Positions 1 through 64,000 of a DNA stretch of 64,000 nt are shown here, piece after piece. Both the position numbers and the translations under genes were made by a program. Within the stretch, counting starts at the first letter, position 1; the number at the start of each line of letters is the position of its first letter. The notes under the pieces are model-generated. The model ran no database searches. It saw only the letters and a program-made list of their open reading frames with translations, and was not told the origin of the DNA. This DNA is from Bacteroidota bacterium (GTDB lineage Bacteria > Bacteroidota > Bacteroidia > AKYH767-A > 2013-40CM-41-45), in contig SHNE01000041.1 in NCBI GenBank assembly GCA_004295015.1, forward strand, positions 1 to 64,000, read 5' to 3'.

Positions 1-60
1 CATTATGGTCCAACCCAGCGTGAAGTAAGTCTCGATCTTGACCCGCTCTTCAAAATTTAA
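1..60 (+). CDS. C-terminal tail of an unidentified protein (cut by window edge)
   Basis: The first frame is open from base 1 and ends with TAA at 58-60. It gives about 19 residues (HYGPTQREVSLDLDPLFKI). The tail is too short to assign. A transposase or recombinase end is possible because the next gene looks disrupted, but that is inference only. Confidence 0.25.
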   Translation, partial: HYGPTQREVSLDLDPLFKI

Positions 61-76
61 TCGATTATAGTTTCTC

Positions 77-108
77 ATGTTGCAACATAATATTATTTTT
101 ATGTTGCA
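77..108. repeat. Palindromic element in front of a broken gene
   Basis: ATGTTGCAACAT at 77-88 is a perfect 12-bp palindrome. Its second half plus two bases (81-90) is inverted again at 99-108, giving a 10-bp stem with an 8-base AT loop. It lies between the stop codon at 58-60 and the abrupt start of beta-barrel coding sequence at about 113. It could be the end of an inserted element, a terminator-like hairpin or an operator. There is no T-run after the stem. Confidence 0.5.
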
Positions 109-112
109 TTAG

Positions 113-427
113 AACATTGAATCTACCTATATTGAAATTCCAGTACTTGCCAAAGTTAAATTTAGAAATGGGATAAATATTTTTGCTGGACCGTATTTGG
201 GTTTTATTATGTCTGCAAAAATGACAGTAATTGAAAGAGATAACAAGAAAAATGTAAGGAGTCCGGATTTGGGACTGAATATTGGATTCGGAGTTGACCT
301 AAAGAATAATCTTGGCTTTGCATTTCAATATGGAATAGGATTTATAAACATAGGAAAGGAAAGTAGATCTACGAATATTAATAGTAACTTCGGTATGTCT
401 TTACGTTATATGTTCTCGTCAAAGTAG
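113..427 (+). pseudogene. 5'-truncated outer-membrane beta-barrel protein
   Basis: The frame is open from 113, just after an in-frame TAG at 110-112, to TAG at 425-427. It encodes about 104 residues beginning NIESTYIEIPVLAKVKF. This looks like the middle and C-terminal part of the small Bacteroidota outer-membrane barrel family (PorT-like, outer membrane beta-barrel domain). Alternating hydrophobic strands include YLGFIMSAKM, GLNIGFGVDL and FGMSLRYMF at the very end. A full member is about 180-250 residues with a signal peptide, so the N-terminal half is missing. The only nearby start is a TTG at 197, inside the domain. I read it as the remains of a gene broken by insertion or deletion just upstream. 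Confidence 0.6.
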
Positions 428-522
428 TAAAAGTTATTATTTAATCAAACTAATTACTAATATTTGCATTTTTCTAATTTGGGCTTAAATGGCATAAATC
501 ATTTATGATGACTGTCATATGA

Positions 523-553
523 TTTTTATGATAGCTTTTCTTTTATATATTTG
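523..553 (+). promoter_or_regulatory. Candidate Bacteroidota promoter
   Basis: TATATTTG at 546-553 fits the TAnnTTTG -7 element of Bacteroidota housekeeping promoters. A T-run at 523-526 lies 19 bases upstream, where TTTG is expected. Transcription would start near 560, about 40 bases before the ATG at 600. Assigned by motif only. Confidence 0.4.
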
Positions 554-599
554 AGACGCAATTCAAGTTTTATAGTATACCCTTTTTAAAATTTACAAC

Positions 600-2873
600 A
601 TGAAATCAAAAGTCGCAATCATATTTTTTATTGTTTTTCTTTTTATTACATCTCAAAAACTCCACAGTCAAGTTTTCACGGATGTTTATTCATCAACGAA
701 TATACCGTTAGGGGGCATTATTGAAATTTTCGATTATGACAATGATGGACTTGAGGATTGGGTATATGAAATATATGGAGATTCAACTTTTCATTTGTTA
801 AAAAACCAAGGGAATGGAAATTTTACAGACGTAACAGTCTCTTCAAATTTTCCAAGAATTAATCCTTCACAGTATTTCGCTAATACAAATGATCCAACTC
901 CTGTTCCAGTTGATATAGATAATGATGGAGACTATGATATTTTTTATTGGGAAACATTTGGAGGCGATCTTCACCTCCATCTGTGGGAAAATAGAAGCGG
1001 AGTATTTCAAGAGGTTTCAGCTTGCATTGGTTGGGCAAACTCATTGCTTACAGGAAATCTTTATGCGGACGGTATGAGAGCTTTCAGCTTTGTTGATTAT
1101 GATAAGGATGGGGATTTAGATATCACATATAATACCGTATTTGATAATGCTACCCCTCAATCTACATTAATTTTAAGGAATGATATTAACTCAAATGGCC
1201 TGTTTGCATATTCGGACACTCTTATTACGGGTTTTCCTATCGGTCTTGCAACAAGACTTTATCCTTTTGACTTTGATAATGATGGTGATTTTGATTTCAT
1301 AGGATGGGAAATTACACCCGGACAGTTTGCAACATTTAATTTTCATACAATTAAACTTTATAGAAATGACGATAGCTTGTTTACCGACATTTCGGCTTTG
1401 TCGGGTCTTGCAGCTGCAAATTACTCTGGTGGCATGACGTATTTTGATTATAATAATGATGGTTTTCTCGATGTGCTTTTTGGCTGTACTGATAATAATT
1501 TTAATTCTCCTCCTGACAATAAGTTTTTTCAAAATAATGGAGATGGAACTTTTACAGATATAACTTCAATCAACAACGTTCATTATAGTAATCATTATAA
1601 CGGCCCGACCGGAATTGATTATAATAACGATGGATATGAAGACCTATGTTTTGACATGAGTGGTTTTGGTATGAATCACGCACCTTTCTACACGAATTAC
1701 TCAAGTGTGTTTGTGGAAAATGCAGACACGCTCGGGATTAACGTAATTTTACCCGGTGGCCAGAATTCCACAGGAGGAAGAAGATGGATAGATTATAACA
1801 ACGATGGATTGCTTGATCTTTTTGTTGGTCAAGGTGTAGTTGATTATCTATTTCAGAATAATCTTCCGAACTCCAATTCAAAATATTTAAACATAACACT
1901 ACAAGGATGTATTTCACCTACAGATCCATCTGGTGCTAGAGTTGTAGTCTTCGCAAATGGTCATAAACAAACACGATATTTTATTTCAGAAAGAGTCTCC
2001 ACCAGTCGAGTCTCTTCTAAAATATTGCACTTTGGTTTATCGGCTTCTTCGGTTGCAGATAGTATAAATGTATTTTGGCCAAGTGGAATAATCACCCGCT
2101 TGTATAATGTTGCATCCGACCAGGATCTTCTTATACACGAAGATTCAAATTGTACTCGTCAACCATCTTTGATTGCCAGCTCAATATATACCTTAAATAG
2201 ATCAATTTGTCAAGGAGATTCTCTTTACGCTGGAGGTGGCTATCAGACGCAACCTGGTACTTATTATGATTATTACCCTATTTCTGGAGGATGTGATAGT
2301 TTAGTAATAACCAACTTATCTTTTTCACTTGTCTTGCCATCACCACAGACAATTTACGGACCTGATACAGTTTGTGCCGGTCAACAAAATGTGACATTCT
2401 CTATTCTTCCTGTATTAGGAGCCTCTTCCTATCAATGGAGTATTCCGGTTGGTTCAACATTAAATTCAGGTGGCGGGACCACATCAATTAATATTACATT
2501 AGGAAATAGTCCTGGTTATATTGTTGTTTCAGCGGTTAATAGTTGTAGTATGAGCCTTCCGACACACTTTTATGTTTACACCACTATTTGTACTGGAATA
2601 GAAGATTTACAGGAACTTACTTCATTATCTGTTTATCCTAACCCTGTTAATGATAAATTGCATATTCAATATGAATTAAATTCTGCAAAGGATATTTCAA
2701 TTTTCTTGAAAGATATTTTCGGTCGTGATGTACTTGATCCTATACACAAAATAAATATAACCGGATTACAAACTGATCAGTTTTCAACTAATTCTGTTTC
2801 AATGGGAATGTATATTCTTCAGATAAAAAGTGGAGACCAATCCGTTAATCATCGCATAATAATAAATCACTGA
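600..2873 (+). CDS. VCBS/FG-GAP repeat protein with ASPIC/UnbV domain and T9SS sorting domain
   Basis: Exported protein of 757 residues. A Sec signal peptide covers residues 1-23. Residues 35-410 carry seven Asp-rich calcium-loop motifs of FG-GAP/VCBS repeats (DYDNDGLED, DIDNDGDYD, DYDKDGDLD and others), expected to form a beta-propeller. Residues about 425-520 match the ASPIC/UnbV domain of CRTAC1-like proteins (PSGARVVVF, INVFWPSG). A Cys-containing linker and a PKD-like segment (QWSIPVGST) follow. The last 85 residues are a type A T9SS sorting domain (SVYPNPVNDKL, MGMYILQIKSG). The protein should be secreted and attached to the cell surface. The ligand is unknown. A candidate promoter lies at 523-553. 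Confidence 0.88.
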   Translation: MKSKVAIIFFIVFLFITSQKLHSQVFTDVYSSTNIPLGGIIEIFDYDNDGLEDWVYEIYGDSTFHLLKNQGNGNFTDVTVSSNFPRINPSQYFANTNDPTPVPVDIDNDGDYDIFYWETFGGDLHLHLWENRSGVFQEVSACIGWANSLLTGNLYADGMRAFSFVDYDKDGDLDITYNTVFDNATPQSTLILRNDINSNGLFAYSDTLITGFPIGLATRLYPFDFDNDGDFDFIGWEITPGQFATFNFHTIKLYRNDDSLFTDISALSGLAAANYSGGMTYFDYNNDGFLDVLFGCTDNNFNSPPDNKFFQNNGDGTFTDITSINNVHYSNHYNGPTGIDYNNDGYEDLCFDMSGFGMNHAPFYTNYSSVFVENADTLGINVILPGGQNSTGGRRWIDYNNDGLLDLFVGQGVVDYLFQNNLPNSNSKYLNITLQGCISPTDPSGARVVVFANGHKQTRYFISERVSTSRVSSKILHFGLSASSVADSINVFWPSGIITRLYNVASDQDLLIHEDSNCTRQPSLIASSIYTLNRSICQGDSLYAGGGYQTQPGTYYDYYPISGGCDSLVITNLSFSLVLPSPQTIYGPDTVCAGQQNVTFSILPVLGASSYQWSIPVGSTLNSGGGTTSINITLGNSPGYIVVSAVNSCSMSLPTHFYVYTTICTGIEDLQELTSLSVYPNPVNDKLHIQYELNSAKDISIFLKDIFGRDVLDPIHKINITGLQTDQFSTNSVSMGMYILQIKSGDQSVNHRIIINH

Positions 2874-2891
2874 AATTAATAATTGCGAGGG

Positions 2892-4466
2892 ATGATGAAT
2901 AACATTACTGTACTTCTACTATTACTTTTACCATCTAGCCTATTCTCTCAATTAATCCCACCTACAATTCAATGGCAGAAGTGTTTTGGAGGATTCGGTA
3001 GTGACCACGCCAATTGCATCATTCAAACAAGTGATGGTGGATATGTAGTAGCTGGACAAACTCAATCAAATGATGGAAATGTTAGTGGTTATCATGGTGT
3101 TGGAGATTATTGGATAGTTAAGGTAGATAGCATAGGCTCGATTGATTGGCAAAAATGTTTGGGTGGAACAAATACTGATGCGGCTAATTCTATTCAACAA
3201 ACCTTTGATGGTGGGTATATAATTTCCGGATCTTCCGGATCAAATGATGGTGATGTTTCAGGAAATAATGGTGCTTCGGATTATTGGATTGTAAAATTAG
3301 ATAGTATCGGAAATGTACAATGGCAAAAGTCATTGGGAGGAACTGCTAATGACATAGCAAATTCAATACAACAGACTAACGATAGCGGTTATATTGTAGT
3401 TGGTTCTTCCGTTTCAAATGATGGTGATGTAACAATTAATCATGGAGATAATGATTATTGGGTTGTCAAACTAGATCAAATTGGAAATATTCAATGGGAG
3501 AAATCCTTTGGAGGATCTCAGACTGACCAGGCAAAATCAGTCACACAAACAATTGATGGAGGGTTTATTGTTGCGGGGCACTCTATCTCACAAGATGGTA
3601 ATGTAACTGGTAATAACGGTGGGTCAGATTTTTGGATTGTAAAATTGGATAATTTCGGATCAATTCAATGGGAGAAGTCTCTAGGAGGAACTTTAAATTC
3701 GTTGAATAGCGATGTAGCAACTTCAATAAAACAAACCGCTGATGGAGGGTATATTGTTGGAGGGTATTGTGGTTCAAATGGAGGCGATATAACAGGGTAT
3801 CATGTTTCAGTAGGGTTTGGGGACGGTGATTATTGGATTGTTAAATTAGACAGTACTGGGAACATTCAATGGCAAAAATGTTTCGGGGGAACTTCCAATG
3901 ATCAATCGAACTCAATCCAACTAACTCATGATGGAGGATATGTAATCGCCGGATTTACAGCATCAAATGATGGTGATGTAACTGGCAATCATGGAGGCAC
4001 TGATTATTGGTTTGTAAAACTTAATTCTAATGGAATAATGCAATGGCAAAAATGTTTAGGTGGAACGGGTGATGATGTTGCATTATCGATTGAGGAAACA
4101 ACGGATAATGGATATATAATTGCGGGCGAGACTTTTTCATATGATGGTGACGTAACAGGATGGTTTAATCATTATGACTATTGGATTGTAAAACTATCCC
4201 CTGACACAACAGTAGGAATAGAAGAAATCAAGAAAATCAATTTTTCAATTACGCCCTCAATCGCAACTGATTGTATTTATATAGATTGGCAGAAAAATAA
4301 AAACCTTAATGGGACGTATAATATTTTCGATACTCAAGGCCGGTTATGCAAAACAGGACTGATAAACAATAATAAAATTTCTGTAAGTGATTTATCCGCT
4401 CAATTTTATTTCATACAATTAGTTACTCTAGATGGACTAGGGGTGAGAAAATTTATAAAGGAATAA
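2892..4466 (+). CDS. Seven-repeat secreted protein with T9SS sorting domain, copy 1
   Basis: The frame opens at TTG 2883, but ATG at 2892 gives a clean signal peptide (MMNNITVLLLLLLPSSLFSQ), so I start there (524 residues). The mature protein holds seven tandem units of about 62 residues, each opening with W-Q/E-K-C/S-F/L-GG and containing DGGYIVAG and DYWIVKLD. Seven units suggest a seven-bladed propeller, which is inference. The last 80 residues are a T9SS type A-like domain (IFDTQGRLCKTG, FYFIQLVT). It lies 18 bases after the preceding stop and 45 before a paralogue of nearly equal length. Function unknown beyond secretion and surface display. Confidence 0.85.
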   Translation: MMNNITVLLLLLLPSSLFSQLIPPTIQWQKCFGGFGSDHANCIIQTSDGGYVVAGQTQSNDGNVSGYHGVGDYWIVKVDSIGSIDWQKCLGGTNTDAANSIQQTFDGGYIISGSSGSNDGDVSGNNGASDYWIVKLDSIGNVQWQKSLGGTANDIANSIQQTNDSGYIVVGSSVSNDGDVTINHGDNDYWVVKLDQIGNIQWEKSFGGSQTDQAKSVTQTIDGGFIVAGHSISQDGNVTGNNGGSDFWIVKLDNFGSIQWEKSLGGTLNSLNSDVATSIKQTADGGYIVGGYCGSNGGDITGYHVSVGFGDGDYWIVKLDSTGNIQWQKCFGGTSNDQSNSIQLTHDGGYVIAGFTASNDGDVTGNHGGTDYWFVKLNSNGIMQWQKCLGGTGDDVALSIEETTDNGYIIAGETFSYDGDVTGWFNHYDYWIVKLSPDTTVGIEEIKKINFSITPSIATDCIYIDWQKNKNLNGTYNIFDTQGRLCKTGLINNNKISVSDLSAQFYFIQLVTLDGLGVRKFIKE

Positions 4467-4511
4467 ATTATTTATTTTATAGCTACTGGGGTATTTTAAA
4501 AATTCGTAATC

Positions 4512-6095
4512 ATGAAGAATATCATTACATTAAATTTTATTTTACAGCTAATATTTAATATACCGATCAGTCTATTCTCTCAATCAAATCCCCCTGTAGT
4601 TCAATGGCAAAATTCCTTCGGTGGAACAGGGGATGATGAGGCATATTCCATGCAACAAACTATAGATGGGGGATATATTGTCGCAGGTAGCTCCAATTCA
4701 ATTGACGGGGATGTTTCCGGTAATCGCGGAAACCGAGATTATTGGGTTGTAAAATTAGATAGTGTTGGAAATTTGCAATGGGAAAAATCATTAGGGGGGT
4801 CGAATGATGATGAAGCGTATTCTATTCAACAAACATCGGATTATGGATATGTTGTTGCAGGATATTCAAAATCTAACGATGGTGATTTAACAATAAATCA
4901 TGGTAGTCGCGACTTTTGGGTTGTTAAATTAAATAGTAGCGGATCGATACAATGGCAAAAATCGTTTGGGGGAACTAATGATGAATGGGCAAGTTCTATA
5001 AAACAAACAATTGATGGAGGATACATGGCTGCAGGTACAACAGAATCTATGGATGGTGATGTTTCAGGAAATCATGGGAATCTAGATTATTGGATTGTTA
5101 AATTAGATAGTGTCGGAAATATTCAATGGCAGAAATGTTATGGAGGATCGGGTGGAGAGGAAGCAAAATCTATTCAACAAACTATTGATACGGGTTATAT
5201 TGTGGTTGGCTCATCCGATTCTAATAATGGAGACATATCATGGAATAATGGAGCTAGAGATTATTGGATTGTTAAGTTAAACAACATTGGAAATATTGAA
5301 TGGAATAGAAGTTTAGGTGGGAGCGATCCGGATGGGGCTCAAAGTGTTAGTCTATCTGATCCATGGGGCTGGGGTTATATTGTTGGTGGTTTTGCAGAAT
5401 CAAGTGATGGGGATGTGAACGGACACATAGGATACAATAATGATTTCTGGATATTGCAAATAAATCCAATAGGTGTTGTGCAATGGACAAGGTCTTTAGG
5501 AGGAACAAGCTCGGACGCAGCCATGTCTATACAACAAACGACTGATTACGGTTTTATTATATGCGGAGTCACGAATTCTGATGATGGCGATGTGCAAGGT
5601 AATCATTCACAATTCACGAGTGATTATTGGATAGTAAAATTGAATAATCAGGGAAGTATTGAGTGGAATAAATGTTTGGGTGGAAGTGCTGATGAATGGG
5701 CATCTTCAATCCAACAAACCTCCGATTCAGGATATATTGTGGCTGGAAATTCTTATTCTAACGATGGCGATGTTACCAATCATCACGGGAATGTTGGTTC
5801 TTCAGATTTTTGGGTAGTAAAATTATCTCCTGACATTACAATTGGTGTCGACGAAATCACATCGACTTATTTTGCTGTCTACCCCACCATAACAAATGGC
5901 GATTTGCACATCCGAACCAATGAGAATCTTTCGCTTAATGGAACTTATAAAATACTGGATACACAAGGAAGAATATGTAAATCAGGAGCATTTAATTCAA
6001 ATACCATTTTAGTAGGAGAATTATCACCTCAGTTGTATTTTATTCAGTTGATAACTAAACAGGGAATTGGCAATAGTAAGTTCATTAAGGAATAA
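4512..6095 (+). CDS. Seven-repeat secreted protein with T9SS sorting domain, copy 2
   Basis: Paralogue of the gene just upstream, 527 residues, with signal peptide MKNIITLNFILQLIFNIPISL. It has seven units of about 62 residues (WQNSFGGTGDDEA, WEKSLGGSNDDEA, WQKSFGGTNDEWA and so on), each with DGGYIVAG-like and DYWVVKLD-like strands. The C-terminal sorting domain (KILDTQGRICKSG, LYFIQLITK) is close to that of its neighbour. The repeat number is the same, so the pair arose by whole-gene tandem duplication followed by divergence. Repeats five and six show W-N/T-R in place of W-Q-K. Molecular role unknown. Confidence 0.85.
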   Translation: MKNIITLNFILQLIFNIPISLFSQSNPPVVQWQNSFGGTGDDEAYSMQQTIDGGYIVAGSSNSIDGDVSGNRGNRDYWVVKLDSVGNLQWEKSLGGSNDDEAYSIQQTSDYGYVVAGYSKSNDGDLTINHGSRDFWVVKLNSSGSIQWQKSFGGTNDEWASSIKQTIDGGYMAAGTTESMDGDVSGNHGNLDYWIVKLDSVGNIQWQKCYGGSGGEEAKSIQQTIDTGYIVVGSSDSNNGDISWNNGARDYWIVKLNNIGNIEWNRSLGGSDPDGAQSVSLSDPWGWGYIVGGFAESSDGDVNGHIGYNNDFWILQINPIGVVQWTRSLGGTSSDAAMSIQQTTDYGFIICGVTNSDDGDVQGNHSQFTSDYWIVKLNNQGSIEWNKCLGGSADEWASSIQQTSDSGYIVAGNSYSNDGDVTNHHGNVGSSDFWVVKLSPDITIGVDEITSTYFAVYPTITNGDLHIRTNENLSLNGTYKILDTQGRICKSGAFNSNTILVGELSPQLYFIQLITKQGIGNSKFIKE

Positions 6096-6284
6096 ACTTG
6101 AAATTGTTAAACTGGATATGTTTTGATTGGAATTAATTTTTTGCTTTTTAGGGCTGAAGTGAAGAGATATTCTTCCCTGAATTTAGTCAGATAACTCATT
6201 TTCTTTTTCCCTAATTTTTTCGATATTAAAAAAAAGCCTTTCATCCTACCGACAAACTCCCCCTTTTTTTATGAGATTGATTCA

Positions 6285-6668
6285 TCAGAATCGAGATTTT
6301 TCCCTTGCTAAAGCATTAAGCGTCGAAATCATTTTATAAAGAATTTTCGAGACCTCCTCCAATATGTTTTCAAGTTCAGAAAAAATTTTCTTTGTCGATA
6401 AGCTTATGATATCAAGGACCGCAATACATTCAAACGCTGAACCTCTTGAAATGACCAGGAAATTTTTTCTGTCAGCGTAGCTAAACCTACTACTACCCTC
6501 GGCGATATTTAATATTATACTGATTGCTGCGCGGCGTAGTTGATCTTTCAAATTACGATCGAGGTCTTTTATGGATAAAACATCTTTCTCTAAGTCCGAA
6601 AATACCCTGAGCGCTTTCTGATAGACTATTAGTTCTTTGAATTCCATGTTCAAAGGTTGGTGTTTCAT
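6285..6668 (-). CDS. Four-helix-bundle protein (23S rRNA IVS-type family)
   Basis: Protein of 127 residues matching the four-helix-bundle family first described from intervening sequences in 23S rRNA genes. Typical features are FKELIVYQKALRVF near the N-terminus, LRRAAISIILNIAEGSSR in the second helix and a final IS.LNALAREK helix. In Bacteroidota such genes often stand alone, as here; no rRNA is present in the window. ATG at 6668 is used; an internal Met (MEFKEL) eight residues later is the more usual family start. The family's biochemical role is not established. It is convergent with the 4512 gene and lies 44 bases from the repeat array at 6712. Confidence 0.85.
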   Translation of the reverse strand: MKHQPLNMEFKELIVYQKALRVFSDLEKDVLSIKDLDRNLKDQLRRAAISIILNIAEGSSRFSYADRKNFLVISRGSAFECIAVLDIISLSTKKIFSELENILEEVSKILYKMISTLNALAREKSRF

Positions 6669-6711
6669 TAGTGAAAGTCAACTGCATGGATGGTGGTTAT
6701 TATTTTGAGGA

Positions 6712-6949
6712 GCAGAAACAGAAACAGTGCGGAGTGAGCAGTTTTTTTAGTTTGAGAAACAGAAAGAGGGCGGGTGGACAGTTTTTTTAGTGTGAGAAAC
6801 AGAAACAGGGCGAGTGAGCAGTCAATTAGTGCCAGAAACAGAAACAGAAACAGTCCGAGTGAACAGTATAAAAAACCACCATAAAACAGAAACAGCGCAA
6901 ATGACCAGCAATTTACTGTTCACTTGCACTGTTTCTCGCACTGCTCACG
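6712..6949. repeat. Degenerate 40-bp tandem repeats plus inverted copy abutting tRNA-Asn
   Basis: Four to five imperfect units of about 40 bp run from 6712 to about 6913. Each has a GAAACAGAAACAG core, then GCG.GTGAGCAGT and a T-rich spacer. Starts are near 6712, 6755, 6795, 6834 and 6884. At 6914-6949 the same core appears inverted (ACTGTTCACTTGCACTGTTTCTC and GCACTGCTCAC), so the transcript could fold on itself. The array ends exactly at the 3' end of the tRNA gene. Units vary in length and sequence and lack unique spacers, so this is not CRISPR. Confidence 0.8.
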
Positions 6950-7023
6950 CTCTCCCTCCTGGGCTCGAACCAGGGACCCTCTGATTAACAGTCAGATGCT
7001 CTAACCAACTGAGCTAAGGAAGA
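6950..7023 (-). tRNA. tRNA-Asn (anticodon GTT)
   Basis: On the minus strand the 74-base gene folds into a complete cloverleaf. The acceptor stem is TCTTCCT/AGGGAGA with one G-U pair. The D arm is GCTC-AGTTGGTTA-GAGC, the anticodon stem TCTGA/TCAGA with loop CTGTTAA, and the T arm CCTGG-TTCGAGC-CCAGG. The discriminator base is G. The anticodon GTT is the complement of 6987-6989 and reads Asn codons AAC/AAT. CCA is not encoded. Confidence 0.95.
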
Positions 7024-7028
7024 ATAAT

Positions 7029-7093
7029 CCTTCGCTCTGATTATCAGGGCGAAGGGCTGACCTCCCGCATAAGTCCTCCGCCGGCTGGCGGAG
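7029..7093. repeat. Two GC-rich hairpins in the tRNA-Asn leader
   Basis: 7029-7055 is an inverted repeat with arms CCTTCGC and GCGAAGG and an inner CTGA/TCAG stem. 7076-7093 is a perfect hairpin with arms CTCCGCC and GGCGGAG and loop GGCT. Both are markedly more GC-rich than their surroundings and sit between the candidate promoter and the tRNA 5' end. They may be processing structures or copies of a dispersed palindromic element. Confidence 0.6.
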
Positions 7094-7108
7094 TAAAGCA
7101 TACAGAAC

Positions 7109-7164
7109 GAAGGTGTTTTAGGGGCGACAAAAGTAAAGATATTTAAGGAAAATGCAATATCTTC
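7109..7164 (-). promoter_or_regulatory. Candidate promoter for tRNA-Asn
   Basis: Read on the minus strand, TACTTTTG fits TAnnTTTG and is preceded by ATTG with a 19-base spacer, close to the Bacteroidota TTTG-N19-21-TAnnTTTG pattern. It lies about 100 bases upstream of the mature tRNA, which would give a leader containing the two hairpins at 7029-7093. Motif-based only. Confidence 0.4.
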
Positions 7165-7184
7165 GTGCAAAATAATTCAGATCC

Positions 7185-8108
7185 ATGAGCCTTGTTGTTG
7201 TCGGTACCGTCGCATTTGACGCCATAGAAACGCCATTCGGAAAAACAGAGAAGATTATTGGCGGTGCAGCCACATACTCAGGCACTTCCGCTGCCTATTT
7301 CGCTAAAGATATTAAGCTGGTGTCCGTCGTAGGTGACGATTTTCCTGCGGATATGATCGCTCAGTTCAGCAAAATGGGCATGTCCACAGAAGGACTGCAG
7401 ATTAAAAAAGGCCAAAAAACCTTTTTCTGGTCAGGAAAGTACCATGTTGACATGAATACAAGGGATACCCTTGATACTCAACTAAATGTGTTGCTTGACT
7501 TCGATCCGGTAATCCCTGAGTCCTACCAGGACTGCGAATTTCTGATGCTGAGCAATTTAATGCCGCAGCTCCAGAAAAAAGTCATCGAGCGCATGCACAA
7601 GCGCCCGAAACTGATCGTTCTCGATACCATGAATTTCTGGATGGAGACGCAGATGGATGCCTTAATGGACACAATCAAATTGGTCGACGTTTTAACCATC
7701 AACGATTCTGAAGCAAGACAACTTACCAATGAATACTCTTTGGTAAAAGCCGCTCAGAAAATTTTAAGAATGGGACCTAAATACCTCATCATTAAAAAAG
7801 GCGAGCACGGTGCTCTCTTGTTTAATAAAGATCAGGTTTTCTTCGCACCCGCTTTACCATTGGAAGAAGTCTTCGATCCAACAGGCGCAGGCGATACTTT
7901 TGCCGGTGGTTTCATCGGATACCTTGCTCAATCCAAAGACATTTCCTTCGGTAATATGAAGCGAGGAATTATTTATGGTTCTGCAATGGCTTCCTTCTGC
8001 GTTGAAAAATTCGGACTCGAACGCTTGATTTCTTTGAAGCAAAATGAAATCGATGAACGCATTCAACAGTTTGTTGATCTGGTTCAGTTTGATATAGCAC
8101 TGGTTTAG
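7185..8108 (+). CDS. PfkB-family carbohydrate/nucleoside kinase
   Basis: Protein of 307 residues, the usual size for the ribokinase/PfkB fold. The N-terminal part holds the glycine-rich substrate motif (IIGGAATYSGTSAAYF, about residues 26-41). The C-terminal PfkB signature FDPTGAGDTFAGGF, about residues 227-240, provides the catalytic Asp and anion hole. A substrate lid region (FFWSGKYH) follows the N-terminal sheet. It transfers the ATP gamma-phosphate to a hydroxyl of a sugar or nucleoside, but the substrate cannot be named from sequence alone. In Bacteroidota this subgroup is usually annotated as sugar kinase. Cytoplasmic, no signal peptide. It stands alone, divergent from tRNA-Asn. Confidence 0.88.
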   Translation: MSLVVVGTVAFDAIETPFGKTEKIIGGAATYSGTSAAYFAKDIKLVSVVGDDFPADMIAQFSKMGMSTEGLQIKKGQKTFFWSGKYHVDMNTRDTLDTQLNVLLDFDPVIPESYQDCEFLMLSNLMPQLQKKVIERMHKRPKLIVLDTMNFWMETQMDALMDTIKLVDVLTINDSEARQLTNEYSLVKAAQKILRMGPKYLIIKKGEHGALLFNKDQVFFAPALPLEEVFDPTGAGDTFAGGFIGYLAQSKDISFGNMKRGIIYGSAMASFCVEKFGLERLISLKQNEIDERIQQFVDLVQFDIALV

Positions 8109-8230
8109 TCAAAACCCTTTTCCCGTTTTAGCAAATAGCAATCACAGTCAGTCATTGGCTTGTCTTGATTCTATTCATCCGTTCGATTAAGGCATTCTCC
8201 CCATTTCCCCTTGCGAGATATAAAAAAATG

Positions 8231-8397
8231 GCAACCCGCCATCCTTTAGGCTCTTGTGAGTAAAAAGCAGATCCCATTAGTTTGTACGATTGGTTTTTAA
8301 TGCCGAGAAAAAATTAAATAGCAACCCGCCATCCTTTAGCCCCCTGTAAGCAAAATTCAAATCCCATTTGTTTGCAGGCCTGGTTTATAACAGCAAG
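8231..8397. repeat. Two diverged direct repeats with 90-bp period
   Basis: GCAACCCGCCATCCTTTAG occurs at 8231-8249 and again at 8321-8339. The similarity continues for about 76 bases in each copy (ATCCCATTAGTTTG against ATCCCATTTGTTTG, TTTTTAATGCCGAG against TTTATAACAGCAAG). The 427-base gap 8109-8535 contains no convincing gene, and this repeat is its only clear structure. It could be a remnant of a small mobile or non-coding repeat. Confidence 0.75.
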
Positions 8398-8535
8398 CAT
8401 ACACCCAAAAAGAACCCGAAAATCAATAATCAACATATACAGTCCTTACATTGCCATTCGTGCATTAGTGGCAAATAAAATTGTATGTGATTTAAGGCGA
8501 TGACTTAATTAAACAACAGAGAAAAGAACACTAAA

Positions 8536-9282
8536 TTATCCCTTTTCTGCCATTTCCAAATTGCTAGAAATCTGATCCCAGTTCAAAACGTTCCACCAGG
8601 CTTTGAGGTAATCGCCACGGAGATTCTGGTATTTTAAATAGTAGGCATGTTCCCAAACATCTACTGCCATAATAGGAGTTCCTGAAAATTCCGAAATATC
8701 CATTAAAGGATTATCCTGGTTTGCAGTTGAACCAACTTCAAGTTTTTTGTCCTTATTCAAAATGAGCCAGGCCCAGCCGGAACCAAATCTTTTCGTTCCC
8801 GCTTCATTGAATATTTTTTGAAAATTTTCAAAGCCTCCGAAACTTGCATTGATCACTTCATTCATTTTTCCCGAAGGCGCAGCACCTTTAGCCGGAGCCA
8901 TCAGTTTCCAGAAGAATGAATGATTCCAATGTCCGCCACCATTGTTGCGAATAGCAACAGGATGCTTGCCGGCATTCTTAATGATGTCTTCCAGGGTCCC
9001 GCTGATATTATTTTCCTTTACAGCTGCATTTAAATTCTTCACATAGCCTGCATGATGTTTAGAGTAATGAATCTCCATCGTCATCTTGTCAATATGTGGT
9101 TCGAGCGCTTCGTAAGAATAGGCTAGTTTGGGCAGTTCAAATGTGTTGAGGTCTTCCATGTTTTCATATTCCTGCATGGATGCAAAAACATTGGATGGTA
9201 AAAGCTGGGCAGCTAAGCCCGCCAAGGCCAGTGCTGAACCTTGTTTTAGAAATTTGCGACGGGAAGCCGGGTTCTTATCCAT
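8536..9282 (-). CDS. Exported Fe/Mn superoxide dismutase (Mn-type signature)
   Basis: Protein of 248 residues that converts superoxide to hydrogen peroxide and oxygen. The N-terminus has a twin-arginine-like signal (SRRKFLKQGSALALAG) with ANVFA-type cleavage near residue 35, pointing to a periplasmic or surface-side enzyme rather than the usual cytoplasmic one. Metal ligands are H72, H121, D208 and H212 (HYSKHH, GGGHWNHSFFW, DVWEHAYY). The GGGH motif and the Gln in STANQD (Q189) are the pattern of Mn-type enzymes, although cambialistic use of iron is known in Bacteroidota. Single gene with 440 bases of upstream sequence. Confidence 0.93.
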   Translation of the reverse strand: MDKNPASRRKFLKQGSALALAGLAAQLLPSNVFASMQEYENMEDLNTFELPKLAYSYEALEPHIDKMTMEIHYSKHHAGYVKNLNAAVKENNISGTLEDIIKNAGKHPVAIRNNGGGHWNHSFFWKLMAPAKGAAPSGKMNEVINASFGGFENFQKIFNEAGTKRFGSGWAWLILNKDKKLEVGSTANQDNPLMDISEFSGTPIMAVDVWEHAYYLKYQNLRGDYLKAWWNVLNWDQISSNLEMAEKG

Positions 9283-9722
9283 TTTGAATTTTTTTTAATT
9301 GAGAAATTAAACATTGCAAAAAGCACAATTCGAAAAACATTTTTTTCTTGATGTCAAACTAAATTAGCTGTCGACTCGTATATTTTAAATGTGCATCCCG
9401 GATGCGCATAGCATTTGATTATTCTTTTGAAAGATCTACTAATGAACGGTAGGCGAAACATTCATTCAAGAACTTCAAGACTGTCGATCTGTTCAATGTA
9501 GCCTCTTCAAAATTGCAAAAAAAATAAACATTAATATGAAGATTGGCTGACACTGACCGAAAGTTCCTCTAAATCTGCGTAATACCGGTTCAAAGGGTAA
9601 TAATTCAAGCAATTTGTGAACTTTAATTCACAAAGAACAGTTATCTTCATGGTGCTTTAGTATTTATGGTCCGGTCGATTGCACATTGTGACCTGATTAT
9701 TTCAATTATCTTATAAAATTCG
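9283..9722. other. Intergenic region between divergent genes
   Basis: 440 bases between the start codons of superoxide dismutase (minus) and the lamin-tail/CotH protein (plus). It must hold both promoters. I find no reading frame with coding character, no RNA fold I can defend and no good TTTG / TAnnTTTG pair. Confidence 0.5.
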
Positions 9723-12700
9723 ATGAATTCAAAACAATTAGTAAAGGCTCTCTTAGTTATTGGCTTCCTTCTGACATCTCAATATGGCAAGGCTCAAATC
9801 AGGATCAATGAAATTTGTGCAGCGAATAATAGCACGATACAGAATAATGCGGGAGAATATAAAGACTGGATCGAGTTATATAATGCAGGTGGCTCCTCGG
9901 TGAATTTATCGGGCTACGGCCTTACGGATGAAACATCAAGCCCATACAGATTTGTTTTCCCGAATTATGTAATGGCGCCCGGCTCACATTTGTTGGTATT
10001 CGCAGCGGATAGTAACAGTACCGACTTAGTGGATCATTGGGAAACGGCTGTGACAGCGAATTCAACATGGCGGTATTTTATCGGAACCTCTGAGCCTGAT
10101 ACCAATTGGAGAAATCCTTCATTTAACCCCGCCGGATGGCCAAGTGGTCCGGGAGGATTTGGCTTCGGTGATGGTGATGATGCTACATCATTTCCGATTT
10201 GCGCCTCTGTAATGATTCGAAAAACATTTACAGTTCCGGATACTTCAGATATAATCAAAACAATTTTTCACATTGACTACGACGATGGTTTCGTTGCCTA
10301 CCTCAATGGTGTTGAAATCGCCAGAGCGAATTTAGGTATTCAGGGCGACCGCCCGGGTTATAATGTCTTTGCTCCGGTAACCAAGGAAGCAGTGATGTAC
10401 CAGGGTTTCAGACCGGATTCGTTTTTTATCGACAGAGATTTAATCAGGCAAATTTTGGTACAAGGGACAAATGTGCTGGCTGTCCAGGTTCATAATACAA
10501 CCATTCTTTCAAATGATCTCACCGCACTTCCATTTCTATCTTTTGGAATGAAGAGTCCGGGTTCCACTTTCGGTCCTGTACCGACATGGTTTCAGGCACC
10601 TGTCAAAGATTATTTTAATGCCAAATTCAAATTAACCCGTACAGGAGAAACGGTTTATTTATATAATGCTTCTTCAAGCATCATTGATCAGGTTGTTTAT
10701 CCCGGTCTTGAACTGGACAATTCCTACGGCCGCGCACCTGACGGTAATTCTTCCTGGTGCTATTTTGGTACGCCAAGTCCTGACGCAACTAACCCTCCGG
10801 GTACATGTTATATTGGTTATGCTTCTCAACCTGTGTTTTCTAATTCTGCCGGTTTTTATCCATCACCAATTTGGCTTACTCTAAGCAATAGTACACCGGG
10901 AGCTACCGTGCGATACTCTTCCAACGGGAATGATCCGACGCCATCAACCTCAGCCTATTCGGCACCTATTCTGTTGAGCAACACAAGAACCATTCGCGCT
11001 AAAACCTTTGCTCCGGGATATTTACCAAGTCCTACCGTTACAAATTCTTTTTTTATCAGCGAAGATATTCATCTCCCCATATTCACCATCACAACAGATT
11101 CGCTGAACTTATGGGATTACAATACGGGGATTTATGCCTTCGGTCCCAATGCACAACCGATATTTCCCTATAAGGATGCAAATTTCTGGCAAGACTGGAG
11201 AAAGGTTTCTACTCTTGAATATTATGATGAGAATAAAAGCCGGGCTATGCGTTTCGATGCTGAGCTTTCGATTTATGGAAATTATTCACGCGGACATGCG
11301 CAGAAAAGTTTTGAAATTCGTCTGAGTGATAAGTACGGAACAGGGGAAATAAATTATCCATTGTATACCACAAAACCATGGTTAAACAAGAATGATAATT
11401 TTATCCTGAGAAATTCAGGGACTGATTGGAATGTGGTTCATTTCAGGGATGCCATGATGGAAAGAATCATGAAGGATACCTATGCTGATTACCTCGCCGC
11501 CAACCCTGCTGTCGTTTACCTTAACGGAGATTTTTGGGGAGTGTATACCATCCACGAAAACCACGATCAGCATTGGATGCAGAATAATTACAACCTGAAG
11601 AAAAGCGAAATAGATTACCTCAAAGAGTCCGGAAGCAATGTGGAACTAAAACTTGGTTCAGATACATCTTTCTGGGCTATGTATAATTACGCCACTACGA
11701 ATGACTCAACAACCATGGCGTATTACAATGAGATGAACAGCAGGCTCGATCTTCGAAACTATGCAGATTATTTTATTGCGGAGACCTATTATGATAATGG
11801 CGACTGGCTTGGAGATTGGACAAACAATATTAAAATGTGGAGACCGACAACGGGTGATAAAAAATGGAGGTATCTTCTCTATGATCTTGATTTTGGTTTC
11901 GGTTTGTATAACGGTGTAAATGATAACCGCCTGGGTATGGCCAGAAACCCGACAGCATTTAGTTATTCCTCTAAGATGTTCAAGGCCATGCTGGCTAATC
12001 CGACATTTAAAAGATATTTCATCAACCGCTATGCTGATTTGATGAATACAATTTATTTGCCCTCGAGTATAAACTCGGTGATGATGTCGTACCGTGACTC
12101 CATGGCGCATGATATGCAGGCGCATTTTGCCAAATGGGGAAGCAATCTCACAAATTGGGCGGCCAACATCGACACGATGATGCGCTTTGTTAATGCCCGG
12201 CCGAATACTGCAAGAGCACATATTGTGAGTGAGTTTTCGTTGAACAGTCAGGTAACACTTACCTTAAATGTTTCACCGGCAGGTGCAGGTAGAATTCAGA
12301 TTAGTACAATAACACCAACGACTTATCCGTGGAACGGTATTTATTTTAATGGAAATCCTGTGACATTGACTGCCATTCCTAATCCCGGATATAGCTTCGA
12401 TCATTTTCGTTCTAATATTGTCATCAATTCAAATAATTTTAATCAGAGTGTAACCTATAATTTTACTTCTACAGATCAGATAACTGCCTACTTCACCGGT
12501 ACAAGCGCAAGTCCGCTTCTGACATTATCAGAAATCAATTATAATTCTTCATCATCCGTTGATGGAGGTGATTGGGTTGAACTTCACAACTACGGTAATT
12601 TTGCCTTGAATATTTCAGGCTGGAAATTTCGTGATGATCAGGACCATCATGTTTATACAATTCCTGTTGGCACTGTCATTCCGGCCGGAGGTTATCTTGT

Positions 12701-14636
12701 GCTTGCTGAGGATATGGACAAATTCACTGCACTTTACCCTTCAGTTACAAATGTGAGAGGTCCGATTGGTTTTAACTTAAATAATGCCGGTGAGCAAATT
12801 CGTTTATATAATCATCTGGATAATTTATACTTGTCAGTATTTTATCAGAACATTGCACCATGGCCGCTTCTGGCAAATGGTCAGGGCTATACTTGTGAAC
12901 GAACAAGCACTGTTAACGATCCGAATAATGGTAACAGCTGGTTCTCCGGTTGTATTGGAGGTTCTCCGGGAGCAGCACCGGGGAATATTCTTGCAGGAAC
13001 ACTCTCGATCACCGGTAATTCAACATTCTGTATAGGAGGAAGTGCACAACTTGCTGTTACAGTAGTTCCGGGATACCAGTATCAATGGCAAAGAAACACA
13101 GGAAACATTCCAGGTGCTACGGATACAGTTTTTACGGCTACCAGTGGAGGTACTTATACTGTCGTAGCCAGTTTTAATGGTTGTTCAAGTGTTTCCGAAT
13201 CTTTCCTCGTCAGCGTGGTATCACAAGGACCGGATCCTGTGGTAAACAATACTTACCGTTGTGGCCCGGGAAGTATAACATTGAATGCTTCATCAACCGA
13301 TACTATATATTGGTTTGATAGTCCGGGAGGAAATTTAGTGAATACAGGTACGCAATACAGTACTCCACAATTAAACAATACTACTACTTACTACCTGCAA
13401 ACAAGTTTAGCTTGTCCAAGTAACCTTGTCTCTTTAGAGGTACAAATTCTTGCGATTACTGCAACTCCGCAGGGATCCGATGTAAACCGTTGCGGACCGG
13501 GTACAGTACTCCTCAGTGCTACTGACACATCCAGTATTCGATGGTACTCGGCATTTGTTGGTGGCGCCCTTGTACATTCCGGTTCTTCATTCACCAGCCC
13601 CGTACTATTCAGAGACACAACCTTTTTTGCAGAAGCAGGTGACATTTGTCCGAGTGCCAGACTTGGGATAAATGTTACAGTTAACACCAGCCCAATGCCT
13701 GTCGGAACTGATGGATCACGTTGTGGCGAAGGTACCGTTACTCTCACTGCTTCCTCAGCATCACCGATTACCTGGTATGATGCTCCTTATGGAGGCAATC
13801 AGGTTGGTACAGGAACCGTGTTTGTTACCCCTGTACTCACAGCGGATGCCAGTTATTTTGCAGAAGCGAATGCTGCTTGTCCAAGTGTGCGGGCAGAGGT
13901 TTTGGCTATTGTTGACCCGATCCCTGATCCTCCTGTTACATCTGATGAGGCAAGATGCGGCGTCGGTTCAGTGACCTTGATCGCGAGCTCTCCTTCACAG
14001 GTCTATTGGTATGATGCTCCACTTGGCGGCAATTTGCTTCACACCGGAACTAATTTTACTACACCTGTTCTGACAAGCAACACGGTGTATTATGCGGAGG
14101 CCGGATTTGATTGCAGGGGCCCGAGAGATACAGTTAGCGCTATCATCAATACTATACCTACTGTATTTTTAGGAAACGACACCATGATTGCGATGGGCGG
14201 AACCCTTTTATTGGATGCCGGTCCCGGTTTTGTTTCTTATGCATGGTCTAATGGGGCTTCTACTCAGACAATCACTGTCGGAAGTACAAATACGTATAGC
14301 GTCCTGGTACTTGATTCAAATGGTTGTTCAAATTCAGATGATATATTCGTTGAAGTGTCTGTTGGTACAGAAGAAATTTCTTTTAATTCTTCGGTCATTG
14401 TATATCCAAATCCTGTTAAAGACATTTTACGAATCGAAATCTTTGCCAATCGGGTTAGTGAGACTTTGATTCGTCTAAGCGATGTACAAGGAAGAGTATT
14501 GCAGAGCCTTGACACAAAGCTAAGCTCGGGACAAAATAACTTCAACCTAAATTTGGCGAATACTTCAAATGGAATTTATTTTCTGGAGATCCTGACAGAG
14601 AAATCCAATGAAGTACTTCGTATTCTGAAGCAATAA
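9723..14636 (+). CDS. Giant lamin-tail / CotH-kinase-like surface protein with T9SS sorting domain
   Basis: Exported protein of 1637 residues with a signal peptide over residues 1-24. Domains in order: lamin-tail domain (about 25-105, RINEICAANNS, DWIELYNAG); a jelly-roll-like segment (DDGFVAYLNGVEIARA); a chitobiase/hexosaminidase C-terminal-type domain (about 367-445); a CotH-type spore-coat kinase homology region (about 450-790, including LLYDLDFGFG); a bacterial repeat-like domain (850-935); a second lamin-tail domain (935-1040); an Ig-like domain; four Ig-like repeats of about 85 residues starting RCGPG/RCGEG/RCGVG (1175-1475); another Ig-like domain (GPGFVSYAWSNGAST); and a type A T9SS tail (VYPNPVKDILRIE). 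Whether the CotH region phosphorylates anything is unknown. A terminator follows at 14661. Confidence 0.85.
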   Translation: MNSKQLVKALLVIGFLLTSQYGKAQIRINEICAANNSTIQNNAGEYKDWIELYNAGGSSVNLSGYGLTDETSSPYRFVFPNYVMAPGSHLLVFAADSNSTDLVDHWETAVTANSTWRYFIGTSEPDTNWRNPSFNPAGWPSGPGGFGFGDGDDATSFPICASVMIRKTFTVPDTSDIIKTIFHIDYDDGFVAYLNGVEIARANLGIQGDRPGYNVFAPVTKEAVMYQGFRPDSFFIDRDLIRQILVQGTNVLAVQVHNTTILSNDLTALPFLSFGMKSPGSTFGPVPTWFQAPVKDYFNAKFKLTRTGETVYLYNASSSIIDQVVYPGLELDNSYGRAPDGNSSWCYFGTPSPDATNPPGTCYIGYASQPVFSNSAGFYPSPIWLTLSNSTPGATVRYSSNGNDPTPSTSAYSAPILLSNTRTIRAKTFAPGYLPSPTVTNSFFISEDIHLPIFTITTDSLNLWDYNTGIYAFGPNAQPIFPYKDANFWQDWRKVSTLEYYDENKSRAMRFDAELSIYGNYSRGHAQKSFEIRLSDKYGTGEINYPLYTTKPWLNKNDNFILRNSGTDWNVVHFRDAMMERIMKDTYADYLAANPAVVYLNGDFWGVYTIHENHDQHWMQNNYNLKKSEIDYLKESGSNVELKLGSDTSFWAMYNYATTNDSTTMAYYNEMNSRLDLRNYADYFIAETYYDNGDWLGDWTNNIKMWRPTTGDKKWRYLLYDLDFGFGLYNGVNDNRLGMARNPTAFSYSSKMFKAMLANPTFKRYFINRYADLMNTIYLPSSINSVMMSYRDSMAHDMQAHFAKWGSNLTNWAANIDTMMRFVNARPNTARAHIVSEFSLNSQVTLTLNVSPAGAGRIQISTITPTTYPWNGIYFNGNPVTLTAIPNPGYSFDHFRSNIVINSNNFNQSVTYNFTSTDQITAYFTGTSASPLLTLSEINYNSSSSVDGGDWVELHNYGNFALNISGWKFRDDQDHHVYTIPVGTVIPAGGYLVLAEDMDKFTALYPSVTNVRGPIGFNLNNAGEQIRLYNHLDNLYLSVFYQNIAPWPLLANGQGYTCERTSTVNDPNNGNSWFSGCIGGSPGAAPGNILAGTLSITGNSTFCIGGSAQLAVTVVPGYQYQWQRNTGNIPGATDTVFTATSGGTYTVVASFNGCSSVSESFLVSVVSQGPDPVVNNTYRCGPGSITLNASSTDTIYWFDSPGGNLVNTGTQYSTPQLNNTTTYYLQTSLACPSNLVSLEVQILAITATPQGSDVNRCGPGTVLLSATDTSSIRWYSAFVGGALVHSGSSFTSPVLFRDTTFFAEAGDICPSARLGINVTVNTSPMPVGTDGSRCGEGTVTLTASSASPITWYDAPYGGNQVGTGTVFVTPVLTADASYFAEANAACPSVRAEVLAIVDPIPDPPVTSDEARCGVGSVTLIASSPSQVYWYDAPLGGNLLHTGTNFTTPVLTSNTVYYAEAGFDCRGPRDTVSAIINTIPTVFLGNDTMIAMGGTLLLDAGPGFVSYAWSNGASTQTITVGSTNTYSVLVLDSNGCSNSDDIFVEVSVGTEEISFNSSVIVYPNPVKDILRIEIFANRVSETLIRLSDVQGRVLQSLDTKLSSGQNNFNLNLANTSNGIYFLEILTEKSNEVLRILKQ

Positions 14637-14660
14637 GAGTTTATTCTCGTAATAGGTTAA

Positions 14661-14692
14661 GAGTCCTCTCGTTTTCGGCAGGACTTTTTTAT
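14661..14692 (+). terminator. Rho-independent terminator after the CotH/lamin-tail gene
   Basis: The stem AGTCCT (14662-14667) pairs with AGGACT (14680-14685) and is followed by a T-run to 14691. It starts 25 bases after the stop codon and separates this gene from the macroglobulin gene. Confidence 0.75.
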
Positions 14693-14790
14693 TTTCAATA
14701 CCTGATGAAATTATGACGAATCTCAATCATTGATTTGTAATTTAGCATAGTAATTGAGAGCTCATCTGAAACATTCTTATAAATTGAGTT

Positions 14791-17700
14791 ATGAAAAGTA
14801 AACCGTTTTTCCTTTGTTCCTTTTTTATTTTGTTTTCTTTTTCAAACGCTCTGTTTGCAGGAACAGACAAGACAAACCTTGTCAGTAAAGGGGAAAGCAA
14901 AAAGTATACTACACTTTGGGCCCGTGTTGATTCGCTCGACAATAAAGGCCTGAGAAGATCTGCCTATGATTTGTCGCTTGAGATTTATTCCTTGGCTAAA
15001 GCGGATGATGACGCTGCTCAGATAGTAAAGGCTATGATCCATCGCCTGAAGTTTAAGGACTATACGGAAGAAGATGCGATGTTAAAAAATCTTCGTGACC
15101 TTGAAGCAGAAACAAAACAAGCCGGCTTTCCTGCGAAACCACTTTTACATTCTATGCTGGGAGAAATGTATTGGGGTTATTATCAGAATAACAGGTACCG
15201 GTTTTTAAACAGATCTGAAACCCTTGGTATGGATGAAACAGATCCCGCCACCTGGGATTTGTATAAAATTGTAAAAACCTGTCAGTCACATTTTGATCAG
15301 TCATTGATACAAATTGAAGATTCTAAGAAAACTCCCGTGGATGTTATGAATCCGGTTTTGATCGGGATTGAAAAGGATCAGGAAAGAAAATTCAGAACAA
15401 GCTTGTTTGATTTTTTGGCACACCGGGCGCTAGACTTTTATACCAACTCAGAAAGTGGACTGACACGGCCCGCAGAATTATTCAAAATGGATTCAGCCGT
15501 TTATCTGGAGGATGCTGAGAAGTTTGTAAAACTAAAATTAACATCGCCCGATACATTAGATTTTAAATACAAAGCTTGTCTGATTTTTCAGAAGCTTATT
15601 TCTTTTCATCTCAATGATTCTGATCCTGCTGAGTTGATAGACGTAGAAATCCGGCGACTGGATTTTCTCCGCTTAGCAATGACGCTCAATTCAAAGGACT
15701 CCTTGTACGAGAAGGCCTTGCTTCAACTGGCAGAAAAAAATTCTTCACATAACATGGCTGCGGAGCTTCTTTACAAAGTAGCCGAACTGTATGAACAGAA
15801 GGGAAATTTATATAACCCGGAAATTTCGAATGCACACAAGGGTGATCTTCTCACCGCATTTCACTATTGCGATTCGGCAATAAACAGGTATCCCGGGTCA
15901 CAAGGATCTGTTATGTGTGAAAATTTGAAAACAAGATTGCAGCATCCTTCCATTTCATTTATTACAGAAAATGTAAATCCAATGGGACGGCCTTTCCGTG
16001 CCCGAATTGACTATAAAAACATACAGAAAATCTATTGCAGAATAGTTTATGATAGCACCGAATCTATTCCGAATGAAAAAAGATATAACGATGATTTGAT
16101 TCATCATTTATTAGCAGCCGCTGTGCTTAAGTCCTGGTCTGTTGATTTGCCTGTGGATCCTGATATGCAAAACCACAGTCTTGAAATCGCCATACCCGGA
16201 CTTGATTATGGGAAATATTATTTACTGATATCTGATCAGGAAGATTTTGTTTTTGAAAGCAGTATTTATGCTTACGGTTCATTTCGGATAAGTGACATGA
16301 GCCTTTTGAGTAGTATCCTGGAGGATGGAGCCTACGAGTTTTTTGTGGCAGATCGTATTAGTGGTGCTCCGATGAACAGGGTATCCGTAGAAGTTAGCAG
16401 CAAAGGATACAACAGGTCAACAAATTCTTATGATACTGTTATTGTTGCTAACCTGCTGAGTGATAAAAATGGCCGCTTTGAAATTGCCCCAAGCGGTGAT
16501 CAGGGAAGAAATTTTAATTTGAAACTAAAGGCAAGTAATGATGAACTATTTTTAAATGAAGGATTCTATCAGTATAATCAGAGAAGAAGGGGTTCACAGA
16601 TCAGTCAACGTACAACTTTTTTCACAGACAGAGCGATCTATCGTCCGGGACAATTAATTTATTTCAAAGCTCTTTTATCACAGTCAGATGGTGACAAGCC
16701 ATCGATACTTCCGAATACGTCTACAACCATTCAGTTTTTTGATGTCAATGGACAATTGATTTCAGAGCAAAAGCTGAAAAGCAATGAGTATGGAACCGTA
16801 CAGGGCATGTTCACTGCTCCGCAAGGAGTATTGAATGGAATGATGCGCATACAGAATTCAAGCGGATCAATTTATATTAATGTAGAAGAATATAAGCGAC
16901 CTCGTTTTGAAAGTTCTTTTAATCCTGTAAAGGGAACATATCGCATAGGTGAAAAGGTGGAAGTGAGTGGGATTGCCAAAACCTATGCAGGTGTTGGAGT
17001 GGATGCTGCAACTGTTAGGTACAGGATAAGCCGGATGGCAAACTTTCCACCATGGTGTTACTGGTATAGATCCTATTTTCCACAGAGCCCCTCGCAGGAA
17101 ATATTAAACGGCGAAACGCTGACAGATGAAGCGGGTAACTTTTCCTTTTCATTTATCGCACGAGGCGACGAAACCATTTCAAAGGAGTATCAGCCTGTTT
17201 ATAATTTTGAACTTATCGCGGACGTTACCGATCTCAATGGGGAAACGCGTACAGCACGCAGTATAGTCAGAGCTTCGTCCGTTTCGACTGAGTTGAGCAC
17301 CGACATACCGGAATCAGTTGATGCAAAAGCTGATTCTCAGTTTAAAATTTCTGCGAAGAATTATTCCGGAGAATCTGTAAATACTAATGTCAGATTGAAT
17401 GTATACAAGCTTTTGGAACCTGAAAGAATACTGAGATCTCGTCAATGGAGCCGAACGGATAAGCAAATTTATTCATATGATGAGTACGTAAAGAAATTCC
17501 CTATGGACGTATACGATCGGGAAGATGACTTTCTTCGGTGGGAGAGAGGAGAGAGTCTTTGGAATAAAGAACTCAGTACAGGTGAGGATAGCCTGGTCAA
17601 ATTTAATTCAATGGAATGGGAGCCGGGATTTTATTTGTTGGAAGGACTTGCACTTGATTCTTTCGGTGAGCCGATTAAACTCCTGCATTATTTTACCCTT

Positions 17701-20700
17701 TATCATTCTGATTCAAAGGCACCGACACGCAATGTTATTAGTTGGATAAAAGTATTGAAAGATGATGCTAAACCCGGTGAATCAGATAAAATTCTGCTGA
17801 GTTCTGCATTGAGCAATGCATACGTTTTGGTCAGAGTGCTCTTTAAAGAGAAAGTGATATCATCAGAATGGAAACGCTTTAGTAAATCACAACTAATTCT
17901 TGAATTTCCGGTGATGGAAGAATACCGTGGAAATTTTTCGGTTCATCTCAGTATGATAAAAGAAGGCAGAGTTTTTCAGGAATCAGTTTTACTAAAAGTT
18001 CCGTGGGAGAACAAGAAGATAAAAGCAGAGTATGAAACTTTCAGAACAACACTGGAACCCGGGAAAAAGGAAGAGTGGAGGATAAGATTAAAAGATTTTC
18101 AGGGAGGTTCCGTAAACGCTGAGTTGCTTGCTTCCATGTACGACGCATCCCTGGATGCATTTAAACAGAATAGATGGGGTACTGAGTTTTATAATTCCTA
18201 TGGAGCATATTTTAATAGTCGTAACCATGGATTTTCTTTAACGAACTCGCTCTATTTTTCCAACCGGCCTTTTGATTTGCTTCCAAGTCCGTCACGGCTT
18301 TATGATCAGTTGAATTGGTTTCAGTATAGTTTGCCTGGGTATTTTTATCAGATGCGGGGTGCACGGAGTGATGGGACAGATTACTTTATTGATGGTGTAT
18401 CAGTAAGGTCTTCAATGGAGGTCACCAAGGGGGCTGTTGTCCTTGAAGAAATACAGAGTGTCCCATCGCGCGGGAAGGGTAGCGCCAACTCCCCATCTGC
18501 AGGTATCTATCAGCCTGATGCCAGTGAGCCGGGCTTAAAGGATTCTTTGGAAAATGAACAAGCAGAGAGCAAAGAAAGTACAATTTCTACCCGTAAAAAT
18601 CTTCAGGAGACAGCCTTCTTCCTTCCACAGCTTTATGCACAGGAAGATAGTTCTTTCCTGATTTCATTTAACACACCTGAGGCCCTCACCCGTTGGAAGC
18701 TGCAGCTTTTTGCTCATACTAAAGATTTGAAGTATGGCTTTGATGAGAAGGAAGTAATTACACAGAAGGAATTGATGCTGGTTCCAAATCTTCCTCGTTT
18801 TCTTCGCGCAGGAGATACTATTTCTGTGTCGACAAAAATAAATTCATTGAAAGAAGATACGCAGGATGGCATTTCGGAACTACACATACTGGATGCCTTT
18901 ACCATGAGAGAACTTGATACGCTGTTTGGAAATGTATCAATGTCAAAAACCTTTTCCGTAAGTAAGGTAAAAAGCGGGAGTGTCTCCTGGGATTTAATAA
19001 TTCCGGAGAACATACCGGCTGTGGTATTTCGAATCACAGCTAAGTCAGGAAATTTTAGTGACGGGGAAGAGCATGTAATCCCGGTGTTGACCAACCGTCA
19101 ATTAGTTACCGAGTCACTCCCTATTTGGACTCGCGGAAATGAAACGAAGAATTATGAATTAAAAAAGCTTAGCCAAAATACTTCAGGTACATTGCAACAC
19201 CATAAATTGAAGTTGGAGTTTAGCTCCAATCCGGTTTGGACTGTCGTGCAGGCATTGCCATATTTGATGGAGTATCCTTATCAATGTTCTGAACAGATTT
19301 TCTCCCGTTACTATGCAAACTCCATTGCAAGTTCCATTGCAAATTCTTCCCCAAGGATCAAAGCAGTATTTGAAAACTGGAAAACTTTTACCCCCGAAAG
19401 TTTTTGGTCAAACCTTGAGAAGAACCAGGATTTGAAGTCTGTTGTGCTTGCGGAAACTCCTTGGGTACTTGAAGCTAAAGGAGAGAAAGAGCGCAAAGAA
19501 AGAATGGCAGTACTTTTTGATATAAACAGAATGAGCAATGAGCAAGCTGACGCGCTATCCAAACTTCAAAAGAAACAATACCCAACAGGTGCATGGGGAT
19601 GGTTTGATGGTATGCCTGCAGACCGTTACATTACTCAACACATTGTATGTGGACTTTTACAATTAAAGCATTTGAATATCGGGGCAGGGAGTGAATCCCG
19701 TAAAACAGACGATATGATCAGGAAGGCACTTGCTTATCTTGATAAGGAAATTGCACAGGATTATCAACGCCTTATTTCGCAAAAGACAGATCTTGAAGCC
19801 TACATTCCATCATCTTTACAATTGCAGTACCTGTATTTACGTAGTTTTAGTTCTGTGAGGAATGAAGTGAATCCGGCCGATAAGGAAAGCAAATATTTTT
19901 TAAGTCAGGCCGGAAAATTCTGGTTGAAATATAACGAGTACCTGCAAGGGATGAATGCAATTGCACAATTCCGCTATGGCAATACAAGCATATCAACTGA
20001 CATTCTTAATTCATTAAAAAATAATGCTATTCAATCTGATGAACTTGGAATGTACTGGAAAAATGTTCGAGGGGGATACTACTGGACCGAGTCCGCAATC
20101 GAAACGCAGTCATTACTGATTGAAGCCTTTTCTGAAATCGGAGACGATCAGCGTACGATAGAAGATATGAAAATCTGGTTGCTCCGTCAGAAGCAAACAC
20201 AGAACTGGAAATCTACCAAAGCGACAGTAGCGGCTTGTTATGCACTTTTATTAAGAGGAACAGACTGGTTGAAACAAGATAATGTTGTTCGGATAAGTAT
20301 AGGATCAAAAATAATTCAGACTGATGATCAGGGTTTAAATCAGGAAAGTGGCACAGGTAATTTCAGTGTTTCATGGAATGCTGAAGAGATCAACGAAAGC
20401 ATGGCTAAAGTTCAACTGAGTCCTGCAGGAAAATCAGAGGAGAGTTCCCCAAACCTTTCCTGGGGTGCACTCTACTGGCAATATTTTGAAGATCTGGATA
20501 AAATCACAGATGCCGGGACGGGTGCATTGAGTTTAAAAAAGAATTTGTTTGTAAGTCGCACAGGTTTGAGGGGTCCTCAAATTGAATTGATAAATGATTC
20601 TGTAAAACTAAATATTGGCGATAAAATAGTTGCGCGAATTACCTTGCGAACAGATCGTGACATGGAATATTTACATCTCAAAGACCTTCGTGCATCCGGC

Positions 20701-20949
20701 CTCGAACCGGAAAATGTTTTGTCTCAATATAAATGGCAGGATGGTTTTGGCTTTTATGAAAGTACGGGTGATGCTTCAACAGATTTTTTCATTTCCTTTC
20801 TTCCGAAAGGAACATACGTCTTTGAGTATACACTTCGCATAGCACAAAGTGGGGCCTTTTCAAGTGGAATTACATCGATTCAAAACATGTATGCACCTGA
20901 ATTTTCTTCCCATTCATTTGGTGGAAGAATTCAGATTCTGGCTAAATAA
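14791..20949 (+). CDS. Alpha-2-macroglobulin family protein with CxEQ thioester motif
   Basis: Protein of 2052 residues with a Sec signal peptide (about 1-23) and no lipobox. A long helical N-terminal part is followed by the MG2-type domain (TDRAIYRPGQLIYFKA, about 605-700) and YKRPRFE. The A2M domain lies at about 1275-1310 (FLPQLYAQEDSSF, TRWKLQLFAHT). The thioester site is YPYQCSEQ with C1499 and Q1502, then the thioester-domain helices (YPTGAWGWFDG). A C-terminal receptor-type beta domain ends at 2052. Such proteins trap proteases through the reactive thioester and are thought to protect the bacterial envelope. At residues 1188-1230 there is a TonB-receptor-plug-like stretch (ARSDGTDYFIDGV), seen in some Bacteroidota members. 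It stands alone between a terminator and a hairpin. Confidence 0.92.
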   Translation: MKSKPFFLCSFFILFSFSNALFAGTDKTNLVSKGESKKYTTLWARVDSLDNKGLRRSAYDLSLEIYSLAKADDDAAQIVKAMIHRLKFKDYTEEDAMLKNLRDLEAETKQAGFPAKPLLHSMLGEMYWGYYQNNRYRFLNRSETLGMDETDPATWDLYKIVKTCQSHFDQSLIQIEDSKKTPVDVMNPVLIGIEKDQERKFRTSLFDFLAHRALDFYTNSESGLTRPAELFKMDSAVYLEDAEKFVKLKLTSPDTLDFKYKACLIFQKLISFHLNDSDPAELIDVEIRRLDFLRLAMTLNSKDSLYEKALLQLAEKNSSHNMAAELLYKVAELYEQKGNLYNPEISNAHKGDLLTAFHYCDSAINRYPGSQGSVMCENLKTRLQHPSISFITENVNPMGRPFRARIDYKNIQKIYCRIVYDSTESIPNEKRYNDDLIHHLLAAAVLKSWSVDLPVDPDMQNHSLEIAIPGLDYGKYYLLISDQEDFVFESSIYAYGSFRISDMSLLSSILEDGAYEFFVADRISGAPMNRVSVEVSSKGYNRSTNSYDTVIVANLLSDKNGRFEIAPSGDQGRNFNLKLKASNDELFLNEGFYQYNQRRRGSQISQRTTFFTDRAIYRPGQLIYFKALLSQSDGDKPSILPNTSTTIQFFDVNGQLISEQKLKSNEYGTVQGMFTAPQGVLNGMMRIQNSSGSIYINVEEYKRPRFESSFNPVKGTYRIGEKVEVSGIAKTYAGVGVDAATVRYRISRMANFPPWCYWYRSYFPQSPSQEILNGETLTDEAGNFSFSFIARGDETISKEYQPVYNFELIADVTDLNGETRTARSIVRASSVSTELSTDIPESVDAKADSQFKISAKNYSGESVNTNVRLNVYKLLEPERILRSRQWSRTDKQIYSYDEYVKKFPMDVYDREDDFLRWERGESLWNKELSTGEDSLVKFNSMEWEPGFYLLEGLALDSFGEPIKLLHYFTLYHSDSKAPTRNVISWIKVLKDDAKPGESDKILLSSALSNAYVLVRVLFKEKVISSEWKRFSKSQLILEFPVMEEYRGNFSVHLSMIKEGRVFQESVLLKVPWENKKIKAEYETFRTTLEPGKKEEWRIRLKDFQGGSVNAELLASMYDASLDAFKQNRWGTEFYNSYGAYFNSRNHGFSLTNSLYFSNRPFDLLPSPSRLYDQLNWFQYSLPGYFYQMRGARSDGTDYFIDGVSVRSSMEVTKGAVVLEEIQSVPSRGKGSANSPSAGIYQPDASEPGLKDSLENEQAESKESTISTRKNLQETAFFLPQLYAQEDSSFLISFNTPEALTRWKLQLFAHTKDLKYGFDEKEVITQKELMLVPNLPRFLRAGDTISVSTKINSLKEDTQDGISELHILDAFTMRELDTLFGNVSMSKTFSVSKVKSGSVSWDLIIPENIPAVVFRITAKSGNFSDGEEHVIPVLTNRQLVTESLPIWTRGNETKNYELKKLSQNTSGTLQHHKLKLEFSSNPVWTVVQALPYLMEYPYQCSEQIFSRYYANSIASSIANSSPRIKAVFENWKTFTPESFWSNLEKNQDLKSVVLAETPWVLEAKGEKERKERMAVLFDINRMSNEQADALSKLQKKQYPTGAWGWFDGMPADRYITQHIVCGLLQLKHLNIGAGSESRKTDDMIRKALAYLDKEIAQDYQRLISQKTDLEAYIPSSLQLQYLYLRSFSSVRNEVNPADKESKYFLSQAGKFWLKYNEYLQGMNAIAQFRYGNTSISTDILNSLKNNAIQSDELGMYWKNVRGGYYWTESAIETQSLLIEAFSEIGDDQRTIEDMKIWLLRQKQTQNWKSTKATVAACYALLLRGTDWLKQDNVVRISIGSKIIQTDDQGLNQESGTGNFSVSWNAEEINESMAKVQLSPAGKSEESSPNLSWGALYWQYFEDLDKITDAGTGALSLKKNLFVSRTGLRGPQIELINDSVKLNIGDKIVARITLRTDRDMEYLHLKDLRASGLEPENVLSQYKWQDGFGFYESTGDASTDFFISFLPKGTYVFEYTLRIAQSGAFSSGITSIQNMYAPEFSSHSFGGRIQILAK

Positions 20950-20974
20950 GTCCTTAAAAGGGGATCAATTTGGA

Positions 20975-21012
20975 GGCATTCTGGAGTTTGCATGAAACTC
21001 CTGGAAAATGCC
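20975..21012 (+). other. Long imperfect hairpin downstream of the macroglobulin gene
   Basis: GGAGTTT (20983-20989) pairs with AAACTCC (20995-21001) across a 5-base loop. An outer stem GGCATT (20975-20980) pairs with AATGCC (21007-21012). No T-run follows, so it is not a standard intrinsic terminator. It may be an mRNA 3'-end or processing structure. Confidence 0.5.
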
Positions 21013-21096
21013 CGAAATTCCTTGTAAATACAGGGGTTTTCAGTAAATTAGTAGTCCAAAATTTCTGCGAAGTACTATTAATTTAACATTGTTAAC

Positions 21097-23568
21097 ATGA
21101 ATTCACACAATTCAGGCAAATTGATCCGCCTCACGTTTATAATTCTGATTCTGTTTTTTACAAGCGGAGCACAAAATGTTTCAGCTCAATGTGCTTTACC
21201 CGGAGGGCTCAGTACCACCAGCATTACAAATAAGAGTGCCAGATTCAGTTGGGCATCTACTCCTTCCGACAGTTTCCTCGTTCGTTATTATGAGAGTGGT
21301 GTACCCCTTTATTATTACAAAATGGTAACGCCCGGAACTGCTAATACGGTAAATATTACAGGCCTGTATCCGAATACAACTTATTACTGGCAGGTGCATA
21401 CCTATTGCAATGGTGGAGCACCGGGAGGATATCAAGGAGTGCCAATGGTGTTTACCACATTGAACAATCCTGTTTCTTGCGTTGTACCAAATAAGACCGC
21501 ATCAAATGGCATCACTTCAAATTCCGTTACACTTTCCTGGAACCCTTTGGTCGATGCCGATACTTTCATGGTACGCTATGCTGTACGTAACACGACAAAT
21601 TATGTGTGGGTTAAAATGCCCGGCTCACAAAAGAGTGTTACTATTACCGGTTTAACGCCAAATACCCAATATGACTGGTGGGTTCGTTGTATATGCGTGA
21701 GTGCACCTATTCAGGGATACAGCGTATTGAACAATTTTTCAACCTTATCAACAACATGTGGAACCGCCGATGTTGGCTTTTTCACCTCCTCCGGAATTGG
21801 CCCTACCTCGGCAACGGTTGGTTGGAGACCTGTAAGTGGAGCATTAAGTTATAATGTACGCTATGCTATAAGGTATTCCGGAAACTGGACTACCGTAAGC
21901 AGTTCTTCAGTTTCGAAATTACTTACGAACCTTGCGCCTTTACAGACTTATGAATTCCAGGTTCAGACAAATTGCGCCTCAGGTTCCGGATCATGGTCGC
22001 CATCAGGGATTTTTACCACACTCAATGGAACACTTGCTTTGACCAGAGGGCCTTATCTTCAGATGTCAACGCATAACAGTATTGTTATTCGATGGAGAAG
22101 CAATGTTGCCAGTGATTCAAGAGTTCGATACGGTACGAGCGCGACTAATTTAAATTTCACTACTACGAATTCATCTCAGAAAACAGAACATGAAGTTCAG
22201 TTGGTGGGACTAAGTCCTAATACGAAATATTTTTATTCGATCGGATCAGCCACAACAGTTTTACAAGGAAATACAGATAATTATTTTGTAACCAATCCAA
22301 TTCCGGGAACAGTATCGCCTGTTCGTGTTTGGGTTATCGGTGATTTTGGACATGGGACTTCTGCACAAAACCAGGTGCGGGATTCATACACGAATTATAC
22401 AGGTTCTACACATACCAACGTATGGTTATGGTTAGGTGACAATGCTTACGATGACGGAACTGATTCTGAATATCAAAGCAAAGTTTTTAACGTTTATCCA
22501 AACCAATTCAAAAAAATTGTGTCATGGCCAACCTCCGGTAATCACGATTTGCATAGTGCAAATGCCGCCAGTCAGACCGGACCATATTTCGATAATTTCA
22601 CCATGCCAACAGCGGCACAGGCAGGTGGTGTTGCCAGTGGAACAGAAGCATACTATTCATTCAATTATGCAAATATTCATTTTATTTGTCTTGAATCGAA
22701 CGATGCAGCATTTCGGGCTTCCAATGGTGCGATGGCTAACTGGATAAGAAATGATTTAGCGGCCAACACTCAGCGGTGGACGGTAGTTTATTTCCATCAC
22801 CCTCCATATTCAAAAGGCTCTCATGATTCAGACAATTCAAGTGAATTGGTTGGAATGCGTACAAATATTATCCCTATTCTGGAAAACTATGATGTAGATT
22901 TAGTTTTATCAGGTCACAGCCATTCCTATGAGAGATCCATGATGATCAGAGGACACTACGGTTTGGAATCAACATTTAATGCCTCTACTATGGCTGTAAA
23001 TACCGGTAGTGGAATTTTACCTTCCGGTTATGTTAAAACCGGCCCTAATTATTACGGTACCGTTTATGCAGTCTGCGGTGTTTCAGGAACTATTGGAGGT
23101 ACATCTTCGGGCTGGCCTCATAATGCCATGTATACTTCATCAGTGAGCAATTACGGTTCAATGGTAATCGATGTTAATGGAGATCAATTGGACGCTAAAT
23201 TTTTGACTTCCGGTGGAAGTATTTGGGATCAGTTTAGTATAAAGAAACAATCAAGCCTTAGAATAGCAGGAACGGATGCCGGACAATTAAACCAGGCGGT
23301 TCCAATTGTTAATTCTTTATTGGTATTTCCAAATCCTATCACTGATGATGCTAGCATTTCATATAATTTGAAAAAAGCATCCAGTGTTCGCATAGATGTT
23401 ACAGATTTGGCTGGTCGTGTCGTATTCAGCATAGACGAAGTTGAAAAAGAAGAAGGAGAACATACAGCACATTTCCCGGTGCGGGAAGCAAATCTTCCAA
23501 AAGGAATTTACCTGATTCGTTTGCAGGCTGATGAAGAAAGCCAAACAAGTAAATTCATTCTTCAATAA
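21097..23568 (+). CDS. FN3 / purple acid phosphatase with T9SS sorting domain, copy 1
   Basis: Secreted protein of 823 residues. A signal peptide (1-31) is followed by three FN3-like domains (about 32-310), each starting with Cys and containing a D-S/T-F-x-V-R-Y strand. Next come the purple-acid-phosphatase N-terminal Ig-like domain (LTRGPYLQMST, SDSRVRYGTS) and a metallophosphoesterase domain (about 405-680). All metal-binding motifs are present: GDFG, GDNAYDDG, GNHD, YFHHPPYSKGSHD and SGHSHSYER. The tail is a T9SS type A domain (VFPNPITDDASISY, KGIYLIRLQ). It should hydrolyse phosphomonoesters outside the cell; substrate range unknown. The gene is followed by a strong terminator and then a paralogue. 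Confidence 0.92.
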   Translation: MNSHNSGKLIRLTFIILILFFTSGAQNVSAQCALPGGLSTTSITNKSARFSWASTPSDSFLVRYYESGVPLYYYKMVTPGTANTVNITGLYPNTTYYWQVHTYCNGGAPGGYQGVPMVFTTLNNPVSCVVPNKTASNGITSNSVTLSWNPLVDADTFMVRYAVRNTTNYVWVKMPGSQKSVTITGLTPNTQYDWWVRCICVSAPIQGYSVLNNFSTLSTTCGTADVGFFTSSGIGPTSATVGWRPVSGALSYNVRYAIRYSGNWTTVSSSSVSKLLTNLAPLQTYEFQVQTNCASGSGSWSPSGIFTTLNGTLALTRGPYLQMSTHNSIVIRWRSNVASDSRVRYGTSATNLNFTTTNSSQKTEHEVQLVGLSPNTKYFYSIGSATTVLQGNTDNYFVTNPIPGTVSPVRVWVIGDFGHGTSAQNQVRDSYTNYTGSTHTNVWLWLGDNAYDDGTDSEYQSKVFNVYPNQFKKIVSWPTSGNHDLHSANAASQTGPYFDNFTMPTAAQAGGVASGTEAYYSFNYANIHFICLESNDAAFRASNGAMANWIRNDLAANTQRWTVVYFHHPPYSKGSHDSDNSSELVGMRTNIIPILENYDVDLVLSGHSHSYERSMMIRGHYGLESTFNASTMAVNTGSGILPSGYVKTGPNYYGTVYAVCGVSGTIGGTSSGWPHNAMYTSSVSNYGSMVIDVNGDQLDAKFLTSGGSIWDQFSIKKQSSLRIAGTDAGQLNQAVPIVNSLLVFPNPITDDASISYNLKKASSVRIDVTDLAGRVVFSIDEVEKEEGEHTAHFPVREANLPKGIYLIRLQADEESQTSKFILQ

Positions 23569-23589
23569 AGAACATTAATATATTTTTAA

Positions 23590-23618
23590 AGCTCCGGTAA
23601 TTCCGGAGCTTTTTTTTT
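23590..23618 (+). terminator. Rho-independent terminator between the two phosphatase genes
   Basis: A perfect 8-bp stem AGCTCCGG / CCGGAGCT (23590-23597 and 23603-23610) with loop TAATT is followed by eight T. The two phosphatase paralogues are therefore probably separate transcripts. I see nothing else in 23619-23867. Confidence 0.92.
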
Positions 23619-23867
23619 GAAAAAAATCGTGCGTTTATACATATTCTCAATTCAAATTCTTCAAAAATCAGCCGTATCGTGCAATTTTCAATTGTTTCAT
23701 GTGCCTTCATGATATTGACTCATGTAGAATGGTTCACTACCTTGTACCACTAAAAAATTTAGCTCTTGTCAGAATTTGTATTCAGTATGAAGAATTTTCA
23801 GGGCTTCAAAAGGTTTCGATAAGCGTGTTAATGTTTTGTAAATTCGTAAGCTTGACAATTTATTTTC

Positions 23868-26348
23868 ATGATGTTTAGTATTTCAAAAATAATTAAACCT
23901 GATTTTAATTTTAAGAAAGTAGTATTACTTCTTGTTTTTCTGCTGGTACAAGCTGCCAATACTTTTTCTCAATGCCCGGTACCTACAGGAATTTTAACAA
24001 ATGCGGTGACGAATGTTACTGCCACGCTTTCCTGGGATCCGGTCGCAGCCGATAGTTTTTTAATACGTTATTATGATGTGAACGACTCAATTTATTTGTT
24101 TAAAACCATCAGTTCGGGTACTGCTACAGGTACCAGCCTCACCGGGTTATTGCCCAATACAACTTATTCATGGCAGATGCGAACATGGTGCAATGGTGGT
24201 AGTTCCGGAGCCTATCAAGCCGTGCCTGAAATATTTACAACAGATAATGTTCCGGTCTCTTGTGTAACACCAAACAAAACCGTTCACACGAATATTACGA
24301 CAACTTCTGCCGATGTTTCCTGGAATAACTTTATCACAGCGGATAGTTTCATGGTCAGGTATACCGTTTTTGGCACCACTAATTACAACTGGATAATTGT
24401 GCCTGGAAACCAACATTCAACCACGATCCAGGGACTTATTCCCAATACACAATACGAATGGGTTGTTCGTTGTATTTGCGGTAGCGTTCCGAACCAGGCA
24501 TATAGCAGAGTGAAAGTTTTTAGTACTGCAGGTTCTGTATGCGATGTGGCGGATGTAAATTTTTTCTCGTCAACAGGTATTACTTCAAGCTCTGCCACAG
24601 TGGGTTGGTATGCAGTTCCGGGTGCAGTAAGTTATGTTGTGCGGTATGCTATCAGATTTTCAGGGAACTGGACCAGCGTGCCGACTACAAACCTTACCGA
24701 GACTTTATCGGGCCTACAGGCTTCTACCTGGTACGAATTTGAAGTTCAAACGGTATGTGCAAATGGAAGCAGTATTTGGTCAATGCCTGGAATTTTTCAA
24801 ACCTTAAGTAATAATGTTGTCCTCACACGTGGCCCTTATCTGCAGTTATCTACAAGAACAACGATTTACATTCGATGGCGAACGAATATTGCCTGTGATT
24901 CAAAAATAAATTTTGGAACCAGTCCCGGAAATCTTAATTATTCAATAACGAATTCAACGCAAACCACCGAACACGTTGTACAGCTCGTCGGTTTAACCAA
25001 GAATACAAAGTATTATTATTCAATTGGAACTTCAGGAGCTACTCTACAAGGTGATGCTGATAATTATTTTGTCACCAATCCCGATGTTGGTTCAACAGAT
25101 CCTGTTCGAATTTGGGTGATCGGTGACTTTGGAAGGTCAAGCACTGCGCAACGTCAGGTGAGAGACTCGTATGAAGCCTATACAGGAAATACGCATACCA
25201 ATGTATGGTTATGGCTGGGCGACAATGCGTATAATGATGGAACGGATTCAGAATATCAGACCAAAGTATTTGATGAATATCCTCGTCAGTTTAAAAAATG
25301 GGTAACCTGGCCAACTTCCGGAAATCATGATTTGCATACTGCGAACTCTGCTAATCAGACAGGACCGTATTATGATAATTTTACTATGCCCTCTCAAGGT
25401 GAAGCAGGCGGGGTTGCCAGTGGGACCGAAGCATATTATTCATTTAATTATGCGAACATACATTTTGTTTGTCTCGAGTCTTACGGTTCAGCCTTTCGTT
25501 CTCCTACCGGAGCAATGGCCAACTGGTTGAATGATGATCTTTCCAATAACACGCAGACATTTACCATCGTGTATTTTCATCACCCTCCTTATTCCAAGGG
25601 ATCTCATGATTCTGATACTGAATCAGAATTGATCGGGATGCGTGAAAATATCAATCCGATTCTTGAGAATTACAAAGTGGATCTTGTACTTGCCGGTCAT
25701 AGTCACTCTTACGAACGTACTATGATGCTGCATGGTCACTATGGAAACTCCAATTCATTCAATGCTTCCACGATGACGACAGATGCAGGGAGCGGAATTT
25801 TTCCGAATGCCTATGTTAAGAATGCACCTGATTATCATGGTACAGTATATGTAGTTTGTGGGACATCCGGTTATGCCGGATCTACACAGAGTGATTGGCC
25901 ACATGAAGCAATGTACGAGTATACGGTAAATCATTTCGGCTCGTTGGTAATCGATGTTCAGGGAAATCAAATGAACTGTAAGTACCTTACTTCGACCGGA
26001 AGCATTCGGGACGAGTTTACGATTATCAAACCGGGCTTTCCTACAAGCAATACTGAGTTAAATCAAGCCGAAGATGCACAGTCAACAATTTCATTTAATA
26101 TATGGCCTAACCCGGTATTGCAGAATGCATCCATTGAATACTACCTGGATAAGCAATCAAGAATCAGTTTCGATGTGATGGATGTGGCAGGACGCTTATT
26201 ATTTCATGTTGGCGATGACATCGAAAAGAGCAGAGGATCACATACTTTATTTTTCCCTGTGAAGGATGCGAATTTGCCGAGAGGAATTTATCTGATTCGG
26301 ATGAAAACAGACGATGAATCAGTTACCAGAAAATTCGTTTATCATTGA
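23868..26348 (+). CDS. FN3 / purple acid phosphatase with T9SS sorting domain, copy 2
   Basis: Paralogue of the upstream phosphatase, 826 residues, with the same order: signal peptide, three FN3-like domains (CPVPTGILTNAVTN, CVTPNKTVHTN, CDVADVNFFSS), phosphatase N-terminal domain (LTRGPYLQLSTRTT), metallophosphoesterase domain and T9SS tail (IWPNPVLQNASIEYYL, RGIYLIRMKT). Catalytic motifs GDFGRSS, GDNAYNDG, GNHDLH, YFHHPPYSKGSHD and GHSHSYERT are intact, so both copies should be active. The phosphatase cores are much more alike than the FN3 parts, which suggests selection on the enzyme. The start could be either of two adjacent ATGs. It converges on the ydeP-like gene. Confidence 0.92.
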   Translation: MMFSISKIIKPDFNFKKVVLLLVFLLVQAANTFSQCPVPTGILTNAVTNVTATLSWDPVAADSFLIRYYDVNDSIYLFKTISSGTATGTSLTGLLPNTTYSWQMRTWCNGGSSGAYQAVPEIFTTDNVPVSCVTPNKTVHTNITTTSADVSWNNFITADSFMVRYTVFGTTNYNWIIVPGNQHSTTIQGLIPNTQYEWVVRCICGSVPNQAYSRVKVFSTAGSVCDVADVNFFSSTGITSSSATVGWYAVPGAVSYVVRYAIRFSGNWTSVPTTNLTETLSGLQASTWYEFEVQTVCANGSSIWSMPGIFQTLSNNVVLTRGPYLQLSTRTTIYIRWRTNIACDSKINFGTSPGNLNYSITNSTQTTEHVVQLVGLTKNTKYYYSIGTSGATLQGDADNYFVTNPDVGSTDPVRIWVIGDFGRSSTAQRQVRDSYEAYTGNTHTNVWLWLGDNAYNDGTDSEYQTKVFDEYPRQFKKWVTWPTSGNHDLHTANSANQTGPYYDNFTMPSQGEAGGVASGTEAYYSFNYANIHFVCLESYGSAFRSPTGAMANWLNDDLSNNTQTFTIVYFHHPPYSKGSHDSDTESELIGMRENINPILENYKVDLVLAGHSHSYERTMMLHGHYGNSNSFNASTMTTDAGSGIFPNAYVKNAPDYHGTVYVVCGTSGYAGSTQSDWPHEAMYEYTVNHFGSLVIDVQGNQMNCKYLTSTGSIRDEFTIIKPGFPTSNTELNQAEDAQSTISFNIWPNPVLQNASIEYYLDKQSRISFDVMDVAGRLLFHVGDDIEKSRGSHTLFFPVKDANLPRGIYLIRMKTDDESVTRKFVYH

Positions 26349-26393
26349 TAAGATAATTCATTTCTTTAAGCGGACTTGTACAAACCGATTTTT

Positions 26394-28727
26394 CTAGTCG
26401 GCCTTTCCGGTATTTTTAGCAGCGGGCCTTACGCGAATCACAACAGATTTCGAAACCGGGGTATTGCTTTTATCTGCAACAGATCCAATAGGGACAAGCA
26501 CATTTGTTTCAGGGAAATAGGTTGCTGTACATTTTTCAGGTATACTGAATGGAACGACGATAAAATTATGTGCTTGACGAATGGTCCCGTCTTTATCGCT
26601 GATTAAATCGACCACTGAACCCGGCTCCAAGCCATTTTGTGAAATGTCTTTTTCATTCATGAAAATTACTCTTCGTTCATTATGAATACCACGATATCGG
26701 TCATTCATTCCGTAGATGGTTGTGTTAAATTGATCATGACTTCTGATTGTCATCATCAATAATTCTCCATGGGCCAATTTATGATTGCTTGGTTCAGCAA
26801 TATTTAATTCGGCTTTTCCGCTAATGGTCGTGAAGTTTTTTTCTCTCGAAGAATTTGGCAGATAGAATCCACCCGGTTCCCTAACGCGTTTATTGTAATT
26901 TTCAAATCCTGTAATTGTCTTTTCTATAGAATCACGAATATGGTCATAGTGTTGGAGATAAAGATCCCAATCCACTTTTGATTTTGTTCCAAGTACTGCC
27001 TTCGCCAACATACAAACGATGACAGGTTCACTAAGTAAATTTGATGAAATCGGTTTCAGATTTCCTTTTGATAACTGGACAACACCCATGGAGTTTTCGC
27101 AGGAAATAAATTGTTGCTGTTTGTTCCAAACATCCGCATCACTTCTTCCCAACGTTGGAAGAATGATGGCTTCCTCTCCATGAATAAGGTGGCTTCTGTT
27201 TAATTTTGTAGATACATGAACAGTCAAAGAGCATTTTCGCAGTGCTTCAGCGGTATACTGAGTATCAGGTGTAGCCGAAAGAAAATTTCCGCCCATGGCA
27301 AAAAACACTTTTGCCTTTCCCTCATACATTGCATTAATCGATTCTACTGTATCATAGCCGGCCTTGAGAGGAGGATTAAATTGGAATACTTCTTGAATTT
27401 TTTCGAGGAATGATGCTGATGGTTTTTCATATATGCCCATCGTTCGGTCACCTTGAACATTGCTATGACCTCTGACAGGACAGGTTCCGCTTCCCGGTTT
27501 ACCTATGCTGCCTTTCAGGAGGAGAAGGTTTACGACTTCCTTGATAGTATCGACGGCATTTTTATGCTGGGTTAAACCCATGGCCCAGCAAGCAATTATT
27601 TTTTTACGAGGACGGATTAATTCAGCTGCTTCACGAATTTGCCCGAGAGAAATTCCGCATTGCACTGATAGATCTTCAAGAGAGTACTTTTGAAGATGAT
27701 TTAGATAGGCTTCTGCATTGATGGTATGATCCTTTATAAAATCAAGGTCGAATACGGAACCGGAATTTTTAGATTCTTCTTCGGCAAGCAGAATTATGAT
27801 GGCTTTTAAGAGAGCCATATCCTCATTAATTTTTACCTGAAGAAATAAATCACTGAGTTTTGATTTTATTCCGAGTACACCTTTGACAGACTGAGGATCA
27901 CTGAAGCTGATCAATCCGGTTTCAGGGAGAGGGTTGACTGCAATAATTTTAGCACCGTTCTCCTTAGCCTTTTGCAAAGCTGAAAGCATCCTCGGGTGAT
28001 TTGTTCCGGGATTTTGGCCAAGGATGATAATTAATTCTGATTCGTAAAAATCTTCAAGCTTTACAGATCCTTTTCCGATACCTAAAGATTCTGTCAAAGC
28101 TACTCCACTTGATTCATGGCACATATTGGAGCAGTCCGGAAGATTGTTTGTACCAAATTCCCGAACAAATAATTGATAAAGAAAGGCGGCTTCATTACTT
28201 GTTCTTCCTGAAGTATAAAAGATGGCTTCATCGGGTGATGAAAGAGCATTTAATTGTACAGCAATTTTTTCGAAAGCAAGTTCCCAGCTGATAGGCTCGT
28301 AGTGAGAAGATCCTTTCGCAAGATACATGGGTTGTGCAATACGTCCCTTCTTTCCGATCTCATAATCATTTAATAAGGAGAGTTCGGAAACGCTGTGACG
28401 CTTAAAAAAAGCCGGATCTAGTTTTTTTGTTGTCGCTTCTTCCGCAATGGCCTTTGCCCCGTTCTCACAATATTCTGCTATTGCCGAACGATCATCATCC
28501 GGATCAGGCCAGGCGCAGCCCGGACAATCATAGCCATCTTTTTGATTGAGTTTTGACAATGCTTGCCAAGCCCGAACCGGGCTCATCTCTGATAATACAT
28601 GAGCGGCTGCTGCCAAAACTCCGGGAATTCCTGCGGCTACAGTTTTTGGATTTCTGATTTCACCATCATTTAACTGTTCCGGGTTTTCAGGATTAGGAAT
28701 ATTTGTTGATTTATTTTCTTCCAACAT
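26394..28727 (-). CDS. FdhF/YdeP family molybdopterin oxidoreductase
   Basis: Protein of 777 residues, full length for the YdeP branch of the DMSO-reductase/formate-dehydrogenase superfamily. The family hallmark KDGYDCPGCAWPDP is at about residues 63-76. It is followed by molybdopterin-binding regions (FYTSGRTSNEAAFLYQLF, LGQNPGTNHPRML, GTCPVRGHSNVQGDRTMG) and the C-terminal dinucleotide-binding domain (MMTIRSHDQFNTTIYG, MNEKDISQNGLEPGS). The physiological substrate of YdeP proteins is not settled; in E. coli it is linked to acid resistance. No signal peptide. The fdhD gene lies immediately upstream with a 2-base gap, matching the need for a sulfurated cofactor. Confidence 0.93.
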   Translation of the reverse strand: MLEENKSTNIPNPENPEQLNDGEIRNPKTVAAGIPGVLAAAAHVLSEMSPVRAWQALSKLNQKDGYDCPGCAWPDPDDDRSAIAEYCENGAKAIAEEATTKKLDPAFFKRHSVSELSLLNDYEIGKKGRIAQPMYLAKGSSHYEPISWELAFEKIAVQLNALSSPDEAIFYTSGRTSNEAAFLYQLFVREFGTNNLPDCSNMCHESSGVALTESLGIGKGSVKLEDFYESELIIILGQNPGTNHPRMLSALQKAKENGAKIIAVNPLPETGLISFSDPQSVKGVLGIKSKLSDLFLQVKINEDMALLKAIIILLAEEESKNSGSVFDLDFIKDHTINAEAYLNHLQKYSLEDLSVQCGISLGQIREAAELIRPRKKIIACWAMGLTQHKNAVDTIKEVVNLLLLKGSIGKPGSGTCPVRGHSNVQGDRTMGIYEKPSASFLEKIQEVFQFNPPLKAGYDTVESINAMYEGKAKVFFAMGGNFLSATPDTQYTAEALRKCSLTVHVSTKLNRSHLIHGEEAIILPTLGRSDADVWNKQQQFISCENSMGVVQLSKGNLKPISSNLLSEPVIVCMLAKAVLGTKSKVDWDLYLQHYDHIRDSIEKTITGFENYNKRVREPGGFYLPNSSREKNFTTISGKAELNIAEPSNHKLAHGELLMMTIRSHDQFNTTIYGMNDRYRGIHNERRVIFMNEKDISQNGLEPGSVVDLISDKDGTIRQAHNFIVVPFSIPEKCTATYFPETNVLVPIGSVADKSNTPVSKSVVIRVRPAAKNTGKAD

Positions 28728-28729
28728 CT

Positions 28730-29587
28730 TTAATTATTAATCCGTTCAAATCCATTGTATATATTGAACCTTTTGTCACGTACAAAACCGAGCAATGTTA
28801 TATTAAATTCTTTAGCCAGACTTAGCGCCAGGCTACTAGGGGCCCCAACCGAAGCAACAAATTTTATTCCGGCCATTACAGCCTTTTGTATCAGTTCAAA
28901 ACTGGATCGACCACTTAAAAAAAGTATGTGTTGATCCAAGGGAAGATTATTCATTTCAAAAGTGGCACCAATGAGTTTATCAAGTGCATTGTGTCTTCCA
29001 ACATCTTCCCTGAGTAAGAGTAATTCTCCTTCTGAATTGAATAGAGCTGCTGCATGCAAGCCACCTGTATATCCGAAAACAAGTTGTTGTTCGCGTAGTT
29101 TAAGGGGAAGAGATGAAATTTCTTTCGGACCTATTGTAAAGCCCTTTTCACTCTTGCCTTTCATTTCCGGATGTATTGTACGGACAGCTTCGATGGATGC
29201 TTTGCCACAAATTCCACAACTTGAGCTGGTGTAAAAATTTCTTTCCAGTTTTTTTAATTCAGGCTCGACAGATTCAGCGAGTTCAACAAGTACAATGTTT
29301 TCTTTGGAAAGATTTTCAGTATTCTTTTCACAGTATCGAATTATGCGGACATCAGCTTTGTTATAAATAATTCCTTCAGTAAATAAAAATCCAAGAGCCA
29401 ATTCAAAATCCTGACCCGGTGTTCGCATTGTTACCGAAATACTTTTTTCTTTCCGGTTTGTCCTTGAACCATAGGCGAGTCTTATTTCCAAAGGCTCTTC
29501 AACTGCCAGTAGATCATCAGTCTCCTCCGGATTATTATCCAAAAATTTGCTCACCCGAAAAGCAGCTACAGAAGGTTTTGCCATCAT
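28730..29587 (-). CDS. fdhD: FdhD, sulfurtransferase for molybdoenzyme maturation
   Basis: Protein of 285 residues. FdhD carries sulfur from the IscS persulfide to the molybdenum cofactor of formate-dehydrogenase-type enzymes. Seen here are the catalytic CxxC loop in SSSCGICGKAS (about residues 133-140), the GDP-binding-type segment LLLREDVGRHNALDKLIG, and the C-terminal strands LSGRSSFELIQKA and GAPSSLALSLAKEF. It is the first gene of a two-gene operon with the YdeP-like enzyme, 2 bases apart, so that enzyme is its probable client. No other FdhF-type gene is in the window. MMAKPSV gives two possible adjacent ATG starts. Confidence 0.94.
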   Translation of the reverse strand: MMAKPSVAAFRVSKFLDNNPEETDDLLAVEEPLEIRLAYGSRTNRKEKSISVTMRTPGQDFELALGFLFTEGIIYNKADVRIIRYCEKNTENLSKENIVLVELAESVEPELKKLERNFYTSSSCGICGKASIEAVRTIHPEMKGKSEKGFTIGPKEISSLPLKLREQQLVFGYTGGLHAAALFNSEGELLLLREDVGRHNALDKLIGATFEMNNLPLDQHILFLSGRSSFELIQKAVMAGIKFVASVGAPSSLALSLAKEFNITLLGFVRDKRFNIYNGFERINN

Positions 29588-29658
29588 TAATCTATCTAAG
29601 ACAGAATAAAGTACAGGAAATTTAAGCTAAAGCACAAGGAATATTATGCAGCCGGCAA

Positions 29659-31077
29659 TTAGTTTCGAAAAAACCGATCATGCATATTTACTAAAACAAG
29701 TTTTTTTGAAGCTCTTGTGAAGGCAGTGTAAAGCCATCTCAGTAATTCAGTTGAAGAGACAGCTGTATTCACAAATCCCGAATCAATAAATACAGAAGGC
29801 CATTGACCTCCCTGAGCTTTATGACAAGTAATTGCATAGCCAAATTTTACCTGCAAGGCATTATAGAAAGGATCAGTGTAAACAGCTCTGAGACGATCGG
29901 GGGCTTTCTTTATCTTTTTATGTTTCTCATTGATAGCTTCGAAAATCTTTTTGTTTTGATCCATTGAAAGCGCGGAAGACTCGGATGTTATGGTGTCAAG
30001 TATCAATTTAACTTCTATGCTCTCCTGAAGAGGATAATCCGGTAATTCTATCCGAACATCGGCAAAATGAAAACCATATTTTTCTTCCGTACGAATAATT
30101 TCTTTGACCCGGATTATGTCCCCATTTGCTATGAAACCGGCCTCGGAATCCTGGTCAAGCCAATGATAGTTGTTTTTTACTACCATGAGCCTGTCGCCGG
30201 TGGACAAGTCCTCGTCAAATTGGAGCAGCTCTTTTCGAATGTATTGATTGTATCTGTTTGCCTGTTTGTTGGAGCGACAAAGTACAAGAGTTTCAGCAGG
30301 GTCGTTTTTTTCGTAAGCGTTTACAAGCGATTCCAAAAGTTGAGTCCCATCAACACGTTCAATGTCTGTGTATCCTTCCGATTTAAAAATCGGTTCTCTT
30401 GCCTGGCGATTGATGAGAATTCGCAAAGCGGTAGCATTCATTAATATTCCGGATTCTTCGGCATGTCGCACAACTTCTTTGAGTTCTGTATAATATACTT
30501 TCATCTTAAACTCCCTTTCAATAAAGTCAGGATCAAGTGCCGGACTTTCTTCTTCACCCACAGGAGGTAATTGTGCGGTATCTCCGATAAAAATCAGAAA
30601 ACAATCTTCCTGGCTGTATACATATTTGAAAAGATCGCGCAGAATATTTCTTCCTTTGAACAGACTGTTATCATCACCGGCTGAGATCATAGAGGCCTCA
30701 TCAACAATAAAAATAGTTTTGGGAGTTTTATTCTTGGCTGCACGAACACTCAGACTTCCCCCTTTTGCAATTGCCATATCGTACAAGCGACGATGAAGTG
30801 TGCTTGCTGATCTGCCGGAATAATCGGTCATTACTTTTGCTGCTCTGCCTGTTGGTGCTAAGAGAACAACACTGTATTCAAAGTGAGAATAGGTTTTGGC
30901 AATTGCCTGAATGAATGTAGTTTTTCCTGTTCCTGCATAGCCTCTTAATATGAAAGCTTTTTTTGCATGCCCGTCTTCATAAAATTCATTCATCCTTTCC
31001 ATCAGACTTTGTTGATCTGAAGTTGGCTCATAAGAAAAATTCTTTCTAAGTAATTTTAAGAATTGGGGTACAGCCAT
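29659..31077 (-). CDS. RecD/Dda-like ATP-dependent DNA helicase
   Basis: Superfamily 1 helicase of 472 residues. Walker A is GYAGTGKTT (about residues 45-53), motif Ia APTGRAAKV, Walker B IFIVDEASMIS, motif III FIGDTAQLPPVG, and the C-terminal UvrD_C2 region YAITCHKAQGGQW followed by WLYTAFTRASKKL. The compact size without an N-terminal RecD2 domain resembles the Dda-like 5'-3' helicases found in many Bacteroidota. It should unwind DNA ahead of replication or repair; the exact pathway is unknown. A TAGCTTTGC promoter-like element lies about 30 bases upstream. Confidence 0.9.
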   Translation of the reverse strand: MAVPQFLKLLRKNFSYEPTSDQQSLMERMNEFYEDGHAKKAFILRGYAGTGKTTFIQAIAKTYSHFEYSVVLLAPTGRAAKVMTDYSGRSASTLHRRLYDMAIAKGGSLSVRAAKNKTPKTIFIVDEASMISAGDDNSLFKGRNILRDLFKYVYSQEDCFLIFIGDTAQLPPVGEEESPALDPDFIEREFKMKVYYTELKEVVRHAEESGILMNATALRILINRQAREPIFKSEGYTDIERVDGTQLLESLVNAYEKNDPAETLVLCRSNKQANRYNQYIRKELLQFDEDLSTGDRLMVVKNNYHWLDQDSEAGFIANGDIIRVKEIIRTEEKYGFHFADVRIELPDYPLQESIEVKLILDTITSESSALSMDQNKKIFEAINEKHKKIKKAPDRLRAVYTDPFYNALQVKFGYAITCHKAQGGQWPSVFIDSGFVNTAVSSTELLRWLYTAFTRASKKLVLVNMHDRFFRN

Positions 31078-31106
31078 TATTTATGCATTATGCAATAGAT
31101 TGAGTG

Positions 31107-31141
31107 CAAAGCTAACATTGGAATGCAGATATATCTTCAAA
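31107..31141 (-). promoter_or_regulatory. Candidate promoter for the RecD-like helicase
   Basis: On the minus strand TAGCTTTGC (complement of 31106-31114) is a full match to TAnnTTTG with the favoured trailing C. TTTG (complement of 31138-31141) lies 23 bases upstream, slightly further than the usual 19-21. Transcription would start about 20-25 bases before the ATG at 31077. Confidence 0.42.
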
Positions 31142-31204
31142 CAGAAAAAAATCCGCAAGGCTAAAACTGCAAATAAGGAAATAGTAGAAAGCTTGAATAA
31201 AAAT

Positions 31205-33598
31205 CTATCGAATCACAACTCGAATTTGATTTTTCGAGCCGGTAGATTCCAGAATTCCTGTATAAACACCCGAAGCAAGCCGGCTTGTATTAACATCTAT
31301 CAGGTTTTCTCCTTCCAGTCCGGAGAATTCTTCGGTAAGCACAATTCTACCTGATATGTCAATTAAATAGAAATGAAAACTTTCATTTTGATCAGTATAA
31401 AACTGAAGAGTGAAGTGGTCATCAGCAGGATTTGGATAGGCTTTTAGCTGATCATCAATGGCACTTAGAGCAGGGTTTGCTATTCTGAGCAATGTTGCAA
31501 ATGAGAAAGATGCGGAATAAACAGAAACGTTCACGCCTGCACAAATTGAACGAACCTGCCATTGATAACTTGTATTATTCGCCAGTCCGGTTAAGGAAGT
31601 GGAAAATACTCCACCAGCTCCCGAAATTTTCTTCCATTTATAGTTCGTTGTACCCAGTACAGAATAGCGCACCATGAAGCTATCCGCTGTTATATCAGGA
31701 GTCCAGCTTATCGTTGCACTGTTTTGTGCAATGCCTGAAGTGCTCAAATCGTATGGGGTTGCGCAAGCAATTGTTCCTGCTATTGTACTAAAGGTATGTA
31801 TGCTGCTATAACCACTTCCTACACCCATACAGACTGAACTGACCTGAATGTCATACGTAGTAACAGGAGACAATCCACTTATTGAAGTAGTATAAACTCC
31901 TCCGGCTATATCTTTATAACGATAGGAAGTAGTACCATTTTCTGCAAAGCGTAAACGAAAAGTATCGGCTGTAACGGTATTGTTCCAACTAATTTGTGCT
32001 GTGGAGGATGTGATTGAAGCGGAGGAAACTCCTGTAGGTGTACCGCAAAGAATAGCACCTGCGCTTGTGGTAAAATTCAAGGTTGAACTATAGCCGCTGC
32101 TCACTCCCAAACATATAGAACTTACCTGATATGTATACAGAGAACCCGGGGAAAGACCTGTAATGGTTCCGTTAGTTATACCTCCCGAACCATTTATATT
32201 TTTGTAGAAATATGGTCCTGCTCCGTTAAGTCTGTATCTGATTCTAAAAGTGTCTGCTGCAACATACACTGACCAATTGATCTGGGCAGTGCTGCTGGTC
32301 AAATTTGAAGAAGATAATCCATAAGGGGTAATGCATGTTACAGGAGTAGAAGTTGTTGTAAAGGATGAGGCGCCACTGTATCCTGTACCTGCTCCACTGC
32401 ACATAGTGCTAACCTGATAGTTGTAGGTGGTTGCAGGAAGTAAGCCACTGATTGTTGTACTGTAAACAGTTCCCGCCACCGTTTTGTATTTGTAATTTGA
32501 AGTTCCGTTTACAGCATAGCGAATTCTGAAATTATCACCGCTGACCAATGATGTCCATCCTATTACTGCCGATGAATTTGTAATTGAAGTTGCCGTAATA
32601 CTATGTGGCTTGACGCAGACTCCGGGTGTAATGAAAACAAAAGATGTGCTGTAGCCACTGCTCACCCCCAGACAAATGGAAGTTACCTGAAACTGATATG
32701 CCCGGCCGGCCAGAAGTCCGCTAAGAGTGGTTGAATTACTTCCTCCTCCAACAAGGTATTTATAGAGATAGTTCGTGGTACCATTTAAGGAATATCGGAC
32801 CAGAAAAGAGTCGGCAAGAACAAGGGCATTCCATGATAGGGTAGCACTTGATGCTGTTACAGCTGAAGTATCGAGTTGGTTAGGGACGACACAATTCACA
32901 GGTGTAGACGTGGTTTGGAACGTATCAATTATACTATATGTACTGCTGTAACCCATACACTTAGTACTAACTTCGAAAGAGTAATTCGTTCCGGGGCTTA
33001 AATTCGACAATGTTGTATTGACTGTTCCACCGAGGCCGTCAACATCTTTATAAAGAAACGTTGGACTTCCGATTGACCTGTATCTTACCCGGAATGTATC
33101 AGCAACAGTTGCAGGATCCCAATTAATTTGTGCACCTGTTCCTGTAATCGAACTGGCGTTCGTATTAAATGGAACAGGACATGCATTAGGATCAGCTACA
33201 ACCATCCCATAGGCAAGCATATTATCAATGGGCAATAAAGCAAATGGAGAAACTGTATCCTTGAAATAGGTGATAACGTGTACTTCATACCAACCTAACA
33301 TTGCTCCCGGAGGAATGGTAAAATCACAGAACAAAGAATCCGATGGAGCACCTGCTCCGGGATAAACCTGTGTTGAATCAAAATAATCACAAATGATAAT
33401 ATTCCCTCCTTGTTTTAAATATATATCGCCGGTTTGATATGGGAGAGAATCCGTTTGTAAAATTCCTGATGCAAGGGTAATAACTGTTGTGAGAGTTTGA
33501 TTTGGATTAGAACTCGCCGGACTGATTGAAGTTACCTGAGCTGAGAGAGACATGCCCACACAAACAAGAAGAGAGAGAAATAAAAATCGTTTCATCAT
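31205..33598 (-). CDS. Secreted protein with six FN3-like domains and T9SS sorting domain
   Basis: Protein of 797 residues with a signal peptide (MMKRFLFLSLLVCVGMSLSAQ). Residues about 22-145 form an N-terminal beta-rich domain of unknown type (SISPASSNPNQTLTTVITL). Six FN3-like units of about 93 residues follow, each opening with C-x-x-P/T-P and holding W..x(5)AD-S/T-F-x-V/I-R-Y and a late Cys (SICLGVSSGYS). The tail is a type A T9SS domain (AYPNPADDHFTLQFY, ASGVYTGILES). The units are very close in style to those in front of the phosphatase domains at 21-26 kb. No enzymatic domain is visible, so a binding or structural role is most likely. Confidence 0.85.
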   Translation of the reverse strand: MMKRFLFLSLLVCVGMSLSAQVTSISPASSNPNQTLTTVITLASGILQTDSLPYQTGDIYLKQGGNIIICDYFDSTQVYPGAGAPSDSLFCDFTIPPGAMLGWYEVHVITYFKDTVSPFALLPIDNMLAYGMVVADPNACPVPFNTNASSITGTGAQINWDPATVADTFRVRYRSIGSPTFLYKDVDGLGGTVNTTLSNLSPGTNYSFEVSTKCMGYSSTYSIIDTFQTTSTPVNCVVPNQLDTSAVTASSATLSWNALVLADSFLVRYSLNGTTNYLYKYLVGGGSNSTTLSGLLAGRAYQFQVTSICLGVSSGYSTSFVFITPGVCVKPHSITATSITNSSAVIGWTSLVSGDNFRIRYAVNGTSNYKYKTVAGTVYSTTISGLLPATTYNYQVSTMCSGAGTGYSGASSFTTTSTPVTCITPYGLSSSNLTSSTAQINWSVYVAADTFRIRYRLNGAGPYFYKNINGSGGITNGTITGLSPGSLYTYQVSSICLGVSSGYSSTLNFTTSAGAILCGTPTGVSSASITSSTAQISWNNTVTADTFRLRFAENGTTSYRYKDIAGGVYTTSISGLSPVTTYDIQVSSVCMGVGSGYSSIHTFSTIAGTIACATPYDLSTSGIAQNSATISWTPDITADSFMVRYSVLGTTNYKWKKISGAGGVFSTSLTGLANNTSYQWQVRSICAGVNVSVYSASFSFATLLRIANPALSAIDDQLKAYPNPADDHFTLQFYTDQNESFHFYLIDISGRIVLTEEFSGLEGENLIDVNTSRLASGVYTGILESTGSKNQIRVVIR

Positions 33599-33852
33599 TT
33601 GGATTTATTTTATTGAAACGAATATAGGGAACTTTTTTAAAAAGCAGATTAGCTTGAAATGGAACTTTTCAAGAGTAATAGTTGTTAATTGACATCATCA
33701 TTTAAGCCGGATACCAAGTAGAAAAAAAGGAATTATACAGGATTGGCAAACTAAAAATCGATGATTTCAGGGCGGAATGCTGATTTTTTAAAGATTTCAG
33801 TACAGGATTACATTCTGCATTATTTTCTGTCAGGTATTTTTTCCACTCTTTG

Positions 33853-35232
33853 CTACTCGATTAAAATGGACTTAGAAACTGAATCGCCAGTTTTAAATTT
33901 AAGCTTAAGGATGTATTTACCTGTTGGAAGAAGAGAAGTAAGAATTTTTTCTGTATTGTCTGAATTATCTTTTTCAAGCACAAGTCTTCCCTGTGAATCA
34001 TAAAACGTATAGTCATCAATTTGCTTTGAGGATATAATATTTAACTCATTGCTCGATGGGTTTGGATAGAGGAATATGTCGCTTCTGGATTTTTCATTTT
34101 GTAAGACGCCTGTTGTAGTTCCATCATTTCGCAGAATATAAGTTGACATCACAAGATCCATGTCGCCGTCATTATCAATATCGGCAGCATCAACAAAAAG
34201 ATTATCAATAATTGCTTGCGGTAATACCTGAAAGCTAAACGTTGAATTACCTTGCCCGTAGGCAATTACGGAATATGAAAAATAAATGGCATTTCCACCT
34301 GTGAGACAAATATCCATGATTGAGTCGTTGTTGAAATCAGCAATATCTACTGCACTGGGTTCACCAAATTCAGGAATATTAGTGGGGATGAGCGTAAAAT
34401 TACCCAGGCCATCATTTCGATATAAGGAAGTCAGGTTATGCACAAAAGAGCTGTCGACACCGGTGACAAACAAATCATCGATTCCGTCTAAATCATAGTC
34501 GATCCAGTCAACAGTACCTACAGCACCGGGGAAGGAGAAAGATTCTTCCTGAAATACATCTGATCCCATGTTACGGTAAAAGCGTATCCGGACTTGATTA
34601 CCTTCATTTCCTGTTGCTACCAGATCCGGTAAGTTGTCGTGATTATAATCATGCCATGATGTTTCGCCTCCGGTTAAACCAACCAAAGGGGTGATGATAT
34701 TATTAAACTGAAAGGCCCCCGTATTTTTAAAAATATATGCCTCCGGTCCCGGCGAATTTCCATAACCTGATATTGCGATATCAATCAGACTGTCATTATT
34801 ATAATCGGCAAGGCTGATGCTTCCCGAAGATAGTCCCGGAATCGTATGAGGCATGGAATTAAAGTTTCCGTTTCCCAGGCTTTTGTAAATAAATGTTTGT
34901 TCATTTAATACACTGTCTAATCCACACACGACTAAATCTTCAAAACCATCATTGTCGAGGTCAGCCCATTTTGCTGCAGGATTGTAGAGAAGCGGAAATT
35001 GTTGACTTACTTCCGTGAAAACATTGTTTTGATTGTGGTAAATTTTGCATGCGGCTGTTGGCAAAACTTGTGAGATGTATACAAGATCTTTGAATCCATC
35101 GCCATCAAAATCGCCCCATTCAGCAGTACCATATGCACCTGTTGGAAGAGTATCAATGATATTGAAGTTTTGTGCGAATGAATTAAATGTAAGGATTGAA
35201 ATGAAAATAGAAATAATAATATGTTTATTCAT
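33853..35232 (-). CDS. VCBS/FG-GAP repeat protein with T9SS sorting domain
   Basis: The frame is open further upstream, but ATG at 35232 gives a proper signal peptide (MNKHIIISIFISILTFNSFAQ), so I use it (459 residues). The body has about seven FG-GAP/VCBS units with calcium-loop motifs (WGDFDGDGFKDL, WADLDNDGFEDL, LADYNNDSLIDI, WIDYDLDGIDDL, IADFNNDSIMDI, DAADIDNDGDMDL), consistent with a seven-bladed propeller. The C-terminal 75 residues are a T9SS type A domain (LYPNPSSNELNII, PTGKYILKLKF). There is no ASPIC domain, unlike the protein at 600-2873. Secreted, probably surface bound; ligand unknown. Confidence 0.86.
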   Translation of the reverse strand: MNKHIIISIFISILTFNSFAQNFNIIDTLPTGAYGTAEWGDFDGDGFKDLVYISQVLPTAACKIYHNQNNVFTEVSQQFPLLYNPAAKWADLDNDGFEDLVVCGLDSVLNEQTFIYKSLGNGNFNSMPHTIPGLSSGSISLADYNNDSLIDIAISGYGNSPGPEAYIFKNTGAFQFNNIITPLVGLTGGETSWHDYNHDNLPDLVATGNEGNQVRIRFYRNMGSDVFQEESFSFPGAVGTVDWIDYDLDGIDDLFVTGVDSSFVHNLTSLYRNDGLGNFTLIPTNIPEFGEPSAVDIADFNNDSIMDICLTGGNAIYFSYSVIAYGQGNSTFSFQVLPQAIIDNLFVDAADIDNDGDMDLVMSTYILRNDGTTTGVLQNEKSRSDIFLYPNPSSNELNIISSKQIDDYTFYDSQGRLVLEKDNSDNTEKILTSLLPTGKYILKLKFKTGDSVSKSILIE

Positions 35233-35345
35233 GGTATTTAATATTAATTTGGAAGGAATTAGGGAGCTTAATATTAGCCAAGTACGGATTAATAACAAGC
35301 AAACATTAGCTGAACAGGAAAAAATTGAATCTGAACGAGAAATAA

Positions 35346-35843
35346 TCAGCGGGCAGTCTTTTGTTTTGGTTTTTTTCGGGTGAAATCGGGAGAAAATGTG
35401 ATAGCTGATTTGTTTTTATTGGCTTCTTTCAATTTGTCCCTCTCAAGTTTTTTAGCAAGTTTCCAGAAATTTCCACCGTATTCCACAAAAATTTCTTCAC
35501 CCTTTTTAATGTTTCTGATCGCGTCCAAATAACATTTTTTCCCTTCCACAATATAATCTGCATTATTACGCAGGCCTTTGACCTTGCCGGCACCTCTTGC
35601 ATCATTGGCATACCTGCCAAAAGTTTTTAAATATTTTTCTGCATTAATTGCCAGCCGGGAATTCAATTTGAAGATGTATGAATTATGCCCATCTTCATCT
35701 TTTACATCTTTCCAGGCTTGGAGCCGTCCCTTGTATTCCGTAATGCGTGTACCTTTTTTAATATCTGTCTTAGTGAACAGGCCTTTTCCAGCATCAGGAA
35801 GATTTGATTTTTTTAGAATGAGATATTTGTCAAGCCAGGACAT
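35346..35843 (-). CDS. SET-domain protein (putative protein-lysine methyltransferase)
   Basis: Small protein of 165 residues that is almost entirely a SET domain. It has the N-terminal GKGLFTKTDIKKGTRITEYKG segment, then a middle region, YANDARG in the place of the SAM-binding NHS motif, and GEEIFVEYGGNFW matching the C-terminal GEEL..DY motif. SET enzymes move the methyl group of S-adenosylmethionine to a lysine side chain. In bacteria the targets are mostly unknown. The tail after residue 130 is Lys-rich (ERDKLKEANKNKSA). No signal peptide. It is the last gene of the SDR/DUF4258/dehydrogenase operon, 8 bases after the preceding stop. Confidence 0.87.
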   Translation of the reverse strand: MSWLDKYLILKKSNLPDAGKGLFTKTDIKKGTRITEYKGRLQAWKDVKDEDGHNSYIFKLNSRLAINAEKYLKTFGRYANDARGAGKVKGLRNNADYIVEGKKCYLDAIRNIKKGEEIFVEYGGNFWKLAKKLERDKLKEANKNKSAITFSPDFTRKKPKQKTAR

Positions 35844-35851
35844 AAATTGTA

Positions 35852-37294
35852 TCAGAATTTAATGCAAACATTTTTCTCTTCCATGAAAAACTTTAAAGCC
35901 TCAAAGCCACCCTCACGTCCAACTCCGGACCCTTTCATCCCTCCGAAGGGAGTTCTGAGATCACGAAGCAGCCAACAATTTACCCAGATTATACCGCATT
36001 GTATTTTTGCACTCATGCGATGAGCACGACTAAGATTTTGGGTCCATAATGTTGCAGCGAGTCCATATTGGGTACTGTTAGCGTAGGAGAGAACTTCCTC
36101 CTCAGTATCAAAGGGCATAATGCTCACAACAGGACCAAAAATTTCTTCCTGATTAGTACGACAATCAAACGAGAGTCCTTCTATAACAGTGGGTGAAATG
36201 AAATAACCTTTCGCATTCTTTCCTCCCGGATTTATCTCTTCACCACCACACAAAATTGTGCCACCTTCCTCCCTCGCCAGCTTGATATAGGATAGAATTT
36301 TCTCTTTATGTTGTTTTGAAACAATGGCACCAATCCAGCTATCATCATTAAGTGGATCACCTACCTTTAATTTTTTCACCTCATCAACGAAAGCGGTTTT
36401 GAATTTTTCATATATGCTTCGTTCAATAAAAATACGTGAACCACATAAACAAATTTCTCCCTGGTTTGAAAATGAAGAGCGAACAGAAGTGTGAACTGCT
36501 TTTTCAAAATCAGCGTCTCCAAAAATAATATTGGGGTTTTTGCCTCCCAGTTCGAGACTTAGTTTTTTAAACATCGGTGCGGCAGTGCGAGCGATAACTT
36601 CACCGGTTTTTGTTCCACCGGTAAAACTTATAGCAGCAACATCTGGATGAGATACGATCGCCATTCCTGTTTTAGTACCAAGTCCATGCACAATATTTAA
36701 TACGCCTTTAGGAACACCGGCTTCTTCACACAGTTCGGAGAGTAAATAGGCCGTCATTGGTGTTATTTCGCTCGGCTTGGCAACAACGGTACAACCGGCA
36801 GCCAGGGCAGGAGCAATTTTCCAGGTAAATAAATAGAGTGGAAGGTTCCATGGAGAAATACAACCTGCCACACCTACAGGAGTGTTCAGGGTATAGTTCA
36901 AAGCCGTAGCTTCCATCGCATGCGTTTCTGTATGCGTGTGTAAAGAGGCGGTAGCGTAGAAATGCAAATTGGATACAGCACGGGGAATATCAACACTTTT
37001 TGCGAGCCATACCGGTTTGCCATTATCTATACTTTCTGCAAGAGCAAATTTGTCAAGGTTTTTTTGAATGAGTTCGCTTAGTCTGATCAAAATAGCAGAG
37101 CGCTTTTCTTTCTGCATATTTGACCAAAGGGGGAAAGCATCTTTAGCAGCTTTCACGGCATTGGCTACATCTCTTTCATCTGAATCAGGGATAAAAGAAT
37201 ATACTTCACCTGTTGCCGGATTAAAGTTTTCAAGGTATTCGCCACTTTGGGGGGCGACTAATTCACCATTGATGAGATTCTGAATTTTTTGCAT
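35852..37294 (-). CDS. 2-aminomuconate-6-semialdehyde dehydrogenase (AMSDH)
   Basis: Aldehyde dehydrogenase of 480 residues. It oxidises 2-aminomuconate semialdehyde to 2-aminomuconate with NAD in the 3-hydroxyanthranilate branch of tryptophan or nitrobenzoate breakdown. Key elements are SPWNLPLY (N150), the NAD loop FTGGTKTG, LELGGKNPNI (general base E248) and NQGEICLCGSR, where C282 aligns with the ALDH catalytic Cys. The close relative 2-hydroxymuconate semialdehyde dehydrogenase is hard to separate by eye. I prefer AMSDH because the dioxygenase and decarboxylase that make its substrate are encoded within 5 kb and an aminomuconate deaminase is in the window. Third gene of a minus-strand operon. 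Confidence 0.87.
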   Translation of the reverse strand: MQKIQNLINGELVAPQSGEYLENFNPATGEVYSFIPDSDERDVANAVKAAKDAFPLWSNMQKEKRSAILIRLSELIQKNLDKFALAESIDNGKPVWLAKSVDIPRAVSNLHFYATASLHTHTETHAMEATALNYTLNTPVGVAGCISPWNLPLYLFTWKIAPALAAGCTVVAKPSEITPMTAYLLSELCEEAGVPKGVLNIVHGLGTKTGMAIVSHPDVAAISFTGGTKTGEVIARTAAPMFKKLSLELGGKNPNIIFGDADFEKAVHTSVRSSFSNQGEICLCGSRIFIERSIYEKFKTAFVDEVKKLKVGDPLNDDSWIGAIVSKQHKEKILSYIKLAREEGGTILCGGEEINPGGKNAKGYFISPTVIEGLSFDCRTNQEEIFGPVVSIMPFDTEEEVLSYANSTQYGLAATLWTQNLSRAHRMSAKIQCGIIWVNCWLLRDLRTPFGGMKGSGVGREGGFEALKFFMEEKNVCIKF

Positions 37295-37314
37295 CAGTTT
37301 ATTTTTCTTGTAAA

Positions 37315-37803
37315 TTAATTACAATCGCATTCATGTTCCTGGTCAAGATCCACGACAGTGATAATCACGGCCTCTTTGTCGCAATTCCCGACTACCACCC
37401 TTATATGGTGATTATCATCGGAAAGACCTTCGAGCGCATAACTTGGACAAGGCTTGTCTTTCAAATCACTTTTCTTGTAATTGATTTTCCCTTTTTCCAA
37501 AATATTTTTTATTTCATTCACATCAATTGAACGGCATTCCATTCTGCATTTTGCATGATCAGTATACCTTATTTCATTGTAACGAAACTCTTTTTGTCGC
37601 TTATCAATTTTATTTTCGGAATTCCCTCTTCCAAAAATAAAATACAGAATCACCATTACCCCCAGGAGTATGATGGTGATAAGACTTTGCTTTGAATTTT
37701 TCTTTGCCAATGGAATTAATATGAAATATTTTTCTGCTAAAATCGGATATTCCTTGGATAAATTAATTTTTGATTTTACGAAGGATTCATTCATCCTTTG
37801 CAA
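37315..37803 (-). CDS. DUF4258 domain protein with one membrane helix
   Basis: Protein of 162 residues. A single membrane segment (SLITIILLGVMVILYFIFG, about residues 40-58) follows a charged N-terminus. The C-terminal part (about 75-162) resembles DUF4258: YTDHAKCRMECRSIDVNEI, GKINYKKSD, then IRVVVGNCDKEAVIITVVDLD. The domain is related in outline to RelE/BrnT-type small folds, but no active site is known. It also ends in HECDCN, with unusually many Cys residues. Function unknown. It lies inside the operon, 13 bases after the SDR gene and 20 before AMSDH, so co-transcription is likely although a link to the pathway is not shown. Start could be Met1 or Met4. Confidence 0.75.
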   Translation of the reverse strand: MQRMNESFVKSKINLSKEYPILAEKYFILIPLAKKNSKQSLITIILLGVMVILYFIFGRGNSENKIDKRQKEFRYNEIRYTDHAKCRMECRSIDVNEIKNILEKGKINYKKSDLKDKPCPSYALEGLSDDNHHIRVVVGNCDKEAVIITVVDLDQEHECDCN

Positions 37804-37816
37804 ATGTCAAAATTAA

Positions 37817-38599
37817 TCAGAGGGAAGAGGTTCTTCCTCCGTCTACAGGTACATTAATTCCGTTTATGTATGCTGCTGCCGGACTGGCCAGGAAAGCCAC
37901 GGCATTCGCAATTTCAGAAGGTTCTGCAAATCTTCCTGCCGGAATTTCTTTTAGCATTTCAGCCTCAGCATCGGCGATACTGTTCCCGCTCTTTTGCGCT
38001 TTATTATCAATAATAGATTTCAATCTGCCTGTCGAAGTTGCACCGGGGAGAATATTATTAACCGTTATGCCAAATGAAGCAACTTCATTGGAAAGAGTCT
38101 TGGCCCAGTTAGCAACTGCGGCACGGATGGTATTTGAAACTCCCAGACCCTTCAATGGCTGTTTCACAGAAGTAGAAATTATATTGATGATACGACCAAA
38201 CTTTTCTGATTTCATTCCCGGTAATACGGCTTGAACGAGAATATGATTGCATATTAAATGATTGGAGAAAGCTTGAATAAATTCTTCAGTCTTGGCTTCT
38301 GTGATAGGCCCACCCGGAGGGCCTCCGGTATTATTAATCAGTATATGAATAGGGCCAGCTTCTCTTGAGTACTGATTGATTATGCTACGTAATTCTTCAG
38401 GCCTGGAAAAATCAGCAACAAGAAATCCATGCTTGCCTTTCCCCTTTAATTCTTTGGAGACTTTTTTTAATTTATACTCATTTCTTGCCAGCAAAATGAC
38501 AGAAGCTCCCATTTCTGCGAGTTGCTGAGCTGTCGCTTTTCCTATCCCCTGAGTTGATCCGCAGACCAATGCTTTTTTCCCACTTAAATCTATATTCAT
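37817..38599 (-). CDS. Short-chain dehydrogenase-like protein lacking the canonical Tyr/Lys
   Basis: Rossmann protein of 260 residues in the SDR family. The cofactor motif is GSTQGIGKA (residues 14-22), with an NNTGGPPGG loop at 90-97 and the C-terminal VDGGRTSS end. The strand carrying the catalytic Ser is present (ISTS, 141-144), but the YxxxK pair is replaced by S155 and R159 (GVSNTIRAAV). This matches a widespread divergent SDR subgroup with an S-N-T/A-x-R pattern whose activity is poorly known. It is the first gene of the operon with AMSDH, so a role near 2-aminomuconate metabolism is possible but unproven. A candidate promoter lies at 38653-38684. Confidence 0.85.
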   Translation of the reverse strand: MNIDLSGKKALVCGSTQGIGKATAQQLAEMGASVILLARNEYKLKKVSKELKGKGKHGFLVADFSRPEELRSIINQYSREAGPIHILINNTGGPPGGPITEAKTEEFIQAFSNHLICNHILVQAVLPGMKSEKFGRIINIISTSVKQPLKGLGVSNTIRAAVANWAKTLSNEVASFGITVNNILPGATSTGRLKSIIDNKAQKSGNSIADAEAEMLKEIPAGRFAEPSEIANAVAFLASPAAAYINGINVPVDGGRTSSL

Positions 38600-38603
38600 A
38601 TTC

Positions 38604-38635
38604 TTTGAAGCTAATTGGAGATTTGCCTATATTTA
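38604..38635 (+). promoter_or_regulatory. Candidate promoter for the 101-residue helical protein
   Basis: TTTG (38604-38607), a 20-base spacer, then TATATTTA (38628-38635), one base off TAnnTTTG. The predicted transcription start is near 38643, about 48 bases before the ATG at 38691. It interleaves with a divergent candidate at 38653-38684. Confidence 0.45.
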
Positions 38636-38652
38636 TATGGCGATTCAAAGCT

Positions 38653-38684
38653 CAAATCTAACAATACCTAAGCGATAACGAAAA
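38653..38684 (-). promoter_or_regulatory. Candidate promoter of the SDR-DUF4258-AMSDH-SET operon
   Basis: On the minus strand TTTT, a 20-base spacer and TAGATTTG (complement of 38653-38660) fit the Bacteroidota pattern. The predicted start lies about 45-50 bases before the SDR start codon at 38599. The 91-base divergent gap thus holds two back-to-back promoters. Confidence 0.45.
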
Positions 38685-38690
38685 TTCCAC

Positions 38691-38996
38691 ATGCAGCATC
38701 TTATAGAAATTGTCAAATCAAAAGCAAGCCTTAGCGAGGAGCAGTCAAAAGCCGCTGTAGAGGCCATGATGGCCGAATTCAAACAAAAATTTCCGGGCTT
38801 TCTCCATTCCGAGCTCGATAATATTGCTTCGGGAGGTGATTTTGGTGATTCTGCACGGGAAAAATTTGACCGGCTTCGTGACAAACTGGAAGAAGCTGCG
38901 AAGTCAGCCGGAGAGAAAGCTGAAACTTTTGCTGAGGAGGTAAGGAATAAGTTTTCAGAGATGTTTGGGGATAAGGGAAAAGGAAATAAGCAATAG
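38691..38996 (+). CDS. Small helical hypothetical protein
   Basis: Protein of 101 residues, strongly helical and charged, with no signal peptide or membrane segment. Residues 1-45 (HLIEIVKSKASLSEEQSKAA and onward) resemble the N-terminal helices of DUF2267/DUF937-like small bacterial proteins. Residues 58-95 are a Lys/Glu-rich amphipathic helix (KFDRLRDKLEEAAKSAGEKA). It ends in a Gly/Lys tail. A candidate promoter lies 55 bases upstream. Divergent from the SDR operon and 190 bases before the 3-hydroxyanthranilate dioxygenase. Function unknown; stress-related helical proteins look similar. Confidence 0.75.
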   Translation: MQHLIEIVKSKASLSEEQSKAAVEAMMAEFKQKFPGFLHSELDNIASGGDFGDSAREKFDRLRDKLEEAAKSAGEKAETFAEEVRNKFSEMFGDKGKGNKQ

Positions 38997-39188
38997 GCCT
39001 GCGAATATCTCCGGGTCTTCAGCTATCATTCTTCCCTGTAAATCTGCAGTAATTTTCTTTTCGGAAAGAGAATAGAGTGAAGGTTTTATCTTTTTTTACC
39101 ATTCGAAAAGACGCATAATAGCGTACATGCTAAATCGATAAATAATAACTAAATTTGTATTGAATAAATTTTATAACCCCCAAGCTTC

Positions 39189-39734
39189 ATGACTCTTCAA
39201 CGTGCCTTCTCCTTCAAAAAATGGATCGATGAAAACCGACATTTGTTAAAACCACCTGTAGGTAATCAGGTAGTTTATACGCCCAATCAGGATTTTATTG
39301 TGATGGTTGTTGGAGGTCCGAATTCCAGAAAGGATTATCATTACAATGAAACAGAGGAATTTTTTTTCCAATTAGAAGGAGACATCATTGTGAAAATTAT
39401 CGAGGATGGAAAGCCTGTTGATATTTCCATCAAGGAGGGAGAGATTTTTCTTTTACCGGCGAAAGTACCTCACAGCCCTCAGCGCGCAGCTAATACTGTC
39501 GGATTAGTGATGGAAGTTCAACGACGTAATGGTATGAAAGATGGGTTTCATTGGTATTGCGAAAAATGCAATAACCTTTTGTTTGAAGAGTATTTTTTAC
39601 TGGAAGACATAACTACCCAGTTCCCTGCAGTAATGAAAAAATTCTATGATAATATGGATCTTAGAACCTGTAAAAAATGTGGAACTGTTATGGAGCCGCC
39701 TACTGCTATTACAGGAACTACTAAGGGAAATTAA
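39189..39734 (+). CDS. nbaC: 3-hydroxyanthranilate 3,4-dioxygenase
   Basis: Cupin dioxygenase of 181 residues. It opens the ring of 3-hydroxyanthranilate with oxygen to give 2-amino-3-carboxymuconate semialdehyde. All residues known from the Cupriavidus enzyme are in place: iron ligands H51, E57 and H95, substrate-binding R47 and R99, and E109. A C-terminal rubredoxin-like second iron site is formed by C124/C127 (YCEKC) and C161/C164 (CKKCG). Cytoplasmic. It precedes a membrane protein gene and the ACMS decarboxylase that uses its product, on the same strand. TAAATTTG at 39150-39157 could be a -7 promoter element, but no good upstream box is seen. The human and yeast name is HAAO/BNA1. Confidence 0.95.
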   Translation: MTLQRAFSFKKWIDENRHLLKPPVGNQVVYTPNQDFIVMVVGGPNSRKDYHYNETEEFFFQLEGDIIVKIIEDGKPVDISIKEGEIFLLPAKVPHSPQRAANTVGLVMEVQRRNGMKDGFHWYCEKCNNLLFEEYFLLEDITTQFPAVMKKFYDNMDLRTCKKCGTVMEPPTAITGTTKGN

Positions 39735-39845
39735 TTACAGATTTTTTTATAGCTATAATGGTGATCAAGGGCTTTGGATCCTCATTTCAATCATCCCTTT
39801 ATTGCTTCCATCTAAGGAAAGTATAATCATTTTTGAACTCCGAAT

Positions 39846-41855
39846 ATGAAGAAGCTTACACGGAAAGAGAAAATAGCGCTACAGGCGCAAGAACCTTCCG
39901 GAAAACTATCTGCCGGGAAGGAGAAAAAACTTTCCGAAGCCAGAAATGCCTTAAGACGGGTCCTGATGATATTTATCGCAGGCATGGCTTTCCTCGTTTA
40001 CAGTAACACGCTTGATCATAAATATGTGTTGGATGATTTTGGGGTTATTCCTGAGAACAACATCACCAAAAAAGGAATCAGTGGTTTGCCGGAAATATTT
40101 TCAACAACCTATCGTGCCGGAACAAATCTGATAGACAACACACTTTACCGACCCTTGTCGAAAGCCATGTTTGCCCTTGAATGGGAGATGGCTCCTAATA
40201 CTCCTGCATTGGGCCACTGGATGAATGTAATTTTCTTTGTGCTCACCTGTGTAGTGTTGTTTTCCTTATTGTCTTTATGTCTGAGCGGAAATTTGCTCAT
40301 CCCTTTTATTGCCTCCATGTTATTCGCGGCTCATCCTATTCATACAGAAGTGGTGGCAAATATCAAAAGCAGAGATGAGATTATGTGCCTGTTTTTTTGT
40401 TTGCTTGCAGCAATTTTTACGCTGCTCTATGCCAGAGAGGCTAAGGTAAAATACCTGTTCTTAAGTGGCGTGCTGTTTTTCCTTGCTTTTCTTTCAAAAG
40501 AAAGTGCCATAACATGGTTAGCCGTGATTCCTTTAATGCTTTATTTTTTTACTCCAAGTAAAGCATCGCAAATATTTAAAAGCAGCATTCCACTTATTAT
40601 TGCAACAGTGATCTTTTTGATGATACGAAGTAAAATAGTGAGCGCCGGAACGGGTGTCGTCCTGGTGGAAGACAATTACCTTGTTGGCATAAAGGATTTA
40701 CTTGTCAGAGAAGCCAATGCTGTTTTTATTCTTGGTGTTTATTTGAAGCAGCTCTTGTTTCCACTTACGCTTATATCAGATGGATCTTTCAATCATTTTA
40801 AACAGGTTAAGCTCAGTGATTTTTCTTTCCTTGCTTCCCTGATTGCTTATCTGGCAATGGCTATGTATGCCATACTCAGATTTAAGAAAAAAGATATTTT
40901 TTCATTCAGTATCATTTATTATTTCGTTACTCTCTCCCTGGTTTCAAACGTACTTTTTCTGATTGGTACAAATTACGGTGAGCGTTTATTGTATATGCCC
41001 TCTGTCGCTTTTTGCCTTGCGCTGGCAGTTGCTATAAGCAAAATACTTCCATCTGAATTTCCCGACCAAGAGAGTCTATCACCCGGATTGTGGTTAAGCA
41101 GGCAAAAAATTCCTGTTGGAATCATGACTGCCATTGTTCTATTATATAGTGTAAGTACATATGCCCGCAATAAGGATTGGCATGACAATTTAAGTTTATA
41201 TGGCACGGATATTTTAAAAGTTCCTGAAAGTGCTCACATGCAATTCTATTATGCTAACCATATTTCTTCAGATGATGAGGTTGTAAAAATTAAGGATAGT
41301 CTTACACTTCGTAAGACATACGAAGAGGCCCTAATGCACCTTGAAATTGCAACCGATATTCTTCCCCGCTATGCTGATGCTTATCAGCGCAAAGGATTTA
41401 TATACCATAAGTTGAAAGAATACGACAAGGCCCTGAAAAGTTACGAGACATCCATTTCAATTAATCCTACTTTTCCTGTTGCTCAGAATAATTATGCGAA
41501 CATATTATTTGAAACCCAACGCTTCGATGAAGCGTTAAAGTATTTCTCTTCCGCTTTCCGATTGAACCCACATTATAGCCATGCAGCAGCAAACATAGCA
41601 TCGGTACATGGTGTGTATGGAGAGGGCTTGAAACAACAAGCATTACAGGATCCCCAACGAAAGGATGAACTTTTAGCCGAATCCCATAAAAACTTTTTGC
41701 TTGCCATTGAGTATTTTAAAAAGGCAATAGACCTTGATCCGGAATCGGTTTCATCTTACAGGATGCTTTCAGTAACTTATGCCAACATTGGCGATTCACA
41801 AAACGCAGCTTTGTATGCTTCTAAGGCAGACAAAATTCAACGAGAGAAAAAATGA
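39846..41855 (+). CDS. TMTC-like polytopic membrane protein with C-terminal TPR repeats
   Basis: Protein of 669 residues. A basic N-terminus (about 1-36) leads into about ten membrane helices (residues 37-440). The first large loop carries YVLDDFGVI and a downstream HPIHTEVVANIKSRDEI motif typical of the TMTC/DUF1736 family, whose eukaryotic members are O-mannosyltransferases of the GT-C fold. The Asp-Asp pair in LDDFG is the expected GT-C catalytic loop. Residues about 480-660 hold TPR repeats (YADAYQRKGFIYHKLKEYDKA, NPTFPVAQNNYANILFETQR). A protein glycosyltransferase in the inner membrane is a reasonable guess, donor and target unknown. Its stop overlaps the ACMSD start by 4 bases (ATGA). 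Confidence 0.82.
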   Translation: MKKLTRKEKIALQAQEPSGKLSAGKEKKLSEARNALRRVLMIFIAGMAFLVYSNTLDHKYVLDDFGVIPENNITKKGISGLPEIFSTTYRAGTNLIDNTLYRPLSKAMFALEWEMAPNTPALGHWMNVIFFVLTCVVLFSLLSLCLSGNLLIPFIASMLFAAHPIHTEVVANIKSRDEIMCLFFCLLAAIFTLLYAREAKVKYLFLSGVLFFLAFLSKESAITWLAVIPLMLYFFTPSKASQIFKSSIPLIIATVIFLMIRSKIVSAGTGVVLVEDNYLVGIKDLLVREANAVFILGVYLKQLLFPLTLISDGSFNHFKQVKLSDFSFLASLIAYLAMAMYAILRFKKKDIFSFSIIYYFVTLSLVSNVLFLIGTNYGERLLYMPSVAFCLALAVAISKILPSEFPDQESLSPGLWLSRQKIPVGIMTAIVLLYSVSTYARNKDWHDNLSLYGTDILKVPESAHMQFYYANHISSDDEVVKIKDSLTLRKTYEEALMHLEIATDILPRYADAYQRKGFIYHKLKEYDKALKSYETSISINPTFPVAQNNYANILFETQRFDEALKYFSSAFRLNPHYSHAAANIASVHGVYGEGLKQQALQDPQRKDELLAESHKNFLLAIEYFKKAIDLDPESVSSYRMLSVTYANIGDSQNAALYASKADKIQREKK

Positions 41856-42865
41856 GGATAGATATACACACCCACATCATTCCGGAAAAACTTCCTGACT
41901 ACGCTTCTAAATTCGGTTATGGAGGATTTATTTCTCTTGATCATCATAAGCCGTGTTGTGCCCGCATGATGATGGATGGAAAGTTTTTCAGAGAGATACA
42001 GGATAATTGCTGGGATGCAGGAGTTCGTATGAAGGAATGTGATCATCATCGCATCGATGTTCAGGTACTTTCTACCATCCCAGTTATGTTCAGCTATTGG
42101 GCTAAAGCTCAGGATGCCCTGGATGTATCCATGTTTCTGAATGATCATATTGCCGGAATTGTTAAAGATTATCCACAACGATTCACCGGATTAGGAACTA
42201 TTCCCTTGCAAGCCCCTGATCTGGCAATCAAGGAATTGGAACGATGTATGAAAATTGGTTTGCATGGGATTCAAATTGGTTCTCATGTGAATGATTGGAA
42301 TTTAAATGCTCCTGAATTATTTCCTGTATTTGAAGCTGCCCAGGAATTAGGTGCCGCCATCTTCGTTCACCCATGGGATATGATGGGAAAAGATAAAATG
42401 TCAAAATACTGGCTGCCCTGGCTTGTTGGAATGCCTGCTGAAACTTCTCTGGCGATTTGCTCAATGATTTTTGGAGGTGTTTTTGAACGTCTTCCAAAAC
42501 TTCGTGTAGCCTTTGCACATGGGGGAGGCTCTTTCCCATCTACGATTGGACGTATTGAACATGGATTTAATGTTCGTCCTGATCTGGTCGCCATTGATAA
42601 TAAAGTAAATCCAAGAAAATACCTTCGACAATTTTACCTGGATTCACTCGTTCATGATCCTGTCATGCTCGACTATTTAATTGAACTTATGGGAGCCGAT
42701 CGAATTGCATTAGGTACAGATTATCCATTTCCATTAGGAGAGTTGCACCCCGGATCTCTAATCGATTCTATGCCTTACAAGGCCGACATAAAAGAACAAC
42801 TATTGTCAGGAACAGCGTTGGATTGGCTTGGTATAAAAAAAGAACAATTTAAATCTATTGTGTAA
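41852..42865 (+). CDS. nbaD: 2-amino-3-carboxymuconate-6-semialdehyde decarboxylase (ACMSD)
   Basis: Amidohydrolase-fold decarboxylase of 337 residues. It converts 2-amino-3-carboxymuconate semialdehyde to 2-aminomuconate semialdehyde, diverting it from spontaneous quinolinate formation. Zinc ligands H6, H8 (DIHTH), H173 (FVHPWD) and D290 (GTDYPFP), the catalytic H223 (FAHGGGSFP) and substrate-binding R47 (FREIQDNCWD) all align with the Pseudomonas enzyme at a constant offset of about four. Cytoplasmic. The start overlaps the stop of the TMTC-like gene, so the two are translationally coupled. The DUF1223 gene follows after 10 bases. Confidence 0.95.
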   Translation: MRIDIHTHIIPEKLPDYASKFGYGGFISLDHHKPCCARMMMDGKFFREIQDNCWDAGVRMKECDHHRIDVQVLSTIPVMFSYWAKAQDALDVSMFLNDHIAGIVKDYPQRFTGLGTIPLQAPDLAIKELERCMKIGLHGIQIGSHVNDWNLNAPELFPVFEAAQELGAAIFVHPWDMMGKDKMSKYWLPWLVGMPAETSLAICSMIFGGVFERLPKLRVAFAHGGGSFPSTIGRIEHGFNVRPDLVAIDNKVNPRKYLRQFYLDSLVHDPVMLDYLIELMGADRIALGTDYPFPLGELHPGSLIDSMPYKADIKEQLLSGTALDWLGIKKEQFKSIV

Positions 42866-42875
42866 TCGTATACCG

Positions 42876-43610
42876 ATGAACAGGCTTTCATGCTTACTCT
42901 TTATTCTACTCATAGCAGCTGAAGGATTTGCGCAAGAAAAAAAAGGCTTCGCTGTAGTAGAATTATTCACATCGGAAGGCTGTTCCAGTTGTCCTGCTGC
43001 AGATAAAATTCTTTCAGAGATTTCGACCGAGACAAAACGAGGGAATCAGGAAGTGTTTTTTCTGACATATCATGTTGATTATTGGAATAAATTGGGATGG
43101 AAGGATCCCTTCAGTAAATTTCAATTCACGCGACGACAGGAAAATTATTCCCGCGTACTTCCGTCCAAGGAATTGTACACTCCTCAGTTGATAGTAAATG
43201 GGACTACAGAAATGATTGGGTCCAAGAAAGAGAAGATTCAAAACACCATTAACCTTGCACTGAAAAGTAAAAGTCAATTGCACCTGGATCTGAAGCTAGA
43301 TAGCATGGTAGGAGATACTGCTTTTATTTCATGGAAGCTTTCTAATCAGGACAAAAATTTTGTCTTGCAATTAGCCCTTTGTCAGAATGGGATAGTAAAT
43401 AAAGTCAACAAAGGAGAGAATGCAGGAAAAACACTTTCTCACGACCATGTTGTACGCGCATTTTCAGCCGTAAATAATCCGGGCTCTTCCGGTCAGGTAA
43501 AATTTTTAGTGAAGGACAAAGATCCCGGATTAAAAAGTGAGATCATCGGATTTATCCAGCATAAGCAAAACTATTCTATCAAAGCCGCAGGCAGGATTCC
43601 ATTGTTGTAG
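42876..43610 (+). CDS. Exported DUF1223 thioredoxin-like protein
   Basis: The frame is open from a TTG at 42858 inside the ACMSD gene, but ATG at 42876 gives a signal peptide (MNRLSCLLFILLIAAEGFAQ), so I start there (244 residues). The mature N-terminus has VVELFTSEGCSSCPAADKIL, the CxxC region of the DUF1223 family, which has a thioredoxin-like fold. Further family strands are TYHVDYWNKLGWKDPFS and YTPQLIVNGTTEMIGS. The active-site-like CSSC suggests a periplasmic thiol-disulfide role, but none is proven for the family. It ends the plus-strand group and converges on the DUF5777 gene. Confidence 0.87.
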   Translation: MNRLSCLLFILLIAAEGFAQEKKGFAVVELFTSEGCSSCPAADKILSEISTETKRGNQEVFFLTYHVDYWNKLGWKDPFSKFQFTRRQENYSRVLPSKELYTPQLIVNGTTEMIGSKKEKIQNTINLALKSKSQLHLDLKLDSMVGDTAFISWKLSNQDKNFVLQLALCQNGIVNKVNKGENAGKTLSHDHVVRAFSAVNNPGSSGQVKFLVKDKDPGLKSEIIGFIQHKQNYSIKAAGRIPLL

Positions 43611-43635
43611 AAGAATTTTTTCCTGGAGTTTTATT

Positions 43636-44529
43636 CTAGAGAGTAAATACCCTTGAAATATTAAATCCAAGACGGATGCCGGCATCATTCCATTGTGTTG
43701 TGGTATGCGGAAGAAATTGATTTTCTACAATACCGAATGAGTTTACCAAATGAATCTGAAAAACGTGACCTCCGGTTTCCAGTTCATAGCCAATTCCGAA
43801 GGTGTCATAATATTTTTCTTTCGTATAGTTTGGTAAACGGTAAGCATATTCAGCGGTGATAGCAGATCGTTTGCTGAATTTCAGACGAAACATTGCAGCT
43901 ACACCAAAGGCGTCATTTCTATCTGTAATTTTTTCAACCAGATTGTAGTGTACCATCCATGGTGCAATTTGCATGGAGAATGATGGAGTAAACTTTCTTC
44001 CAACCATAATTTGATAGGCATATGAAAAGCGGTTTGTTACCGGTTTGTATTTATCGTATCCATTGCTGGAAGCATTTCCATCTTTCAATGCAGTATAAAA
44101 CATACTGGCGAACAGAGTAACACTTACGGGCATTTTATTATCGGTTGTTTGTCTGAACAGACGATATTTAATAAATCCGTCATCCATTTTTTCGTACGAG
44201 CTTCGTCCGATTCCAAACATAAATCTTCCTTCAAAACTGTATTCCAGACTAAGACGAATATTTGCTGGGCCATCAATTCCCCATGCATTGTATGATCCGG
44301 TGTTTAAGGCTCCAAATCGATGTGATATCCGAAAGTCGAGAGTACGTGGACCGACCGACTCCAGTGTATGCATATTTACCAGCCGCGTGGTTTTGAAAGT
44401 TGCTATGGCAAAATCACGGGTTTTGGGATTGGTGCCTACGGAATCCAGCATGTCGAGCATATCCTGGCCTCGTGCTCCTTTTATCGATAAAAGGAATAAT
44501 AGGGATAAACAAAGTAATCGTAATTTCAT
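43636..44529 (-). CDS. DUF5777 family outer-membrane beta-barrel protein
   Basis: Protein of 297 residues with signal peptide (MKLRLLCLSLLFLLSIKGARGQ) and the DUF5777 hallmark segment RTLDFRISHRFGALNTGSYNAWGIDGPANIRLSLEY split over two strands (about residues 60-100). About twelve amphipathic strands run to a C-terminal strand ending in GFNISRVFTL, typical of barrel insertion signals. In Bacteroidota these barrels are often encoded near small cytochrome-like lipoproteins and YceI proteins, as partly seen here. No enzymatic motif. It lies 6 bases downstream of a CX4CH lipoprotein and is probably in the same operon. Confidence 0.82.
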   Translation of the reverse strand: MKLRLLCLSLLFLLSIKGARGQDMLDMLDSVGTNPKTRDFAIATFKTTRLVNMHTLESVGPRTLDFRISHRFGALNTGSYNAWGIDGPANIRLSLEYSFEGRFMFGIGRSSYEKMDDGFIKYRLFRQTTDNKMPVSVTLFASMFYTALKDGNASSNGYDKYKPVTNRFSYAYQIMVGRKFTPSFSMQIAPWMVHYNLVEKITDRNDAFGVAAMFRLKFSKRSAITAEYAYRLPNYTKEKYYDTFGIGYELETGGHVFQIHLVNSFGIVENQFLPHTTTQWNDAGIRLGFNISRVFTL

Positions 44530-44535
44530 AGCTTA

Positions 44536-44928
44536 TTAATTGTCTAATGTGCCACGGTTAATCCAGGCTTGAATTTTTTGAATACTGCAGGAACTTAACG
44601 AACCACCATCCTTCGGCATTGCATTATATCCTGACTCATGCAATATAGAACCCATAAGCGTTCCGTCAAAAACATAATCACGTACATTTTGTATATTGTC
44701 TAAGGGCAGGTCGCTGTCACTTGTTCCGCTTTGGTGACAGGAATTATTTGCACCACAATTGTTAACTAAAATAGGTACGATATCGGAGCTATAAGAAATT
44801 GTACCTGATGTATCACAAGGTGTAAACAAGTCATCTGCCGCATGAATTTCTTCCAGGTTATCATAATAGCACGACTGAAGCGAAGCAATTGATAGTGCCA
44901 ATAAAACGAACTTAATTTTCAATTTCAT
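44536..44928 (-). CDS. Small lipoprotein with CX4CH motif (cytochrome-like)
   Basis: The frame opens at 44964, but ATG at 44928 gives a lipoprotein signal peptide (MKLKIKFVLLALSIASLQSC) with lipid-modified C20, so I start there (130 residues). The mature part has IVPILVNNCGANNSCHQSG, a CX4CH variant of a heme-binding motif, then MPKDGG, where Met could be a distal heme ligand, and a final helix ending IQKIQAWINRG. This is the layout of the short cytochrome-c-like lipoproteins common in Bacteroidota and Planctomycetes. Heme attachment is not certain given the spacing. It starts 2 bases after the preceding stop. Confidence 0.78.
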   Translation of the reverse strand: MKLKIKFVLLALSIASLQSCYYDNLEEIHAADDLFTPCDTSGTISYSSDIVPILVNNCGANNSCHQSGTSDSDLPLDNIQNVRDYVFDGTLMGSILHESGYNAMPKDGGSLSSCSIQKIQAWINRGTLDN

Positions 44929-44929
44929 T

Positions 44930-45292
44930 TTAATTATTTTTTGCGCCTTGCTCAATCCAGACATAAATCAACTTTATACTTTTCGAATCAAGTAGCTCAG
45001 CCGGTTCGGGCGGCATTTCATTGGAAGACCTGTTACTTATTACTTTGTAAAGAGTGCTTGCGCGGGCATCTCCTTTTATCACACCACCATGATCAATGAC
45101 ATCGTCATAACCAATCAGGGAAAATTCTGATCCGTTTTTAGCATGACATTCAGCTTGACCACATGAACTTGTCAGAATTGGTTGTATGTCAGACTGAAAT
45201 AATACTTTAGGATTCGAAGGAATGTCTGGTTCTGTCCTGCAAGCCATGAGGCTTAAGGAAACTATCCCAATACAAATAGATAGAATTTTCAT
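44930..45292 (-). CDS. Small lipoprotein with CX3CH motif (cytochrome-like)
   Basis: Protein of 120 residues with lipoprotein signal peptide (MKILSICIGIVSLSLMACRTE, C18). The body has IQPILTSSCGQAECHAKNG, a CX3CH variant heme motif, then a Met-containing segment (NEMPPEPAELLDSKSI) and the same closing helix (IKLIYVWIEQGAKNN) as the next gene. The two are paralogues encoded head to tail. Non-standard CX3CH/CX4CH motifs occur in this family; covalent heme binding is therefore plausible but not assured. A terminator sits between it and the upstream choice-of-anchor V gene. Confidence 0.78.
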   Translation of the reverse strand: MKILSICIGIVSLSLMACRTEPDIPSNPKVLFQSDIQPILTSSCGQAECHAKNGSEFSLIGYDDVIDHGGVIKGDARASTLYKVISNRSSNEMPPEPAELLDSKSIKLIYVWIEQGAKNN

Positions 45293-45305
45293 CGCTGAAA
45301 GATAA

Positions 45306-45333
45306 GGAAAGAAAAACCGGAAATGAATTCCGG
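45306..45333 (-). terminator. Rho-independent terminator (minus strand)
   Basis: On the minus strand CCGGAA (complement of 45328-45333) pairs with TTCCGG (complement of 45317-45322) around TTCAT and is followed by TTTTTCTTT. It would end the transcript of the 45373-46221 gene and separate it from the two small lipoprotein genes. Confidence 0.6.
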
Positions 45334-45372
45334 CCTTTCTTTGTCGCAGGAAAAATTGATTTACCCAAAAAA

Positions 45373-46221
45373 CTATTCCAAAACGATTTTTTCAGATAAG
45401 GCCTTTCCGTTCAATAGAGCCTTCAACAAATATATACCTCTCGGATAGGCATCCAGCCCCTCCAGAGTTTGAGAAAACGAACCCGCCTGCTGCTCTATGG
45501 AAACAAGATTTTTGATAAGTTTTCCGTCTATGGCGTACAGAGCCATGCCTACTGTTCCGGGCTTGCTCAGGGTATAACTGATTTTTAATTTATCTATGCA
45601 GGGGTTTTGTACAATGAGCATGTTTTTTGAGTCTTGATCATTGGCAATTCCGGTCGTTTGCATAGCGCTTACCAATTGTTCTCCACGATAAACATAATCT
45701 CCGGCTTCATTATTAGCGGCATTGGAGGCTAGTCCGCAAAATGAAAAACTCAGATCCCCAATGTTGGTCAAAGGCGCAGTCCATTGAAAACTAAAAACGG
45801 CAGAATCGATTCCGGCACCTCCATTTAGGGTGTGAACGATATTTCTTCTGCTTACCGAGTTTATTGTTCTGGATTTAATTTGAGTGTGGGCTGCATCACT
45901 TACCAGTAAAGTCCCCGCATTTTGATTTGTTTGATCGATTGCCTCAAACCCTAGCCCGAATAGGTGGTTGCCGCTTCGGCTAACGACCACTTCAATCGTA
46001 TAAGTTTGGCCCGGTTCGTATTGCCAGTTGATCATATTTGATCGGGCTATCACGGATCCTCCACCACTGTTTAGGGCGTAGCTGTTGTGGCAGTTGAGAC
46101 AAGTGCTTTCTCCGCTTGAACCGGTATAGCCTGCTTTACCATTGTCACTCCAGATTTCGGCAGTGAGAATGGATATTGTACTTATAAAGACCAGGAGAAT
46201 TAGAACATTTTTTTTTATCAT
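45373..46221 (-). CDS. Choice-of-anchor V domain protein with CxxCH motif and T9SS sorting domain
   Basis: Protein of 282 residues with signal peptide (MIKKNVLILLVFISTISILTAE). Residues about 22-45 contain GYTGSSGESTCLNCHNSY, a standard CxxCH motif that could hold one c-type heme. The following beta-sandwich (Reelin-like, EPGQTYTIEVVVSRSGNHLFGLGFEA, FSFQWTAPLT) is the choice-of-anchor V domain. The last 75 residues are a T9SS type A domain (NPCIDKLKISYTL, PRGIYLLKALLNGK). It should sit on the cell surface. Together with the lipoproteins and barrel downstream it suggests a surface redox function, although a terminator at 45306 separates the transcripts. Confidence 0.85.
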   Translation of the reverse strand: MIKKNVLILLVFISTISILTAEIWSDNGKAGYTGSSGESTCLNCHNSYALNSGGGSVIARSNMINWQYEPGQTYTIEVVVSRSGNHLFGLGFEAIDQTNQNAGTLLVSDAAHTQIKSRTINSVSRRNIVHTLNGGAGIDSAVFSFQWTAPLTNIGDLSFSFCGLASNAANNEAGDYVYRGEQLVSAMQTTGIANDQDSKNMLIVQNPCIDKLKISYTLSKPGTVGMALYAIDGKLIKNLVSIEQQAGSFSQTLEGLDAYPRGIYLLKALLNGKALSEKIVLE

Positions 46222-46540
46222 TTTGAGTTTTAAGCTTTGCAGGATTCGGGTTACTAAAAACTTCGATTCAAACCTATACAGGAATTTGGGATGAATTCTG
46301 ATTTTTCAATGAAATGTAAAATGTTTGTTTTAAATTCATTTTGGTTCCAATTTTGACACGGTTCAATTTGAGATTTGAACAATAATCAGTTTGGGATTAT
46401 TTTTTAATTATCTTATGCAAATCTGACTTACCTTTAGACCTATTGAATTTATCTTTTGGGATGAAATAATTGAATGCATATTTGGTTTATACATATTATA
46501 CTTGTTTGCAGGAAGAAATCAATCAATTAATCAATAACCT
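46222..46540. other. Intergenic region between divergent genes
   Basis: 319 AT-rich bases between the choice-of-anchor V gene (minus) and the response-regulator gene (plus). TTTG at 46455-46458 and CATATTTG at 46477-46484 (18-base spacer) form a weak plus-strand promoter candidate. On the minus strand TAGGTTTG (complement of 46269-46276) could serve the choice-of-anchor V gene. No coding frame or RNA gene is seen. Confidence 0.4.
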
Positions 46541-47218
46541 ATGAAAATACTTATTGTAGAAGACGAACAGGAGTTATTGCAATCCATGGTATCCTTTTTG
46601 AAAGGATCAGGAATGACATGCGACATGGCAACAAATCTCAATGATGCAGTAGAAAAAATAGACATGTCCGATTACGATTGTATTGTGTTGGATATCGGTT
46701 TACCTGACGGAAGCGGGTTAAAGTTGATTGAGGAATTACAAAAGAAAGATCATCAAACAGGGGTCGTCATTGTTTCAGCAAGAAATTCTTTGGAAGATCG
46801 CCTGACCGGATTAAATATCGGAGCGGATGATTATGTCACGAAACCTTTTTATATGCCTGAACTTGTCGCAAGAATAAAATCGGTTTTTCGTCGCCGTTCT
46901 TTTCAGGGACAAAATGAAATCATTCACAATGAGCTTAAGGTAATACCCGATGAAATGTTGATGTATGTACACGAGAAACTTATCAGCCTGACCAAGAAAG
47001 AACATGAGTTATTACTCTATTTTTTAAGTAACAGCAATAAGGTTCTCACAAAAGAGTCCATCGCCGAACATTTATGGGGTGATCATGCAGATATGGCAGA
47101 TTCTTTTGACTTCATCTACAGCCACATTAAAAATCTCAGAAAAAAAATTACAGATAACGGCGGGAAAGACTATCTTAAATCGATATACGGCGTAGGATAT
47201 AAATTTTCCAACGAATGA
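46541..47218 (+). CDS. OmpR-family response regulator
   Basis: Protein of 225 residues. The receiver domain (1-118) has the acidic pair E7-D8 (VEDEQ), phospho-acceptor D51 (IVLDIGLPDG), SARN switch residues near 94 and K102-type Lys in DDYVTKPFYMPEL. The C-terminal winged-helix DNA-binding domain (about 128-225) has LISLTKKEHELLLYFL and SHIKNLRKKI, ending IYGVGYKFSNE. It is activated by phosphotransfer from the histidine kinase encoded next, with which it overlaps by 4 bases (ATGA). The signal is unknown. Its regulon could include the glycine-rich surface protein downstream, which is inference from position. Confidence 0.95.
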   Translation: MKILIVEDEQELLQSMVSFLKGSGMTCDMATNLNDAVEKIDMSDYDCIVLDIGLPDGSGLKLIEELQKKDHQTGVVIVSARNSLEDRLTGLNIGADDYVTKPFYMPELVARIKSVFRRRSFQGQNEIIHNELKVIPDEMLMYVHEKLISLTKKEHELLLYFLSNSNKVLTKESIAEHLWGDHADMADSFDFIYSHIKNLRKKITDNGGKDYLKSIYGVGYKFSNE

Positions 47219-48504
47219 AGTTATTAAATGTAACGAACAGGTATTACATCGCAATCGCTTTAGCTCTTTTGTTGATCAGTAGCGCTTTTCTGTCTTACCG
47301 GGTGTTTGATTTACTTGACAATGAAATATCTGAGCACATGCTCTTCGAGAAGATGGAAATCGAAAAGCAATTGTCTGCTCAAAGAGATATTCAGGGAATA
47401 AACTTTGTGATCGGAGACAAGATTGAAATAGAACCACTGGAGAAATTTACAACCTTTCGCGTTTCATTGGTTGATACCATCAAGTTTGATCCTTACGAAG
47501 ATGCCGTTGTACCTTACAGGCGTCTTTCTTACGAGCAGCTCATTGGTGAAGACAGTTATCGAATTACACTTTGGAAAAGACTGAGTGAGACTGAGGGACT
47601 GTTTAGCGGTGTGGCCTTCACATTATTACTCGTTGCAATTGATATCATAGCCTGCTTTTATTTTCTGAACAGATGGTTTTCAAAGAGGGTATGGAAACCT
47701 TTCTACCGGGCTTTGAGCGGATTGAAGCATTTCGATTTGCATAAAGGAGAGCGAATAAGTTTTCAGCGCTCAGAGATTGAGGAGTTCAATACATTGAATG
47801 TAGAATTGAGCAAACTGACAGATAAAGTGGCAAGGGATTATCAAAATTTACGGGAGTTTACTGAAAACATGTCTCATGAAACTCAAACTCCTCTTGCCAT
47901 CATACGATCAAAATTGGAATTACTTGTTCAGTCGGAAAAACTTGATTCAGAACAATTGGGTCATATAAAAAGCGCCCTGGATTCGGTTAACCGATTGTCT
48001 AAAATGAACAAGAGTTTGATTCTCCTCACCCGTATTGAGAATGATCAATACAACATTGCGGAGGCTTTGAACTTTTCTCAGTTGATAAGACGACACCTTG
48101 ACAAATTTGACTTGTTCATCTCCTCGCGAGAACTTCAGCTGAAATTAAATCTGGAAGAAAATGTATGGATAAAAATAAATCCGAATCTTGCCGACATCCT
48201 GCTAAGCAATTTACTTTCCAATGCTATCAAGTATAATACAATTCATGGAGAGTTGAAGATTGATCTCACTTCTTCTCAGCTAAAAATTTCAAATAGCGGA
48301 GCGCCGTTAACCATTGAAGGAGATCAAATTTTTGAACGATTTAAAAAGGGAGATCAACCGGATTCTGTTGGATTGGGTTTAGCTATTGTCAAAAAGGTTT
48401 GCGACCATTGCTCATGTGATATCCATTATACTTACCGGGACGACCGCCATGTATTTACCATAGAATTTCCTGTGGAGAAAGTAATTGATGAAGAAGAAGC
48501 TTAG
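47215..48504 (+). CDS. Sensor histidine kinase
   Basis: Membrane kinase of 429 residues. Two membrane helices (about 8-30 and 130-152) enclose a periplasmic sensor of about 100 residues without a recognised domain. The cytoplasmic part has the HisKA H-box MSHETQTPLAII with phospho-acceptor H221, the N-box LLSNLLSNAIKYN and the G2-type loop VGLGLAIVKKV. The G1 loop reads SNSGAPL instead of DxGxG, as often in Bacteroidota kinases. It phosphorylates the response regulator encoded just upstream. Its last residues are acidic (DEEEA). Confidence 0.93.
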   Translation: MKLLNVTNRYYIAIALALLLISSAFLSYRVFDLLDNEISEHMLFEKMEIEKQLSAQRDIQGINFVIGDKIEIEPLEKFTTFRVSLVDTIKFDPYEDAVVPYRRLSYEQLIGEDSYRITLWKRLSETEGLFSGVAFTLLLVAIDIIACFYFLNRWFSKRVWKPFYRALSGLKHFDLHKGERISFQRSEIEEFNTLNVELSKLTDKVARDYQNLREFTENMSHETQTPLAIIRSKLELLVQSEKLDSEQLGHIKSALDSVNRLSKMNKSLILLTRIENDQYNIAEALNFSQLIRRHLDKFDLFISSRELQLKLNLEENVWIKINPNLADILLSNLLSNAIKYNTIHGELKIDLTSSQLKISNSGAPLTIEGDQIFERFKKGDQPDSVGLGLAIVKKVCDHCSCDIHYTYRDDRHVFTIEFPVEKVIDEEEA

Positions 48505-48728
48505 AAGATTTTTTTGACAATTTACAGTATAAGTTAATTAGAGTTTCTGTTGAATTCTATATATTTCTTACACTCTTTTTATATCGAAAGATTTCCGGAA
48601 TCAGTTTATTCAGCGAAATAAAAAGTTTTTCGTTGAAAATTTTCTGCTAGGTCTTACCAAATCAAGTATTTCATAAACTTCCATGATAGCATTTCGTATC
48701 CTATTAAGTATAATAAGCTTAATTTATC

Positions 48729-50909
48729 ATGAAGTATTCATTACGTCCAAGCGTTTCTTTAACAACGAAGTTGACCACCCGTACATGGGTACTCGCTACC
48801 GTTGGTCTGCTTGCATTTTCAGTTTCGCTAGTCCTTATTTCGAATTTCGGAGTACATCAGCCTGCTGTAGCTGCTGTCGGTTTTCATGGGAATAAAACAA
48901 TCACCGGTTCCAATGTTATTTTGAATGAGTATACAACACTTACTTCAAGTGCCTCTAGTGGTTCTACAAGTTTAACTGTAGCCAATGCATACCTAAACCA
49001 AAACAATCGTTTCGCCTCGAATCTTGCGGCAGGAGAGCTAATTCTCATTATTCAAATGCAGGGAGCAACTCTCGATGAAACAGATGGATCAACCTATGGC
49101 GCAGTAGCCTCCTATGGAAATGCCGGTAAGCGTGAATTTGTTGAAGTAGCTTCTGTCCCCAATAGTACAACGATTAGTTTGGTTAACGCACTGAGTAAAA
49201 GTTACTCGGCCAGTGGTAAGGTTCAAATTGTCCGCATTCCGAGATATGAAATTTTCACCATCCAATCGGGTGCTTCTGTTACTTGTCCTGCATGGGATGG
49301 TGCTACGGGTGGGATCGTAAGTATTGAAGCAAATAAAACCACAACCATAAACGGATCAATTAATGTTTCAGGAAAAGGTTTCAGAGGTGGTACCGTTGAA
49401 CAGAAAACATCGACACCGGGTAACCATACAACATATCGCTCAAGCAATGATATAGATGGTGCAGAAAAAGGAGAAGGTATAGGTGGTTATCAGTCTTCTT
49501 ATGTCAATGGTCGTTACGGCCGGGGTGCTCCTGCCAATGGAGGTGGAGGTGGAAATTCCCATAATGCCGGCGGCGGCGGTGGTGCCAATGGAGGTTCATC
49601 AGGTTCCTGGACTGGATTCGGAAATCCACATAATTTGAATTCCAATTGGACTACAGCATGGAATCTTGAAGGCGCTGGATTTTCTTCCACTACTTCGAGT
49701 GGTGGTGGCCGAGGGGGCTATTCCTGGTCTAATGGTGCACAGAATCCTATAACGACAGGGCCGGGTGACGCATCATGGTCCGGTGACAGTAGATATAATG
49801 TTGGTGGGTTTGGTGGAAGACCATTGAGTTATTCATCAGGCAAAATGTATTTGGGTGGAGGTGGTGGTGCCGGCGATTCGAACAATAATGTTGGAACGCC
49901 CGGGGGAAATGGGGGCGGTATCGTTTATCTTCTAAGTGGTGGAGCCGTAAGCGGAACCGGAATTATAAATGCTAATGGAGAGTCAGTCCCGGCATCCAGC
50001 GGTTCGCCCGGAGATGCAGGTGGCGGTGGTGGTGGTGGCGGAACCATTATTATTTTCACCTATGGTGCCTCTATCAGTGGACTTACTTTGAGTGCAAATG
50101 GTGGTGCCGGAGGAAGCCAAAGTCTTAATAACGGAAATGAGGTTGAAGGAAATGGCGGCGGCGGCGGCGGCGGATATATCAGCACTACGAACAATACCGG
50201 TTTGACAAGAACAGTCAATGGTGGAGCATATGGGACTACTAACGCACCTCCTATGTCAGCCTTTATCGCCAATGGCGCAACTTCCGGTGGGCCGGGAACA
50301 ATTACTACTGGACCTCCGAATCCTTACACCACGCCGACACCATTGCCGGTTAAGCTAAGTTCCTTTTCCGGTCAAGTGGTAAATAACACCGTGAAGTTGA
50401 AATGGGTAACAAGTTCAGAATTGAATAATGATTATTTCAGTATCGAACAAAGTAGAGATGGTGCTGAGTTTTCAGAAATAGCAAAAGTTCAAGGCGCAGG
50501 AAATAGTACGATCGAAATTAATTACAGCTACAATGATGATAAGCCTCTTAATGGAAGCAGCTACTATCGTTTGAGCCAAACGGATTATGATGGGAAACGA
50601 GAAACATTTAACACGATCATGCTGAAACTTGACAAGACGGGTTCGGTCGAACCATTTTCGATTGTATCTGCCTCGCCGGTTCCATTCAAAGACAAGCTTC
50701 ATATAGAATTTCAAACCATAGAGTCACGAAGTGTAGAGCTTTGGCTATTAAGTGCAGAGGGTAAAGTTATCCGCAGAGCCAGAATGAATGCCAGTTCCGG
50801 AAATAATAGTTTTGACTGGAAAGATTTGTCGGATCTGAAGCCTGGAACCTATCTGGTTTACATATTATCAAATGGAAAAAGCCTTTCGGCCAGGAAAATC
50901 GTTAAATAG
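48729..50909 (+). CDS. Glycine-rich surface protein with T9SS sorting domain
   Basis: Protein of 726 residues. A long basic N-terminus precedes a hydrophobic signal segment (about 21-40). Residues 50-190 are beta-rich (TGSNVILNEYTTLTSS, ELILIIQMQGATLDE). Residues about 210-500 are strongly glycine-rich, with runs of five to seven Gly (GGGGGNSHNAGGGGGANGG, DAGGGGGGGGTIII) and right-handed-helix-like strand patterns. Next is the Bacteroidota-specific segment LPVKLSSFSGQ... LKWVTSSELNNDYFSIEQS, and then a T9SS type A tail (LKPGTYLVYILSNGK). It is probably an adhesin or matrix component. It follows the two-component genes and is followed by a terminator. Confidence 0.82.
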   Translation: MKYSLRPSVSLTTKLTTRTWVLATVGLLAFSVSLVLISNFGVHQPAVAAVGFHGNKTITGSNVILNEYTTLTSSASSGSTSLTVANAYLNQNNRFASNLAAGELILIIQMQGATLDETDGSTYGAVASYGNAGKREFVEVASVPNSTTISLVNALSKSYSASGKVQIVRIPRYEIFTIQSGASVTCPAWDGATGGIVSIEANKTTTINGSINVSGKGFRGGTVEQKTSTPGNHTTYRSSNDIDGAEKGEGIGGYQSSYVNGRYGRGAPANGGGGGNSHNAGGGGGANGGSSGSWTGFGNPHNLNSNWTTAWNLEGAGFSSTTSSGGGRGGYSWSNGAQNPITTGPGDASWSGDSRYNVGGFGGRPLSYSSGKMYLGGGGGAGDSNNNVGTPGGNGGGIVYLLSGGAVSGTGIINANGESVPASSGSPGDAGGGGGGGGTIIIFTYGASISGLTLSANGGAGGSQSLNNGNEVEGNGGGGGGGYISTTNNTGLTRTVNGGAYGTTNAPPMSAFIANGATSGGPGTITTGPPNPYTTPTPLPVKLSSFSGQVVNNTVKLKWVTSSELNNDYFSIEQSRDGAEFSEIAKVQGAGNSTIEINYSYNDDKPLNGSSYYRLSQTDYDGKRETFNTIMLKLDKTGSVEPFSIVSASPVPFKDKLHIEFQTIESRSVELWLLSAEGKVIRRARMNASSGNNSFDWKDLSDLKPGTYLVYILSNGKSLSARKIVK

Positions 50910-50946
50910 AATTTCCTAAGCACAAAGCGGACGAAATTGTTCCTGA

Positions 50947-50980
50947 AACAAGCCTGTTATTTAAGCAGGCTTGTTTTATA
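50947..50980 (+). terminator. Hairpin terminator after the glycine-rich protein
   Basis: A perfect 10-bp stem AACAAGCCTG (50947-50956) / CAGGCTTGTT (50966-50975) with a 9-base loop is followed by a short T-rich stretch (TTTTATA). It begins 38 bases after the stop codon. Confidence 0.8.
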
Positions 50981-51079
50981 ATGATAGTCGATGCTGAAAA
51001 GCATCTATTTTTAAGGCCTTCCTAGGGTATCATTTATTTATATGCTTTGATAAATCTTTTTTCAGAGGCTGAAAAGGCG

Positions 51080-51087
51080 TACCTTTG
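51080..51087 (+). promoter_or_regulatory. TAnnTTTG element immediately before the purF-type start
   Basis: TACCTTTG lies only 6 bases before the ATG at 51094. If it is a -7 element, transcription would start at or next to the start codon, giving a leaderless or nearly leaderless mRNA. The upstream TTTG at 51046-51049 is 30 bases away, too far for the standard spacing, so the call is weak. Confidence 0.3.
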
Positions 51088-51093
51088 TAAGGC

Positions 51094-52995
51094 ATGTCGG
51101 ACATTCTTCATCACGAGTGCGGGATAGCCCTTATCCGCCTCTTAAAGCCACTTTCATACTACCAGAAAAAGTATGGTACTGCTTTTTATGGATCGAATAA
51201 GTTATATCTCCTCATGGAGAAACAACATAACCGGGGACAAGACGGTGCCGGTGTTGCCAACATCAAATTTGACGTCGAACCCGGAACTCGTTATATCAGT
51301 CGTTACAGATCCAACGATTCCCATCCTATTGCCGATCTTTTTGCGAGGATTAATTCTAAGTTTGAAGAGGTAAAACTTAGTACACCAGAACGTCTGCAGG
51401 ATACAGCCTGGTTAAAGAAGAATGTGGCTTTTACCGGAGAACTTTGGCTCGGGCACCTTCGCTATGGTACCTATGGTGGAAATAGTATTGAAGCCTGCCA
51501 TCCCTTTCTCCGTCAAAATAACTGGATGACCAGAAACCTGGTTGTGGCCGGTAATTTCAACATGACAAATGTGGATGAACTCTTTAACGATCTTATTAAA
51601 GTAGGACAACACCCAAAGGAAAAAGCGGATACTATTACTGTTATGGAAAATATTGGTCATTTTCTTGATGAGGAAAATGATTCATTGTATTACAAGTTTA
51701 AAGAGCTTGGCAATAGCAAACAGGAAATAAGTCCATTAATCGCGGAGCACCTTGACATTTCAAATATTCTTAAAAATTCATCACTGAACTGGGATGGAGG
51801 ATATACCATTGCGGGCTTGCTTGGCCATGGTGATGCATTCGTCCTACGGGATCCTGCAGGAATTCGCCCGGCATATTTTTATCAGGATGATGAAGTTGTT
51901 GTCGTTACATCCGAGCGTCCGGCTATTCAGACTGCTTTCAATGTTCCGGTAGAAAGTATTCGTGAAATTCGCCCGGGTCATGCTTTGATCATCAAGAAAA
52001 ATGGAAAAGTTACAGAGCAATTGATCAAGGAGCCAACTCAAAAATTAAGCTGCTCTTTCGAACGCATTTATTTTTCCCGCGGAAGTGATGCAGACATTTA
52101 TAAAGAACGTAAAGAACTGGGAAGACTTTTGTGTCAGTCTACTTTACAGGCTGTTGACTACGATCTCCGAAATACCGTTTTTTCTTTCATACCAAATACA
52201 GCCGAGACAGCTTTCTATGGTATGTTTCATGGAATGGAAGACTATCTCCGTGATGTTAAGAAGAGAAAAATAAAGGCTCTTGGTTCTAACCCTACAGACG
52301 AGGCGATTACTGAAATACTTTCTATTCGTCCAAGGATTGAAAAGATTGCAATCAAAGATGCCAAGCTTCGAACATTTATCACGAATGATGAAGACCGAAG
52401 CGAACTTGTTGCCCATGTCTATGACGTAACTTATGGAACCATCCGACAGGGTCTGGATAATCTGGTTGTTATTGATGATTCCATTGTTCGGGGTACAACA
52501 CTGAAAAATTCTATTCTTCGAATGCTTGACCGGCTCAATCCAAAGAAAATTGTAGTCGTCTCTTCAGCTCCTCAAATTCGTTATCCTGATTGTTATGGTA
52601 TTGACATGGCGCGCATCGGTGACTTGGTGGCTTTTCGTGCGGCAATTACTTTGTTGGAAGAAAATAATCAGGAGCACATCATTGATGAGGTGTATGAGCG
52701 CTGTAAAGAGCAATTGGAAAAGGGTGTCAATGAAATGAAGAATTTTGTTCGAATGATTTACCAACCATTTACTGCAGAACAAATCAGTGATAAAATTTCA
52801 GAATTGGTAAGGCCCAATGATTTTAAATCGGAATTAAAAATCATCTTTCAAAAAATTGAAGACCTACACAGTGCTTGTCCGAATCACCGGGGTGACTGGT
52901 ATTTTTCAGGTAATTATCCTACACCCGGAGGTAACAGGGTAGTGAGTAAAGCCTTCATCAATTACATCGAAGGAATTAATGAAAGAGCATATTAA
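51094..52995 (+). CDS. Amidophosphoribosyltransferase, large Bacteroidota-type (PurF-like)
   Basis: Protein of 633 residues, about 120-150 longer than standard PurF. It makes 5-phosphoribosylamine from glutamine and PRPP, the first step of purine synthesis. The N-terminal glutaminase domain begins MSDILHHECGIALIRL. C9 is the expected nucleophile, so an eight-residue propeptide would have to be removed. NRGQDGAGVA and GHLRYGTYGG follow. The PRPP loop VVIDDSIVRGTT is at about 458-469. The C-terminal extension (about 520-633) includes CPNHRGDWYFSGNYPTPGG. Many Bacteroidota carry this long form beside a standard PurF, so its exact role (main or second enzyme) cannot be fixed here. Confidence 0.88.
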   Translation: MSDILHHECGIALIRLLKPLSYYQKKYGTAFYGSNKLYLLMEKQHNRGQDGAGVANIKFDVEPGTRYISRYRSNDSHPIADLFARINSKFEEVKLSTPERLQDTAWLKKNVAFTGELWLGHLRYGTYGGNSIEACHPFLRQNNWMTRNLVVAGNFNMTNVDELFNDLIKVGQHPKEKADTITVMENIGHFLDEENDSLYYKFKELGNSKQEISPLIAEHLDISNILKNSSLNWDGGYTIAGLLGHGDAFVLRDPAGIRPAYFYQDDEVVVVTSERPAIQTAFNVPVESIREIRPGHALIIKKNGKVTEQLIKEPTQKLSCSFERIYFSRGSDADIYKERKELGRLLCQSTLQAVDYDLRNTVFSFIPNTAETAFYGMFHGMEDYLRDVKKRKIKALGSNPTDEAITEILSIRPRIEKIAIKDAKLRTFITNDEDRSELVAHVYDVTYGTIRQGLDNLVVIDDSIVRGTTLKNSILRMLDRLNPKKIVVVSSAPQIRYPDCYGIDMARIGDLVAFRAAITLLEENNQEHIIDEVYERCKEQLEKGVNEMKNFVRMIYQPFTAEQISDKISELVRPNDFKSELKIIFQKIEDLHSACPNHRGDWYFSGNYPTPGGNRVVSKAFINYIEGINERAY

Positions 52996-53023
52996 TTCTG
53001 CTTTTAATAAATCCGAATAAATT

Positions 53024-54358
53024 TTATTGATTTAAGCTCAACGATAAAGTTTCCATTGCTTCTGCAACAGGAATACGTTGGCCATCACGATAAGCAACAA
53101 CAAAAGCATCCGTGATATGTTCCCGTGTCTCACGTTCAAAGGACTTTGCCGGTTCAAATCGTGAAAAAGTTCCAATGCAATATTTTTTCCACCCGTCTTG
53201 TTCAACCATATCAACAGGTCGGCTAATGTTAAATCGTTTCTCAAAGAACTCAGAATCTCGCGTCGGACTGCGTTTGGTGGCAGCTATTTGTACCCTGTAA
53301 TATATTCCTCTTTGAACATTCGGCATCATTGAATTGGCAGGGCCGGCAGAAGCCGAAACTTCTTCTTTTGCCGAACTCCCGGTGACTTGATTTTGTGTTT
53401 CAGTCTGCTCCGTCATTTCTGTGCCGGTTTCTGAAGTGTTTTCTACAGGAGGATTTGCCAATGCTGCGCCTGTGGGGACGCTTGCAACCAAGGCTGCACC
53501 GCTTGTTTTCGGGATAACACTACCTGTAGGCATAAATGTTTTTATAGATTCATCAGAGCCATAAACCATAATTCCCTGCAGAGACGGATTTTCTTCCAAG
53601 CCTGATTCCTTTGATGGGAAAATGGTATAACTGAATGACCATATTTTTTCTGCCGGCATTTCTTTCCAATGAAACTTTAGCAATGTTCCATGTTGATTGA
53701 AGCTGGCGTTATTTGCAGCATTAATCTCTACTGAATAACCTGCAGGAATCTGATCTATCCAGGATGCAGAACCGACTTCATTTTCATTGTCCACGTCTAT
53801 GGTAATTCTATACCCCTTCGACAGTTCACCTTTTTTTTCTTCAATGCTCCGTAGCAAATGGATGTTACCCGAATTTCCCGCAAATTCTTTTGCCGTCGAT
53901 ACAGGAAAATCATTCGTTATATAAATGGTATTTGTGGGAAGGCTTGTCTGTGAGGTGCTGTTATCCTGTGCACAGATAAACGTTCCATCAATTTTTTTAA
54001 ATCCCTCTGCAAGGGTCACATCAGTTTTTATTAAATAAGCTACAACAAGAACCGTTTTATCGGGCATATTGTCCCAAACAAATCGAACCATCTGATTTTC
54101 GAAATAAAACTGCGAACCTTCATTCTCGATTGCTGAAGCCGTAAATCCTGCAGGCAGAATTTGTTGTAAGACTGCACCTTTTTTAAGTGTACCTTTTTCT
54201 ATGCTGATGCGAACCATAAACTCATCGCCTGGATTACTTATCTGTGGAGTAGAGGAGCTGACAATAAGATTAGATTGATCTGACATCACAGCAAATGTGG
54301 CCAGCGCAAGTAGAATACATGAAAGAGTTAGGAGGCGTGTCATCATCGGATTTTTCAT
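53024..54358 (-). CDS. Exported protein with DUF11-like repeats and SPOR-like C-terminus
   Basis: Protein of 444 residues with a signal peptide (about 1-26). Two DUF11-like beta domains (about 30-150 and 160-270) describe similar strands (PGDEFMVRISIEKGTLKKGAVLQQILPAGFTA cut into parts; DQIPAGYSVEINAANNASF). A low-complexity linker rich in Ser/Thr/Glu follows (about 290-345). The C-terminal 95 residues resemble a SPOR-type fold (GIYYRVQIAATKRS, WKKYCIGTFSRFEPAKSF, DAFVVAYRDGQRIPV), which usually binds denuded peptidoglycan. No T9SS tail. Periplasmic envelope role likely. It is convergent with the purF-type gene. Confidence 0.72.
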   Translation of the reverse strand: MKNPMMTRLLTLSCILLALATFAVMSDQSNLIVSSSTPQISNPGDEFMVRISIEKGTLKKGAVLQQILPAGFTASAIENEGSQFYFENQMVRFVWDNMPDKTVLVVAYLIKTDVTLAEGFKKIDGTFICAQDNSTSQTSLPTNTIYITNDFPVSTAKEFAGNSGNIHLLRSIEEKKGELSKGYRITIDVDNENEVGSASWIDQIPAGYSVEINAANNASFNQHGTLLKFHWKEMPAEKIWSFSYTIFPSKESGLEENPSLQGIMVYGSDESIKTFMPTGSVIPKTSGAALVASVPTGAALANPPVENTSETGTEMTEQTETQNQVTGSSAKEEVSASAGPANSMMPNVQRGIYYRVQIAATKRSPTRDSEFFEKRFNISRPVDMVEQDGWKKYCIGTFSRFEPAKSFERETREHITDAFVVAYRDGQRIPVAEAMETLSLSLNQ

Positions 54359-54501
54359 TTCCGATAAATATAGATATGATCTTTCTGAAATATTCTTAGT
54401 TTAAAGTGTAGTATGCACCACAAGGTGTTGATAAAGACAGACGCCGGAAATTATATTACTTAGCTGCAGAACAGCCATAGAAAAGGAAAAACCTTCATTC
54501 G

Positions 54502-55611
54502 TTAATTGAGCACCTGAAAATAGGTTTGAGATAAGCCATGCTCAGTCTCCAGTATAAGTAAGTGCAGTCCTGCGGATTTTGACATCAAGGCTATTTCGTT
54601 TTTGTTTTCAGTCAGGAAACCATGTTGTATTAATCTCCCGTTAATATCCAGAATACTGAATTTTATCGCCCCTGAAATGCTGATGCCGGAAACATGCAAT
54701 GTATTTAATACCGGATTTGGATATACGATGATGTTGTCTGCCTGCTTAACTTCACTGAGGCCACTGATGACAGGAGGCCCGGTATAAATCAGAATATGAT
54801 TTCTCCCTGGAATTTTGATGATTGCAGGATCACCGCCGGATAGATTTAAATGCTGATACGGACTCCAAACATTACCATTACCCGTAGCCGAAAACCACAT
54901 ATACTGACCACCACTCCCGTAAAATTTGAGAGCTAAACTGTCAACCATCATATTTCCTGTCCAGTTATGTTGGGCATCGGAACTTATATCAGCAACTTGA
55001 GAGAAATTTAATCCGTCAGTCGAGACTGCATGAAAGGCTCCATCCTGTGGTGCGCCTTTAGGTGAAGTATAATGAAATGTATCCCTGAAGATTGTAACTG
55101 CCGGGTCAATACAATTTCTCCCGACTTGTGAAAATCGTACTCCTTGCTCGAAGGTATAATGAACACCATCCGTTCCGATCGCTGAATAAGTTCCAATCGT
55201 ATTCATTCCCGGAGGGCCTGAGGAAAAATAGATTCGAATATCACCGCCAGGCAATGCAACCAAGGTCGGATCAAAGGGCCGTTGAAAGTTTGAGGGAAAG
55301 TTGTGCAGTACAATCGGCTGTGGAAGAGACCAAGTTTGTCCTGAGTCCAAAGAAATTTTTACCGCAACACTATCCCAATGCGGGCCCTGGAAAGGATCAG
55401 GGAACCACTGAAAAGCACTGAACAATCTGCCTGATGAATCCATAGTCATAGATGGAACACCCGATGAATCCTGAAAAAGTGTACATCCGGTAAAATTTAT
55501 TCCATCCTGACTGATACATTGTATCAATGGTCGTTGCCAGGGCCCGGTGCTTTGAGAAAATGTTGATGTTGACAGGAGAAAGAGCAGGAGGATAGAAGTA
55601 GTTATTTTCAT
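54502..55611 (-). CDS. Sialidase-like (BNR) secreted protein with T9SS sorting domain
   Basis: The frame opens at a TTG at 55620; ATG at 55611 gives signal peptide MKITTSILLLFLLSTSTFSQ, so I start there (369 residues). The body (about 25-285) looks like a six-bladed sialidase-type propeller: an Asp-box-like turn SLDSGQTWSLP, and repeated openings TMDSSGRLFSAFQWF, FDPTLVALPGGDIRIYFSS, CIDPAVTIFRDTFHYTSP. Catalytic sialidase residues cannot be confirmed by eye. The last 80 residues are a type A T9SS tail (VYPNPVLNTLHVSG, AGLHLLILETE). Secreted; may act on or bind glycans. Confidence 0.78.
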   Translation of the reverse strand: MKITTSILLLFLLSTSTFSQSTGPWQRPLIQCISQDGINFTGCTLFQDSSGVPSMTMDSSGRLFSAFQWFPDPFQGPHWDSVAVKISLDSGQTWSLPQPIVLHNFPSNFQRPFDPTLVALPGGDIRIYFSSGPPGMNTIGTYSAIGTDGVHYTFEQGVRFSQVGRNCIDPAVTIFRDTFHYTSPKGAPQDGAFHAVSTDGLNFSQVADISSDAQHNWTGNMMVDSLALKFYGSGGQYMWFSATGNGNVWSPYQHLNLSGGDPAIIKIPGRNHILIYTGPPVISGLSEVKQADNIIVYPNPVLNTLHVSGISISGAIKFSILDINGRLIQHGFLTENKNEIALMSKSAGLHLLILETEHGLSQTYFQVLN

Positions 55612-55678
55612 GGAGTTCAAATTATTTCATTTGACATCTCTTCTAAATTCCATAGGGGTAAAAGAAAAACACTAAGTT

Positions 55679-56668
55679 TTAAACGAGTCCCTTCGCTACC
55701 AGATACTCTCCAATCTGCACAGCATTTGTTGCAGCGCCTTTACGGAGATTATCAGCAACGATCCACATGTTGAGTGTATTATCCTGGCTTTCGTCACGAC
55801 GAAGTCGGCCAACGAAGACCTCATCTTTTCCTTCTGCGTCCAATGGCATCGGATAAGCTGAATTTGCAATATCATCCACCAGTACAACTCCGGGCGTAGA
55901 GGAAAGAATATTCCTTACTTCTTTTAAATCGAAATCTTTTGCAAATTCTACATTTACGCTTTCACTGTGACCGCCTTTTACCGGTACACGTACAGTGGTA
56001 GCAGTAAGCCGAATGTTTGGAGCACGCATGATTTTCCTCGTTTCATTAAGCATTTTCATTTCTTCTTTCGTATAGCCGGATTCAAGAAAAACATCAATCT
56101 GAGGAAGCACATTCAAATCAATCTGATATTTGTATGCCATTTCTCCACTTATGCCTTTACGTTCATTCATGAGCTGTTCAACAGCTTTCTTTCCTGTTCC
56201 GGAAACGGATTGATAGGTTGATACGACAACCCGATGTATTTGATATTTTTTATGCAATGGATTTAAAGCCATTACCATTTGTATAGTTGAACAATTAGGA
56301 TTAGCAATTATTTTATCGTCTCTGGTTAAAACATCGGCATTAATTTCCGGCACGATGAGTTTCATATCAGCATGCATCCTCCAGGCCGATGAATTATCGA
56401 TAACAGTTGTCCCCGCTTCAGCAAACCTTGGTGCCCATTCCAATGAAGTATTTCCTCCTGCAGAAAACATTGCTATTTGAGGCTTTTGTGAAACAGCATC
56501 TGCCATCGAGATTACTTTAATAGCCTTGCCTTTGAATTGAATTTCTTTTCCTACAGACTTCTCTGTGGCAACAGCTAAAAGTTCTGTCACCGGAAAATTT
56601 CGCTCTTCCAATACTTTCAACATTACCTGGCCTACCATACCTGTAGCACCTACGACTGCAACTTTCAT
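55679..56668 (-). CDS. asd: Aspartate-semialdehyde dehydrogenase
   Basis: Protein of 329 residues. It reduces aspartyl phosphate to aspartate semialdehyde with NADPH, at the branch to lysine/diaminopimelate, threonine and methionine. The NADP motif is GATGMVGQVML (8-18), the catalytic Cys is in NPNCSTIQMV (about C128), and the general base His lies in VRVPVKGGHSESVNVEF. SAGGNTSLEWAPRF and DNSSAWRMH are family hallmarks. Length fits the bacterial type used by Bacteroidota. It stands alone, divergent from the lamin-tail gene at 56758, with a 89-base gap holding a candidate promoter for the latter. Confidence 0.96.
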   Translation of the reverse strand: MKVAVVGATGMVGQVMLKVLEERNFPVTELLAVATEKSVGKEIQFKGKAIKVISMADAVSQKPQIAMFSAGGNTSLEWAPRFAEAGTTVIDNSSAWRMHADMKLIVPEINADVLTRDDKIIANPNCSTIQMVMALNPLHKKYQIHRVVVSTYQSVSGTGKKAVEQLMNERKGISGEMAYKYQIDLNVLPQIDVFLESGYTKEEMKMLNETRKIMRAPNIRLTATTVRVPVKGGHSESVNVEFAKDFDLKEVRNILSSTPGVVLVDDIANSAYPMPLDAEGKDEVFVGRLRRDESQDNTLNMWIVADNLRKGAATNAVQIGEYLVAKGLV

Positions 56669-56698
56669 AATTTTAGGATAAAAACCCGCATACGAGCG

Positions 56699-56730
56699 GT
56701 TGGGGTTTGGGTTTCGATAGAATATGTTTG
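56699..56730 (+). promoter_or_regulatory. Candidate promoter for the lamin-tail protein gene
   Basis: GTTG (56699-56702), a 20-base spacer and TATGTTTG (56723-56730) fit the Bacteroidota pattern with one mismatch in the upstream box. Transcription would start about 20 bases before the ATG at 56758. Confidence 0.45.
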
Positions 56731-56757
56731 TGCTGCAATTTTACGATAAATGATTCG

Positions 56758-59379
56758 ATGAAAATTATTTCAACGCTAATTTTTTTCTTTTCGGTTTTCG
56801 GTGCTCATGCCCAGTGGCAAGATGCATTTGATGATGGAGAGATCAGCAGCTCTCCCTCCTGGATCGGAGATACATCAGATTTTATGGTCAATTCATCCTT
56901 GCAATTACAGCTGAATGCCGCCGCAGCAGGCCATTCGGCTATTTCTACGCTCAGTAGCCCGAATATGTTTAGTGACCTGGAGTGGAGATTTTTTGTTCAT
57001 CAAAACTTTTCGCCTTCCTCAGGTAATTACGGGCGCGTGTACCTGGTTTCCGACCAGCCGGATTTGACCGGTCCGCTAAACGGGTACTACCTTCAGTTTG
57101 GTGAGTCCTTATCAAATGATGCTGTCGAGTTATTCAGGCAGGATGGACTGAATTCTGTTTCTGTATGCCGTGCCACTGATGCTGCCATTTCATCTGCATT
57201 TTCAATAGCTGTCAGGGTCACTCGGGATAATATCGGTTTATGGTCCCTGTGGATAGATTATACAGGCGGATCAAATTATGTACTGGAATGCTACGGCGCT
57301 GAAGCAATGTATACCGGCTCTGCTTATTTTGGAATTTTCTGTGAATATACAGGAGCTAACCTGAGTAAATTTTATTACGATGATATTTATGTAGGCCCAC
57401 TTTTGCACGATACCATTCCTCCTGTAATCACATCCCTCATACCGATTTCAGAAAATATTCTGGAGCTACGCTTTTCTGAAGCCATGGATCAGGCTTCTGC
57501 CAATACAATTTCAAATTATTCCCTGGATGCCGGTTTAGGAAATCCATTAGGTGCTTTATTAAATTCGACTGATCCTACACTTGTAACTCTTACTTTTTCG
57601 GGTTCCTTTATATCTTCATTTCAACATACGCTGACAGTTCAGGGACTTAAAGATCTTGCAGAAAATTTAATACTACCCGGGGCTGGTGCAGTGTTTACCT
57701 ATTATGCACCTGTTACGGTGATGTCTCATGATATTATTTTCACCGAAATAATGTTTGAACCTTCCTCATCCTCTGCATTACCCAATGTGGAATTTGTAGA
57801 AATTTATAACCGAAGAACTGAAGCCGTTTCTTTAGAAAACTGGAGCATCAGTGATGGTGCTTCCACCGCTACTTTACCGCAGCATATTATACTTCCGCAT
57901 TCTTATTTGCTTTTATGTAATAGCAATGTGGCTTCGGCATTGTCACCATATGGAGAGGTCCTGGGACTCTCCTCCTTTCCTGTGTTGAATAATGATGCCG
58001 GAGACCGATTGCAATTATTTGACAACAATAATATCCTTATCGAAGAAATTTCATTTTCAAATTCGACCTATCGGGATGGGAACAAGGATGATGGTGGCTA
58101 TAGTCTTGAACGAATAGATACATCCTTTCTTTGCGTTGATCCTTTAAACTGGCGTGCTTCGGCTTCTGCTCTTGGCGGAACGCCGGGTCAAGGGAGCAGT
58201 GTAGCGGATAGCTATCTGGACAAGGAGAAACCGGTACTCATCCGTGCATTTGTCATTGATTCGGTTCATGTTGGCATCGTATTTAGTGAAGCAATGGATG
58301 CTTCTAATTTATTCAATAGTTCACTTTATTCTGTTTTCGGAAATGGCCAATCGTCTATTCATCCGGATAGTATTACCGCCACTTCCGATCCCGCAGAATT
58401 AATCATGAGACTACCATTTAGTGTTGGTGAAGATATTTATCAATTATCCATCAACTACGGATTGAAAGATTGTCCGGGCAATGATTTGGACATCTCACGG
58501 ACTATACGATTTGCTATTCCAAAGAAAGTAGAAACCGGAGATATTGTTATAAACGAAATTCTTTTCGATCCTATTAGTGGTGGCTCTGATTTTGTAGAAC
58601 TGTATAACCGTTCTAACAAGGTACTTGACTTGATGCGATGGAGAATTGCAGAAGCACCTTATCAGGAGTATAGCCTTGCTCAGGCAAGCAAATCGATTTG
58701 TGACAAACCACAATTAATTTTTCCGGGTGAATTTATTTGCTTGACCTCAAATACTTCTGACATAAGACAGAGGTATGAAAACCCTGGAATCATGGTCTTT
58801 CTTGCTGCGTCTGAGCTTCCTGATTTTAATTCTATAGATGGTGCTGCAGTGATATATGACTCATTAGGTATTGTTCTGGATCAATTGAGTTATTCAGAGG
58901 AGATGCACTTCCCTCTCTTGATCAGCAAAAAGGGCGTTTCATTGGAAAGGCTCAGTCCTGAAATTAATGGCGATGCGACCTCAAACTGGCATTCTGCTTC
59001 CTCCTCATCCGGATTTGCAACACCCGGATTCAAAAATTCTATTGGTTGGATCAATTCCGAAATTGATGACGGACTGAGCATTGAACCATCTGTCTTTACT
59101 CCTGATAATGACGGAACAAATGATGTGTTGTTTATTCGTTTGAGACAATCAGATAGCCAGGGGATTGCACGGGTTTTGATTTTTGACATAGCCGGTAATC
59201 TTGTCAGAGAATTAACACAGCAAGTAATCATAGGAGATGAATATGCTGTGGTATGGGACGGTCTTAGAGATAGTGGAGAGCCGGCTGCGATTGGCACCTA
59301 TATTGTTTGCACCGAAACCTTCAGTCCTGATGGACATGTAAAGCGAAAAAAACTTCCTTGTGCGCTCAGTCTTAATTAG
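56758..59379 (+). CDS. Secreted lamin-tail protein with FlgD-like C-terminal domain
   Basis: ATG at 56758 gives signal peptide MKIISTLIFFFSVFGAHAQ; the frame is open 51 bases further upstream without a better start (873 residues used). An N-terminal lectin-like domain (about 20-210, GRVYLVSDQPDL, YYDDIYVGPL) is followed by an Ig-like domain (LRFSEAMDQASANTISNYSL), a lamin-tail domain (322-420), a second Ig-like domain (VFSEAMDASNLFNSSLYSV) and a second lamin-tail domain (593-690). The end (about 785-873) has SVFTPDNDGTNDVLFIRL and VVWDGLRDSGEPAAIGTY, a FlgD-like/CHU_C-type module, close to gliding-associated (type B) sorting domains. Surface or secreted protein; function unknown. Confidence 0.82.
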   Translation: MKIISTLIFFFSVFGAHAQWQDAFDDGEISSSPSWIGDTSDFMVNSSLQLQLNAAAAGHSAISTLSSPNMFSDLEWRFFVHQNFSPSSGNYGRVYLVSDQPDLTGPLNGYYLQFGESLSNDAVELFRQDGLNSVSVCRATDAAISSAFSIAVRVTRDNIGLWSLWIDYTGGSNYVLECYGAEAMYTGSAYFGIFCEYTGANLSKFYYDDIYVGPLLHDTIPPVITSLIPISENILELRFSEAMDQASANTISNYSLDAGLGNPLGALLNSTDPTLVTLTFSGSFISSFQHTLTVQGLKDLAENLILPGAGAVFTYYAPVTVMSHDIIFTEIMFEPSSSSALPNVEFVEIYNRRTEAVSLENWSISDGASTATLPQHIILPHSYLLLCNSNVASALSPYGEVLGLSSFPVLNNDAGDRLQLFDNNNILIEEISFSNSTYRDGNKDDGGYSLERIDTSFLCVDPLNWRASASALGGTPGQGSSVADSYLDKEKPVLIRAFVIDSVHVGIVFSEAMDASNLFNSSLYSVFGNGQSSIHPDSITATSDPAELIMRLPFSVGEDIYQLSINYGLKDCPGNDLDISRTIRFAIPKKVETGDIVINEILFDPISGGSDFVELYNRSNKVLDLMRWRIAEAPYQEYSLAQASKSICDKPQLIFPGEFICLTSNTSDIRQRYENPGIMVFLAASELPDFNSIDGAAVIYDSLGIVLDQLSYSEEMHFPLLISKKGVSLERLSPEINGDATSNWHSASSSSGFATPGFKNSIGWINSEIDDGLSIEPSVFTPDNDGTNDVLFIRLRQSDSQGIARVLIFDIAGNLVRELTQQVIIGDEYAVVWDGLRDSGEPAAIGTYIVCTETFSPDGHVKRKKLPCALSLN

Positions 59380-59454
59380 TCGGGGAAATTCTTAATTACA
59401 TTTCTTCACATTTAAGTGCGTTTGTCCTTGCTTTTCCTTTATTTAGCATCCGGC

Positions 59455-60420
59455 ATGCAGACAATTAACCTGAAGGACAGAAAGGAATCCGCTGATTTTT
59501 ATGAAAACCGGTATAGCCATGGTTATATGGGACATTGGTCGGCTTTTGAAAAGGAAAGACTCCTGGGTTTAATTAAAGAGTTGAATTTACCTTCCAAAGG
59601 AAGAGCTCTCGACTTTGGATGCGGTAGAGGTATTTTTACCGCTGTCTTTCTTGAAGCATTGCCCGGCTGGGAGATTTTTGGATGTGATATTAGTCCTGAA
59701 GCAATAAGTTTTGCTGCAAAAAATAATTCAGCAATTCGATTTTTTGTGTTAGGGGATAAGTCCTTTTCCAATGAACGGTTTGATTTTATTCACTCTCACC
59801 ATGTTCTTGAGCACACTTTTGATGAAAAGGTGACCGCTTCTGAAATGTGTTCTTTTGCCGATAAGAATTGCATAATGCTTCATAGTCTTCCTTGCAATCA
59901 TGAAGGAAGTCTGGAATATAAAATAGCATCTGCCAGGAAAAATGGAATTGATTCAACTACCGGGAAATTCTTTTTTGAGGACACCGCGCACATGAGACGC
60001 ATGAGTGCGAATGAAACGATTGCCTTGTTTCAAAAAGAAGGTTTCCGAAGCCGGAAAGAATTTTATGCTAATCAATATTACGGCGCTTTAAAGTGGATAG
60101 CCGAAAGCGATTTTAAACTTGTGTTGAATATCGCTAATCCATGGCAGGCGAGGGATGCCGGAAGTTTTCTTTTTTTATTTGGATTACTCCTGAAGCTTAA
60201 ATGTTATTGGTTCTGTTTCTTTGCTGCAGGCGCTTTCGAACCGGCTGATCGGGGAAGATTTTATCTGTTGAAAAGAACGCTTCAGACGCTTAGTTTTATT
60301 TTGTTTTTCTGGATCGCTATTCCGGTAAGGTCAGCATTGATACGAAAAGCGAAAAATGAATGGCAGGATCATCGAACAGATAAGAATGGCTCAGACCTTT
60401 TTCTTATCTTGAAGAGGTAA
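59455..60420 (+). CDS. SAM-dependent methyltransferase with hydrophobic C-terminal extension
   Basis: The frame is open from a GTG at 59416, but ATG at 59455 (MQTINLKDRKESADFYENRY) fits class I methyltransferases better (321 residues). The SAM loop is ALDFGCGRGIF (about 47-57), followed by the acidic end of strand 2 (FGCDISPEAI) and FIHSHHVLEHTF. Residues about 220-300 hold two hydrophobic segments (SFLFLFGLLLKL, LQTLSFILFFWIAIPV), unusual for a soluble enzyme, so membrane association is likely. The substrate is unknown; UbiG-like and glycan or lipid methyltransferases look similar. Its stop overlaps the next start by one base (TAATG). Confidence 0.82.
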   Translation: MQTINLKDRKESADFYENRYSHGYMGHWSAFEKERLLGLIKELNLPSKGRALDFGCGRGIFTAVFLEALPGWEIFGCDISPEAISFAAKNNSAIRFFVLGDKSFSNERFDFIHSHHVLEHTFDEKVTASEMCSFADKNCIMLHSLPCNHEGSLEYKIASARKNGIDSTTGKFFFEDTAHMRRMSANETIALFQKEGFRSRKEFYANQYYGALKWIAESDFKLVLNIANPWQARDAGSFLFLFGLLLKLKCYWFCFFAAGAFEPADRGRFYLLKRTLQTLSFILFFWIAIPVRSALIRKAKNEWQDHRTDKNGSDLFLILKR

Positions 60421-61274
60421 TGATCAGTTCATCTTTCCTGACCCATTTTGAATTAGCCCTTGCAAAGGAGTTTGGCCACGCTTTTCGAATACTGCGGCAT
60501 TCGGCTGTGAGCGGAGGCTGTATTAATCAGGCTCATAAATTAGAAACGACTGCAGGAAATTATTTTGTCAAGTTTAATAGTCGTGCGCGGTATCCCGGAA
60601 TGTTTGAAGCGGAAGCCAAAGGATTGAGTCTTCTTCATAACACAGGAGCATTAAAAGTCCCCGAAGTTATTTTGTTTGGAGAACATGAAGCATTTTCATA
60701 CATCATCCTCGAATACATAGAAGCCGGGAAACGAAAGAGTGAGTATTGGGAACATGCGGGATTACAACTAGCCAATCTGCATAAGAACTCCGCAGATTAT
60801 TTTGGACTGGATCATGACAATTACATTGGCTCGCTTCCTCAATCAAACAATAAGCATAAAGACTGGATTACATTTTTTTTGGAAGAAAGAATTTTAGCTA
60901 TCGGAGAAGAGCTTGTGAAACCTTACCTTGAAAAACTTGAGAAACATTTTTACAAAGAATTTCCTTCTGAAGCACCTGCTTTAATTCATGGTGATCTCTG
61001 GAGTGGAAATATGATGTGTGCCGATGATGGCCTGGCATGCTTTTATGATCCTGCAGTGTATTACGGGCACCGTGAAATGGATCTTGCAATGACTCGTCTG
61101 TTTGGTGGATTTCCGGATGAATTTTATCAAGCATACAATGCTGAATTACCCTTGATGTCGGGATTTAAAGATCGTATGGATTTTTATCAACTCTATCCAT
61201 TGCTTGTTCATGCCAGGCTGTTCGGAGCTTCCTATGAGGATCAGGTACTCAGCATTTTGAATTCCTATAGATAA
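60420..61274 (+). CDS. Fructosamine kinase family protein
   Basis: Protein of 284 residues of the fructosamine/ketosamine-3-kinase family, which phosphorylates sugar adducts on amino groups and so helps deglycate proteins. The N-lobe has VSGGCINQAHKL and YFVKFNSRARYPGMFEAEAKGL (Lys and Glu of the ATP site). The catalytic loop is LIHGDLWSGNMM and the metal site DPAVYYGHREMDLAMTRLFGGF. Length fits the family. It is translationally coupled to the methyltransferase upstream (1-base overlap), which suggests a common task. Convergent with the intradiol-dioxygenase-like gene. Confidence 0.92.
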   Translation: MISSSFLTHFELALAKEFGHAFRILRHSAVSGGCINQAHKLETTAGNYFVKFNSRARYPGMFEAEAKGLSLLHNTGALKVPEVILFGEHEAFSYIILEYIEAGKRKSEYWEHAGLQLANLHKNSADYFGLDHDNYIGSLPQSNNKHKDWITFFLEERILAIGEELVKPYLEKLEKHFYKEFPSEAPALIHGDLWSGNMMCADDGLACFYDPAVYYGHREMDLAMTRLFGGFPDEFYQAYNAELPLMSGFKDRMDFYQLYPLLVHARLFGASYEDQVLSILNSYR

Positions 61275-61277
61275 TTG

Positions 61278-61307
61278 AAAAAAAAGAGTCTGAATTGAAT
61301 CAGGCTC
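61278..61307 (-). terminator. Terminator of the intradiol-dioxygenase-like gene
   Basis: On the minus strand GAGCCTGA pairs with TCAGACTC (one mismatch, 61286-61293 and 61300-61307) and runs into eight T (complement of 61278-61285). It lies 37 bases after the stop of the gene ending at 61344. It may also slow readthrough from the convergent kinase gene. Confidence 0.6.
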
Positions 61308-61343
61308 CCTGCTTGAATGCATTTTATTTTTAATGGTATAATA

Positions 61344-62360
61344 TTATTTTGCAGTCATCATTTTGCATTGCCCGTAAGACCCATTGCGATTCACTACTTC
61401 CAACTGGTACACATAATTTCCTGCTGAAATTCCGAGTTTTTCCATATCCAATGTGATTGTATGCTCCCCTGCGGATAAATTATTTTTTTCAATGGAGCTA
61501 ACTTTTCTTCCACTCAAATCAAACAATTCTATTTTTACATCAGAAGCATTTGTCAATTCAAAAGGAATAGTTGTTTCTGTGCTGTATGGATTTGGGAAAT
61601 TTTGTCTTAGCTTAAATTGTCCTCCTGTTTCCGGTTCGAGATTTTGTAACCCTGTAGTCCCGGAACCATTGATTCCAACTTCAAGAAAGGAATCGTAGCC
61701 ACCTGTGCCGGAATTAAATATCAGTGTAGCTACTTGCAGCGTGCTTCCATCAGAAAATACATTATCTGTAGAAACGGTTTGTGGATCAGCACCCCATGTG
61801 GTATAGGGAGCAATTGTAGTATATATTAATTGTTTTTCGTTAACAGGATATGTAAATTGAGAAGTTACCTGTAACATGGAACTAAGAAATACCTGAAAGT
61901 GTATATGTGAAATCCTACCCGGATACCAGCCGGGAAAAACTGTCGTAAATTCAACTTCTCCATTGGCATCTGTCAGCTGTATTCCCCGAAGAAAAGTCTC
62001 CCCGACGTGATTTTGTGGCCCCAAATGTGCATTCGTATTATAACCTGAATAATATCCATCCACATTACAATGCCATATATCAACTCTTGCGTTTTGTATT
62101 GGTGCACAATTGTTGATTCCAATAATTCTAAGTCTGACTTTATGCTCAAGACCCGGCTGAGTTTCTCTTACATCGGTTCGAAACATATTTACATTCTGAC
62201 TAAGATCCAGAGGATAGGGTCCGGCAGTTTCAGATGGAATCAATGCACAGCCGGTGAAATTGTTCTTTCCAACTGTATTGTCCGCTTTAAGAAGTGATAA
62301 GGGCAACAAGGATCCTGCCCCTGCAAGACCGCTTAGTCTAAGGAAGTCTTTTCTTTTCAT
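61344..62360 (-). CDS. Exported intradiol ring-cleavage dioxygenase-like protein with T9SS tail
   Basis: Protein of 338 residues. The N-terminus MKRKDFLRLSGLAGAGSLLP looks like an export signal with KRKDFLR in place of the twin-Arg motif. Residues about 35-240 match the intradiol dioxygenase fold: CALIPSETAGPYPLD, IWHCNVDGYYSGY, GIQLTDANGEVEFTTVFPGWYPGRISHIHF. The Tyr/Tyr/His/His iron ligands are expected at DGYYSGY, GWYPGR and ISHIHF. Residues 250-338 are a T9SS type A domain (FPNPYSTETTIPF, SAGNYVYQLEV). A secreted enzyme acting on catechol-like aromatics is plausible; substrate unknown. Divergent from the aminomuconate deaminase with a 225-base gap. Confidence 0.87.
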   Translation of the reverse strand: MKRKDFLRLSGLAGAGSLLPLSLLKADNTVGKNNFTGCALIPSETAGPYPLDLSQNVNMFRTDVRETQPGLEHKVRLRIIGINNCAPIQNARVDIWHCNVDGYYSGYNTNAHLGPQNHVGETFLRGIQLTDANGEVEFTTVFPGWYPGRISHIHFQVFLSSMLQVTSQFTYPVNEKQLIYTTIAPYTTWGADPQTVSTDNVFSDGSTLQVATLIFNSGTGGYDSFLEVGINGSGTTGLQNLEPETGGQFKLRQNFPNPYSTETTIPFELTNASDVKIELFDLSGRKVSSIEKNNLSAGEHTITLDMEKLGISAGNYVYQLEVVNRNGSYGQCKMMTAK

Positions 62361-62585
62361 GATTTTAGGTTAAGAATGTCAAAAGTATTTATTTGTTTGC
62401 TCGTACTGTCATAGAAAAGTCTGAAACAATCATTTTCGATCCGCATAGTTTTCTTCATTTTTCGACCTAAAACCACAGCCTCTTCTTGTCAAATTATAAT
62501 TGTTGAGGAAGGGATGGCTAATTTATTCCTAAGCTATACAAGCAAAAATTCCGATATTTGACTAATTCTTAAATCAACATTCGAA

Positions 62586-62999
62586 ATGTCCAAAGAAATA
62601 AACTCCTCGAAAGCACCTGAACCGGTAGGTCTATATCCCCATGCACGTCGCCATGGAGATTTACTTTTTTTATCGGGTGTAGGGCCAAGGGAAAAGGGAT
62701 CAAAAAAAATTCCCGGCGTCGAGTTGGATGATAAGGGAAAAATTATCTCTTATGATATTGAAGCCCAGTGTCATTCAGTCTTTCAAAACGTTCGCTATAT
62801 ACTTGAGGATGCCGGATCAAGTTGGGAAAAAATTATTGATGTAACTGTTTTTCTTACCAATATGGAAGATGATTTCCCTATTTATAATAAGCTGTGGGCG
62901 GTCTATTTTAAGGAGAATGCTCCATGCCGCACAACCATTGAAATAAATTGTTTGCCTACTCCGATTGCGATTGAGTTGAAAGTGGTTGCTGAGGTCTGA
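62586..62999 (+). CDS. nbaF: 2-aminomuconate deaminase (RidA-fold)
   Basis: Protein of 137 residues, RidA/YjgF-like fold. It releases ammonia from 2-aminomuconate to give 4-oxalocrotonate, the step after AMSDH. APEPVGLYPHARRHGDLLFLSG and the long loop GSKKIPGVELDD are typical of the aminomuconate deaminase branch rather than ordinary RidA. The conserved Arg is in PCRTTIEINCLPTPIAIE. VTVFLTNMEDDFPIYNKLW is the usual trimer helix. It is 20 kb from the other three pathway genes and on the same strand as HAO and ACMSD. Specificity is inferred from sequence and from those genes. Confidence 0.88.
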   Translation: MSKEINSSKAPEPVGLYPHARRHGDLLFLSGVGPREKGSKKIPGVELDDKGKIISYDIEAQCHSVFQNVRYILEDAGSSWEKIIDVTVFLTNMEDDFPIYNKLWAVYFKENAPCRTTIEINCLPTPIAIELKVVAEV

Positions 63000-63185
63000 A
63001 GGCAGAGTAAATTTATCCTTAGCATTTGAAATTATCTGCTAGAAATCCTTCTTTCGTGTATAGCGACGGGTACTTATTTTATATATTTAACAAAAGTTTC
63101 TATGACTGTAGGGTGAAACGACACCTGCTTATCCTGCAGCGGTGACTTCAATGCACTAAATAAAATATCCCAAACGTAATTTCCT

Positions 63186-64000
63186 ATGAAAGCAATTTGT
63201 TCGCTCATCTTCTTCACCATATCCGTCCTTGTTTCCGGTTATTCCTTTGGACAAAGCAATTCCTTTCGTTGTGGAACTTTGGAGATGAGCCCAGCTTTTG
63301 AAGAAATAAAGAAGTCACAATCTATTCGCTCTTCAATACCAAACAAAACACAACATAAAATGCAGTCAGCTCCGGATACCATCCATGTTGTCGTTCATGT
63401 TTTATGGTCAAATTCCTCTATGAATATTCCGGATTCAATGATCATGAAGCAGATTCAAATTCTGAATGAAGATTTTCCTCGATTGAATGCAGATACAGTT
63501 AATACACCACAACCCTTTCAGGCACTTTCCGGATCTCTGAGGGTACGTTTTGCACTGGCTTATCGCGATACGAATGGAATGCCAACGACGGGAATCATCC
63601 GAACTCAGACAAGTCATGGTCCTTTTGGTTTTAATACTTATTTCGACATGACTCATTCATCGAATGGCGGTGATGATAAATGGGATTCCAGGTTTATGAA
63701 TATTTACTGTGCAGAAATGTCAGGATCCGACGGCGTAGGATGGATGGGAAGCAATATATGCCTGATCAGTTATTCATCCTTTGGTAATTCACGTGTAGGA
63801 ACACATGAAATGGGGCACGTTTTTGGTCTGAGCCACATATGGGGACCCGAACAATCTTCAGGAGGATTTGTTTGTTCGAGCGATGACGGAATTGCAGATA
63901 CCCCTGAACAATGGTCGCCTGTTTATCATTGTGGGCCATTTCCATTACACGATTCCTGCACTGTTAGTGGCGATGGGATTATGTACATGAATTATATGAA
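63186..64000 (+). CDS. Secreted M43-type zinc metalloprotease (cut by right edge)
   Basis: The reading frame starts at ATG 63186 and stays open to the window end (at least 271 residues). Signal peptide MKAICSLIFFTISVLVSGYSFGQ is followed by a propeptide-like region with FRCGTLEMSP, where the Cys could be a latency switch. The catalytic site is HEMGHVFGLSHIWG with H207, E208, H211 and H217, the extended zinc motif of metzincins of the pappalysin (M43) family. Further family features are VVVHVLWSN, QIQILNEDFPRLNADT and DDGIADTPEQW. The end lies outside the window; a T9SS tail would be expected by analogy with neighbours. Confidence 0.9.
   Translation, partial: MKAICSLIFFTISVLVSGYSFGQSNSFRCGTLEMSPAFEEIKKSQSIRSSIPNKTQHKMQSAPDTIHVVVHVLWSNSSMNIPDSMIMKQIQILNEDFPRLNADTVNTPQPFQALSGSLRVRFALAYRDTNGMPTTGIIRTQTSHGPFGFNTYFDMTHSSNGGDDKWDSRFMNIYCAEMSGSDGVGWMGSNICLISYSSFGNSRVGTHEMGHVFGLSHIWGPEQSSGGFVCSSDDGIADTPEQWSPVYHCGPFPLHDSCTVSGDGIMYMNYM

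Follow-up and report, generated by a model that had tools for sequence, protein, structure and literature searches.

A conserved Bacteroidota gene neighbourhood linking a DUF5777 outer-membrane barrel to putative monoheme cytochrome lipoproteins

The four-gene unit and its products

The window, i.e., the whole stretch of 64,000 nucleotides analysed here, comes from a Bacteroidota bacterium and contains a unit of four neighbouring genes on the same strand (Table 1). They encode a choice_anch_V protein, the two lipoproteins lipA and lipB, and an outer-membrane barrel of the DUF5777 family, the lipoprotein genes lying directly upstream of the barrel gene. A preliminary description of this DNA had placed the same four genes here, and the open reading frames match its coordinates exactly. 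A response regulator and a histidine kinase are encoded divergently from the unit; this pair is found beside the module in eight genomes of the same family and is a possible regulator of it. Convergent with the barrel gene lies the gene of a DUF1223/Omp28-like thioredoxin-fold protein, which also neighbours the barrel in several genomes of the family. Farther along the forward strand, a glycine-rich protein of 726 amino acids is encoded, the T9SS sorting domain of which scores above the Pfam cut-off.

Table 1. Positions of the four-gene unit, its flanking genes, and the fused form found in relatives
Feature	Position	Strand	Basis
DUF1223/Omp28-like thioredoxin-fold protein	42858-43610	+	
DUF5777 outer-membrane barrel, predicted 12 strands	43636..44529	-	PF19089
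lipB lipoprotein, putative monoheme cytochrome	44536..44964	-	ORF map; likely start 44916
lipA lipoprotein, putative monoheme class-I-like c-type cytochrome domain	44930..45292	-	ORF map
choice_anch_V (Reeler-like)/T9SS protein	45373..46221	-	ORF map; NF041895 match
Intergenic region, putative promoter region of the four-gene unit	46222..46540	.	ORF map; inference
Response regulator/histidine kinase pair, in divergent orientation	46541-48504	+	ORF map
Glycine-rich protein	48729-50909	+	
Cytochrome-DUF5777 fusion	L217:4472-5707	-	Single polypeptide; also L218-L224

The barrel matches PF19089 over its full length with 283 bits against a gathering score of 23.1 (E = 1.7e-84), which confirms the family originally named for it. 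Its AF2 model (pLDDT 87.6, pTM 0.78) has 12 strands, and the nearest folds are those of KdgM, NanC, and FapF at Z of about 17-18. For comparison, about 16-17 strands occur in Cyc2-type barrels and 26 in MtrB/PioB (PMC10654088). Measured against these numbers, a barrel of 12 predicted strands is unlikely to hold a cytochrome and, as modelled, appears too narrow for an MtrAB-style wire. DUF5777 is present in 60 of 61 relatives and in 37 of the 90 genomes sampled across the phylum, and the source genome has two DUF5777 loci. The family is not mentioned in the literature searched.

The two lipoproteins are paralogues, as had been proposed, with phmmer cross-hits of about 1e-6 to 1e-7. lipA carries the motif CGQAECH, i.e., the CX4CH already described for it, and a candidate distal Met in MPP. 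The CX3CH given for lipB, however, is wrong: its motif is CGANNSCH (CX5CH), accompanied by a candidate distal Met116 in MP and an extra cysteine pair, C50/C126. Neither protein reaches a Pfam cut-off. lipA stays just below that of PSCyt1 (PF07635; 20.9 bits against 22, E = 5e-4) and lipB gives no match, while some relatives do reach it. In addition, lipA falls into a CX4CH clade in the tree and shows a weak sequence match to FoxE (5mab). An internal Met at 44916 (MKLKIKF...LQSC) is the more probable start of lipB, giving MKLKIKFVLLALSIASLQSC; the 35-bp overlap with lipA thereby disappears.

In an alignment of 32 relatives of lipB, which are only 30-45% identical to lipB, the residues C32, C50, C70, C76, H77, M116, P117, C126, and W134 are invariant, including the lipobox Cys. 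A profile of the lipB family matches cytochrome c6 structures (1.3e-4), and the AF2 model of lipB (pLDDT 83) has one helix that stops immediately ahead of the motif and another at the C terminus, which is the class-I cytochrome pattern. A Foldseek search with this model gave no significant structural match; a second structural aligner returned FoxE as the only neighbour, with a Z of 7.2 and an rmsd of 3.0 over 86 residues, values in the range of chance matches. A chance origin of the heme motifs is rejected: divergent relatives retain Cys, Cys-His, and Met without exception, and conservation extends to the gene neighbourhood. By CXnCH motif, distal Met, and fold pattern, lipA and lipB are predicted to be divergent class-I monoheme c-type cytochromes. 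The apoproteins would receive covalent heme from the Ccm system of the source genome, which contains CcmB, CcmC, CcmE, and CcmF. Residues +2 to +9 of lipB are 38% acidic, compared with 9% overall, and position +4 is D in 31 of 32 sequences. The N terminus is, thus, acidic, yet not a textbook example of the lipoprotein export signal (LES) of Bacteroidota (PMC5080379).

The choice_anch_V protein matches NF041895 with 79.4 bits against a curated cut-off of 42 (E = 2.8e-22) and has a signal peptide. It had been presented as a T9SS-exported protein with a CLNCH motif. The motif (CX2CH) is indeed found at residues 41-45, whereas the C-terminal T9SS sorting domain is borderline by score, reaching 22.7 bits against a cut-off of 23 with TIGR04183 and 20.2 against 27 with Pfam. 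Intact relatives end in typical T9SS tails. Throughout the family, C..CH is present in 32 of 39 rows, the remainder being cut at the N terminus; a downstream His is kept in 31 of 39, and the spacing again varies, from CX2CH to CX5CH. Two such proteins are encoded in the source genome. A literature search combining T9SS, c-type cytochromes, and extracellular electron transfer in Bacteroidota found nothing.

Conservation of the neighbourhood and Cys-Cys spacing

The preliminary description had named conservation beyond the source genome as a check, and the neighbourhood is indeed conserved across the phylum and outside the class. Considering the 77 barrels with enough upstream sequence, a cytochrome lies within three same-strand genes of 64, YceI of 42, and choice_anch_V of 16. 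These counts are slightly low, since the barrels of L105 and L213 escaped ORF calling, as did the lipoproteins of L065. For choice_anch_V, only the domain profile was used; home-made T9V, lyox, and fer4tpr profiles were contaminated by T9SS tails and TPR repeats. At random, a cytochrome would be expected beside only 1-2% of barrels, given only about 10 matches to the lipB profile (E<=1e-3) across the 3.86 Mb of the genome. Genome-wide counts come from genome searches, a raw count of the CX2CH DNA pattern being uninformative. The choice_anch_V protein, adjoining only 16 of the 77 barrels, is an optional component.

Among 18 readable loci outside the class, a separate cytochrome is encoded in 15, a fusion in one, and a Rieske protein in one. 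The usual order there is cytochrome-YceI-barrel, and YceI is present in nearly all distant loci. In L037, L116, and L206, the place of the cytochrome is occupied by a Rieske protein. In another order, cytochrome and barrel form one polypeptide, intact in seven genomes, with a CX4CH domain N-terminal to DUF5777. Six of these fusion proteins are 52-57% identical to the seventh, all contain CX4CH and MP, and a separate cytochrome gene often adjoins the fusion gene. A second candidate fusion, G049 (a 460-aa open frame in L105), proved to be a plain barrel after YceI. The co-occurrence with cytochromes and YceI, the fusion, and the Rieske protein in the cytochrome slot argue for DUF5777 being a redox-linked barrel. 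A YceI partner, for which a search had been proposed, is missing at the window locus (none on contig C22) and at most window-type loci, but six YceI proteins are encoded elsewhere in the source genome and most sister loci have one.

Several related loci differ in composition. In L050 (G005:C117), from a member of the same family, the barrel and flanking genes are kept, but no cytochrome lipoprotein was found beside them. Another type of DUF5777 module occurs in L051, L061, L072, L075, L092, and L097 and comprises, in this order, a 4Fe-4S/TPR membrane protein, a CWxCH cytochrome, the barrel, and a PSCyt-like lipoprotein. A T9SS protein is often present as well, and the one in L061 gives a weak lysyl-oxidase match. 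L131 (G000:C19:30000-49900) has no barrel; it combines cytochrome lipoproteins of the diheme and monoheme kind with YceI and an OB-fold (PF12869) protein, and lies convergent to cbb3 oxidase genes.

The Cys-Cys spacing was counted in 160 cytochrome domains, including close relatives; it is 4 in 71, 2 in 65, 6 in eight, 5 in seven, 9 in six, and 3 in three. Relatives of lipB cover CX2CH, CX3CH, CX4CH, CX5CH, CX6CH, and CX9CH while Cys, Cys-His, and Met stay invariant. lipA-type proteins of window-type modules are CX4CH. The lipB type is mostly CX2CH; its spacings of 5, 6, and 9 occur chiefly in window-type modules, and G, N, D, S, and T are frequent among the residues inserted between the cysteines. 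CX9CH relatives of lipB are found in L082, L091, L182, L183, L186, and L188 (e.g., CGTTGGSAAGCH). A frameshift or annotation artefact behind the long spacings is ruled out by their recurrence in independent genomes. A tree computed with the loop left out requires 18 or more spacing changes, a minimum that holds for this tree, and well-supported branches force at least three for CX5 and at least two for CX6; the deep forks are weak because the tree comprises only 91 columns. The terms CX5CH to CX7CH, taken literally, gave no match in the literature searched, in which no description of variable spacing (CX2CH to CX9CH) in monoheme carriers was found either. The lipB family offers a natural CX2CH-CX9CH series with which to probe how far heme attachment tolerates spacing in a monoheme carrier.

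Proposed working of the module and alternative readings

The module is real, conserved, and apparently undescribed. A redox module of a barrel and c-type cytochromes with non-standard heme motifs, as first suggested, is supported by the conserved neighbourhood, the fusion in seven genomes, YceI, and the Ccm genes. As to its working, we tentatively favour, at somewhat less than even chances, an outer-membrane redox module of Bacteroidota built around the DUF5777 barrel, in which the cytochromes would bind at the mouth of the barrel and pass electrons to or from a carrier that is small or quinone-like. Outer-membrane barrels normally have their N terminus in the periplasm, and this is the end to which the fusion joins the cytochrome; a lipA-type cytochrome would, for this reason, dock at the periplasmic mouth. 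Electrons may be exchanged with a lipophilic carrier, e.g., a quinone held by YceI, or alternatively with a small solute that is redox-active and crosses the narrow channel of 12 strands. Most solved YceI proteins contain a quinone or isoprenoid, and YceI and the Rieske protein of sister loci are candidate carrier partners. lipB, with its LES-reminiscent acidic N terminus, and the choice_anch_V heme-motif protein may sit on the outer face as the surface end. A link to oxygen respiration is hinted at by a sister module next to the cbb3 oxidase genes. Against this module speak the absence of YceI from the locus and the distance between single hemes on either side of the membrane, which would be far for tunnelling.

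The preliminary description went further and let electrons pass from the periplasm through the barrel to the surface. With only 12 strands predicted and YceI missing at the locus, such a surface conduit is one possible reading, not the demonstrated one. In its most minimal form, it would combine a 12-strand barrel, monoheme cytochromes on both faces, a T9SS-exported heme protein, and a maturation accepting Cys-Cys spacings of 2-9 in one orthologous carrier; a conduit of this kind, unlike known ones, seems doubtful.

The frequent YceI neighbours (42 of 77 loci and nearly all distant ones) would also fit a role in membrane protection. Herein, cytochromes and YceI would recycle a quinone antioxidant against lipid peroxyl radicals, and the barrel would let the lipocalin, or the ligand that it binds, reach the outer membrane. 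YceI proteins with bound quinone and the system of BcnA (a YceI lipocalin) and LcoA (a cytochrome b561) set the precedent (PMC9113575), and the module of L042 adjoins the genes of a sigma factor/anti-sigma pair, as does, judged by eye, that of L206. However, YceI is missing from the window locus and most window-type loci, and the cytochromes are of the c-type monoheme lipoprotein kind instead of b561; this role is rather improbable.

Similarly unlikely is a respiratory accessory, i.e., a periplasmic electron shuttle to or from a cbb3 oxidase with a barrel that only imports a substrate of the cytochromes, such as a metal ion or small organic molecule. The KdgM/NanC-like fold is of the solute-channel type, and a third cytochrome/YceI module of the source genome, without a barrel, is convergent to the cbb3 oxidase operon (CcoNO, CcoP, CcoG), and G001 and G009 likewise have CcoP/CcoG close to such modules. 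The cbb3 adjacency, however, was seen only in three genomes of one family and for another module type, and the window locus is not near cbb3 genes.

Finally, the long-spacing lipoproteins (CX5CH to CX9CH) could lack normal double-thioether heme and act as structural or sensing partners with one-Cys heme, a disulfide, or a metal, spacings above 4 not being a described standard substrate in the literature searched, but this is very unlikely given that none of the 32 relatives, whether of short or long spacing, has lost either Cys, the His, or the Met, that mass spectrometry found heme on CX3CH and CX4CH motifs of MmcA (PMC11024163), and that CX15CH is served by a dedicated lyase (PMC12285233).

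Outer-membrane redox systems are poorly described in the Bacteroidota, and the redox module around DUF5777 adds to them. Ties to cytochromes, YceI, and Rieske proteins, together with the fusions, give this unnamed family a testable role in outer-membrane redox chemistry.

Comparison with known systems

FoxE, a diheme iron oxidase, is the best structural neighbour of lipB (Z 7.2) and the weak sequence match of lipA; it differs in being a diheme CXXCH protein, and the likeness may reflect only the shared cytochrome fold. Cbp2D and Cbp2E of Cellvibrio resemble the sister loci by joining a YceI-like (X158) quinone-binding domain to monoheme c-type cytochromes in extracellular redox chemistry, but each is a single secreted polypeptide that carries carbohydrate-binding modules and lacks a barrel (PMC8981238). 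In BcnA/LcoA, a YceI lipocalin lies beside a heme protein as in DUF5777 sister loci; the heme protein is of the b561 type, whereas the window encodes c-type lipoproteins and a barrel without YceI. The MtrAB, PioAB, and MtoAB systems share with the window an outer-membrane barrel genetically tied to c-type cytochromes, yet these are decaheme proteins with a barrel of 26 strands (PMC10654088), in contrast to one motif per protein and a 12-strand model here. Cyc2-type cytochrome-porins of Fe(II) oxidation belong to another barrel family and join an N-terminal cytochrome and a barrel of about 16-17 strands in one polypeptide, whereas the window has separate genes, 12 predicted strands, and full-length class-I-like cytochrome domains with CX4CH/CX5CH. 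Like them, the DUF5777 family ties a monoheme c-type cytochrome to a barrel, and in relatives of the window module the fused form exists as well.
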